IMG/VR virus record: IMGVR_UViG_3300022929_002848
Location: 1 to 37,031 of that record
Direction: 5' to 3' (one strand)
DNA: 37,031 nt
Source of the DNA: a virus
Of this stretch, positions 1-37,031 are shown piece after piece (position 1 is the first letter of the stretch; every line of letters starts with the position of its first letter). Under the pieces are notes generated by a model. That model was not told where the DNA came from and ran no database searches. It saw only the letters and a program-made list of their open reading frames with translations. The translations under genes and the position numbers were made by a program.

Positions 1-1
1 T

Positions 2-736
2 GAAGGTGGAGAAAAACAAGGCGGAGGTGAAGAGAAATCTGCACCTGGTATGCAAGCAACTCAGAATACTGATGCAACAAAAGTTGCAAAAGGCACAATA
101 TTTTCAATTAAACAATCAGGTGGCGGCGAAGCAATGTATCGTTGGGACGGCGGCACTTGGTCAAAACTATCTAACACTGGTAAATGGCAATCAGGTCAGA
201 TCAAAAATGATCTAGCATTTAAATTATATCTTGCCGCTGTTAAACAAGGTACAGCAATGTCTCCAATACCAGGAGATCCTAATGCAGGTGCGGCATATGT
301 TGATCCAAATACTGGTAAAAAGGTAGATCCTGATGCACCAGCTACTCCTGCACCAGCAGGACAAGCACAAGCAGGACAAGCACAAGCAGGACAAGCACAA
401 GCAGGTAGTACAACTCCTCAAGTTGATGCTAACAAAGATGGCAAAGACGATAACACCGGCGAACCAATAAAGCAGACTGATGCTAACAAAGATGGTAAAG
501 ATGATACTACTGGTGAACCGATGAAGCAAGTCGATGCTAACAAAGACGGTAAAGATGACAATACCGGCGAACCAATGAAGCCTGCAGATGATGCACAAGC
601 ACAAGGAGATGCACAAGCACAAGCTGGTGCAGTTGATCCGAAACGTCTTGAAGGTGCTAAGACAAGTATTGGCACAGCAAACAAAGCCTCAATAGATGCG
701 CTAGCAAGACTACTAAAAATAGAGAAGGCCACGTAA
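2..736 (+). CDS. Acidic Ca-binding-repeat protein, 5' end missing
   Basis: The reading frame is open from the left edge, so the gene begins outside the window; the ATG at 50 has no ribosome site and is probably internal. An N-terminal globular part ends near base 300. A Pro/Ala linker follows, then three exact 15-bp copies coding for QAQAG (361-405), then three 18-residue repeats (422-580) containing DANKDGKDD, a D-x-N-x-D-G-x-x-D pattern like calcium-binding EF-hand or thrombospondin type-3 loops. The C-terminus is a short helix. The stop is 1 base before the next gene, so the two are probably co-transcribed. Such repeats occur in extracellular or virion proteins, so a structural role is an inference. 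The specific function is unknown. Confidence 0.7.
   Translation, partial: EGGEKQGGGEEKSAPGMQATQNTDATKVAKGTIFSIKQSGGGEAMYRWDGGTWSKLSNTGKWQSGQIKNDLAFKLYLAAVKQGTAMSPIPGDPNAGAAYVDPNTGKKVDPDAPATPAPAGQAQAGQAQAGQAQAGSTTPQVDANKDGKDDNTGEPIKQTDANKDGKDDTTGEPMKQVDANKDGKDDNTGEPMKPADDAQAQGDAQAQAGAVDPKRLEGAKTSIGTANKASIDALARLLKIEKAT
361..405 (+). repeat. Three perfect 15-bp tandem repeats (QAQAG)
   Basis: The unit acaagcacaagcagg occurs three times without a mismatch at 361-375, 376-390 and 391-405, inside a coding region and in frame. Identity at the DNA level suggests recent expansion by slippage. Confidence 0.9.
422..580 (+). repeat. Three 54-bp coding repeats (DANKDGKDD)
   Basis: Units at 422-475, 476-529 and 530-580 (the last one codon short) encode almost the same 18 residues but differ at many third codon positions. 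The protein repeat has been kept while the DNA diverged, unlike the neighbouring 15-bp repeats. Confidence 0.88.
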
Positions 737-737
737 T

Positions 738-2426
738 ATGAAAATTAATGATTTTAAGCAAACTGAACAGCTAAAACTTATTGAAGCTAAATTCGTTCGT
801 GGTCGTAAATTGCTCGACAATATGTGCGAAGGGTTGGATGCTGAACAGCGTCGTATCGTAGAAGGTGTTTATGCATCTGCTATTCCGTTGATGAAAGAAA
901 CAGTTATTGCAGAAGCCGCAATGACATCAGATCAAATTGCACAACTTTTTGGCAATGCAGAAAAAGCGGCTACAGCAAGTGGTTCTAATAGAACAGCACT
1001 TGGTAAAGGCAAAGATGTTACAGATGCCGCTGGCAAAATGCTTAAAGATGCGGCACTTTGGTTACAAGACACTGCACCTGTACAAGCATTTGACAACAAG
1101 TTTGAACAAGGCAAGCAAGCACTAAAAACTAAATTAGGAAACAGCGCAAGCGGTCAAAAAGTACTACAAAGTGTTGAAGCACTAGGAAATTATGCTAAAG
1201 AGAATCCAGGTAAGACTGCGTTTGCTATTGGTATTTTAACAGCAGTTGCTTCTATAGCAGGCGGACCACTAGGCGGTGCTATTGCTGGTCAGGTACTACG
1301 TGGTAGTATGGAATTAGTTAAAGGTGAAAAACTTTCAACAGCTATTGGTAAAGGTCTTAAGGCAGCCGCAATGGGCTTCTTGGCAGGTAAGGCTTTTGAA
1401 GCTATTGGCGATATATTTGGAGACTTTGTTGAAGATGTTCAGTATGGAGATCTCGGAGAATTCAGTGAAAAGGGTACACTAGTGTATAGTCACTATGGAT
1501 CTGCCGATGTTGGAGGAGGTAATGTATACAGGGACTGGGTTTTTGATACAAACAAACTCAGTGGTATCTTAACACCAGACCAACAAACTGAAATTACAGA
1601 TTACTTTAATACTATTCAAAAGGTAGCTAGCGATAGTATTGGAGATTCAACAGTTTCTTCCAAACAAGCTATGGAAGATATCCGAGGTATTATTAGTAAA
1701 CTTGGAGATTTGACCAAACAGTATACCGAAGAAAATATTGCAAACAACCCAGGAGTTGAAGAATATCTTGAAACCGGCACAACCGGATTACTTGATAGTA
1801 TTGAGCAATGGACTGACATAACATCTGCTAGTGTGCAAGGTGCAGTTACTGGTGCAGTATCTAAGGATAAAGAGTCAGGCACAGGCCCAGGATCTCCAGC
1901 AACTAAAGGTGATGAAGCGGCAATAGAAAAAGCCGCAGAAGAAAATGATGTAGAAGGCGTAGCAGTAAAAAGCAATACCGAAAGTGTTGAAATGTCTGAA
2001 GCACAAGTTCGTCAATTGTTTGTTGGTGCTAGTTATATAACAGAAAGCCGTTTAGACGAATTAGACTTTGGTGCTATTAAAGCAAAAGCTGGTCAAATAG
2101 CAAAAGCTGGTATGGCTAAAGCACAAGAAGTTGGCAAGAATATGACAACTCGTGTTACTACTAATAAACTAAACAAAGCATGGGAAAAAGCAGGTAAACC
2201 AACAGACAGTGCAGACATCATGAAGATTTTGCAAGATAATGGTGTTGAAGCTGAAGTAGCTACACAAGCATTTAAAGATACTGGTGTTGAAGCTCCACCT
2301 CCTGTAGAAAAACCAAACGTAGATGCTAATAAGTTAGCTGACTTTGTTAACTCTCTACCTGAAAAAGAAAAGGAAGAAATTAAAAAATTAGTTATTGCTC
2401 GCCAACAGGAGTTAGCAACAGCATGA
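738..2426 (+). CDS. Large helical protein with hydrophobic core, probably virion-associated
   Basis: 562 residues. The N-terminus is MKINDFKQTEQLKLIEAKF. Residues about 60-110 are Ala-rich. A Gly/Ala-rich hydrophobic stretch at about 158-190 (AFAIGILTAVASIAGGPLGGAIAG) could insert in a membrane or form a hydrophobic helical hairpin. The C-terminal half is acidic and then basic, with KLNKAWEKAGKPTDSADIM, a helical module I recall from T4-like cyanophage proteins. A similar short motif occurs twice: MTSDQIAQLFGNA and MSEAQVRQLFVGA. The gene starts 1 base after the previous stop and overlaps the next gene by 4 bp. A virion or injected protein is an inference; no enzymatic motif is seen. Confidence 0.65.
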   Translation: MKINDFKQTEQLKLIEAKFVRGRKLLDNMCEGLDAEQRRIVEGVYASAIPLMKETVIAEAAMTSDQIAQLFGNAEKAATASGSNRTALGKGKDVTDAAGKMLKDAALWLQDTAPVQAFDNKFEQGKQALKTKLGNSASGQKVLQSVEALGNYAKENPGKTAFAIGILTAVASIAGGPLGGAIAGQVLRGSMELVKGEKLSTAIGKGLKAAAMGFLAGKAFEAIGDIFGDFVEDVQYGDLGEFSEKGTLVYSHYGSADVGGGNVYRDWVFDTNKLSGILTPDQQTEITDYFNTIQKVASDSIGDSTVSSKQAMEDIRGIISKLGDLTKQYTEENIANNPGVEEYLETGTTGLLDSIEQWTDITSASVQGAVTGAVSKDKESGTGPGSPATKGDEAAIEKAAEENDVEGVAVKSNTESVEMSEAQVRQLFVGASYITESRLDELDFGAIKAKAGQIAKAGMAKAQEVGKNMTTRVTTNKLNKAWEKAGKPTDSADIMKILQDNGVEAEVATQAFKDTGVEAPPPVEKPNVDANKLADFVNSLPEKEKEEIKKLVIARQQELATA

Positions 2427-3154
2427 AGCTAAATGAAGGCGGAAATATCTTCAAGGACGCAGACAAGAATCCTTTAACACAACGCATCAATCGTGCTGAT
2501 GTTGAGCCTACAGTGCGTTGGTTAGAACAGTTAACAGGACTTAGTCTAGTAGATAACATGTTAGGTACAACTGGGCGCAAAGAAACATCAGGTGACCTAG
2601 ACCTAGCAGTTGATGTAAACAAGATTGACAAAGACACACTTGTACAGGTATTGTTGAAAAAAGGTGTAGACAAAGCTGATATTAAAAAAAGCGGCGACAG
2701 TGTACATCACAAAACACCTATCAATGGCGATCCTGCTAATGGTTATGTGCAAACAGACTTTATGTTTGGTGAACCCAAATGGCAACATTTTAGCATGCAA
2801 GGCGGTGCGGAGAACAGCGAATACAAAGGCATGCATAGACAGATTCTACTAAGTAGTATCGCAAAAGCAATGGGCTACAAGTGGAGTTATAAAAATGGTC
2901 TTATGGATCGTGAGTCAAATACTACTCTGGACGGTGGTAAAAATCCGGCAGTTATTAGCAAAACACTAGGCATTCCTATTGCTAAACTAAACAGCGTAGA
3001 AGATATTATTGACTCTATCAAAGGTCGTCCAGACTATCAGCAGTTGGTTGCGGATGCTAGAGAAGCTCTAGCAAGAGATAACCTAACACTTCCTGAAAGC
3101 GCAGGCGATCATGCACCAGTTGGCACAGCCGCTTGGTTTAGGAAGTTTGTGTAA
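2423..3154 (+). CDS. DNA polymerase X-like nucleotidyltransferase
   Basis: 243 residues. A Pol beta-type active site is visible: Gly48-Thr49 followed by GRKETSGDLDLAVD gives the first two catalytic acids, Asp58 and Asp60, and Asp112 in YVQTDFMF is the likely third. This resembles the GSFRRG...GDMD and RIDIRLI motifs of polymerase X. After Asp112, FSMQGGAEN plus a helix resembles the nucleotide-binding end of that fold. The family transfers nucleotides to DNA, RNA or small molecules; gap-filling DNA synthesis is the closest analogy. There is no visible 8-kDa lyase or HhH domain. It overlaps its neighbours by 4 bp and 1 bp, next to a ligase-like gene, which suggests joint action in repair. A polymerase with another substrate or a degenerate enzyme remains possible. 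Confidence 0.62.
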   Translation: MKLNEGGNIFKDADKNPLTQRINRADVEPTVRWLEQLTGLSLVDNMLGTTGRKETSGDLDLAVDVNKIDKDTLVQVLLKKGVDKADIKKSGDSVHHKTPINGDPANGYVQTDFMFGEPKWQHFSMQGGAENSEYKGMHRQILLSSIAKAMGYKWSYKNGLMDRESNTTLDGGKNPAVISKTLGIPIAKLNSVEDIIDSIKGRPDYQQLVADAREALARDNLTLPESAGDHAPVGTAAWFRKFV

Positions 3155-4218
3155 TGGCACTGCTATTTGAATTTATTGACACACTGGTAGTAGAAGAAGG
3201 CCCACGTATCCAACACCCAGAGGATGCAATTTTCCAAGGTGCTGATTCAGCAAAAAAGTTACTAGATGCACTGGAGTTTGTGATTGACGATCCAGGCAGT
3301 GTTAGCATCAAGTGGGATGGCGGCGTTGCACTATTGTTTGGTAACCGTGATGGCGAGTTTGTTATAACAGACAAGTATATGCCCAACAAAGGCGTATTTC
3401 CTAACAGCCCAGAAGCATTTAAACAATATGATGTAGAACGTGGTGCAGACCGCAGTGACTTATATGAAAAGATTCAAGGCATTTGGGAAGGCTTACGTGC
3501 CGCAGTAGGTAGCACAGACGGATTGTTCAAAGGCGATCTTATGTGGTACGGCGAATTACAGCCCAACGCAAACGATCAATATGTGTTTAGACCAACCACA
3601 GTTGAATACAGAGTTCCTGCTAACAGTGATCTTGGTAAAAAAATTGCTGGCAAACGAGCAGGCATTGTTGTGCATGCATTTGATGGTCAACCTTGGGACG
3701 GCAAAACAGGACTCAGTGCAAACAGTGATGTGCTAATACTAACACCTAAGTCTGGCGTTGAATTTAAACTCAACAACCCAGTACGTTTAGTTGCCGCCGC
3801 TAATAAAGCTGTTAACACAGATGGACCAAAAGCACAAGAGTTTTTAGATGGTATGCCCAAAGTAGTACGTGCCGCAATACAGACATATATGAACAAACAG
3901 ATCACAGGGCAAACCAAAGACAAAATACAGGATTGGCTGACAACTAAACTTAGTGGCAAACAGCAGATAGCAATGCTAGATCCTGAAAATGGTTATCTAC
4001 TTCAAAACGCAGATGGCTTAAACGCACTATACAATGTATGGAACAGCGTCAACAATCTTAAGGTTAATATAGCCGCTCAGTTAGAAAAGCAAGTAACAGG
4101 ATTTGAACAATGGAGTGGTGGCAAGCAGGAAGGCGAGGGTTTTGTGTTCAACAGTCCTGCAGGATTGGTCAAAATCGTCAATAGATCGGGCTTTGGTGCC
4201 GCTCATTTTAACAAATAA
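3154..4218 (+). CDS. ATP-dependent polynucleotide ligase-like protein
   Basis: 354 residues. The order of motifs matches covalent nucleotidyltransferases: motif I K53-W-D-G (lysine that takes AMP), motif III around WYGELQ (Glu134), motif IIIa-like IVVHAFDG (Phe176-Asp177), motif IV EGFVF (328-332) and motif V LVKIV (Lys340). The spacing between motifs IIIa and IV is long because a helical insert lies at about 210-320. Known members seal nicks in DNA or RNA. I do not recognise it as a standard T4 gp30 or Rnl ligase, and no OB-fold domain follows motif V, so catalysis may need a partner. The start codon overlaps the stop of the Pol X-like gene, indicating translational coupling. The assignment rests on motifs only. 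Confidence 0.58.
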   Translation: MALLFEFIDTLVVEEGPRIQHPEDAIFQGADSAKKLLDALEFVIDDPGSVSIKWDGGVALLFGNRDGEFVITDKYMPNKGVFPNSPEAFKQYDVERGADRSDLYEKIQGIWEGLRAAVGSTDGLFKGDLMWYGELQPNANDQYVFRPTTVEYRVPANSDLGKKIAGKRAGIVVHAFDGQPWDGKTGLSANSDVLILTPKSGVEFKLNNPVRLVAAANKAVNTDGPKAQEFLDGMPKVVRAAIQTYMNKQITGQTKDKIQDWLTTKLSGKQQIAMLDPENGYLLQNADGLNALYNVWNSVNNLKVNIAAQLEKQVTGFEQWSGGKQEGEGFVFNSPAGLVKIVNRSGFGAAHFNK

Positions 4219-4226
4219 ATAAATAA
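4219..4226 (+). promoter_or_regulatory. Late promoter box, upstream copy of a tandem pair
   Basis: ATAAATAA just after the ligase-like gene matches the T4-type late box (TATAAATA). It is followed after 5 bases by TAGAGCTTCA (4232-4241). The same arrangement recurs 53 bp downstream. Confidence 0.55.
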
Positions 4227-4271
4227 CAGTGTAGAGCTTCACGAAGCAACTTGCGATTTTTTATCAAAATG

Positions 4272-4279
4272 ATAAATAA
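4272..4279 (+). promoter_or_regulatory. Late promoter box, downstream copy of a tandem pair
   Basis: The sequence gATAAATAA is followed after exactly 5 bases by TAGAGCTTCA (4285-4294), as in the upstream copy. The repeated leader can fold: GAGCTTC (4287-4293) pairs with GAAGTTC (4300-4306) just before the ribosome site of the gene at 4328. Confidence 0.6.
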
Positions 4280-4327
4280 ATGCATAGAGCTTCATTTTCG
4301 AAGTTCGCTAATTTAAGGAGAAACAAG

Positions 4328-4570
4328 ATGGCATCAGTTACATCAACAGGCGCAGTTACCGCAGGTAACGGCTTAGGTTCAACAACTCACGTACTTTCAG
4401 TAGCAACAGGCACAGACATGGCAGGTTGCGTAGCAGAAGCACAAAACGAAGGCTTCACAGTAGTAGCAGTTGAAGGTACAGCAAACGGCAATCACTTTGC
4501 TATCCAGGGTACTGGTACACCAAGCATCACAAATGCTGTTCTAGTTGTAACTTTCACAGCCGCTAACTAA
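4328..4570 (+). CDS. Small late protein, probable capsid decoration or structural protein
   Basis: 80 residues starting MASVTSTGAVTAG. The start at 4328 is chosen because AAGGAG lies 7 bases upstream; an earlier in-frame ATG at 4280 lies inside the leader hairpin region. The protein is rich in Thr, Ala, Gly and Val with few charges, predicted mostly beta, without signal peptide or membrane helix. Two late boxes in tandem, a strong ribosome site and a dedicated strong terminator make it a candidate for one of the most highly expressed late proteins, as expected for a decoration or tail protein. No recognised family; the structural role is inferred from expression signals and composition. Confidence 0.7.
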   Translation: MASVTSTGAVTAGNGLGSTTHVLSVATGTDMAGCVAEAQNEGFTVVAVEGTANGNHFAIQGTGTPSITNAVLVVTFTAAN

Positions 4571-4593
4571 TAGCGTAACTGTAAACAGTTCAG

Positions 4594-4622
4594 AAAAGGG
4601 TTACTTCGGTAACCCTTTTTTT
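4594..4622 (+). terminator. Rho-independent terminator with UUCG loop
   Basis: AAAAGGGTTAC (4594-4604), loop TTCG, GTAACCCTTTT (4609-4619) and further T residues form an 11-bp perfect stem with an exceptionally stable tetraloop. The flanking A and T runs would let it work in both directions. Confidence 0.92.
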
Positions 4623-4639
4623 GTGGCATAAGTATCTAT

Positions 4640-5086
4640 ATGGAGAGTTATCGATTATACACGCTGGTAGATATCACTGAAACAAATGTAAGCCGAGGTT
4701 CTGGCAACGATCTAAAGCGAGATCAACAGCGTAACTTTCAGAGTCTTGTGCAAGTACTAAGTTTGCGTACACAGCCGCTAAACATCAGCATGCCAATAAG
4801 ACTGATAAATGGCGATGATTATATCTCACTGACTGGAGACACATACAAATTTGGTAGTATGTACGAAGGATCACACAAAGTTTGGAGTCTAGATTTTAAC
4901 ATTGAGTTTGATAACTTGTTTGAAGATAACAAAGGTAACCCTGTAGGATTATTATTAGAAGACCTGAACGAAGTTCCAATTATCAATGGACTGGAAGAAA
5001 CTGCTAGGTTCATATTGCCTTGTTTCTTTAGTTACGGTGTTTGTAAAAACATCGAAGTACAAAAAATTCTTAAACAGACAATTTAA
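4640..5086 (+). CDS. Conserved phage protein of unknown function
   Basis: 148 residues starting MESYRLYTLVDITETNVSRG. The segment RDQQRNFQSLVQVLSLRTQP and the mixed alpha/beta character resemble small proteins I recall from T4-like marine phages, without a known role. No catalytic motif, signal peptide or membrane helix is seen. There is no ribosome site before the ATG; instead the T4-late-like CATAAGTA (4626-4633) lies about 6 bases upstream, so the mRNA may begin at the start codon. It sits between a terminator and a holin-like gene, in a late region. Confidence 0.62.
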   Translation: MESYRLYTLVDITETNVSRGSGNDLKRDQQRNFQSLVQVLSLRTQPLNISMPIRLINGDDYISLTGDTYKFGSMYEGSHKVWSLDFNIEFDNLFEDNKGNPVGLLLEDLNEVPIINGLEETARFILPCFFSYGVCKNIEVQKILKQTI

Positions 5087-5103
5087 AGATAATTATCAAT
5101 ACA

Positions 5104-5111
5104 TATAAATA
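5104..5111 (+). promoter_or_regulatory. Late promoter, perfect TATAAATA
   Basis: An exact match to the T4 late consensus in the 109-bp gap before the holin-like gene. Transcription would begin near 5117, upstream of both arms of the hairpin at 5139-5198. Confidence 0.75.
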
Positions 5112-5138
5112 ATTATTGCATAACCATTATGGCACACA

Positions 5139-5198
5139 CAAGGCAATTCTTAAGGCACACTAGTATCAAAAAGCCCAATCAAAAGGAGAATTGTCTTG
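5139..5198 (+). promoter_or_regulatory. Leader hairpin covering ribosome site and start codon
   Basis: Bases 5139-5150 (CAAGGCAATTCT) can pair with 5187-5198 (AGAATTGTCTTG): 12 pairs including one G-U, loop of 36 bases. The 3' arm covers the end of the GGAG ribosome site (5185-5188) and the whole TTG start codon (5196-5198). A 28-codon open frame (ATG at 5129) runs through the 5' arm and ends just inside the downstream gene. Control of translation is inferred from the fold. Confidence 0.55.
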
Positions 5199-5459
5199 GC
5201 AACTGCAAGCATTGAAAAGAAAAGTCTGGAAGCGCATGTTGAACTCTGCGCTGAACGCTATGATGCCTTAGAGGCAAAATTGGATAATCTTGACCGACGA
5301 GTTGAAAAAATCGATACTAGTGTTGAAGAAATTAAAAAAGCCATTCATGGTTCGGCGCTCGGCGCCAACAATAACCTAATTAAAATAGGTACAGCCCTAA
5401 TTACAGTATTAATCACAGCCGTTATTGGCCTTATCGTTAACCTAATAATGACCAACTAA
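5196..5459 (+). CDS. XhlA/holin-like coiled-coil membrane protein
   Basis: 87 residues. The N-terminal 50 residues form a charged coiled coil (heptads in ALEAKLDNLDRRVEKIDTSVEEIKKAI). A single hydrophobic segment at about 62-84 (IKIGTALITVLITAVIGLIVNLI) ends almost at the C-terminus. This layout is typical of XhlA/hemolysin-type and holin-associated phage proteins that act at the cytoplasmic membrane during lysis. The start is TTG, set by AAAAGGAG 8 bases upstream; no ATG is available nearby. It lies behind a perfect late promoter, and its start can be hidden in a hairpin, fitting a gene whose timing matters. Lysis function is inferred; an unrelated small tail-anchored protein is possible. 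Confidence 0.65.
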   Translation: MATASIEKKSLEAHVELCAERYDALEAKLDNLDRRVEKIDTSVEEIKKAIHGSALGANNNLIKIGTALITVLITAVIGLIVNLIMTN

Positions 5460-5460
5460 A

Positions 5461-5676
5461 ATGAAGATAGTAGAACTTATCAATCATATTTCTGTTGCTC
5501 TGACCAACGAAGAAGCCGACGTGCTAGCCCAGTTTACGAACAAACCCGTTGTTACAAAGAAAGATTTGAATGAACGCGAGCAGGTGCTCGCAAATCAATT
5601 AGTCGTAAAAGACATTCTAACGAGGCGAAAAACAAATGGCATTATCGAATACTGTAAGAAAGACGGTAGATCTTAA
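5461..5676 (+). CDS. Small protein, possible winged-helix fold, unknown
   Basis: 71 residues starting MKIVELINHISVALTNEEADVLAQF. The pattern of helices followed by a basic segment with LTRRKTNGIIEYCKK resembles a small winged helix in which the last part is the wing, but this is only a visual impression. It starts 1 base after the stop of the holin-like gene with no own ribosome site, so translation is probably coupled. It overlaps the next gene by 41 bp. Function unknown. Confidence 0.55.
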   Translation: MKIVELINHISVALTNEEADVLAQFTNKPVVTKKDLNEREQVLANQLVVKDILTRRKTNGIIEYCKKDGRS

Positions 5677-6205
5677 ATCCATCCAATTAGCTACAGTTGA
5701 CACGGTTGCGGAACTAGCCGCAATCAAAGTCGCACGATGGCAGAAACGTGAAACCGCAAGACTGCTCTCAACTCAAAGCAACAACGTTTATATCTTTCCT
5801 ACCAAACGCGGATACAAAATTGGCGGGTATACTATTACAAATGCTGAAAACTATTGGGAAGTGCGTAGCAGAGGCGAATGCGAACGTTTTTCTACCAAAG
5901 CTCAGGCAGTTATTTGGACCACACTGTCACATAAAAGTAAACATACTTTAGCCAGAGAGTTTAAAGACGCCCAACGTTTAGTAGATAAGTACTTGCAAGA
6001 TATTATGTATTACAAACATAGTATACGCTGTTCCAAAGATGATTTTCGCAGAGGTGCTCTTTGGAATCGCGTAGAGGATGCGCTGTTCCATTTACAATTA
6101 GCTCAAAATAACCTCAGAAAAACGTTGAACTCTGCTAAATACATAAAACTTTGGGAAGAGAATAACCATGAAAATTTCAGAGATCGGCCTCAAAGCCAAC
6201 AGTAA
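5636..6205 (+). CDS. Conserved hypothetical protein
   Basis: 189 residues, start ATG at 5636 preceded by GAGGCG. The N-terminal third is helical and basic. The middle has aromatic beta-rich segments (VYIFPTKRGYKIGGYTI, ENYWEVRSRGECERF), and the C-terminal half is a long helical region (VDKYLQDIMYYKHSIRC to LRKTLNSAKYIKLWEE). No signal, membrane segment or catalytic motif. It overlaps both neighbours (41 and 38 bp). I do not recognise a family; overlap with probable virion genes hints at a structural or assembly role. Confidence 0.55.
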   Translation: MALSNTVRKTVDLKSIQLATVDTVAELAAIKVARWQKRETARLLSTQSNNVYIFPTKRGYKIGGYTITNAENYWEVRSRGECERFSTKAQAVIWTTLSHKSKHTLAREFKDAQRLVDKYLQDIMYYKHSIRCSKDDFRRGALWNRVEDALFHLQLAQNNLRKTLNSAKYIKLWEENNHENFRDRPQSQQ

Positions 6206-6902
6206 AAGAATTAATAAAGTAGTTGAGAGCCGTTTCGGACTCGCTATAGACTACGATACACTAACTATTGACAAAGCAAACAGTTTAGTTGAAGCTATCT
6301 CTTCTAGTCTATCACAGTTTTCCAGAAGCCACAATATCCATCAGTCACAAAAGAATTCAAAGTACATGGAATTTTATATGGTTAAGGAAGGTTTGGAAGC
6401 ATGGCTAAAAGAGAACAATGGTGTTGAAGAAAAATTAGAACCAGCACCAATCGTTGAAAGCGAAACAGCTAAGAGTGAAGCTATTCTAGCAAGTCGTGAT
6501 ATTGTTGACAGTATCCAAGACATGATGGAAAAGATTGGTAAGATGCAGAACGAGCAGATGCCAGCACTACTAGATGCTATTCGTGATCAGATTAGTTCAG
6601 AACAAGCAGACGCATTTAAAACTTCAGTAGACCCAGTACTAACTCAGTTAGAAGATAGTTTACGTACTAGTAGAGAAACAGTTGATGCGGCAGCAAGAAC
6701 ACTAGCAGGCGAACAAGTAGATCAACCAATGGACATGCCAGCAGATGATGCGGCGGCTCCAATGGATGCAGAAGCTCCTGCTGAAGAACCAGCAGTCGAC
6801 GCTGGCGCAGAAGGCGATGCAGATGCAGGCGCCGCTGATGAATTTGCGGCAACAGACGCCGCCGCAGGTGACGACGACGCTGGACGTGAAGAAAGAGCAT
6901 AA
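6168..6902 (+). CDS. Acidic helical protein, probable virion or prohead-core protein
   Basis: 244 residues starting MKISEIGLKANSKRINKVVE. The central part (about 100-185) is an amphipathic helical region including ASRDIVDSIQDMMEKIGKMQNEQMPALLDAIRDQI, a block I recall from T4-like cyanophage structural proteins. The last 70 residues are almost only Asp, Ala, Glu, Gly and Pro and are very acidic, probably disordered. Helical core plus acidic tail is what scaffold or internal head proteins look like. No enzyme motif. It lies 2 bases before the next gene. Virion association is inferred. Confidence 0.62.
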   Translation: MKISEIGLKANSKRINKVVESRFGLAIDYDTLTIDKANSLVEAISSSLSQFSRSHNIHQSQKNSKYMEFYMVKEGLEAWLKENNGVEEKLEPAPIVESETAKSEAILASRDIVDSIQDMMEKIGKMQNEQMPALLDAIRDQISSEQADAFKTSVDPVLTQLEDSLRTSRETVDAAARTLAGEQVDQPMDMPADDAAAPMDAEAPAEEPAVDAGAEGDADAGAADEFAATDAAAGDDDAGREERA

Positions 6903-6904
6903 AC

Positions 6905-7315
6905 ATGAGATTGAGCGAGTTTAATATAAAAGCTCTTGATGCTGATATTATTGAGGACGATACAGAAGATCGCGGCGACGATAACTTGATTACCGCACTG
7001 ACATTCCTTCGTAATAAAAGCAGAGATCAACACCTCAACCCAAAGGTGCGTGTTGATAGTTTAATAAACATGGTAAAAAACACAGGCGCAGATTTATTCA
7101 ATCTAGATAGTTTAACAAACTCATTTAAACAAAACGAAGCAGTTAAAAGTTTAATCAAAGACATTAAAGATGACGAACAAGGCGTTAAGTACGTCTTTTT
7201 AAAGACCTTTAGTGACGACGACGTTGAAGAAGAACCAGCTATTGCTTATGGCACAAAACAAGACAATCCAGACAAAGTTGTTTCACAAATGGCAGACAGG
7301 GCATTAAAAACATGA
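6905..7315 (+). CDS. Small acidic protein, unknown
   Basis: 136 residues starting MRLSEFNIKALDADIIEDDTE. It is acidic and mostly helical, with VRVDSLINMVKNTGADLFNLDSL and a C-terminal Asp/Glu cluster (FSDDDVEEEP). AAAGAG lies upstream of the ATG. The stop overlaps the start of the next small gene (ATGA). The N-terminal Met-basic-hydrophobic pattern is shared with several neighbours. No known family; probably a late protein by position. Confidence 0.55.
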   Translation: MRLSEFNIKALDADIIEDDTEDRGDDNLITALTFLRNKSRDQHLNPKVRVDSLINMVKNTGADLFNLDSLTNSFKQNEAVKSLIKDIKDDEQGVKYVFLKTFSDDDVEEEPAIAYGTKQDNPDKVVSQMADRALKT

Positions 7316-7476
7316 TTAATTGGATTAAAAACAGAATTATAGAACGAACAAGCTGGGACGGTGCCGCATTGATTGCAGTCGGACTAGTAGTTCTACTACT
7401 TGGACCACTTGCTAAGTGGGCGGCATACGCGGCTATTGCTTATGGCGCATGGACTCTTTGGAAACAAGAAGACTAA
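7312..7476 (+). CDS. Small membrane protein, 54 residues
   Basis: ATG at 7312 overlaps the previous stop (ATGA); TAA at 7474-7476. The protein reads MINWIKNRIIERTSWDGAAL, then a hydrophobic segment rich in Val, Leu, Ala and Gly (about residues 18-46) and a short charged tail WKQED. One long or two short membrane helices are possible, with the basic N-terminus inside. Similar tiny proteins starting MINW occur in T4-like marine phages, as far as I recall. Role unknown; membrane location and proximity to the lysis-like gene leave an envelope function open. Confidence 0.68.
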   Translation: MINWIKNRIIERTSWDGAALIAVGLVVLLLGPLAKWAAYAAIAYGAWTLWKQED

Positions 7477-7483
7477 AGAGTTT

Positions 7484-7504
7484 TATGGGGCATCCATCCC
7501 CGTA
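7484..7504 (+). promoter_or_regulatory. Stable leader hairpin before the gene at 7546
   Basis: TATGGGG (7484-7490) can pair with CCCCGTA (7498-7504), 7 pairs with one G-U and a 7-base loop, followed by a weaker GTGG/CCAC hairpin. It lies in the 69-bp leader upstream of a strong AAAAGGAG site. No T run follows, so an mRNA-stability element is more likely than a terminator. Confidence 0.4.
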
Positions 7505-7545
7505 GTGGCTAGAACCCACATCGGACTTCTAAAAGGAGAAAACAA

Positions 7546-7986
7546 ATGGGAAGACCTATTAATAAAAGATATTTCGGAACACCAACAGCTGGTGGAAACG
7601 AAATCAAAGTTCAGTTCAATGCTGGAAACGGCTCTACACCAGGCTATATCGTAAAGCAGACTGGTTCAAAGCGTTTTAAAGTTTCCAATGCTGGTGGCAC
7701 AGACACAGGTACTTGTTACCTAGTTGACGCCGCATCAGCTGCCTTAACATCAGGACAAATGAGTATTACTGTTGATGACAACGGTACAGCTCGTCAAGTT
7801 GTTAAGATCGCAGGTCGTAAAGTTACACTAGACAACGGTTCGATTGTTTCTTGGGACTTCACAGGTACTGGTGATACAGTAGCAGTTGAAGAAGCAGGTA
7901 CAGGCATTGGCGCAGGTGTTGATGCAACTCTTGGTACAGCAGATGACGTACTAACAGGTGCTGACGATACTGAAGGCGATGGCTAA
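7546..7986 (+). CDS. Beta-rich probable structural protein
   Basis: 146 residues starting MGRPINKRYFGTPTAGGNEI, with AAAAGGAG 8 bases upstream. The N-terminal motif GRPINKRYFG followed by repeated beta segments (IVKQTGSKRFKVSNAGGTDTGTCYLVD, VVKIAGRKVTLDNGSIVSWDF) matches a class of proteins I recall from T4-like marine phages and believe to be structural. The C-terminal 40 residues are Gly, Ala, Asp, Thr-rich and probably flexible. It has its own structured leader and a strong terminator 25 bases after the stop, indicating an independent, highly expressed late transcript. Confidence 0.68.
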   Translation: MGRPINKRYFGTPTAGGNEIKVQFNAGNGSTPGYIVKQTGSKRFKVSNAGGTDTGTCYLVDAASAALTSGQMSITVDDNGTARQVVKIAGRKVTLDNGSIVSWDFTGTGDTVAVEEAGTGIGAGVDATLGTADDVLTGADDTEGDG

Positions 7987-8008
7987 CATCTTTTAATAAA
8001 AGACTTGT

Positions 8009-8045
8009 AAAGGGCTGTACTTAATTGTACAGCCTTTTCTTTTTT
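8009..8045 (+). terminator. Rho-independent terminator
   Basis: GGCTGTAC (8013-8020) and GTACAGCC (8027-8034) form an 8-bp perfect stem, extended by flanking A and T residues, with the loop TTAATT and a T-rich tail (TTTTCTTTTTT). It separates the late gene upstream from an early promoter immediately downstream. Confidence 0.9.
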
Positions 8046-8046
8046 A

Positions 8047-8075
8047 TTGACATAGATCACAAACGAAGGTATAAT
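8047..8075 (+). promoter_or_regulatory. Early sigma70-type promoter for hesB
   Basis: TTGACA (8047-8052), 17-base spacer, TATAAT (8070-8075): perfect consensus in both boxes. The start codon of the next gene lies only 6 bases after the -10 box (8082), so transcription would start at or next to the ATG and the mRNA would be essentially leaderless. Confidence 0.88.
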
Positions 8076-8081
8076 ACTAGT

Positions 8082-8423
8082 ATGTTTACTGTAACGCAAA
8101 AAGCAGCCGATCAAATTAAGAAAATATTAGATAGCGATACTACACTAACAGGCGTAAGTATTTCTGTCAAACCCAGTGGGTGCAATGGATATTCTTATAA
8201 TATCAAACCTTGGGTACAGATTGATGAAGATGAAGCACACTACGAAGACAAGAATGTAAAAGTTCGTGTTATGCCAGGAAGTGAGCCTTTCTTACACGGT
8301 TGTGAATTAGATTATGTTGTAAGCCCTGATGGCTTTACTGCACGATTTGATATTATCAATCCATTAGAGGTTGGACGTTGCGGTTGTGGAGAAAGTTTTA
8401 ACCTTGATAACCCCAAAATTTGA
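8082..8423 (+). CDS. hesB: HesB/IscA-type iron-sulfur carrier protein
   Basis: 113 residues starting MFTVTQKAADQIKKIL. A-type carriers bind and hand over Fe-S clusters through three conserved cysteines. Here these are the Cys in SGCNGYSY (about residue 39) and the pair in CGCGESF near the C-terminus, all present. Length matches the family (about 105-120). ATG 8082 is chosen because the perfect promoter ends just before it; an upstream in-frame start would lie inside the terminator. Similar genes occur in marine cyanophages. The 3' end overlaps the nuclease gene, so both are expressed together. The recipient could be the nuclease or a host enzyme. Confidence 0.88.
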   Translation: MFTVTQKAADQIKKILDSDTTLTGVSISVKPSGCNGYSYNIKPWVQIDEDEAHYEDKNVKVRVMPGSEPFLHGCELDYVVSPDGFTARFDIINPLEVGRCGCGESFNLDNPKI

Positions 8424-9132
8424 TTATACTGCATGCAGTAGAACAAACATAAATGGCAAGCGTCATTATTGTTTACCCGACGGAAGCCGTGTACCTAGTG
8501 TTACAACAATACTAGACATAACCAAACCCGCAGAGAAAAAACGTGCGCTGGCTGAATGGCGGAAGCGTGTTGGTACAGAACGTGCTCAACAGATTACTAC
8601 CGAAGCCGCTAACCGTGGCACTCGAATGCACACCTATCTAGAAGGATATGTAGAAACTGGTGAACTTAAAGCAAAGCCCAGTAATCCGTTTGCTTGGCCC
8701 AGTCATGCTATGGCTAATGTTGTCATCGAACAAGGACTAAGCAAAGCTGACGAGTTTTGGGGCAGTGAAGTTCCATTATACTTTCCAGGAGTGTATGCGG
8801 GTACTACAGACCTAGTAGGTGTACATCAAGGTGTACCAGCTATTATGGATTTTAAGCAGACCAATAGACCTAAGAAAGAAGAATGGGTTGAGGACTATTA
8901 TCTACAGCTATCCGCATATGCACTAGCACATAATGAAGTACATGGCACAAATATTAACAAAGGTGTTATTCTAATGTGCGTTAAACCCAAACTAAACGAG
9001 TCTGGAGCAATTTTGGAAGAACCTGAATATCAAGAGTTTGTTGTGGAAGGCGAGAAATTTGATCATTGGCAAAATCAATGGTGGAAACGTTGCGAGCAAT
9101 ATTACACAAAAATGGCTAACAACGAATTATAA
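8404..9132 (+). CDS. PD-(D/E)XK-family exonuclease
   Basis: About 242 residues. The core reads YAGTTDLVG...AIMDFKQTN...YLQLSAYALA: an Asp, then D-x-K after a beta strand, then the Gln-x-x-x-Tyr helix, the order seen in RecB/lambda-exonuclease-like nucleases. Upstream, RGTRMHTYLEGYV resembles the helix that precedes the first acidic residue in Cas4/RecB-like enzymes. The start is uncertain: TTG at 8404 has GGAG 12 bases upstream; TTG at 8371 in the same frame is also possible. It overlaps hesB by 20 bp or more. Likely role: DNA end processing during recombination or host DNA breakdown. Confidence 0.78.
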   Translation: MITPKFDYTACSRTNINGKRHYCLPDGSRVPSVTTILDITKPAEKKRALAEWRKRVGTERAQQITTEAANRGTRMHTYLEGYVETGELKAKPSNPFAWPSHAMANVVIEQGLSKADEFWGSEVPLYFPGVYAGTTDLVGVHQGVPAIMDFKQTNRPKKEEWVEDYYLQLSAYALAHNEVHGTNINKGVILMCVKPKLNESGAILEEPEYQEFVVEGEKFDHWQNQWWKRCEQYYTKMANNEL

Positions 9133-9139
9133 ACTAAGG

Positions 9140-9154
9140 TAAATAGTTTATAAT
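9140..9154 (+). promoter_or_regulatory. Possible late promoter before the tail spike gene
   Basis: gTAAATA (9140-9145) matches the core of the late box, and TATAAT follows at 9149-9154 without a clear -35. Transcription from the late box would start near 9151, 25 bases before the ATG. Confidence 0.45.
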
Positions 9155-9175
9155 ATGAATCGTTGAGGAATTACA

Positions 9176-10537
9176 ATGGCCGTTATACAGATATCACGTA
9201 TTCAAGTAAGACGTGGATTACATGACAATTTGCCTTCCCTAGCTAGTGCTGAACTAGGCTGGAGCCTAGACCAGCGCAGACTGTTTATTGGTAATGGTAC
9301 CGCATCTGAAGGTGCACCTGTAACAGGACGTACTGAAGTACTTACAGAACATAGTGATATTTTAAGTTTGGTTAATGTCTTTAGTTTTAAAGCAGAACCA
9401 GCAGGATTCATTGCTGCCACAGGTCCAAACAATACACAGTTTACTCGTAGCCTACAAGAAAAACTAGACGATTTTGTAAATGTTCGTGATTTTGGCGCCA
9501 AAGGCGATGGTATTACAGACGACACTGCCGCAATCACTAGAGCACTTAACAATACGTATGGTTATACCAGTGTTATTGCAGGCAACAATACTAGACGTAC
9601 AGTTTACTTTCCAAGCGGCAAGTATCTTGTTACTGGTATTATTAATGTTCCTCCTTATACACATGTTGTTGGAGACAGCGCAGAAACAGTACTAATCTTT
9701 AACGAACAAACAACATCATTGGATACTATTTTTAGAATTGCTGATAGTAATAGTAACGTTGATACTAACTTTGGTGATGCACTAGGTCTTATTGCTACAC
9801 AGGGTAAAAACTATACATTTGAACACATTGGCATTCAAAATGCTACAGCCGCAATTAACCCTTGCATACAAGCACCTGGTGGTGATCAGTTGTTCTTTAA
9901 CAGCGTTAAGTTTATTGGCCCAGCCGCAAGTGTGGTCAATCCAGGCGCAGGGCATAGCGCAGTATATCTACAAAACAATACACTAAACACTGCATTCAGA
10001 GTTAAAGATGTTAAGTTTGTGGATTGCCAATTTGAAAATCACGGCTATGCTATAGAAACTTTAGGAACTGTAATTGGACTAGTCGCCCACAGATGTAGTT
10101 TTAGCAACGTATATAATTCTAAAGTACTCAGCTCTGACACAAAAGATTACAGCTTTGTTGATTGTTCAGCTGATAGTGTTCCAGGTGACACATCAAGTAT
10201 GAACTTTGTAGACACAAGAGGAAAAATTAATTCAAGTATAGGCAATACTGTTGTACTAACAGCAGGCGGTACAGGAACATTTACTGCCGTCGATGTACTC
10301 GATGACTATGAAAATATTACTATCAATTATGTGTTAACTATTGGAAACAGTAGACGTAAAGGTTCATTTGTAGGAGTTGGAACAGGCTCCGGATACTTTT
10401 GGGCAGACGAATATGTCGAAACCAATGCACTTAATGTTGAATTTACAGCAGACTCAAGTACTGGTGTGATTGGTTATGATACCACTAACGCCGCCGCAGA
10501 TGTTACAGTTACCTATTCAGTAGAATACCACAACTAA
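9176..10537 (+). CDS. Tail spike/fiber with pectin-lyase-like fold
   Basis: 453 residues. The N-terminus (ISRIQVRRGLHDNLPSLASAELGWSLDQ...LFIGNG) is the baseplate- or fiber-attachment module common in T4-like marine phages. At about residue 100, VRDFGAKGDGITDDTAAITRAL is the hallmark start of the Pectate_lyase_3 beta-helix of tailspikes. The following region is rich in short beta repeats (VKFVDCQFENHGYAIET, VAHRCSFSNV), as expected for a right-handed helix. The C-terminal 90 residues form a different beta-rich domain, probably for trimerisation or receptor binding. TGAGGA precedes the ATG. Likely binds or cuts a host surface glycan; catalytic residues cannot be assigned by eye. Confidence 0.85.
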   Translation: MAVIQISRIQVRRGLHDNLPSLASAELGWSLDQRRLFIGNGTASEGAPVTGRTEVLTEHSDILSLVNVFSFKAEPAGFIAATGPNNTQFTRSLQEKLDDFVNVRDFGAKGDGITDDTAAITRALNNTYGYTSVIAGNNTRRTVYFPSGKYLVTGIINVPPYTHVVGDSAETVLIFNEQTTSLDTIFRIADSNSNVDTNFGDALGLIATQGKNYTFEHIGIQNATAAINPCIQAPGGDQLFFNSVKFIGPAASVVNPGAGHSAVYLQNNTLNTAFRVKDVKFVDCQFENHGYAIETLGTVIGLVAHRCSFSNVYNSKVLSSDTKDYSFVDCSADSVPGDTSSMNFVDTRGKINSSIGNTVVLTAGGTGTFTAVDVLDDYENITINYVLTIGNSRRKGSFVGVGTGSGYFWADEYVETNALNVEFTADSSTGVIGYDTTNAAADVTVTYSVEYHN

Positions 10538-10555
10538 TCAAATTGCGAATCAACG

Positions 10556-11002
10556 ATGACATGGAAACTCGAACCTTCTCAACGCTTAGAAAAATGGCGT
10601 GAACTTAGAAAATATCTAAATACACTGACACTAGAAGAAGCATTACAAGAAACTGTAGATTGGTGGAACCGGTGCCCTTGGGTACCTTTTTATTTAGATG
10701 AAGAACAACCCCAAACATGGCCAAATCCTTGGGACTTGATTGTAGAAAACTGTTTTTGTGATATTGCCAAAGCATATGGAATGGCATGCACTATATACTT
10801 GACAGAGCATAAACCTGATGTTACACTACAGTTAATGTATGATAGTCAAACCGGAACTTCCATATGTATCTGTCTTGTAAACGAAAAATATGTTCTTAAT
10901 ATGAATTCTGGTGAAGTATTAAATAGACTATACATAACAGAAACACTTAAACTGAAGCACAGCTATACAGCGGCGGATTTAAAGTTACACACTTACATTT
11001 AG
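10556..11002 (+). CDS. Conserved phage protein of unknown function
   Basis: 148 residues starting MTWKLEPSQRLEKWRELRKYL. It is Trp- and Cys-rich (TVDWWNRCPWVPFYLDEEQPQTWPNPWDL; ENCFCDIAKAYGM), with an alpha/beta C-terminal half. Similar Trp/Pro-rich proteins starting WKLEPSQR occur near tail genes in T4-like marine phages, as I recall, but no role is known to me. It begins 18 bases after the spike gene without a clear ribosome site and ends 10 bases before nrdA. No signal or membrane segment. Confidence 0.6.
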   Translation: MTWKLEPSQRLEKWRELRKYLNTLTLEEALQETVDWWNRCPWVPFYLDEEQPQTWPNPWDLIVENCFCDIAKAYGMACTIYLTEHKPDVTLQLMYDSQTGTSICICLVNEKYVLNMNSGEVLNRLYITETLKLKHSYTAADLKLHTYI

Positions 11003-11012
11003 AGGAGCATCA

Positions 11013-13337
11013 ATGAACACTGCAAATATTCAAGTTACTAAAAGAGATGGACGCCGCGAGCTCTTAAATTTAGACAAACTACACAAAGTTGTATTCTGGG
11101 CATGTGAAGGCATTAACGGAGTTAGTGCTAGTCAAGTTGAAATAAAAAGTCACATTTCTTTTTTTAATGGCATTACAACCAGAGAAATTCAAGAAACACT
11201 TATTAAGAGTGCCGCAGATCTTATCACAGAAGAAACTCCTAACTACCAATGGGTAGCAGGACGACTACTTTCATATCATATTCATAAAGAGGTATATGGA
11301 GACTTTGCTCCCTGGCCTTTATATAAACTAGTTCAGCGTAACGTAGACATTGGCTATTATACTCAAGATCTCTTAGAGAAATATAGTGAAGCTGAATTCG
11401 CAGAAATGAATAATTACATTGACCACAACAAGGACGAGAATTTTACCTATGTTGCTATGGAACAGTGGCGTGGCAAATACCTAGTACAGAATCGTGTAAC
11501 AGGTGCTATATTTGAAACACCACAAGTAGCTTACATGATGATTGCGGCTACACTTTTTGCTGACTATCCTGCAGAAACACGCATGCAGTGGGTAAAAGAC
11601 TATTATGATGCAATTAGTAATTTTGATGTGAGTCTGCCTACTCCTGTAATGGCAGGTGTACGTACACCACAAAAGCAGTTTTCTTCTTGTGTTTTAATTG
11701 AAACAGATGACAGTCTGGATTCAATTAATGCTACGACTTCGAGTATTGTAAAGTATGTTAGTCAAAAGGCAGGCATTGGTGTAGGTGCTGGACGTATTCG
11801 TGCGTTAGGCTCGCCTATTCGCAACGGCGACGCATACCACACAGGTGTTGTTCCATTTTACAAAATGTTCCAAGCGGCTACACGTTCATGCTCACAAGGC
11901 GGTGTACGTAATGGTGCCGCAACACTATACTATCCAATTTGGCACTACGAAGTAGAAGACCTTCTTGTTTTAAAGAATAACAAGGGTACAGAGGATAATA
12001 GAGTACGTCACATTGATTACGGGGTCCAATTCAACAAATTAATGTACGAAAGATTAATCTCCGGTGGCAATATCACCCTTTTTTCACCCCATGACGTACC
12101 GGAAATGTTTGATGCTTTCTATGCTGACCAAGATCGATTTAAAGAACTATATGAAACAGCAGAACGTAATACACGGTTACGTAAAAAAACAATCCGTGCT
12201 AGTGAACTGTTTGGTGCGTTTATAGAAGAGCGTAAAAATACAGGACGCATTTATCTACAGAATGTAGACCATGCTAATACACACAGTCCATTTGATGAGC
12301 GAGTTGCTCCAATTCATATGAGTAACTTATGTTGTGAGATTGACTTACCTACCGTGCCTCTTAATGATGTTAAAGATGAAGACGGGCGTATTGCACTTTG
12401 CACACTAAGCGCAATCAATTGGGGCAATGTTAAATCACCCAAAGACTTTGAAAAGATGTGTACACTAGCAGTACGTGGACTCGATGCATTACTATCATAT
12501 CAAAACTATCCAGTACGTGCGGCAGAACTTGCTACACTAGAGTTTCGTCCACTAGGTGTAGGCATTATTAACTTTGCATACTTCTTAGCACGTCAAGGTC
12601 TTTCTTACAGCGATCCAAATTCTATCGCCGTTGTTGATGAATATGCTGAAGCATGGAGTTACTATTTGCTCAAAGCAAGTGCGGATCTTGCACAAGAACA
12701 AGGAGCCTGTCTCCGTTGGAAAGATCTCAAGAGCGCCGAAGGTAAACTACCGATCGACACATACAAAAAAGAAGTTGACGAACTAGTACCTCACAAAGAA
12801 CGTATGCCTTGGAAATCACTACGTAATCAAATACAAAAAACAGGACAACGTAATGCTACATTGATGGCGATCATGCCTGCTGAAACTTCAGCACAGATTT
12901 CAAATGCTACTAATGGCATCGAACCACCACGTGCTCTAGTAAGTGTTAAGCAAAGCAAACACGGCGCACTACGACAGGTTGTTCCAGGCTACTGGAAACT
13001 TAAAAACAAATATGAACTACTATGGGACCAAGAGAGTCCAGAAGGATACCTCAAGCTATGTGCAGTATTGCAGAAATATATTGACCAAGGCATGAGTGTT
13101 AATACCAGTTATAATCCTCAGTTTTTTGAGGATGAAAAGATCCCAATGAGTGTGATGCTACAACATCTTCTACTCTGTTATAAATATGGGATTAAACAGT
13201 TATACTATTTCAACACTTATGATGGACAAGGTGAAGTTGATATAGACAAACTTTCTTCTCAGGTACAAGAACCTGAGTCACAAGAACAAGAATTAACTGC
13301 CGTAGATCAAGAAGACTGCGATAGTTGTGTAATCTAA
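11013..13337 (+). CDS. nrdA: Class Ia ribonucleoside-diphosphate reductase alpha subunit
   Basis: 774 residues (E. coli NrdA 761). It reduces NDPs to dNDPs with NrdB. The ATP-cone is at the N-terminus (IQVTKRDGRRELLNLDKL). Active-site elements are all present: first redox Cys in FSSCVLIE, N-x-C-x-E in SNLCCEIDLP, second redox Cys in ALCTLSAINWG, the LMAIMPAETSAQISNATNGIEP loop, and the Tyr-Tyr radical relay in LYYFNTYDG. The C-terminal thiol pair is a compact C-D-S-C, unlike the CxxxxC of E. coli. GAGGAG precedes the ATG. It is followed by nrdB after 11 bases and nrdC after that, forming an operon for dNTP supply. Confidence 0.97.
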   Translation: MNTANIQVTKRDGRRELLNLDKLHKVVFWACEGINGVSASQVEIKSHISFFNGITTREIQETLIKSAADLITEETPNYQWVAGRLLSYHIHKEVYGDFAPWPLYKLVQRNVDIGYYTQDLLEKYSEAEFAEMNNYIDHNKDENFTYVAMEQWRGKYLVQNRVTGAIFETPQVAYMMIAATLFADYPAETRMQWVKDYYDAISNFDVSLPTPVMAGVRTPQKQFSSCVLIETDDSLDSINATTSSIVKYVSQKAGIGVGAGRIRALGSPIRNGDAYHTGVVPFYKMFQAATRSCSQGGVRNGAATLYYPIWHYEVEDLLVLKNNKGTEDNRVRHIDYGVQFNKLMYERLISGGNITLFSPHDVPEMFDAFYADQDRFKELYETAERNTRLRKKTIRASELFGAFIEERKNTGRIYLQNVDHANTHSPFDERVAPIHMSNLCCEIDLPTVPLNDVKDEDGRIALCTLSAINWGNVKSPKDFEKMCTLAVRGLDALLSYQNYPVRAAELATLEFRPLGVGIINFAYFLARQGLSYSDPNSIAVVDEYAEAWSYYLLKASADLAQEQGACLRWKDLKSAEGKLPIDTYKKEVDELVPHKERMPWKSLRNQIQKTGQRNATLMAIMPAETSAQISNATNGIEPPRALVSVKQSKHGALRQVVPGYWKLKNKYELLWDQESPEGYLKLCAVLQKYIDQGMSVNTSYNPQFFEDEKIPMSVMLQHLLLCYKYGIKQLYYFNTYDGQGEVDIDKLSSQVQEPESQEQELTAVDQEDCDSCVI

Positions 13338-13348
13338 TAGGAAACAAA

Positions 13349-14497
13349 ATGACAGTCTTTAGCTCTAAAAAAATTGACCATACCAAGTCCCTAGCATTTC
13401 TAGACAAAAATGGTGGTAGTGGAATTCAACGTTATGACGTTGTAAAATATCAACAGTTTGAAAAACTAACTGATAAACAACTTGGCTTCTTCTGGAGACC
13501 AGAGGAAGTTGATATCTTGCGTGATGCCAAAGACTTTAAAGAGTTAACAGATCATGAAAAGCATATTTTTACTAGTAATCTTAAAAGACAGATTCTATTA
13601 GACAGTGTGCAAGGTCGCTCACCTAACCTAGCACTACTTCCTATCGTTACACTTCCTGAACTTGAAACATTTATTGAAACTTGGGCATTTAACGAAACTA
13701 TTCACAGTCGCAGTTACACACATATTATTCGTAATGTGTATAGTCAACCCAGCGAAGTGTTCGATAGCATGCTAGACAGTAAAGAGATTGTTGCATGTAG
13801 CGCCGACATCAGTAAGTATTATGATGATCTTATTGAGAAAGTCTCATACTATCATATGTTGGGTGAAGGCACACATAAGATTACTAGCAATGTGCGTGGT
13901 AAAAGTGTTGAAAAGGAAGTAACAGTAGACCTATATGAAATAAAGAAAGCACTGTTCCTTGCTATCACCAGTATTAATGCACTAGAAGGTTTGCGCTTCT
14001 ATGTAAGTTTTGCTTGCTCATGGGCATTTGCAGAACTTAAAAAGATGGAAGGCAACGCTAAGATTATTAAATTTATCGCCCGTGACGAAAATGTACATCT
14101 TGGCGCAACGCAAACACTGCTAAAAATATTACCACAAGATGACAAAGACTATGTCAAGATCAAAGAAGAACTACGTGAAGAATGTAGCAAGATTTACTTT
14201 GATGCGGCTGAACAAGAAAAAGCATGGGCGGCATACTTATTCCAAGGTGGATCGATGATCGGTCTCAATGAACAACTACTATGTCAGTATGTTGATTGGC
14301 TATTGTGTAAGCGTATGACCGCAGTTGGGCTTGATTGTGGTATTAAGCCTGGGTCTAATCCTTTGCCATGGACACAAAAATGGATTGCTGGTAGTGAAGT
14401 ACAAGTTGCTCCTCAGGAAACTGAAATTAGTAGTTATGTTGTTGGAGGAGTCAAGCAAGATGTTACCGAAGAAACGTTCTCAGGCTTTAGTTTGTAA
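13349..14497 (+). CDS. nrdB: Class Ia ribonucleotide reductase beta subunit
   Basis: 382 residues (E. coli 376). It carries the di-iron centre and tyrosyl radical used by NrdA. Ligands are visible: Asp in QILLDSVQGR, Glu and His in FNETIHSRSY (E-x-x-H), the radical Tyr three residues later in HSRSYTH, and E-x-x-H in RDENVHLGA. The intact Tyr makes it a normal class Ia enzyme, not a Tyr-less type. The start at 13349 is chosen because TAGGAAA lies just upstream; an earlier in-frame codon lies within nrdA. The C-terminal tail (VTEETFSGFSL) fits the peptide that docks on NrdA. Confidence 0.97.
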   Translation: MTVFSSKKIDHTKSLAFLDKNGGSGIQRYDVVKYQQFEKLTDKQLGFFWRPEEVDILRDAKDFKELTDHEKHIFTSNLKRQILLDSVQGRSPNLALLPIVTLPELETFIETWAFNETIHSRSYTHIIRNVYSQPSEVFDSMLDSKEIVACSADISKYYDDLIEKVSYYHMLGEGTHKITSNVRGKSVEKEVTVDLYEIKKALFLAITSINALEGLRFYVSFACSWAFAELKKMEGNAKIIKFIARDENVHLGATQTLLKILPQDDKDYVKIKEELREECSKIYFDAAEQEKAWAAYLFQGGSMIGLNEQLLCQYVDWLLCKRMTAVGLDCGIKPGSNPLPWTQKWIAGSEVQVAPQETEISSYVVGGVKQDVTEETFSGFSL

Positions 14498-14503
14498 AAC
14501 TTG

Positions 14504-14510
14504 TTAAATA
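14504..14510 (+). promoter_or_regulatory. Possible late promoter before nrdC
   Basis: TTAAATA matches the core of the late box; the gene start is 24 bases downstream. It may give late transcripts of nrdC and the PAAR gene independent of nrdAB. Confidence 0.45.
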
Positions 14511-14533
14511 CAAGACACAAATAGAGGACGAAA

Positions 14534-14782
14534 ATGCTAACAGTTTATTCAAAACCTGCTTGCCCATTCTGCGAGCAAACCAAGCAATATCTACACAGCC
14601 AAGCAGTTCGATTCGAAGTAATCGATGTTATGGAAGATGCCGATGCTCTTGCTTTTATCAAAGCACAAGGTCATCGCACAGTGCCACAAATCTACAAGGA
14701 CGGCGAGTTGTTTGTAGAAGGTGGTTGGACAGGTCTAAGTCAGATAGGTCGTCACAAGCTATTAGAAATGATAGGCGAATGA
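14534..14782 (+). CDS. nrdC: Glutaredoxin
   Basis: 82 residues, typical of class I glutaredoxins. The dithiol active site is CPFC (residues 11-14). The TVPQIYKDGE cis-Pro loop and the GGWTGL glutathione-binding turn follow in the expected order. It reduces the C-terminal thiols of NrdA using glutathione. GAGGAC precedes the ATG. Directly after nrdB, it completes the electron path of the reductase. Its stop overlaps the start of the PAAR gene (ATGA), which couples a nucleotide-metabolism gene to a virion gene. Confidence 0.93.
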   Translation: MLTVYSKPACPFCEQTKQYLHSQAVRFEVIDVMEDADALAFIKAQGHRTVPQIYKDGELFVEGGWTGLSQIGRHKLLEMIGE

Positions 14783-15069
14783 CCGCAGTTCATAGAAATA
14801 CCGATGCACGAGTTTGTGGAGCCTCTACAGTAGTAGCAGGCAATAGCACAGTTTTTTGTAATAATTTATTAGTTAGTGTTGACGCTGATCCAAACAGCCA
14901 TGGCGGCGGCGCCATTGGTGCAAGTACTAACCAAGTGTTTGTTGAAGGTTTAATGATGGTGGAAGTAGGGGATAGTGCGGCACCAGATGCATTATGTCCT
15001 CCATTGAACGGCGCACACTGTGGACCAAGTACATCAAGTGGTTCTCCCGACACGTTTGTCGGATCATAA
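14779..15069 (+). CDS. PAAR-domain tail-tip protein
   Basis: 96 residues. PAAR proteins form the sharpened, metal-binding cone at the end of the central spike (T4 gp5.4, type VI secretion tips). Visible features: the early VHRNTDARVCGASTVV segment, a Gly-rich SHGGGAIGAS turn, VFVEGLMMVEVGDSA and the His/Cys-rich CPPLNGAHCGP that can supply zinc ligands, ending in SGSPDTFVGS, a typical PAAR end motif. The start overlaps the glutaredoxin stop by 4 bp. Its position just before a large structural gene fits baseplate assembly. Confidence 0.87.
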   Translation: MTAVHRNTDARVCGASTVVAGNSTVFCNNLLVSVDADPNSHGGGAIGASTNQVFVEGLMMVEVGDSAAPDALCPPLNGAHCGPSTSSGSPDTFVGS

Positions 15070-15089
15070 TATACCCTGTTAATTTTCGC

Positions 15090-15097
15090 AAATAAAT
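15090..15097 (+). promoter_or_regulatory. Late promoter immediately before a start codon
   Basis: AATAAATA ends 6 bases before the ATG at 15104. Late transcription starts about 6 bases after the box in T4, so the mRNA would begin at the start codon. No ribosome site is present between them. Confidence 0.55.
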
Positions 15098-15103
15098 AGT
15101 AGT

Positions 15104-17071
15104 ATGAATATTACATCTAATAATCTAATTGCAACAAGAGGTATACTCGACGGATCTGCATGGGATATTAACGCAGACTACTACACTGAACTCCAAGATA
15201 TTAGTTCATTTTCTAGTACAAATGTTCCGCCTAACAACTCTTCAATATTTACTGACATTAGTTTTTGGTATGCATTATATCAACTAAAAACTAATTGGAA
15301 TCGCGTCAGAGGAACATTCCAAGCTGATACCATTTGGAGTTACTTAGAACAGTTTAAATTTTTACGAGGGCCAATCGAATCACTTGATGCCGCTCCTAGT
15401 ACAGACAGCGTAAGGCAGACAGACCCATATTGGATGGGCGATAGATATTATACAGCAACCGCAGATTTTACAGCAAACTATACTGGCGCAGACAAAAGTA
15501 GACGCATTATTTGGTTGCTAAATCATTTTATGGCAGAAGTTGGATCTATAGAAAATGTTTATGCAGGACTTAAACATTTCAAAGACAAGCAATGGGAAGA
15601 TGTTGGACTTGATATCAAAGGTGCTAGAGATCTAGCCAGTGGTGGACTTGTACAATTATTACTATCAAGTGGCACCACAAACAACAGTGAAGTAGATACA
15701 CTCGCCGCACAACTACGCCCAGGCGAAACACTAGACGACGTTGTCGATCGTCGTGTCAAAGCACTAACTGTTGGCTTGCGTAACTTAGGCACACTGTTTG
15801 ATGTAGCAGACCTTGCTAGTATGGGCAAGCCTAAAACACTTATTGAAAACTTATACGGGTTAGGTCTAAGCAAACTAGGCGATTTGCATGGCAAGATTCT
15901 AGCACTAGAAGTTGCAGACTTGGATGATGTTAAAGATGTTTATTTGTTGCAGATTTTAAGAGAAATCAAAGGCAACGCACTTGCAGAGATTATTCAAAGA
16001 ACTGGTGTAAAACTGCCAGCACCAGAAAGAGTAACCACAGTTGCAGACCTACTGGTAGCAGAAAACATATTCAGCAAAGAAGTACTGGACGAGTTACCCA
16101 ATGGTAGCATGGAAGGTCTTGCTAACTTCTTAGGTAAAGTTCCTGGACAGTATAATACCTTTGAAGATATTATTGAACTGTTAGAGTCAATTGAAGTTCC
16201 GGATATTGCAAACCTTGCACAGGATGAACAACCATTGCCACAAGCAGACTACGATGCACTAGTTGCTGGTTTACCATTGGGCAGTGGTATTTTTGATAAT
16301 CCTACAGTTGCAGATTTTTTTGAACCATTAACAGGAATCAATACACACGCAGGATTTAAAATCTTTAACGAACTAAACCGTAGACTTTATGATGTTGTTG
16401 GTTATAGCACTATCTATACGTTATATACACCAGGATCCGGATCTCATACTTGGCGTAATGCATGGGTAACTACATTACAAGCCTTGTTTGAAAGTGGTAT
16501 GAATGACGTATTAGCTAGATGCGAAGCTGAATATATAAAATTTGAAAAACAAACCACAATTACAAGCAACATAATGAATGCATACTTTGGGCAAGCACTG
16601 ACAACACCTGATCAGTACTTTACAACAGTTACAGACACAGACCCTAGCGTATTTGGTCTAGTAACAGGCATTACTCAGTGGGGTCAAGAAACTAACTTTG
16701 GCTTCAGTGATATTTTGCTTAAACTGGCAGCAGATAATAGATTTGGCGATGCAGTTGTTGCAAGTCTCAAAGACGGACGAGCTAAGACTAAACAACGTCG
16801 CAAAGGTGCGCCACTAGTTGGTGTTAAAGATACACAGTCGTTTAAATCAGAACTAAGCAATGCACAGATTGATGTTGTTCGTCAAGAACTAGAAACTGCT
16901 AAACAAAAACTAAACCAAGCACTCGACAGAGGCGAGTCTGCGCTAGAGCTTAGAATTAGAGTAGATCAGTTGACAGAAGAATTTAAAACACTACGTGACA
17001 GACCAGGTGTGCAAGTAGTTAAAAAGACATTCCAAGGCGATACAGATCGTCCTGAAAATATAGTCAGTTAA
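15104..17071 (+). CDS. Large virion/baseplate-type structural protein
   Basis: 655 residues starting MNITSNNLIATRGILDGSAWDINADYY. The first 150 residues are aromatic-rich and globular (FWYALYQLKTNWNRVRGTFQ, IIWLLNHFMAEVGSIENVYAGL). The middle is long and alpha-helical with repeated LxxL patterns. The last 80 residues form a charged coiled coil (RQELETAKQKLNQALDRGESALELRIRVDQLTEEFKTL). No signal, membrane segment or catalytic motif. Its place after the PAAR gene and its size suggest a baseplate, tail or fiber-connector protein. The start lacks a ribosome site and may be leaderless. The stop overlaps the convergent peptidase gene by 8 bp. I cannot name the T4 counterpart. Confidence 0.65.
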   Translation: MNITSNNLIATRGILDGSAWDINADYYTELQDISSFSSTNVPPNNSSIFTDISFWYALYQLKTNWNRVRGTFQADTIWSYLEQFKFLRGPIESLDAAPSTDSVRQTDPYWMGDRYYTATADFTANYTGADKSRRIIWLLNHFMAEVGSIENVYAGLKHFKDKQWEDVGLDIKGARDLASGGLVQLLLSSGTTNNSEVDTLAAQLRPGETLDDVVDRRVKALTVGLRNLGTLFDVADLASMGKPKTLIENLYGLGLSKLGDLHGKILALEVADLDDVKDVYLLQILREIKGNALAEIIQRTGVKLPAPERVTTVADLLVAENIFSKEVLDELPNGSMEGLANFLGKVPGQYNTFEDIIELLESIEVPDIANLAQDEQPLPQADYDALVAGLPLGSGIFDNPTVADFFEPLTGINTHAGFKIFNELNRRLYDVVGYSTIYTLYTPGSGSHTWRNAWVTTLQALFESGMNDVLARCEAEYIKFEKQTTITSNIMNAYFGQALTTPDQYFTTVTDTDPSVFGLVTGITQWGQETNFGFSDILLKLAADNRFGDAVVASLKDGRAKTKQRRKGAPLVGVKDTQSFKSELSNAQIDVVRQELETAKQKLNQALDRGESALELRIRVDQLTEEFKTLRDRPGVQVVKKTFQGDTDRPENIVS

Positions 17072-17732
17072 TAAATTGATATATTCTTTTGAGTAGACGT
17101 TTCATTACAGGATGATCTGCTTTCCAATCAAACATAGCAAAATAAGCCATTAGATTAGGACTTAGATAACGGCCCATTTCGTCTTTGAACTGGGCTGTTT
17201 TACCTGCCATGCGAAGCAGTTGTAGCGCACCATCTTTGTCAGCCTTACGCACAAGTTCGTCTGCAATGTTCATTGCGTATGCTTCAATTTCATCTGGACG
17301 AGTCATATACTCATAGTTTGTATCGCGACGGTCATAGCCATCTCTGCCAGGATGAAAATCTCTGTTGCGATGCTGTTGAACATGCAACATTTCGTGTTTA
17401 AGTGCATCTGTAAGTTCATGCACAAAGTATTCTTTGCCCTCTTCACTCCACTTTACAGTTTTGTCGTTAGGACTAAAAGCAAGCTGAAGTTCGATGATGT
17501 GACCTTTTTCGTCCTCATCATTATCTGGGTCATAGTATGCACTTAGATTCATACTTCCAGAATCAACTTCAGGTGTACTATGAGTTGACACTTTGATACG
17601 TTCGCCAGTTTCATCCTGTGCAAATTTACGCACAATCGTTGCAATTTGCTTGCGGCTTTGCTCACCACCTAGCATAGAATGCAGTTTGGCAATATCATAT
17701 GTGTTTCTCTGTGTTATTTCCTTGACTAGCAT
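17064..17732 (-). CDS. Putative zinc metallopeptidase (HExxH)
   Basis: 222 residues, the only reverse gene in the first 26 kb. ALKHEMLHVQQHR contains H-E-x-x-H, the zinc and catalytic residues of gluzincin-type peptidases. About 35 residues later, RPDEIEAYAMNIADEL places a Glu where the third ligand is expected. Before the motif, a beta segment (IIELQLAFSP) resembles the edge strand that binds substrate. The N-terminus MLVKEITQRN is like that of neighbouring virion-type proteins. It has its own early promoter and almost no leader. Targets are unknown: processing of a phage protein or attack on a host protein are both possible. Confidence 0.68.
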   Translation of the reverse strand: MLVKEITQRNTYDIAKLHSMLGGEQSRKQIATIVRKFAQDETGERIKVSTHSTPEVDSGSMNLSAYYDPDNDEDEKGHIIELQLAFSPNDKTVKWSEEGKEYFVHELTDALKHEMLHVQQHRNRDFHPGRDGYDRRDTNYEYMTRPDEIEAYAMNIADELVRKADKDGALQLLRMAGKTAQFKDEMGRYLSPNLMAYFAMFDWKADHPVMKRLLKRIYQFIN

Positions 17733-17742
17733 ATTAATATTT

Positions 17743-17771
17743 AGTATAATGCGTTATACAGTGCATGTCAA
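17743..17771 (-). promoter_or_regulatory. Early promoter for the metallopeptidase gene
   Basis: On the minus strand TTGACA (17771-17766), a 17-base spacer and TATACT (17748-17743). Only 10 bases separate the -10 box from the ATG, so the leader would be 2-5 bases and contains no ribosome site. Confidence 0.82.
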
Positions 17772-17773
17772 CC

Positions 17774-17781
17774 GATAAATA
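17774..17781 (+). promoter_or_regulatory. Late promoter, back to back with the reverse early promoter
   Basis: GATAAATA on the plus strand starts 3 bases beyond the -35 box of the reverse promoter. Transcription would begin near 17787, upstream of the AAGGGAG site used by the gene at 17808. Confidence 0.6.
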
Positions 17782-17807
17782 TGAATAAGATGAAAGGGAG
17801 ATGTCAG

Positions 17808-18029
17808 ATGCAGTATGAAGATAGAGATAATAATGTTTTAGCAGACCTTGATGAACTATGCGATACCGAAATAGATTCAACTGATTATGTTTTTATAGTA
17901 TCTGGCAACGGTGCCTTAAAGAGTGTTTTTTGCCCAAGCGTAGACGATGATGACGTTCCAATGACCATAACTGATATTCTAAAAGTTTTTGGCATTAAGG
18001 AACTCAACGGGCAACCTGTCTTGCATTAA
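17808..18029 (+). CDS. Small acidic protein, unknown
   Basis: 73 residues starting MQYEDRDNNVLADLDELCDTE. The start at 17808 is chosen because AAGGGAG lies 7 bases upstream; the earlier ATG at 17781 lies inside the late promoter box. The protein is strongly acidic (VDDDDVPM) with an alpha/beta pattern (DYVFIVSGNGALKSVF, ITDILKVFGI). No family recognised. It is followed after 26 bases by the large membrane protein gene, in the same late unit. Confidence 0.6.
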   Translation: MQYEDRDNNVLADLDELCDTEIDSTDYVFIVSGNGALKSVFCPSVDDDDVPMTITDILKVFGIKELNGQPVLH

Positions 18030-18055
18030 AAGATTAATTTAAGAAGAGGAAGCCT

Positions 18056-20086
18056 ATGTATTTTGGTTATTTCACGCTATTCTCTGCCTTGGCTATTTCA
18101 GCTATTGCGGCATGGTATAGTATTATCGGATTAACAGCAATATTTGCTGCCGCGCTAATTCCTATCGTTGTGATGGGTGTAGCATTAGAAACAGGTAAAG
18201 TTGTTACCGCAGTTTGGTTACACCGTAACTGGCAAAGAGCTAGAGTATGGATGCGAACCTATTTGGCATTCGCAACTATTGTGCTTATGTTTATTACAAG
18301 CATGGGTATTTTTGGATTTTTATCAAAAGCACATATTGAACAAACAGCCGCTAGCACAGAATCAGTTGCACAAATTGAACGTGTAGAATCTGAGATTGCA
18401 CGTAATCGTGCTGTTATTGAAAACGCAGACAATCGTATTAAACGATTGGAAACCAGTGGTGTTGGTGCAGACGCAAACATACAAGCACAGATTGACAAAG
18501 AACAAGAGCGCATTGACAGTGCGTACAAACGTGTAGAGCCTGCTATTGCAGAACAGCAACGTATTATCGATAACGAAGCTAAACTCTATGACGGTGAACT
18601 AGCACGTATTGATGAACAGTTATCTACACTACAGAAGTATATCGACAGTGGAGAAACTAAAAAAGCACAACAAATGATTGGTGCTAGTGCTGATGGTATC
18701 TTTGGTAAACGCACAGCAGATAAGATTGGTGAATGGCAGGATGAAAAACAGAAAGAACGCAACAGAGTTCTAGCTAAAATTGAAAGTGCCACCAATGGTC
18801 CAAAAGCCAATGCCGCACGTGCCGAAATTACACGACTACGTAAATCTGTTGAAGATCAAGTTGCACAAAGTAATACGTTAATTACTAGACTAAGAGCACA
18901 ACTTGGACAAACAAAATCAACTGATATTGATGCACAAGTTGATGAACAACGCAATCGCATCAAAACAGCAAACACTGAGATTGAATCTCTTACCTCCAAA
19001 AAGTTTGAACTAGAGGCCACAACCAGAAGACTAGAAGCTGAGGTTGGTCCTGTCAAGTATATCGCAGAGTTTATATACGGCGAATCAGCCGATCGCAATA
19101 TGCTTGAAGAAGCAGTACGTTGGGTTATTATTGTTCTAGTACTAGTATTTGACCCACTTGCTATTTGCTTGATTCTAGCTGGAACACAACAAATAGTATG
19201 GGGTAGGCAAGATGCAAAACTCAGACGACAAGAACAAGAAAACCAAGCCAACGAAGAACAAGACGAAGAGAGTACCGATAACGTGGTACAGCCTGTTCAT
19301 GACACCGAAACAGTTGAAGAACCCGAAGAAGAAATAGACTATCATGAAAATGAACCTATAGTAATACAACGGGAAACTGACGCAGAAGTGCCTATAGAGC
19401 TGGAGCCTCCAGTAGAAGAGCCTCCAGCAAATTTTCCCGTAAGTGAAGCAGATCTCACTGAATCAAATGATTTGCCTGAAGAAACAAAAGTCGACGAAGA
19501 AACAAAAAATAAAACAATAGCTATTGAAAAAGTTTCTAACTTTGTGTACCCCGATGAGATAGTAGACAAATCTATAGAAGCAACAAACGACTTCACACAC
19601 TCAGCAGAAAATTTGGCAAGGGGAGTAGACGAACCAACACAGACAGGGCCGACACTTAGTTCCAATGAGGAAGAGCCCGAAACTACTCCTCTTACTGAAC
19701 AACAGCAAGAGTTCATTGAAGAAGTACAATCATCGCCAGTGGTTAGCAAACCTGCTGGCAAGGTTTTACAAACAGTTCCGTTGTTTAATGCAGAGCCAGA
19801 TAATAAAACTGTGATTGCTAGCGGCTTCGGCAGTGTGTTTCCAGAAAGTAATTGTAAAAAAGGCGATATGTTTTTACGTACAGATTATCTACCCAGTAAG
19901 CTATTCCGTTTTAATGGAGATAAATGGATAGAGATCAATAAAGAACTAAGTACTAGCTATACATATGACAAGAAGTATATCGAATACCTAATTGAAAAAA
20001 TCAAAACAGGCGAATACGATCTTGAAGATGTAAGTGAACACGAACAAGAACAGATTCAAGAGTACCTACAGAACAATGTACAGTAA
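18056..20086 (+). CDS. Membrane coiled-coil protein with peptidoglycan-binding-like motif
   Basis: 676 residues, AAGAGGA before the ATG. Three hydrophobic segments occur near residues 4-22, 24-45 and 68-92, then a long charged coiled coil (about 95-340) and a fourth hydrophobic helix at about 355-378. Inside the coiled coil, GASADGIFGKRTADKIGEWQ resembles the DGxFGxxT...FQ core of PG_binding_1 domains. After the last helix comes an acidic, Pro-rich, probably disordered stretch of about 200 residues, then GDMFLRTDYLPSKLFRFNGDKWIEI, a small beta module I recall from other marine phage proteins. The N-terminal part matches a conserved protein type of T4-like marine phages whose role I do not know. 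Envelope remodelling or spanning is an inference. Confidence 0.66.
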   Translation: MYFGYFTLFSALAISAIAAWYSIIGLTAIFAAALIPIVVMGVALETGKVVTAVWLHRNWQRARVWMRTYLAFATIVLMFITSMGIFGFLSKAHIEQTAASTESVAQIERVESEIARNRAVIENADNRIKRLETSGVGADANIQAQIDKEQERIDSAYKRVEPAIAEQQRIIDNEAKLYDGELARIDEQLSTLQKYIDSGETKKAQQMIGASADGIFGKRTADKIGEWQDEKQKERNRVLAKIESATNGPKANAARAEITRLRKSVEDQVAQSNTLITRLRAQLGQTKSTDIDAQVDEQRNRIKTANTEIESLTSKKFELEATTRRLEAEVGPVKYIAEFIYGESADRNMLEEAVRWVIIVLVLVFDPLAICLILAGTQQIVWGRQDAKLRRQEQENQANEEQDEESTDNVVQPVHDTETVEEPEEEIDYHENEPIVIQRETDAEVPIELEPPVEEPPANFPVSEADLTESNDLPEETKVDEETKNKTIAIEKVSNFVYPDEIVDKSIEATNDFTHSAENLARGVDEPTQTGPTLSSNEEEPETTPLTEQQQEFIEEVQSSPVVSKPAGKVLQTVPLFNAEPDNKTVIASGFGSVFPESNCKKGDMFLRTDYLPSKLFRFNGDKWIEINKELSTSYTYDKKYIEYLIEKIKTGEYDLEDVSEHEQEQIQEYLQNNVQ

Positions 20087-20456
20087 CTTTGTAACACCGC
20101 CCGACTTTATCGAAAATGATTTGCACACAATTTTGTTGATCGATCCTACAGAAATAGAAGTGCAAGACACAGCATTGATATGTAAAAATGTAGGTACGGA
20201 TTTTAATGTGTATATCTATTTAGAACAGTACAAAGACTTTGAATGGTTAGAACGTGCATTCAATATAAGTGAAGCGGTGATTATTAATACCACAATTAAT
20301 GAACTAAGTAAAGTTAAGGATCAGATGGTTTCGCATAAAAAAGCAAGTCATTATGGTCCTAAAAACTTTTTTGACAACAATAGACGTCTAACACCAATGG
20401 AATACTTAATCAATTATGTCAGAGAATCCAGCACAAAGTCATATCTTGATATGTAA
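20076..20456 (+). CDS. Conserved phage protein of unknown function
   Basis: 126 residues from ATG 20076 ([24 protein letters not shown]); this start overlaps the previous stop by 11 bp, while earlier codons in frame lie deeper in the previous gene. The alternation of strands and helices ([51 protein letters not shown]) suggests a small Rossmann or response-regulator-like fold without a clear active site. The C-terminus ([20 protein letters not shown]) is conserved-looking and basic. It overlaps clpX by 41 bp. Confidence 0.6.
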
Positions 20457-21624
20457 CTTCTGTGAGAAGACAAAAACAGAAGTCGGTAAGCTAATTGTTA
20501 GCAATGGCGCCGCTATTTGCAATGAATGTATAGAAGTATGTTCTAGTATACTTGTCAGCGAAAAGCAGAACTCTCGGTACAAAAAGAACGGTATTTTTAA
20601 AAGTTTAGACCCTATAAAGGTCAAAAACTACCTCGATGATTACATTATCGGACAGGACTCTGCAAAAGAAGTTATCAGTGTAGCAGTCATTAATCATTAC
20701 AAACGTTTGTTCTATCCTAGCAAAATTGATATAGAAAAAAGCAATATATTATTGCATGGTCCAACCGGCAACGGCAAGACCATGATGGCTAAAACTATTG
20801 CTAAGTTTCTCGAAGTTCCTTTTGTTGTTTGTGATGCAACCAGTTTAACTGAAGCAGGTTATGTAGGCGAAGATGTAACCGCAGTGTTAGAACGTTTGAT
20901 GGTTGCGGCAGGAGGCGAACTAGAAATTGCTGAAAAGGGCATTGTATTCATTGACGAGATTGATAAGATTGCACGTATTGGTGCAGAGCAAGGCAGTGTA
21001 GCTCGCGATGTTGGTGGTGAAGGTGTACAACAAGGTTTGCTTAAAATACTAGAAGGCACAGAGATCAAAGTTCCTTATGGAGAAGGTACACACAAAGAAG
21101 AAATAGAAATGGATACTCGCAGTATCTTGTTTATTGTTGCTGGAGCGTTCCCAGGACTAGATCAAATATCCAAGCGCAGTGTTCAAGGCTCTAGTATGGG
21201 TTTTGGTACTACATATATTGATAGAAAATCTATAAAAACTAAAGTAAGTGACTTTATAACATTTGGAATGATTCCAGAGTTTATGGGACGTTTTCCTATT
21301 GTGATTGATGTTGAAGAACTAACCAGTGAACAGATCAAGCGTGTGCTTGTTGAACCCAAAGATAGCCTCATCAGCCAGATGAGGTTTTATTTTAATGTGG
21401 ATGAAATAGATCTACAGTTTACAGATGAAGCACTAGATGCTATAGTTGAACGCACACTCAAAGAACGACTAGGTGCTCGAGGACTTAGAAGTGTGGTAGA
21501 AACACTGTTGAATCCTATGATGTATAAATTACGCAATTTTAAAGATGATGGCATAATAAAAATTACGATTGATGGCGATCTAAAACCTATATTTTTAAAA
21601 GGAGATGTAAATGACGCAACTTGA
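20416..21624 (+). CDS. clpX: ClpX-type AAA+ unfoldase
   Basis: 402 residues (E. coli ClpX 424), essentially complete. The zinc-binding domain has Cys13, Cys16, Cys35 and Cys38. Walker A GPTGNGKT is at 115-122, Walker B is IVFIDEIDK, the pore-1 loop is GYVG, and the arginine-finger and sensor-2 region (GARGLRS) is intact. The ClpP-docking loop reads SSMGFGTT, so the usual I/L-G-F tripeptide is M-G-F. The pore loop RKH is not conserved (GTHKEE). The protein unfolds substrates and feeds them to ClpP, here presumably the host's. It overlaps its neighbours by 41 and 14 bp and has no strong ribosome site, so translation is probably coupled. hsp20 and clpS lie close by. Confidence 0.95.
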
Positions 21625-21958
21625 CTTGGATCTGGGTGATATTACTATACAACCTGATTTATTTGACACTAACGTTACAACTGATACGGGAGATGTTACT
21701 ATTTTTAGTGATTATAGTAGTAACTATACATATAGTGATAGTATTACTATGCAGTCGCCGTCGACCATTACAGTAAGTTCAAGTGTTTTTGATGATGCGA
21801 CCGATGATAATTTTAAACATTTACAAGAACAACTAGATTCCATCAATGAACGCCTTGCTATTCTACAGCCTAATCCAGAACATTTAGAAAAGTATGATGC
21901 CTTGCGTGAAGCATACGAACATTATAAAACTCTGGAACGTTTAATAAAAAATGGATAA
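21611..21958 (+). CDS. Small protein with C-terminal coiled coil, unknown
   Basis: 115 residues. AAAAGGAG lies before the ATG, inside the end of clpX. The first 70 residues are Thr, Ser, Asp-rich with alternating pattern ([31 protein letters not shown]), like a beta-fibre or disordered segment. The last 45 form a coiled coil ([44 protein letters not shown]). A virion accessory or an adaptor for ClpX are both possible; neither is shown. Confidence 0.6.
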
Positions 21959-21961
21959 ATA
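21954..21961 (+). promoter_or_regulatory. Late promoter box at the end of the gene before hsp20
   Basis: GATAAATA overlaps the stop codon of the preceding gene and could add late transcription of hsp20 to the early promoter 16 bases downstream. Confidence 0.45.
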
Positions 21962-21976
21962 ATTTTAGTAAAACAC

Positions 21977-22005
21977 TTGACAAATTGTGAGTGAGTTACT
22001 ATATT
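21977..22005 (+). promoter_or_regulatory. Early promoter for hsp20
   Basis: TTGACA (21977-21982), 17-base spacer, TATATT (22000-22005); TATTAT two bases later is an alternative -10. The leader to the ATG at 22068 is about 55 bases. Confidence 0.75.
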
Positions 22006-22067
22006 ATAAACATAGAACGCCAATAAAGGGTTCTATCATATATCTTGCTTAATAAAGGAGATTTAAA

Positions 22068-22496
22068 ATGACAAGATTAACAACTCTAGATATCCCCACT
22101 TTCCATCGTTCATTTGTAGGCTTTGATCGTCTATTCAACGACATGGAAACTCGCTTTGCTAACAGTTCAAGCCAAGGCTATCCTCCATACAATGTAGAAC
22201 AGGTTGCTGAAGATGAGTATCTAATCTCATTGGCAGTTGCTGGTTTCGGTATGGAAGATATTGACATCACTCACGACGGTGACCAACTTCGTATTGAAGG
22301 CAACTCACCTGCTGAGAAAGAAGATGTCAAGTACCTACACAAAGGTATTGCAGGACGTAACTTCCGCAGAGAATTTACACTTGCAGATCATATGACTGTT
22401 ACAGATGCAAGCCTAAAGAACGGCATGCTAAACATTTCATTGGTCCGTGAAGTTCCTGAAGAAATGAAGCCAAAGAAGATTGCAATTTCAGTATAA
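22068..22496 (+). CDS. hsp20: Small heat-shock protein Hsp20/IbpA type
   Basis: 142 residues. The alpha-crystallin domain covers about residues 38-130: PPYNVEQVAEDEYLISLAVAGFGMEDIDI at the start and the GMLNISLVREVPEE strand at the end, with A-x-x-x-GML as in the family. The N-terminal arm (FHRSFVGFDRLFNDMETRF) is the usual hydrophobic oligomerisation segment, and the C-terminus has PKKIAISV with an I-x-I-like anchor. It holds unfolding proteins without ATP. AAAGGAG precedes the ATG. Such genes are common in T4-like cyanophages. It has an early promoter and possibly a late one. Confidence 0.95.
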   Translation: MTRLTTLDIPTFHRSFVGFDRLFNDMETRFANSSSQGYPPYNVEQVAEDEYLISLAVAGFGMEDIDITHDGDQLRIEGNSPAEKEDVKYLHKGIAGRNFRREFTLADHMTVTDASLKNGMLNISLVREVPEEMKPKKIAISV

Positions 22497-22508
22497 CTAC
22501 TGTATAAT
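22480..22508 (+). promoter_or_regulatory. Promoter overlapping the end of hsp20
   Basis: TTGCAA (22480-22485), 17-base spacer, TATAAT (22503-22508) preceded by TG. The predicted start (about 22515) is within 2 bases of a 12-bp perfect hairpin, so the RNA would carry a stem-loop at its 5' end. Confidence 0.65.
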
Positions 22509-22516
22509 GTAATCAT

Positions 22517-22557
22517 TGTGTGGGAGTCGAAATGTTGTATTAATTGACTCCCACACA
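22517..22557 (+). promoter_or_regulatory. 5' stem-loop upstream of clpS
   Basis: TGTGTGGGAGTC (22517-22528) and GACTCCCACACA (22546-22557) pair perfectly over 12 bp with a 17-base loop. No T run follows, which argues against a simple terminator, although it could end or stabilise the hsp20 mRNA. Confidence 0.7.
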
Positions 22558-22565
22558 TATTCTTG

Positions 22566-22573
22566 GTTAAATA
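22566..22573 (+). promoter_or_regulatory. Possible late promoter before clpS
   Basis: GTTAAATA lies 25 bases before the clpS ATG and downstream of the hairpin, so late transcripts would lack the hairpin while early ones would carry it. Confidence 0.45.
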
Positions 22574-22597
22574 CTACTATCAATAAAGGAATTGTAC

Positions 22598-22909
22598 ATG
22601 TCAAACACCGATGAAGCAGTCAAAAAGAAGACTAAAGTGCGTGAGAATTTGAGAGAACCCAGCAAGTTTCGTGTTATCTATATTAATGACGAAGTCACAA
22701 CAATGGAGTTTGTCGTTGAAACGTTGAAGAGTATCTTTGACTATGATGAACAACCTGCTGTGGCACTAACACAAAAAATTCACGCAGACGGGCTAGCTAT
22801 CGTTGCTGTATTGCCTTTTGAAATGGCAGAGCAAAAAGGTGTTGAAGTTACTATATTAGCACGTAGCCATGGATTTCCTCTACAGGTAAAAATTGAACCA
22901 GACGTATGA
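22598..22909 (+). CDS. clpS: ClpS-type protease adaptor
   Basis: 103 residues from ATG 22598, set by AAAGGA 7 bases upstream. ClpS brings N-degron substrates to ClpA or ClpC. Family features: KFRVIYINDEVTTMEFVVETL (in E. coli the NDDYT...F.V.VL segment), then the alanine-containing helix, then IHADGLAIVAVLPFEMAEQKGVEVTILARSHGFPL, which matches the H-x-x-G-x-A and E-A-x-x-K parts and the C-terminal strand. The residue after Asn-Asp is Glu rather than Asp, and the usual Tyr-Thr is altered, so the N-degron pocket may be modified. Phage ClpX lies close by, but ClpX normally does not use ClpS; no ClpA is seen here. Confidence 0.88.
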   Translation: MSNTDEAVKKKTKVRENLREPSKFRVIYINDEVTTMEFVVETLKSIFDYDEQPAVALTQKIHADGLAIVAVLPFEMAEQKGVEVTILARSHGFPLQVKIEPDV

Positions 22910-23370
22910 TATTTGCAGATTATACAAAACTTAAAAACAAAGGCAAAATTATTGGCATAACATTTAGCCAGTTTGATCTGTTACACGCAGGGCATGTTGC
23001 AATGCTAAGTGAAGCAAAGAATCATTGTGATTACCTGATTGCAGGACTACAAAATGATGCTAGTCGTGATCGTCCTGAAAAAAATCAACCTGTACAAAGT
23101 ATTGTTGAACGCCAAATTATGTTGAATAGTCAACGTACAGTTGACGAAGTTATTGTGTACAATACTGAAAAAGATCTAGAAGATATACTACTAACACTTC
23201 CTATAGATGTTCGCATTATTGGAGTAGAGTATAAAGACAAAGACTTTACTGGCAAAGATATATGTGTAAAGCGCAATATTAAAATAGTTTATAACAGTCG
23301 AGACCACAGTTTCAGTAGCACAGGTCTACGCAAAAGAGTAGCACTGTTTGAAAATGATAAGTCTGTATAA
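22906..23370 (+). CDS. Cytidylyltransferase-like nucleotidyltransferase (TagD/RfaE fold)
   Basis: 154 residues; the start overlaps the clpS stop by 4 bp. LLHAGHVAML contains H-x-G-H, the nucleotide-binding signature of the TagD, RfaE and NMNAT superfamily, preceded by a beta strand and FSQFDLLH. RPVQSIVERQIML and VDEVIVYNTEKDLEDIL follow as in TagD, and SSTGLRKRV at the end corresponds to the S-T-S/T-x-I-x-x-R motif. Such enzymes join CTP or ATP to a sugar or polyol phosphate. The substrate cannot be read from sequence. The next gene, a hydrolase, overlaps it by 17 bp. Confidence 0.82.
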   Translation: MIFADYTKLKNKGKIIGITFSQFDLLHAGHVAMLSEAKNHCDYLIAGLQNDASRDRPEKNQPVQSIVERQIMLNSQRTVDEVIVYNTEKDLEDILLTLPIDVRIIGVEYKDKDFTGKDICVKRNIKIVYNSRDHSFSSTGLRKRVALFENDKSV

Positions 23371-24244
23371 AAAGTTTGATGACGACAAGTTTGATAAATC
23401 TACTGTTTATAGGTCATACGATCATCAAGGAATAAGCAAAGCTATCCAAGCACAATCTGGTGAGATTATTGACGATAATCTCATGTGGTTCCCTACTGAA
23501 AATGCAAAAAGAACTGTGGTAGTAATTCCAGGCGGCCCTGCAAAATTTCACATATCTAAAAGAGGAACGTTTCCTGAAAATCAACTTATGCCTGGAACGT
23601 CAATACCGCATTTTAGAAACCTAGGATATAACGTAGCTTATGTGCGAGCAGGAAACGTACAGATTCCTTGGTTACTTAATATTCTGTATGCTAGAGCTCC
23701 GTGGCTTGCACTTAGAGATAAGATACAACCGATACCGAAAGAATGGTTAAAAGAAAATCCAAGACTGGAACTAAAAAAAGCATTACATGCTATAGATACA
23801 ATTAACAAAACTATCAGAACTGCTATTAGATTAAGTACAGTACCTACACTACTAATAGGACAATGTAACAGTAATTGGTTAATATCAACCTACTATCATA
23901 CTTTACATAAAAAAGATCCATGTTGTGGATTAATTTTTACCAGTGTTAATAGTCCACTTATACGCAATCAAGCATTTCATGAACGCTGTAATTTCTTTAA
24001 GAAAGATAATACTGTTTCTATACCTGTGCATGTTATACATCATCGCTATGATGTATCTGAGAATACCAGTCCTGACATTGCTGAAATACTAACCAAACAA
24101 TATAACTTTGATGATGTTACACTAACCATTATGGAAGGTGGGATTAATGAAGGTCATCCAAAATTAACTTATGGGTATCATGGTTTTAGAGGGATCGAAA
24201 AAGAATTTGTCCAAACAGTAGTTAACTGGGCAAATTTACGTTGA
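23354..24244 (+). CDS. Alpha/beta-hydrolase-like protein with Cys in the nucleophile elbow
   Basis: 296 residues from ATG 23354; a TTG two codons earlier is the alternative. The fold is suggested by VVVIPGGP (oxyanion turn), LLIGQCNSNWLIS at about 170, HVIHHRYDVSEN (acid, Asp) and EGGINEGHPKLTYGYHGF (His). The elbow reads G-Q-C-N-S, so the nucleophile position of G-x-S-x-G carries Cys, as in dienelactone hydrolases, though the Gly after it is replaced by Ser. An overall relation to peptidase or esterase-like hydrolases is likely, while activity is uncertain. It overlaps the nucleotidyltransferase gene by 17 bp; the two may act on one substrate. Confidence 0.58.
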   Translation: MISLYKKFDDDKFDKSTVYRSYDHQGISKAIQAQSGEIIDDNLMWFPTENAKRTVVVIPGGPAKFHISKRGTFPENQLMPGTSIPHFRNLGYNVAYVRAGNVQIPWLLNILYARAPWLALRDKIQPIPKEWLKENPRLELKKALHAIDTINKTIRTAIRLSTVPTLLIGQCNSNWLISTYYHTLHKKDPCCGLIFTSVNSPLIRNQAFHERCNFFKKDNTVSIPVHVIHHRYDVSENTSPDIAEILTKQYNFDDVTLTIMEGGINEGHPKLTYGYHGFRGIEKEFVQTVVNWANLR

Positions 24245-24269
24245 CATTATTCTAATAGACTGCTATTAT
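24241..24269 (+). promoter_or_regulatory. Early promoter for the DEDDh exonuclease operon
   Basis: TTGACA (24241-24246), 17-base spacer, TATTAT (24264-24269). It overlaps the stop codon of the preceding gene and drives the block from 24294 onward. Confidence 0.82.
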
Positions 24270-24293
24270 TAATAATATAATAGGAGGTGTTCC

Positions 24294-24827
24294 TTGGACA
24301 TTATGCTTGACATTGAAACATTGGGCACAAGACCCAATGCAGTTATTCTTACCATTGGTGCAATTAAATTTAGCCCATATAATATGGAATTGCCAACCAA
24401 GGCAATATATCTACGACCCGATGTAGAAGCACAAGTTGCACTAGGGCGTAACATTGACGAAGATACTGTACGTTGGTGGGAGACACAAGAAGAAACCGTG
24501 CGTGAAGAAGCACTCAGCGAAGACAATCGAGATACCTTAGACTATTGTGCAGATGAAATCAATCGATTTTTTGTAGGCACTGATAAGTTTTGGGCACAAG
24601 GTCCTGCGTTTGACTATATTATTTTAGAAGACTGGTTTAGAAGTATCGGTCGTCCAACGCCGTGGCAGTATTGGCAAGTAATGGATAGTCGTACACTTTT
24701 TGGTGTACACGGTGATCCGCGCATAAAAAATAAGGAAGGTCTACACAACGCATTAGAAGATTGTGTAAGCCAAGCACAAGGCGTACAACAAGTTTACAAG
24801 GAAATTGGAAAACATTATGAGAATTGA
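24294..24827 (+). CDS. DEDDh 3'-5' exonuclease (DexA/Rv2179c-like)
   Basis: 177 residues. Exo I MLDIETLG (Asp and Glu), Exo II FWAQGPAFDYIILEDWF (Asp) and Exo III HNALEDCVSQAQ (His and Asp) give all four metal ligands and the catalytic His, as in T4 DexA and RNase T-like enzymes. The start is TTG at 24294, supported by AGGAGG 6 bases upstream; the ATG at 24303 is too far from that site. The length is shorter than T4 DexA (227). It degrades single-stranded DNA or RNA ends; which one is not visible. Its 3' end overlaps the next gene by 11 bp. Confidence 0.85.
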   Translation: MDIMLDIETLGTRPNAVILTIGAIKFSPYNMELPTKAIYLRPDVEAQVALGRNIDEDTVRWWETQEETVREEALSEDNRDTLDYCADEINRFFVGTDKFWAQGPAFDYIILEDWFRSIGRPTPWQYWQVMDSRTLFGVHGDPRIKNKEGLHNALEDCVSQAQGVQQVYKEIGKHYEN

Positions 24828-25965
24828 AGCTGATCCCAAGCACGACTATAATGATGTGCTAATTCGTCCCAAGCGTAGCACACTAGGCTCACGCAAACAA
24901 GTAATGCTAGAACGTGGGTTTGTATACCGCAACTATGTGCCAACAGGCTGGCAATGCACAGAAGATTATCATTATAAAGGTATCCCTATCATGGCTAGCA
25001 ACATGGATGGTGTTGGCACATTTGAAATGGCAGATACACTTGCTACAGGAGGATTGTTTACTTGTTTGGTAAAAACATATTCAGTAAATGAATTGGTAGG
25101 TTATTTTGACGCTGAAGAAAACGTTAATTATGAGCGTACAAATCATGTTGCTATGAGCATTGGCATTACAGATAATGACCATAATAAATTTAGAAATGTG
25201 TATGAACAAACTGGTGATAAGTTAAAGTATGTATGTATTGACGTAGCCAATGGATACAGTGAAAGATTTGTGGATTTTATCAAAGATTTTAGACATCAGT
25301 ATCCACATATTGTAATAATTGCTGGTAACGTTGTTACCTCAGATCAAACACAGGAGTTAATTTTAAATGGAGCAGATATTATCAAAGTGGGGATCGGTCC
25401 TGGTAGTGTATGTACTACTCGGATCCAAACTGGGGTTGGCTATCCTCAGTTGTCTGCTGTTATTGAATGTGCAGATGCCGCTCATGGGCTGGGTGGGCAT
25501 ATTATTGCTGACGGTGGATGCACTTGTCCTGGTGATGTTGCTAAAGCATTCGCCGGCGGAGCCGATTTTGTAATGCTAGGTGGTATGCTTGCCGGACACG
25601 ATGAAGGCGGCGGCGAAGTTATTACCAAAGGTTATTGGACAAATGAAGTATCTGTAGATCAAGGTGGCTTTGGACAAAAGATGGAAACCAAATCATTTGT
25701 ACAGTTCTACGGTATGAGTTCAAAAAGTGCAAACGAAAAGCATTTTGGCGGGCTTAAAGAATATCGTAGTAGTGAAGGTAGAGAAGTATTAGTTCCTTAT
25801 CGTGGTGCAGTAGGCAATACTGTGCAAGACATGTTAGGAGGTATTCGCTCAACTTGCACATATGTTGGCGCTAAGAATCTAAAACAGCTAAGTAAATGTG
25901 CAACATTTGTATTGGCTCGAAGTCAGTATAACTCAGTCTATGAATCAATGGATACATCAAAGTAA
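24817..25965 (+). CDS. guaC: GMP reductase (IMPDH/GMPR family)
   Basis: 382 residues (E. coli GuaC 347). The TIM-barrel core includes MASNMDGVGTFEMA, the phosphate and catalytic loop GIGPGSVCTTRIQTGVGYPQ (catalytic Cys followed by Thr-Thr), HIIADGGCTCPGDVAKA and FVMLGGMLAGHDEGGGEV. The Gly-Gly-Gly in place of the E. coli E-x-E/C loop is a small difference. GMP reductase converts GMP and NADPH to IMP and ammonia, recycling guanine nucleotides. The start ATG at 24817 gives MRIEADPKHDYNDVLI, as in the family. The N-terminal region lacks CBS domains, supporting GMP reductase over IMP dehydrogenase. The gene fits with nrdAB and rpiB in nucleotide supply. Confidence 0.92.
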   Translation: MRIEADPKHDYNDVLIRPKRSTLGSRKQVMLERGFVYRNYVPTGWQCTEDYHYKGIPIMASNMDGVGTFEMADTLATGGLFTCLVKTYSVNELVGYFDAEENVNYERTNHVAMSIGITDNDHNKFRNVYEQTGDKLKYVCIDVANGYSERFVDFIKDFRHQYPHIVIIAGNVVTSDQTQELILNGADIIKVGIGPGSVCTTRIQTGVGYPQLSAVIECADAAHGLGGHIIADGGCTCPGDVAKAFAGGADFVMLGGMLAGHDEGGGEVITKGYWTNEVSVDQGGFGQKMETKSFVQFYGMSSKSANEKHFGGLKEYRSSEGREVLVPYRGAVGNTVQDMLGGIRSTCTYVGAKNLKQLSKCATFVLARSQYNSVYESMDTSK

Positions 25966-26282
25966 TGCATATTGTAGTTGGCAAAGAACATGCAGACAAA
26001 CTAGCAGAACGCTATACTGTCTTACCTTTAGAACAATTTGTTAAAGATGGCGTACATGTCGACGCATATTGTGTTGTACCCGCTGACAAAATTAACTTAG
26101 GTGAAATGGTTAGTTTGGAAGAATCTGTTCGTGTACATAACGAATTCGTTACAGCATACAATGATGGCGATTGGCATAGAGTTCACGAATGTTATGAACA
26201 TCTCATGGGAAAATTCGGCGGTGAGTTAGACACATTTTACGATGAGATTATTTCACGTTCACCGGGAGAAGCAGATGGCTAA
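25965..26282 (+). CDS. Conserved small phage protein, unknown
   Basis: 105 residues starting MHIVVGKEHADKLAERYTVLPLEQF; start overlaps the guaC stop (TAATG). It has an alpha/beta first half (YTVLPLEQFVKDGVHVDAYCVVPADKINL) and a helical second half (YNDGDWHRVHECYEHLMGKFGGELDTFYDEI). I recall similar proteins in T4-like marine phages without an assigned role. No signal or membrane segment. It overlaps the bL33-like gene by 8 bp. Confidence 0.65.
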   Translation: MHIVVGKEHADKLAERYTVLPLEQFVKDGVHVDAYCVVPADKINLGEMVSLEESVRVHNEFVTAYNDGDWHRVHECYEHLMGKFGGELDTFYDEIISRSPGEADG

Positions 26283-26475
26283 GAAAAATAGAAATGATAA
26301 AGTTTGGATGGTGCCTGAAGGTGAAACTCGTAGCAATGCCAGTTATCATTTTGTTCACCCTAAAACTGCAAGTCAGTTAAGAAATGCCACCAAATTGCGT
26401 ATGCGTAAATATCATCCAGGCAAGCGGGAACATGTTTGGTTTGTTGAAACCAGGATGCCTCCGCACAGTAAATAG
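26275..26475 (+). CDS. Ribosomal protein bL33-like
   Basis: 66 residues starting MAKKNRNDKVWMVPEGETRS. The pattern MAKKNRxDK...V, then a Tyr-x-Phe strand (SYHFV), then KLRMRKYHPGKREHVWFVE aligns well with bL33, whose C-terminus reads KLExxKYDPxxRKHVxFxE. The phage form is about 12 residues longer, with extra loops around SNASYH and a MPPHSK tail, and lacks Cys zinc ligands, like the E. coli type. GGGAG precedes the ATG. If real, it would sit near the ribosomal E site and could bias translation late in infection. Similarity is to a short family, so confidence is moderate. Confidence 0.62.
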   Translation: MAKKNRNDKVWMVPEGETRSNASYHFVHPKTASQLRNATKLRMRKYHPGKREHVWFVETRMPPHSK

Positions 26476-26496
26476 TAAGTAGAAGTGGAGAGTACG

Positions 26497-26688
26497 ATGC
26501 TAATAGAAGCATTAAGGCTAAAGTACGAGGCAGAAATAGCCGCGGCTAAAGCAAACATTCAAGTTTATATAGATAATCCTGCAGGTATTGGAGAACATCC
26601 AGACTTGGTTGAAGCGGTTGACGAACAACTAGTCAAACTTGCAGATGCAGAAGATAAACTCGAAACATTGAGCAGAAATTACTTATAA
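26497..26688 (+). CDS. Small coiled-coil protein, unknown
   Basis: 63 residues from ATG 26497 (MLIEALRLKYEAEIAAAKANIQVYI), with GGAG 6 bases upstream; a GTG start four codons earlier would overlap that site. Mostly one helix with a loop at PAGIGEHPDLVEAVDEQ, a recurrent motif in small T4-like marine phage proteins as I recall. Probably a dimerising helical-hairpin protein. Function unknown. Confidence 0.62.
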   Translation: MLIEALRLKYEAEIAAAKANIQVYIDNPAGIGEHPDLVEAVDEQLVKLADAEDKLETLSRNYL

Positions 26689-26700
26689 AGGTATACTAAA

Positions 26701-26964
26701 ATGGCCAAAGGTAAAAAAAGTAAAAGTAGTGGAGTTGTATCTAAAGGTATTCATTGTCAAAATGATCGACACGGACTACGCAAACAACTACGTCGTGAAT
26801 ATGTAGGATCAATAACTGAAGCAATTAACAAGCGTGATGCTTGGCGTAATTTTAAAAATGTAGTTCTTACTATACCTAATCCAAATACAAATGAAACCAA
26901 CAAACGTTTTATTAAAGTAAATGCACGTGAAGTTTGGGGCAGTCCTAAGAGACAGGGCTCCTAA
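26701..26964 (+). CDS. Small basic protein, possible RNA or ribosome binder
   Basis: 87 residues starting MAKGKKSKSSGVVSKGIHC. It is strongly basic throughout (HGLRKQLRREYVGSITEAINKRDAWRNFKN), with a short beta stretch VVLTIPNPN and a RFIKVNAREVWG end. The composition is that of nucleic-acid or ribosome-associated proteins, and it lies in the same operon as the bL33-like gene. I do not recognise a family and see no catalytic motif. It ends in a 4-bp overlap with the convergent lipase gene. Confidence 0.58.
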   Translation: MAKGKKSKSSGVVSKGIHCQNDRHGLRKQLRREYVGSITEAINKRDAWRNFKNVVLTIPNPNTNETNKRFIKVNAREVWGSPKRQGS

Positions 26965-27572
26965 GCTACTAGATATTCTAGCTCAGACAACACAACGTCT
27001 ATGCTGGTTTGATCGCTGAGTATTTCGTAATGGTTGGTATCAAGGTAAATGTAGTTGACATCTTTTCTACTGGTCATCGATAACCTTGATACTACTCCAT
27101 CATTCCTTGTAAAAACTGTAACCCAAGGTTGGTCTCCATCCATGCTCACAATCTGTGTCCATGGAATAGTTACATGTATGTCGTTTAACTTAGCCACAGC
27201 ATTGCTGGTAGGCGCACTGTCTGAAATCAACTTGTACCACGGGAATATCCAACGCATAAACATTGCATTGTGAACACCAGCAAATGGTGTTGATAATGTT
27301 ACTGCACGTTTGACCCGATCAGGTCTAGCACCATACAAATGCATTGCATAAATGCCTCCCATACTATGTGCAACAATTAGACACTCGCCTTGAATCGCAT
27401 CTAATTTTTCTAACATCACAGGAAAGTTGTGAGCAAAACCGTGATGATGATCATAATTGAAAAAATGTACTTGTAGATCTTTGCGTTTAATTTGCTTGAT
27501 GGCTCTTAGCATATAATTAAAGCTACGTTGAGTCGCATTAGCACCATGTATAAAGATTACATTTTTAGGCAT
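26961..27572 (-). CDS. Lipase/esterase-like alpha/beta hydrolase
   Basis: 203 residues from ATG 27572; TTG at 27578 in frame is the alternative. Motifs: VIFIHGANATQ (oxyanion loop), LIVAHSMGGIYAMHLYG (nucleophile Ser in A-x-S-x-G form), TLSTPFAGVHNA, an acidic residue in FTRNDGVVSRLS and a His in DTNHYEIL near the end. This is the order of bacterial triacylglycerol lipase-type hydrolases. There is no signal peptide. It follows the secreted-protein gene by 6 bp in one operon driven by a perfect late promoter, so it is made late. Membrane-lipid attack at lysis is one possible role; the substrate is unknown. Confidence 0.78.
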   Translation of the reverse strand: MPKNVIFIHGANATQRSFNYMLRAIKQIKRKDLQVHFFNYDHHHGFAHNFPVMLEKLDAIQGECLIVAHSMGGIYAMHLYGARPDRVKRAVTLSTPFAGVHNAMFMRWIFPWYKLISDSAPTSNAVAKLNDIHVTIPWTQIVSMDGDQPWVTVFTRNDGVVSRLSMTSRKDVNYIYLDTNHYEILSDQTSIDVVLSELEYLVA

Positions 27573-27578
27573 AAACAA

Positions 27579-28007
27579 TTACTTCTTATAGTTTATTTTT
27601 TGCCCAGGATCTTTAAATGGGGTCATACCAAAACCACTAGCAGTTAAGCAATACACGTTTGGAGATAGATTTTCAATTAGGCTCCAAGATCCAGTAGGTG
27701 GATGCAAAGTGAATATTGCTGGTGCAGGGTTACCAGGAAACATAATAGGTCCTGCGGCTCTAGCCGCTACCATTTTAGCAAATACTTTTTCTTGTGAAGT
27801 CGACAGCATTTCTTTGATGTGGTCCATTGTGCCACATATTGCTTTGACGTTGATCACAAATGGTTCATTTTCTACTACTAGCCCTGGTAAAGCAGGTGGT
27901 ACAGGCGTACTAGGAAATGCATCTAATAGATCCTGCTCTTGAGCAAACACCATACTTGACGCTAGCATAGTAATTGACGCTAGCACACCTAGAATTAGTT
28001 TTTTCAT
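27579..28007 (-). CDS. Secreted/periplasmic protein of unknown function
   Basis: 142 residues. A classical signal peptide is clear: basic MKK, hydrophobic LILGVLASITMLASSMVF, and a cleavage site after Ala in VFAQE. No lipobox Cys is present. The mature part has Pro-rich stretches (FPSTPVPPALPGL) and two Cys (ICGTMDH, VYCLTAS) that could form a disulfide in the periplasm. GAAGGG precedes the ATG. With the perfect late promoter upstream and a lipase-like gene downstream, an outer-envelope role late in infection is likely. I recognise no family; a spanin is not supported because no lipoprotein or second membrane subunit is seen. Confidence 0.7.
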   Translation of the reverse strand: MKKLILGVLASITMLASSMVFAQEQDLLDAFPSTPVPPALPGLVVENEPFVINVKAICGTMDHIKEMLSTSQEKVFAKMVAARAAGPIMFPGNPAPAIFTLHPPTGSWSLIENLSPNVYCLTASGFGMTPFKDPGQKINYKK

Positions 28008-28039
28008 AATATATACCCTTCTAAGTTATTGCTAACTAG

Positions 28040-28047
28040 TATTTATA
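28040..28047 (-). promoter_or_regulatory. Perfect late promoter on the minus strand
   Basis: TATAAATA read from 28047 to 28040 on the minus strand, identical to the T4 late consensus. Predicted start near 28034 leaves a 27-base leader containing the GAAGGG ribosome site of the secreted-protein gene. Confidence 0.75.
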
Positions 28048-28056
28048 ATTAAAATC

Positions 28057-29286
28057 TTAAAATTTTAGAATCTTGTTCAAGTGGTCTATGTCCTCATCTT
28101 TGACAAAATTTTTCCAATAAAAACTTTTTCTAAACTCAAGTTTCATATTGTCAGTTAACTCGTCGACAACAATGTTTTTGAAATCATGAAAGAAATGATT
28201 CCAGTTATACTCTAATATATCCTGCATCTGCTCGCGCATAGCGCACTGCTCTTCATAAGAAAGTTTGCTCAGTTTCATTAACTCAGCAAATACAGCGTCT
28301 ATTCTTTTAACACTATCGTTAATATTGTCATAGCTTTCGTCCCAAAAGTCACTAAAAGTTTTAAATCCGTAGCGTTTAAAGTATTCTAAATTACCTTTTG
28401 CTCCTAATAGTAAGAAAGGTTGTTTAGCAACAATAGGTTTAAAGATTTTTTCAGTTAAGTGTAGTTTGCCATTATAAAATGCAGTTTCACTTACTACATG
28501 TACAAACGCACGTTGGCAGTTTTCAATATCAATAAATGTACTCATTGCTCCGTCGGGAGAATCTGTGTCAATATAAGATGGTTCAGTTAGCATATCAATC
28601 TTATTGAGTACATATTTTTCCATTGGTTTATTACCATGCCGCATAGTTGCGGTTTGAATAACTTCTTCAAGTTTTTCTTTAGCAGGTGGATTATAACTGA
28701 TTAAGCCTTGTTGATCTAATTTACTCTCACGTAGTCTGAGTTGAAACTGTATACGATGCCATCGATAACTGTTAACAATATTTTGGTAGCATATAAATAG
28801 TTTGTCGTGACTGGTTGGTACTTGTATATCTTCTTTCCAATAGTTTCGATAGTTATCTAAACTTGCCAGTCCATGATAGAAATAGTAAACTATTGCAACA
28901 TCTCTATTTACATTTGATAATTTTTGTCTAACCAATCCTACTTCTTGACTTTTTTCACTGACAAACATTAAAGGTTTTAAACCATACATAAACAGTCTTT
29001 TAGTCCATAGAGAGCCAACGTCGTCGATTTCATCATCTTCGATATTACAAATTATTGGATTTTTATAATCTTCCATCAAGAATGGTAAAAATGTTCTGTA
29101 TATAGGTTCTTGATCCATAAACAATGCCGAACCGTAAGGCACCGGGTAATTTTTTTGTAGCTCATTGACTGGTCGTATTAAATAGTACGGAGGCGTAGGA
29201 CTAAATTCGTCTGTTGCAAACGCATCGATCCTGTATTTTTTCAAAAATTCATCGTATATTTTTTTATACAGGTAGTGTAAATTCAT
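28057..29286 (-). CDS. Putative glycosyltransferase (GT10/exostosin-like C-terminus)
   Basis: 409 residues. The C-terminal half has LHLTEKIFKPIVAKQPFLLLGAKGNLEYFKRYGFKTF, the donor-binding pattern T-E-K-x-F-x-x-h-x-x-x-x-P-h-x-h-G seen in fucosyltransferase- and exostosin-like glycosyltransferases of marine phages. The N-terminal half is alpha/beta with an F-M-D-Q-E-P motif. No signal peptide or membrane helix, so it acts in the cytoplasm. It is divergent to the UDP-sugar dehydrogenase gene, with only 16 bp between the two start codons, so its promoter must lie inside that gene. It may use a sugar made by it. Confidence 0.68.
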   Translation of the reverse strand: MNLHYLYKKIYDEFLKKYRIDAFATDEFSPTPPYYLIRPVNELQKNYPVPYGSALFMDQEPIYRTFLPFLMEDYKNPIICNIEDDEIDDVGSLWTKRLFMYGLKPLMFVSEKSQEVGLVRQKLSNVNRDVAIVYYFYHGLASLDNYRNYWKEDIQVPTSHDKLFICYQNIVNSYRWHRIQFQLRLRESKLDQQGLISYNPPAKEKLEEVIQTATMRHGNKPMEKYVLNKIDMLTEPSYIDTDSPDGAMSTFIDIENCQRAFVHVVSETAFYNGKLHLTEKIFKPIVAKQPFLLLGAKGNLEYFKRYGFKTFSDFWDESYDNINDSVKRIDAVFAELMKLSKLSYEEQCAMREQMQDILEYNWNHFFHDFKNIVVDELTDNMKLEFRKSFYWKNFVKDEDIDHLNKILKF

Positions 29287-29302
29287 TAATAAGGATCCAC
29301 AT

Positions 29303-30538
29303 ATGTTTAAAGTAAGTTTTATTGGTTTAGGTAAACTGGGTTTACCTTGTGCAGAAGCAATGGCAACAAAATATGATGTTGCTGGCTATGATATTTACCC
29401 AAGAGAAAGTGCGAGTGTAGATATTTGCACTACGATGAAGGAGGCTGTCGCTAATCGAGACATTATCTTTGTTGCTGTACAAACCCCACACGATCCCAAG
29501 TATGATGGATCCACACCAACCAGTCATTTAAATAATCTGGATTTTGACTACACTACAGTAAAAGAAGTACTAGAAGAACTTAACAACTACACTACAGGCA
29601 ATCAACTTGTAGTGCTAATTAGTACTGTACTTCCAGGCACAACACGTCGAGAGTTTATTCCGCTAGTTCACAACTATAGATTTATTTATAACCCATACTT
29701 AATTGCAATGGGCAGTGTAGCTTGGGATATGGTGAATCCAGAAATGGTTATGATCGGCACAGAAAGTGGCAACTACACAGACGATGCTACAAAACTAATC
29801 GACTTCTATAAACCCATTATGGAAAACAATCCACGCTATGTGGTTGGAACATGGGACGAAGCAGAATCGATCAAGATTTTCTACAACACGTTTATCAGTG
29901 CTAAACTAGGATTAGTAAACATGATTCAAGATGTTGCAATGAAGAACGGAAATATCAATGTAGATGTTGTTACAGAGGCACTAGCACACAGTGATAAGCG
30001 TATTGTTTCTCCCAAGTATATGACAGCAGGCATGGGCGATGGCGGACCATGTCACCCAAGAGATAACATTGCACTACGCTACATGGCACAAGAACTTGAT
30101 CTAGGCTACGATTTGTTTGATGCTATTATGCGAGCTCGAGAAGTGCAAGCAGAAAATATTGCTAAGTTCCTAGCAGATCTATATCACAAATACAATATGC
30201 CTGTGGTGATCTGTGGAAAAGCCTATAAGCCAGGAGTCGAGTATACCACTGGAAGCTACAGCACATTAATTGGTCATTACTTGAACGAAATGTCTATAGA
30301 ATATTACTATGCTGATCCATTGGTGGAAACAGAATTTAATTCTGTCAATGGAATACAGTGTGTGGCGTTTCTTGCACACAACCATAACATCACTTATGGT
30401 TACACAGGTAGTAGACAAGAAGACCAATTATATGTTAAGTTGTTAAGTAACAGTGTAGTTGTCGATCCTTGGCGTAATTTTGAAACCGACAGAGATGACA
30501 TCAACGTAATTTATTATGGAAATACAAGAGGACAATGA
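29303..30538 (+). CDS. UDP-glucose/GDP-mannose dehydrogenase family protein
   Basis: 411 residues (typical 388-450). The NAD-binding Rossmann motif is SFIGLGKLGLP at the N-terminus. VAVQTPHDPKYDG and VLISTVLPGTTRREF are characteristic. The catalytic Cys is in GMGDGGPCHPRDNIAL (canonical GPCFPKD), and the C-terminal domain begins near VVICGKAYKPG. The enzyme oxidises a nucleotide sugar to its uronic acid; the donor is not determinable here. AAGGAT lies before the ATG. Its gene overlaps the next one by 4 bp (2OG oxygenase), forming a tailoring operon with the amidinotransferase. Confidence 0.9.
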   Translation: MFKVSFIGLGKLGLPCAEAMATKYDVAGYDIYPRESASVDICTTMKEAVANRDIIFVAVQTPHDPKYDGSTPTSHLNNLDFDYTTVKEVLEELNNYTTGNQLVVLISTVLPGTTRREFIPLVHNYRFIYNPYLIAMGSVAWDMVNPEMVMIGTESGNYTDDATKLIDFYKPIMENNPRYVVGTWDEAESIKIFYNTFISAKLGLVNMIQDVAMKNGNINVDVVTEALAHSDKRIVSPKYMTAGMGDGGPCHPRDNIALRYMAQELDLGYDLFDAIMRAREVQAENIAKFLADLYHKYNMPVVICGKAYKPGVEYTTGSYSTLIGHYLNEMSIEYYYADPLVETEFNSVNGIQCVAFLAHNHNITYGYTGSRQEDQLYVKLLSNSVVVDPWRNFETDRDDINVIYYGNTRGQ

Positions 30539-31056
30539 GTAGTGTAATACATGGACAATTAAACTTCGAGTTTAATGACGAATTTAAAAATCTAAATTAT
30601 ATAAACGAACCATTCAACAATTCAGCCGATATGCAACGTTGGCGTAATGAAGGTTTCAATCACGAACGCTATACTGGTGATCTCTGTGATATGCGTAAGC
30701 CGCAACCTACATGGAACACACAAGTAGTAGACTACTTTGCACAAAATTTTAGTTGGCGTGACATTGGCACCGCTTATTATAGAATGGGCACTGGTGTAAT
30801 ATTGCCCACCCACCAAGACACCTACAAACGTTATGTAGAAATTTTTAATCTACAAGGGAAGGAACACACAATTTATAGAGCAGTTGTTTTCTTAGAAAAT
30901 TGGAACAGCGGTCATTACGGCGAGTATAATGGTTGCGCTCATGTTAATTGGCAGCGTGGAGACTTTGTGGTATGGAACTATGACTTGCCGCACTGTGCCG
31001 CAAACCTTGGAACCGCACCTCGCTATACACTACAGGTGACCGGGCATGTTGAATAG
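30535..31056 (+). CDS. 2-oxoglutarate/Fe(II)-type hydroxylase-like protein
   Basis: 173 residues. A double-stranded beta-helix is suggested by LPTHQDTYKRYVEIF (H-x-D for iron), then VVFLENW, GDFVVWNYDLPHCAANLGTAPRYTLQVTG (distal His and Arg for 2-oxoglutarate). This is the layout of aspartyl/asparaginyl- or prolyl-hydroxylase-like enzymes common in marine phages. It overlaps the dehydrogenase gene by 4 bp and the amidinotransferase gene by 11 bp. The substrate could be a sugar, amino acid or modified base; not resolvable. Confidence 0.75.
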   Translation: MSSVIHGQLNFEFNDEFKNLNYINEPFNNSADMQRWRNEGFNHERYTGDLCDMRKPQPTWNTQVVDYFAQNFSWRDIGTAYYRMGTGVILPTHQDTYKRYVEIFNLQGKEHTIYRAVVFLENWNSGHYGEYNGCAHVNWQRGDFVVWNYDLPHCAANLGTAPRYTLQVTGHVE

Positions 31057-31960
31057 TGTAAACGAATGGGGTAGATTGCGAGAAATAGTAGTAGGAACAG
31101 CAACTCATGCAAACTGGCCTTCTAATGATCCTGTATTCAGCCAAGAACATTTAAAAACTTCATGGAAAGAAACGCCTGTTCCGACAGGTGCAGTACCGCA
31201 ATGGATTGTGGAAGAAGCCAACGAAGATCTGCAACTGCTAGCCAGCACATTGGTTAGCTTAGGTGTAAAAGTACACAGACCACACAACATAGACTATGTC
31301 AGTCGTGGAGGCATGTACAACTATTGCCCACGTGATAGACTATTGGTATATGGTTCAACTGTTGTTGATACTGCAATGATGTATCCATGCCGTGACATGG
31401 AAATAGAAGCGTTGGACTTTGTGATTGATCGTGCTGAACAAGTGCTTACAATGCCACGCAAACAAGACCTTATATTAGATGCCGCAAACATACTAAGAAT
31501 GAATGACACTTGGCTGTATCTTGTGAGTGATTCAGGCAACGAGAATGCACTGCGTTGGTTACGTCTACATTTTCCACACATTAATATTGAACCCTGCAAC
31601 TTTTATGGCGGTGTACACATTGACTCAACAGTGACAGTACTACGTGAAGGTGTAGTAATATTAAATGGTCATCGTATTAATCATCAAAATTGTCCTCGAG
31701 CATTTGACGGCTGGCTAAAAATATATGTAAATGATGTTGTACCACAGGACTTTTATCAGTACCCTTATGCATCAAAATGGATTGCACTTAACATACTAGC
31801 AGTTGATGAGTCGACTGTTATTGTTGATCGTTGGCAAACACGTTTAATTAGAGATTTAGAAAGTTTAAAATTCACTGTAATTCCTTTAGAATTGCGTCAT
31901 AGTCGTACACTAGGAGGAGGATTTCATTGCGTAACACTAGATATGGTGCGTGATGAATAA
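31046..31960 (+). CDS. Glycine amidinotransferase-like enzyme
   Basis: 304 residues (AGAT about 360-420). Catalytic triad positions are visible: Asp in LILDAANILR, His in GGVHIDSTV and Cys in LGGGFHCVTLD at the C-terminal end. NSVNEWGRLREIVVG at the N-terminus is typical of the family, and GNENALRWL corresponds to the T-N-x-x-G-x-x-W-L segment. These enzymes move the amidino group of arginine to an amine such as glycine. The gene shares an operon with the dehydrogenase and hydroxylase genes. A guanidino-decorated product is an inference; an arginine deiminase-like role is the alternative. Confidence 0.85.
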   Translation: MLNSVNEWGRLREIVVGTATHANWPSNDPVFSQEHLKTSWKETPVPTGAVPQWIVEEANEDLQLLASTLVSLGVKVHRPHNIDYVSRGGMYNYCPRDRLLVYGSTVVDTAMMYPCRDMEIEALDFVIDRAEQVLTMPRKQDLILDAANILRMNDTWLYLVSDSGNENALRWLRLHFPHINIEPCNFYGGVHIDSTVTVLREGVVILNGHRINHQNCPRAFDGWLKIYVNDVVPQDFYQYPYASKWIALNILAVDESTVIVDRWQTRLIRDLESLKFTVIPLELRHSRTLGGGFHCVTLDMVRDE

Positions 31961-31972
31961 TATACCCAGTGT

Positions 31973-31999
31973 ATTAAATAACATGTATTTGTTAAATAA
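31973..31999 (+). promoter_or_regulatory. Two tandem late promoter boxes
   Basis: ATTAAATAA (31973-31981) and TTAAATAA (31992-31999) lie 19 bases apart before the gene at 32043, pointing to strong late expression of the following two genes. A short hairpin, AGGC-AGTA-GCCT, follows at about 32010. Confidence 0.55.
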
Positions 32000-32042
32000 A
32001 TGATAGGATAGGCAGTAGCCTAAAAATTATAAGAGAAGATAA

Positions 32043-32780
32043 ATGGCGACATTCGAAGATTATGGTAATTGTCTTTTGCAAAGTGTTAAAGACAATCCGA
32101 AAATAAAAGATTTTGCTGAAAAGAAAAACGAAATTATCAGCGAAGTTATTAATTACTATAGACTTGACCATGATCTAAGTGTGCTTTTTGTGGGTTTTAA
32201 TCCAGCTATTCTTGCTTGTTCATTTAATGATATCACAGTTACTTGTGTAGACGCAGAGACACTAGAATGGCTACAAAAAAAGAACAATCAAATCAAGTAT
32301 ATTGATTTTAAAGATGGGTATGCAAATCATAAATGGGATGTCGTTATTGCAGTTGATGAATTTTTTACATATGCCGACAGTGATGATGCACAAAAAATAG
32401 CCATTAAAAAAATTTGCGGCATGGCCAATGAGCTGGTTATAAGTACATTAAAGGACTATAAGAACTTGGACTTCAAGGACAAGGAGTTTAGTCAACCAGC
32501 AGTACTACGCAACGGTAGTGAATTTTGTGTGTTCACAGAGTTTCATGATTGGGATTATCGAGATCGCACACGTTGGCAGACCTATGTGTATATGAATGGT
32601 TGTAATATTAAACAGTATGGTCCTTTTGAAAGGCGTACTATGTACTTTAAACAGCTAGCAAAGTTTAGCATTGACGGCGGCGCAAGCAGTTTCTTAGTAC
32701 ACAAAAACCTAATGTTTAAAGGTTTAATCAAGAAGAACTACGAGCATGTAGTTAGCATAAGATTCAAAGATGAGTATTGA
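32043..32780 (+). CDS. Conserved late protein with Rossmann-like N-terminus
   Basis: 245 residues. LSVLFVGFNPAILACSF followed by VTCVDAETLEWL and WDVVIAVDEFFTYADSDD follows the strand order of class I SAM methyltransferases, but the glycine-rich loop is weak (VGFNPA), so binding is doubtful. Blocks such as ISTLKDYKNLDFKDKEFSQP, YGPFERRTMYFKQLAKFSIDGGA and HKNLMFKGLIKKNYEH are highly specific and, as I recall, conserved next to fiber genes of T4-like marine phages. Overlaps the fiber gene by 11 bp. A fiber-assembly or modification role is inferred from position. Confidence 0.62.
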   Translation: MATFEDYGNCLLQSVKDNPKIKDFAEKKNEIISEVINYYRLDHDLSVLFVGFNPAILACSFNDITVTCVDAETLEWLQKKNNQIKYIDFKDGYANHKWDVVIAVDEFFTYADSDDAQKIAIKKICGMANELVISTLKDYKNLDFKDKEFSQPAVLRNGSEFCVFTEFHDWDYRDRTRWQTYVYMNGCNIKQYGPFERRTMYFKQLAKFSIDGGASSFLVHKNLMFKGLIKKNYEHVVSIRFKDEY

Positions 32781-34029
32781 AGACACTGTTAAAACACTAA
32801 GCGATTCGCTAACACAAACAATATTAGAAGAAGTTAAAGGCAATGTTAAGCGCGAGCTTCAGCATACAGTTAAAGAGTATGTGAACAGCCTGGACATTAC
32901 TGATATTGTCAATGATGCTATTGGCACACATATCAACACATGGCTAGAGAATCATCAGGATTGGTTGACCAAAACAGTTAACCCTATTGTTGATCTGGTA
33001 CGCCGTGATGCTAGTGCTGAAATATTAAAACAAGCACAACACGATATTGCTGAAGCTATCCGAGTCAAATCCAAAGACTTTGACTCACTAGCAACCAAAG
33101 CATTTTCAGATAACTTTTTTAAACGTGTCGAACAATTTGATTTTCCTGAATCCAGTATCCCTGCTCACAGTTTAAACTTTGATAATGGACAACGTATCTC
33201 AGGTGACTTTGTTGAAGCAGGTATTATAAAAGGTTTTAATAGTACAGGTATACAAGATGCCGCGACAGATTGTCGTGTTACTATTATGGATGACTCCACA
33301 GTATTTGAAAATCGTTTGGTAGCACAAGGTCTTAGAGTTGTGGGTGATGTAGAACTGGAAGGTATGATCTCTATCTCAGGACAAGTAGACCCTGGATCAA
33401 AGTTTTATTCAGACCTAGTAGAGTCAGTTCGTGTCACAGTTAACAACGGTATAGACGAAAACATGTTCACTAGATATAGTGATAAAGTTATGGATCGTAT
33501 ACGTGTAGAAGGTGTGGATGTTGCAAACCTACAAGTAAAAGGCAAGCCCGCATTTGAAGACGGCAAACTAGCAAACCATATCAGTGACAGTAATCTACGT
33601 ACTGTGGGTATGCTTAAAGAACTACAAGTACAGGGAGAGTTCTTTAGTAGTGAAACACTTTACTCTAGTAAAAATAGAGTAGGTATCAACACCATGGAGC
33701 CAGGTGCCGCACTGAGTATTTGGGACCAAGAAGTTGAAATTGAAATAGGCAAAAGCATCAATGAGACTGCACGTATTGCCACCACACACAAGCAGGATTT
33801 AGTGCTTGGTTCCAATCGTCAACCCAACGTGAGACTAAGTCCAGACGGTAGCACAGAACTACAGAAGTTGCGTTTAGGTACACAAACATTTGCAAGCTCA
33901 CCTACTCCACCAAATTATTCAGGCAACAAAGGTGACGTTGTATTCAATGCCAATCCTAACTTAGGTGGCCCAATGGGTTGGGTATGTTTAGGTTCATCAA
34001 ACTGGGCAAACTTCGGAATAATTGATTGA
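32770..34029 (+). CDS. Tail fiber or baseplate-fiber protein
   Basis: 419 residues. Residues 1-130 are helical with coiled-coil heptads (VKTLSDSLTQTILEEVKGNVKREL, DIAEAIRVKSKDF), probably trimerising. The rest is a repeated beta structure typical of fiber shafts (LVAQGLRVVGDVELEGMISISGQV, LQVKGKPAFEDGKL, VGINTMEPGAALSIWDQEVEIEI). It ends with TFASSPTPPNYSGNKGDVVFNANPNLGGPMGWVCLGSSNWANFG, a tip module common in marine phage fibers. Tandem late promoters drive the pair. Likely binds host receptors. Confidence 0.82.
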   Translation: MSIEDTVKTLSDSLTQTILEEVKGNVKRELQHTVKEYVNSLDITDIVNDAIGTHINTWLENHQDWLTKTVNPIVDLVRRDASAEILKQAQHDIAEAIRVKSKDFDSLATKAFSDNFFKRVEQFDFPESSIPAHSLNFDNGQRISGDFVEAGIIKGFNSTGIQDAATDCRVTIMDDSTVFENRLVAQGLRVVGDVELEGMISISGQVDPGSKFYSDLVESVRVTVNNGIDENMFTRYSDKVMDRIRVEGVDVANLQVKGKPAFEDGKLANHISDSNLRTVGMLKELQVQGEFFSSETLYSSKNRVGINTMEPGAALSIWDQEVEIEIGKSINETARIATTHKQDLVLGSNRQPNVRLSPDGSTELQKLRLGTQTFASSPTPPNYSGNKGDVVFNANPNLGGPMGWVCLGSSNWANFGIID

Positions 34030-34054
34030 CACACCAGCACACAGGTGCTATAGT
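34026..34054 (+). promoter_or_regulatory. Early promoter for uvdE with inverted repeat in the spacer
   Basis: TTGACA (34026-34031), 17-base spacer, TATAGT (34049-34054). Within the spacer AGCAC (34036-34040) and GTGCT (34045-34049) form an inverted repeat, a possible operator. The -35 overlaps the fiber stop codon. Confidence 0.82.
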
Positions 34055-34085
34055 ATAGTATATTTTATAACTATAGGTGTTTCGT

Positions 34086-35105
34086 ATGCGTATCGGTTTT
34101 GCTTGTAAGTATCTGCACCCGGATCAAACACAAAAGAAAAAACTACTAGAAGAAATACAGCGTCCGCTTAACAGTCGATGTACAACTGTACAATGGCTCA
34201 ATCGTCAATCACGTGAAGTGGCTGAAGAACGACTATGGGATTTAATGACACACAACATACAAGCGTTTGAAAACCTTGTTTCGTATGTAGGGAGATTGCC
34301 TAATGAACTACGAATGGTCAGACTCAGTAGTGATTGCCTTCCTTTATACACTCAGTCTGATTGGTGCTATTTTTGGCAACGTAGTGATGTAGTCCGATAC
34401 TGTGAAGAACACTTCGCAAAGGTTGGCGACCTAGCGAGATCACTTGATGTCAGGCTTTCTATGCATCCTGGTCAGTTTACTGTACTTGCTTCTGATAGCC
34501 CAGATATAGTAAATAGAAGCATAGAGGAGTTTGAGTATCATGTTAACATGGCCAGATGGATGGGGTATGGAACTTCGTTTCAGGACTTCAAAATCAATGT
34601 ACACATTTCAGGCAGGCAAGGTCCAGCCGGTATCAAACGTGTTCTCCCTAAACTATCACCAGAGGCGAGAAACTGCATTACTATTGAAAACGATGAAAAC
34701 AAATGGGGGCTCGACGCATCGCTTGAGCTTGCCAGAGACGTGGCATTGGTTCTCGACATACACCACCACTGGTGCCGTGAAGGTGAATATATACGTCCCA
34801 CCGACGATAGATTTGCTCGCGTGATAGACAGCTGGCGTGGTGTGCGTCCTGTTATACACTATTCATACAGTAGAGATGAATGTTTGCCGCAAGACTTTGT
34901 ACATGATACAATGCCTAACATGACTGCCTTACTAGAATCTGGACACAAGAAAGCAAAACTTCGAGCGCACAGTGACTTCTACCCCAATGATGCAGTTAAC
35001 CAATATGCACTGAGCTTTTTGCCTTATGCAGATATTATGTGCGAGAGCAAAATGAAAAATTTGGCAAGCATTGACATTTATGATAGGTACATAAAAGATG
35101 AATAA
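34086..35105 (+). CDS. uvdE: UV damage endonuclease UvdE/UvsE
   Basis: 339 residues. Metal and DNA-binding motifs of the family are complete and ordered: GFACKYLH at the start, RLSSDCLPLYT, RLSMHPGQFTVL, NVHISGRQG, IENDENKWG, VLDIHHHWCR, HYSYSR and AHSDFYPNDA. The TIM-barrel enzyme nicks DNA 5' of cyclobutane dimers and 6-4 photoproducts. The start is ATG 34086; a GTG three codons earlier is weaker. It has its own early promoter and is followed by two genes in the same direction. In a surface-ocean phage this provides light-independent repair. Confidence 0.95.
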   Translation: MRIGFACKYLHPDQTQKKKLLEEIQRPLNSRCTTVQWLNRQSREVAEERLWDLMTHNIQAFENLVSYVGRLPNELRMVRLSSDCLPLYTQSDWCYFWQRSDVVRYCEEHFAKVGDLARSLDVRLSMHPGQFTVLASDSPDIVNRSIEEFEYHVNMARWMGYGTSFQDFKINVHISGRQGPAGIKRVLPKLSPEARNCITIENDENKWGLDASLELARDVALVLDIHHHWCREGEYIRPTDDRFARVIDSWRGVRPVIHYSYSRDECLPQDFVHDTMPNMTALLESGHKKAKLRAHSDFYPNDAVNQYALSFLPYADIMCESKMKNLASIDIYDRYIKDE

Positions 35106-35307
35106 ACACTTTACAGTTAACGAATATGAATATTGGACTGATGAGGATGTTGAGCCCGATGTTCGTAAACTGTGGCACTATTGTCGTAAGAATGGGCGTG
35201 AGATCAAAATGAGCAATGAGTTCTACAATCACACGCCCTATCGCACAATGACCAAGCAAGAGTTTACCGGTCACGTTATGACCTTACAAGTTTTTATGCA
35301 AGGATAA
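35098..35307 (+). CDS. Small protein, unknown
   Basis: 69 residues starting MNKHFTVNEYEYWTDEDVEPD; start overlaps the uvdE stop by 8 bp. Aromatic and charged (LWHYCRKNGREIKMSNEFYNHTPYRTMTKQEF) with mixed helix and no membrane segment or catalytic motif. Ends 3 bases before rpiB. Probably a small regulatory or accessory protein. I recognise no family. Confidence 0.55.
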   Translation: MNKHFTVNEYEYWTDEDVEPDVRKLWHYCRKNGREIKMSNEFYNHTPYRTMTKQEFTGHVMTLQVFMQG

Positions 35308-35310
35308 ACA

Positions 35311-35736
35311 ATGAAAATATGTATCGCAAGTGATCATGGTGGTTTTGATCTAAAAGCACACTTAATAGAATATTTAAAGAAACGAGACTATACAGTGTCT
35401 GATCTAGGATGCAATAACAAAGACAGTGTAGACTATCCTGTTTATGGTAGCCTAGTAGGACAAAGTATAACGCAAGGTGAATTTGACTACGGGATACTTA
35501 TTTGTGGTACTGGTATCGGAATCAGTATTGCTGCCAATAGATATCCTAGTGTAAGAGCCGCACTTTGTTATGATGTTACAACTGCTAGGTTGTGTAGAGA
35601 ACACAATGATGCAAATGTACTAGCACTAGGCGCACGTCAAACTGCTCCAGAACTTGCAGAAGAAATTGTTAATATGTTTTTGTCAACGGAGTTTGAGGGC
35701 GGAAGACATCAACGTAGAATTGATTTACTATCCTAA
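35311..35736 (+). CDS. rpiB: Ribose-5-phosphate isomerase B
   Basis: 141 residues (E. coli RpiB 149). CIASDHGGFDLKAHL at the N-terminus, DYPVYG, LICGTGIGISIAANR (with the catalytic Cys) and CREHNDANVLALGAR are all diagnostic. It interconverts ribulose-5-phosphate and ribose-5-phosphate. Ribose-5-phosphate is the entry to PRPP and all nucleotides, which fits the nrdAB and guaC genes of the same genome. It starts 4 bases after the previous stop and its stop overlaps a convergent gene by 4 bp. Confidence 0.95.
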   Translation: MKICIASDHGGFDLKAHLIEYLKKRDYTVSDLGCNNKDSVDYPVYGSLVGQSITQGEFDYGILICGTGIGISIAANRYPSVRAALCYDVTTARLCREHNDANVLALGARQTAPELAEEIVNMFLSTEFEGGRHQRRIDLLS

Positions 35737-35897
35737 TTTTTTAACTTTTTATTAAGCTCGTCGATATGTATTTTCATATCACGCACTCGTTGTTCAAAAT
35801 AATTACGGTGATGATCTTGAGCAAACTCACGGTATGCGTCCATGAGTCTCGTTCTTGTTTTATAAATCCGATCCCATTCTTTTTGAAACTTTTTCAT
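35733..35897 (-). CDS. Small basic coiled-coil protein
   Basis: 54 residues from ATG 35897 (MKKFQKEWDRIYKTRTRLMDAYREF) with AGAGG just upstream on the minus strand; longer starts in frame would run into the TauD-like gene. It is helical and very basic and acidic in turn (YFEQRVRDMKIHIDELNKKLKN), a likely dimeric coiled coil. It follows the dioxygenase gene by 7 bp. Function unknown. Confidence 0.6.
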   Translation of the reverse strand: MKKFQKEWDRIYKTRTRLMDAYREFAQDHHRNYFEQRVRDMKIHIDELNKKLKN

Positions 35898-35904
35898 ATA
35901 ACCT

Positions 35905-36864
35905 CTAGTCGATTCCGTTAAATCCTGTTCTGTGTTTAAGACGTTGTACTTGTCCGCGGTATTTGGAATTACGACGTTTAATGTCATCACGACTATCATC
36001 TAGCATAATAGGAGCCATATCAAATGCTTGTGCTCTGCTAGTGTCGAAACTGATCCACCTTTGTAACTTACGTTCCTTGGGCCAGTAGTCACTTACAGCA
36101 TAGTGCCAAACACTGCGATTGTCCCAAATTAAAACATCACCTTGTTCCCACACATGTCGATATTGAAACTCAGGAAAGTTATTATCAAACATATGACGTA
36201 ATAACATAAACCCTTGTCGTTCTTCCATTCCATCTACATGTAGTGTAAAATATGGATTTGCATTTAAATGGTATAATCCGGTTTCAGGATGTACCATTAT
36301 TAATGGATGTGCAACTAGCTTTTCTGGAGGAGTATCTTTATCTAATCTAGCACCATGCCTTGCTGTTTTACCTTGTGCTTTTTCTTTAAGTATGGAATTC
36401 ATATTCTCATACATTGCATTGGTATCTGCAAACAGTGTATCTCCACCATGCGCTGGCTTTTCTAACATATGGATTGCAGTAACAAATGGAGGATATTCTA
36501 AATAGCTAGTGTCCATGTGCCAGTAGTTTTCTACTGCTGGACTTTCTCGATTGTGATGAATCGAATGTATAGCAGGATGCCCTGTAGATTTGATTCCTAA
36601 ACCTTCTTCATGCCCAACACGATTATTTCCACGTTCTAATTGTTGTTCGTGAAACTCAAGTTCGCCTCCCCATTGCTCTCCTAAACGAGCAAATTGTTCG
36701 GCTGTTAAATCGTGTTGATTTTTAATGACAATGACTTTGTATTTGAGCCAGTCATGTTTCAAATATTCTAAATCGTATTCTAAAATTGTAGCGAGATCTA
36801 AATCTGTGATAACAGCACCTAAATCTCCAGACCCGCAAGGGTTAAGTGTATATCTTCTTGGCAT
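35905..36864 (-). CDS. TauD/TfdA-family 2-oxoglutarate dioxygenase
   Basis: 319 residues (E. coli TauD 283). Iron ligands: WHMDTSY (H-x-D) and DNRSVWHYAVSDY (distal His); RWISFDT supplies the Arg that binds 2-oxoglutarate. HGGDTLFADTNAMYENM is a clear family block. The family hydroxylates small molecules such as taurine, alkyl sulfates or modified lysines; the phage substrate is unknown. The start is the ATG at 36864, which lies in a hairpin and close to a late-like box and has no ribosome site. The C-terminal tail (DDIKRRNSKYRGQVQRLKHR) is basic and unusual. Related genes are common in marine phages. Confidence 0.9.
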   Translation of the reverse strand: MPRRYTLNPCGSGDLGAVITDLDLATILEYDLEYLKHDWLKYKVIVIKNQHDLTAEQFARLGEQWGGELEFHEQQLERGNNRVGHEEGLGIKSTGHPAIHSIHHNRESPAVENYWHMDTSYLEYPPFVTAIHMLEKPAHGGDTLFADTNAMYENMNSILKEKAQGKTARHGARLDKDTPPEKLVAHPLIMVHPETGLYHLNANPYFTLHVDGMEERQGFMLLRHMFDNNFPEFQYRHVWEQGDVLIWDNRSVWHYAVSDYWPKERKLQRWISFDTSRAQAFDMAPIMLDDSRDDIKRRNSKYRGQVQRLKHRTGFNGID

Positions 36865-36881
36865 GCTTTTATTTAAGCATG
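36862..36881 (-). promoter_or_regulatory. Late-like box and hairpin at the start of the TauD-like gene
   Basis: On the minus strand TTAAATAA (36876-36869) lies directly before the ATG. CATGCTT and AAGCATG (36881-36875 and 36868-36862) can pair over 7 bp with a 6-base loop that holds the box; the start codon is in the 3' arm. Transcription from the box would begin at the ATG. Confidence 0.45.
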
Positions 36882-36891
36882 ATATAATCGA

Positions 36892-37031
36892 TTAAGGAAA
36901 TTTATATTCGGGCACTCGTTCGGCAAACACTCGATCAGCAACACCTCGAACATGTTTGCATTCGCCTCGATATGTAAAGCCAGGGCAGGTACAGTCAAAC
37001 CCTTTTTCATGTAGTTCAACTTCGTAGGAGT
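36892..37031 (-). CDS. SWIM zinc-finger protein, C-terminal end only
   Basis: The reading frame enters from the right edge and stops at 36892-36894. The 45 visible residues read ...SYEVELHEKGFDCTCPGFTYRGECKHVRGVADR... and contain C-x-C-x(n)-C-x-H, the zinc ligands of the SWIM domain that binds DNA or protein in recombination and helicase-associated proteins. The rest of the protein lies outside the window. It ends 28 bases upstream of the TauD-like gene on the same strand. Confidence 0.75.
   Translation of the reverse strand, partial: SYEVELHEKGFDCTCPGFTYRGECKHVRGVADRVFAERVPEYKFP

Follow-up and report, generated by a model that had tools for sequence, protein, structure and literature searches.

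The locus described here raises the question of why a virus would carry a polymerase-like gene and a ligase-like gene side by side, and where their products would act. The window, a 37-kb virus record from IMG/VR that makes up the whole stretch of DNA analysed, encodes gene A (positions 2423 to 3154, plus strand), a Pol X-like nucleotidyltransferase of 243 amino acids, and gene B (3154 to 4218, plus strand), a DUF6267 protein of 354 amino acids predicted to be a covalent nucleotidyltransferase. The two open reading frames overlap by 1 base, as the initial annotation had it, and the gene directly upstream, here called U (738 to 2426, plus strand), shares 4 bases with A. Hundreds of viral contigs encode A and likewise B (at least 600 matches listed), and both structure models are of high confidence, which together rule out chance as the origin of the two reading frames.

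The proposal that A contains a Pol β-type active site held across its family. Residues G48, G51, S56, G57, D58, D60, Q110 and D112 are invariant in 77 of 77 diverse homologues, comprising a nucleotide-binding motif G48-[ST]-x-G51 and the predicted catalytic aspartates D58, D60 and D112 on which that proposal was founded. All elements of a Pol β-type palm, namely the Gly-Ser/Thr loop, the DxD and the third Asp, are present by residue conservation and fold. When the AlphaFold2 model of A (pLDDT 92.3) was compared with the PDB by Foldseek, family X DNA polymerases accounted for 50 of 50 among the matches listed, including Pol λ, Pol μ, Pol β and PolX of African swine fever virus (ASFV) (best E value 5.3e-5, probability 1.00). 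Aligning the A profile by hhalign to 58 cellular Pol X sequences, a set fetched by a DNA pattern for GS[FY]RRGxExxGDxD, gave a probability of 90.9 and a pairwise E value of 1.1e-6 over 144 columns spanning palm and thumb; Q110-x-D112 falls on the Pol X QxD motif, and the thumb motif G-x-K/L-x-[SN]...GL is aligned too. Control alignments to unrelated T4 proteins and ligases reached probabilities of 1.4 or less. Single-sequence Pfam scans of A did not reach Pol X.

In both the model and the alignment A begins at the palm, and the 8-kDa lyase domain and the helix-hairpin-helix motifs are absent. Because of the fold matches and the profile homology to cellular Pol X, A is, as judged by model and alignment, a reduced relative of Pol X from which the 8-kDa domain is missing, in keeping with its first description as Pol X-like. 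ASFV PolX also lacks the 8-kDa domain, so its absence in A is not decisive. A narrow sequence pattern for A retrieved zero relatives from 84,980 cellular genomes, consistent with a viral family. Searches of the PDB by sequence alone with the A and B profiles returned chance matches only, and searches for defence systems and NCBIfam families gave no meaningful matches.

Gene B belongs to Pfam DUF6267 (PF19782; E value 9.9e-27, 94.7 bits against a gathering cut-off of 27), as do all 98 of the 98 aligned B members. Invariant among these 98 homologues are K53-W-D-G, D128, H174, E328-G329 and K340, and the motifs run in the order I, III, IIIa, IV and V of covalent nucleotidyltransferases (KWDG, GDL, H174, EGFV and VKIV), with K53 as the predicted nucleophile. 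The motif series first read from the sequence stands in part: K53-W-D-G, E328-G329 and K340 are invariant, whereas the GEL and FD assigned to it are not the conserved elements. Motif III is instead G-D-L at residues 127 to 129, in place of the GE form, and the GEL lies a few residues later; the conserved IIIa position is H174, with the FD directly after it.

The AlphaFold2 model of B (pLDDT 94.4) contains a helical insertion between motifs IIIa and IV. DNA ligases have an OB domain; in the B model a C-terminal OB domain with motif VI is absent, and one short helix follows motif V. In the Foldseek comparison with the PDB, ligases for DNA and RNA made up most of the named top matches, with weak E values (best 0.036), an archaeal RNA ligase first and DNA ligases about as frequent as RNA ligases. 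Fold matches in BFVD were headed by the protein's own family, followed by DNA and RNA ligases at E values of about 0.005 to 0.2. Neither the ATP-dependent DNA ligase profile PF01068 nor the Rnl2-type RNA ligase profile PF09414 matched B, and hhalign against DNA ligases, T4 Rnl1, Rnl2 and phage RNA ligases found nothing, so that the ligase claim rests on motifs and fold. The earlier view of B as ligase-like thus draws support from its motifs and the class of its fold matches, rather than from any significant sequence homology with known ligases. The most apt description of B is that of a predicted covalent nucleotidyltransferase forming a new family outside the known ligase families; a ligase-type fold is indicated by the model, though with weaker support.

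The initial annotation had proposed A and B as a candidate functional pair and named co-occurrence in related genomes as a check. Across 192 distinct loci, A and B are adjacent in 71, fused in 45 and near each other in 16. Among the 89 loci that were retrieved through A and had enough flanking sequence, B is adjacent in 51, fused in 21 and within 1.5 kb in 10, making 82 of 89. On a FastTree phylogeny, switches between fused and split forms number about 7, compared with 24 for shuffled labels. This proximity and the repeated fusion support a functional pair, as far as gene arrangement can indicate.

The association extends to phages in which A occurs without DUF6267. The gene directly upstream of A in Phosso and Atu_ph07, and the gene two positions upstream in PA5oct, encode a KxDG motif (EKLDG or EKIDG). 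The Atu_ph07 and Phosso proteins have weak matches to Pfam RNA_ligase (E values 0.002 and 0.085), and the PA5oct protein matches B over motifs IV to V (hhalign E value 2e-4). A is thus accompanied by a ligase-type protein even where that protein is not a recognised DUF6267 member. Conversely, complete cyanophage and pelagiphage genomes encode B without A, indicating that B has a use independent of A; a distant A hidden upstream in the B-only phages was looked for and not found. The cyanophage B genes lie near gp41 and uvsX. B is found joined to a cytidylyltransferase-like domain in S-PM2 and others, and three relatives (L101, L040 and L149) carry this domain, A and B in one protein; the third domain is cytidylyltransferase-like with an uncertain substrate. 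Neither the DUF6267 identity of B nor this third nucleotidyltransferase was part of the initial annotation. A standard ATP-dependent DNA ligase (PF01068) is also encoded by PA5oct and ten carrier contigs, and in those carriers B or its counterpart is therefore not the sole or simply the replicative ligase. As sole ligase of the phage, B fails for these ten contigs but may qualify in four cyanophage-type isolates, which gave no PF01068 match. Ku-dependent end joining was set aside, Ku having been found in none of the 25 carrier records.

Where the two products would act is suggested by their N termini. A starts with MKLNE (2423 to 2437, plus strand), a predicted head-targeting propeptide with pLDDT under 50 at residues 1 to 5 and a predicted cleavage after E5, before GGN. 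Of 66 A proteins, 64 have [LIV]-x-E ahead of GGN, with variable positions further upstream, and the motif persists in proteins that have an additional domain fused in front. B starts with MALLFEFIDTLVVEE (3154 to 3198, plus strand), a predicted capsid-targeting-like peptide with pLDDT under 50 at residues 1 to 15 and a predicted cleavage near E14/E15. Among 136 distinct segments, 130 contain a hydrophobic-x-E in the stretch of 18 residues leading up to the B core, including 30 of 32 fusion linkers; the figure for shuffles is 30%. Relatives of B begin MKTYTEYLVEAAEGP (L157) or MRAFEFLTEA. In the T4 genome, IPII and IPIII start MKTYQEFIAE/A (the slash marking cleavage), gp24 starts MAKINELLRE/S, and gp23 has LTE/A at residue 65; the B peptide has the same design as that of IPII and IPIII. 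The lengths of the T4 propeptides and cleavage after glutamate are documented (PMC9026906, PMC9958956, PMC5694885).

A T4-type head protease is encoded in 14 of the 25 carrier records, including 7 of 7 isolates; the window record is a fragment, and no protease gene was identified in that fragment. In four carrier genomes, the major capsid protein has LxE at a matching place. Further genes of the locus share the N-terminal design. The product of U starts MKINDFKQTEQLKLIEAKF and is, from its N-terminal motif and fused relatives, a candidate co-packaged head protein; in some relatives (L063, L159, L199, L204 and L216) proteins with an MKxxE start are fused ahead of A or B. Downstream, the gene at 6168 to 6902 (plus strand; start MKISEI) encodes a member of a virion structural protein family (phrog_14154, E value 1.9e-10), and its PA5oct homologue (7e-11) is annotated as structural by ESI-MS/MS. 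Its neighbour at 6905 to 7315 (plus strand) starts MRLSEF. The M[KR]xxE tag also occurs outside the locus: it begins about 19% of nearby ORFs and 6% of those far away, the far sample being four genomes whose own near loci are too few for comparison.

The A homologue of PA5oct is also annotated as structural (virion) by ESI-MS/MS. Because the LxE site is missing from this homologue, its location in the virion is no proof of the protease-site route, and the B-like gene of PA5oct is not annotated as detected. In S-SM1 virions a putative cytidylyltransferase (T4-GC190) was found (Sullivan et al. 2010, PMC3037559). The earlier guess that the pair is packaged has since gained support from sequences resembling capsid-targeting peptides and protease sites, and from the PA5oct annotation; virion location of the A and B products is supported but weaker, its direct evidence being one homologue's mass-spectrometry annotation. 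The head-protease sites were not part of the initial annotation and are new here.

We propose that A would act as a small DNA polymerase resembling family X, and B as a lysine-adenylating DUF6267 enzyme on a common substrate. Both would be made late and directed by their N-terminal capsid-targeting-like peptides into a T4-like prohead, where the prohead protease may trim them at [LIV]-x-E sites and cut fusions apart. Injected with the genome, they would act on the incoming DNA in the new host, A filling short gaps and B sealing the leftover nicks; gap filling, nick sealing and DNA as the substrate are roles that we infer. That A and B are head-packed, injected enzymes filling and sealing gaps in the incoming genome is, in our estimation, an evenly balanced proposition. 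A broader version remains tentative, with chances somewhat short of even: DUF6267 would be a new OB-less ligase family that, together with Pol X and with or without a cytidylyltransferase-like enzyme, forms a protease-processed polyprotein that many environmental phages of the T4-like and jumbo kinds pack and inject as a repair kit.

Several observations would suit RNA repair, in which A would add nucleotides to RNAs and B reseal them, tRNAs cleaved by host anticodon nucleases being one example, with delivery alongside the genome permitting immediate action. B lacks an OB domain, as RNA ligases do, its top PDB fold match is an archaeal RNA ligase, and the KxDG neighbours in Atu_ph07 and Phosso fall weakly within RNA_ligase. 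However, the likeness of A is to DNA polymerase X, thumb included, and not to tRNA nucleotidyltransferases; the fold matches of B contain DNA and RNA ligases in about equal numbers; and in the neighbourhood stretches examined, a non-systematic selection, no gene was identified as a polynucleotide kinase. We consider an RNA repair kit unlikely, if worth keeping in view.

Injected proteins can also serve host takeover, as does T4 Alt, which ADP-ribosylates RNA polymerase, and A and B share their head-targeting logic with Alt and the IPs. As such effectors they would modify host proteins or small molecules, a role to which the weak AbiEii nucleotidyltransferase matches (3 of 77 A members, best E value 0.0034) and the uncertain substrate of the third domain would lend themselves. 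The conserved Pol X thumb region in A argues against it, and ligase-type partners recur with A even where they are not recognised DUF6267 members, a pattern that points to the joining of nucleic-acid ends; we consider the effector role rather improbable. The position of cyanophage B near gp41 and uvsX would fit ordinary replication or repair enzymes that stay outside the virion, the N-terminal LxE being merely part of the fold. Yet in the models of A and B the LxE residues lie in disordered segments, LxE persists at the junction when domains are fused upstream, and the A homologue of PA5oct is annotated as a virion protein; we think this account very doubtful.

DUF6267 is already catalogued in Pfam and has many members in environmental phages. 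The literature searched, mostly without subscription papers, named DUF6267 nowhere and gave it no function, and within the same scope no phage Pol X–ligase module was described. What is new is a T4-type head-protease site and a capsid-targeting-like peptide, as predicted from sequence, at the start of both A and B. Many large environmental phages carry a linked, often fused, small repair-type polymerase and ligase-like enzyme, suggesting that the virus may arrive in the cell with a kit of its own for filling and sealing gaps. If true, DUF6267 would gain a testable enzymatic function, DNA repair would join the jobs of proteins injected from T4-like heads, and phages would do what ASFV and Phaeocystis globosa virus (PgV) do with unrelated parts. 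A general question that can be tested is which enzymes large phages bring with their DNA in order to survive genome damage before gene expression begins.

Known systems share features with this module. Bacterial LigD holds an end-joining polymerase and a ligase in one polypeptide; its polymerase is of the AEP type, its ligase contains an OB domain and its partner is Ku, whereas no Ku was found in the 25 carrier records. ASFV has a minimal PolX that lacks the 8-kDa domain and is among the fold matches of A, and uses it with a viral ligase for repair. ASFV is a eukaryotic virus that encodes PolX and ligase in separate genes, and its ligase is a standard, OB-containing one. The cyanophage DUF6267 proteins (T4-GC 71, for example in S-PM2) are of the same family as B but have no A partner, and in S-PM2 a cytidylyltransferase-like domain is fused in its place.

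For delivery, the counterparts are IPI to IPIII and Alt of T4, which are cleaved by the gp21 protease and injected with the DNA (PMC9026906, PMC9958956). Like them, A and B have, at the sequence level, an N-terminal targeting peptide ending in [LI]xE, and both this peptide and a gp21-type protease are found at the level of the A/B families. The T4 cargo is an ADP-ribosyltransferase or a nuclease inhibitor, whereas the proposed cargo here is a polymerase–ligase pair. For the enzymes, a parallel is PgVPolX of Phaeocystis globosa virus, in which Pol X is fused to an NAD+-dependent ligase and gap filling and sealing reside in one protein (PMC5537341). In this large DNA virus, too, a ligase is attached to a Pol β-like core. 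PgVPolX differs in that it has dRP lyase activity and a ligase part akin to NAD+-dependent DNA ligases (PMC5537341); the phage module instead has a DUF6267 ligase-like family, no 8-kDa domain in A, head-targeting and protease sites and an optional third enzyme. PgVPolX nevertheless proves that a Pol X–ligase fusion can work in a virus.

Among the viral loci gathered as carriers of relatives of A (the Pol X-like nucleotidyltransferase) or B (the DUF6267 predicted covalent nucleotidyltransferase), some carry a fused HIGH-type cytidylyltransferase-like domain (PF01467), which either precedes or follows A-B or else follows B (L101, 5293-7797; L040, 4308-7022; L149, 3814-6006; also L004, L207 and L222). 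A single fused protein thereby holds up to three nucleotidyltransferase folds. In L086, L092, L103 and L079, A occurs without DUF6267 alongside, and an additional protein beginning MRAKDLVKGNIAYH and carrying a GSLVNYNYT stretch is encoded downstream of A; this protein is possibly another nucleotidyltransferase.

A PD-(D/E)XK exonuclease (window 8371-9132; L003, 10024-10591) is shared with phage PA5oct and is spaced similarly from the A gene there, which suggests a conserved block. Elsewhere in the window, the window edge truncates a longer gene, whose C-terminal part (50-736) contains three near-identical DANKDGKDDNTGEPMK repeats. A tail-spike-like protein of pectate-lyase fold (9176-10537) matches PF18454, the Major tropism determinant N-terminal domain, at E = 6e-7. 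Both subunits of ribonucleotide reductase, the large NrdA and the small NrdB (11013-14497), and sugar-nucleotide genes (heptose adenylyltransferase-like, dehydrogenase and UDP-glucose dehydrogenase; 22906-25965 and 29303-30538) are also encoded.

Many small, unrelated genes of these phages (L253, L254, L258, L270 and loci L079-L103) start with M-R-A-K-E-F-[IL]-x-E. This start could be a genome-wide marker for head-packed proteins, and it closely resembles the T4 capsid-targeting sequence.
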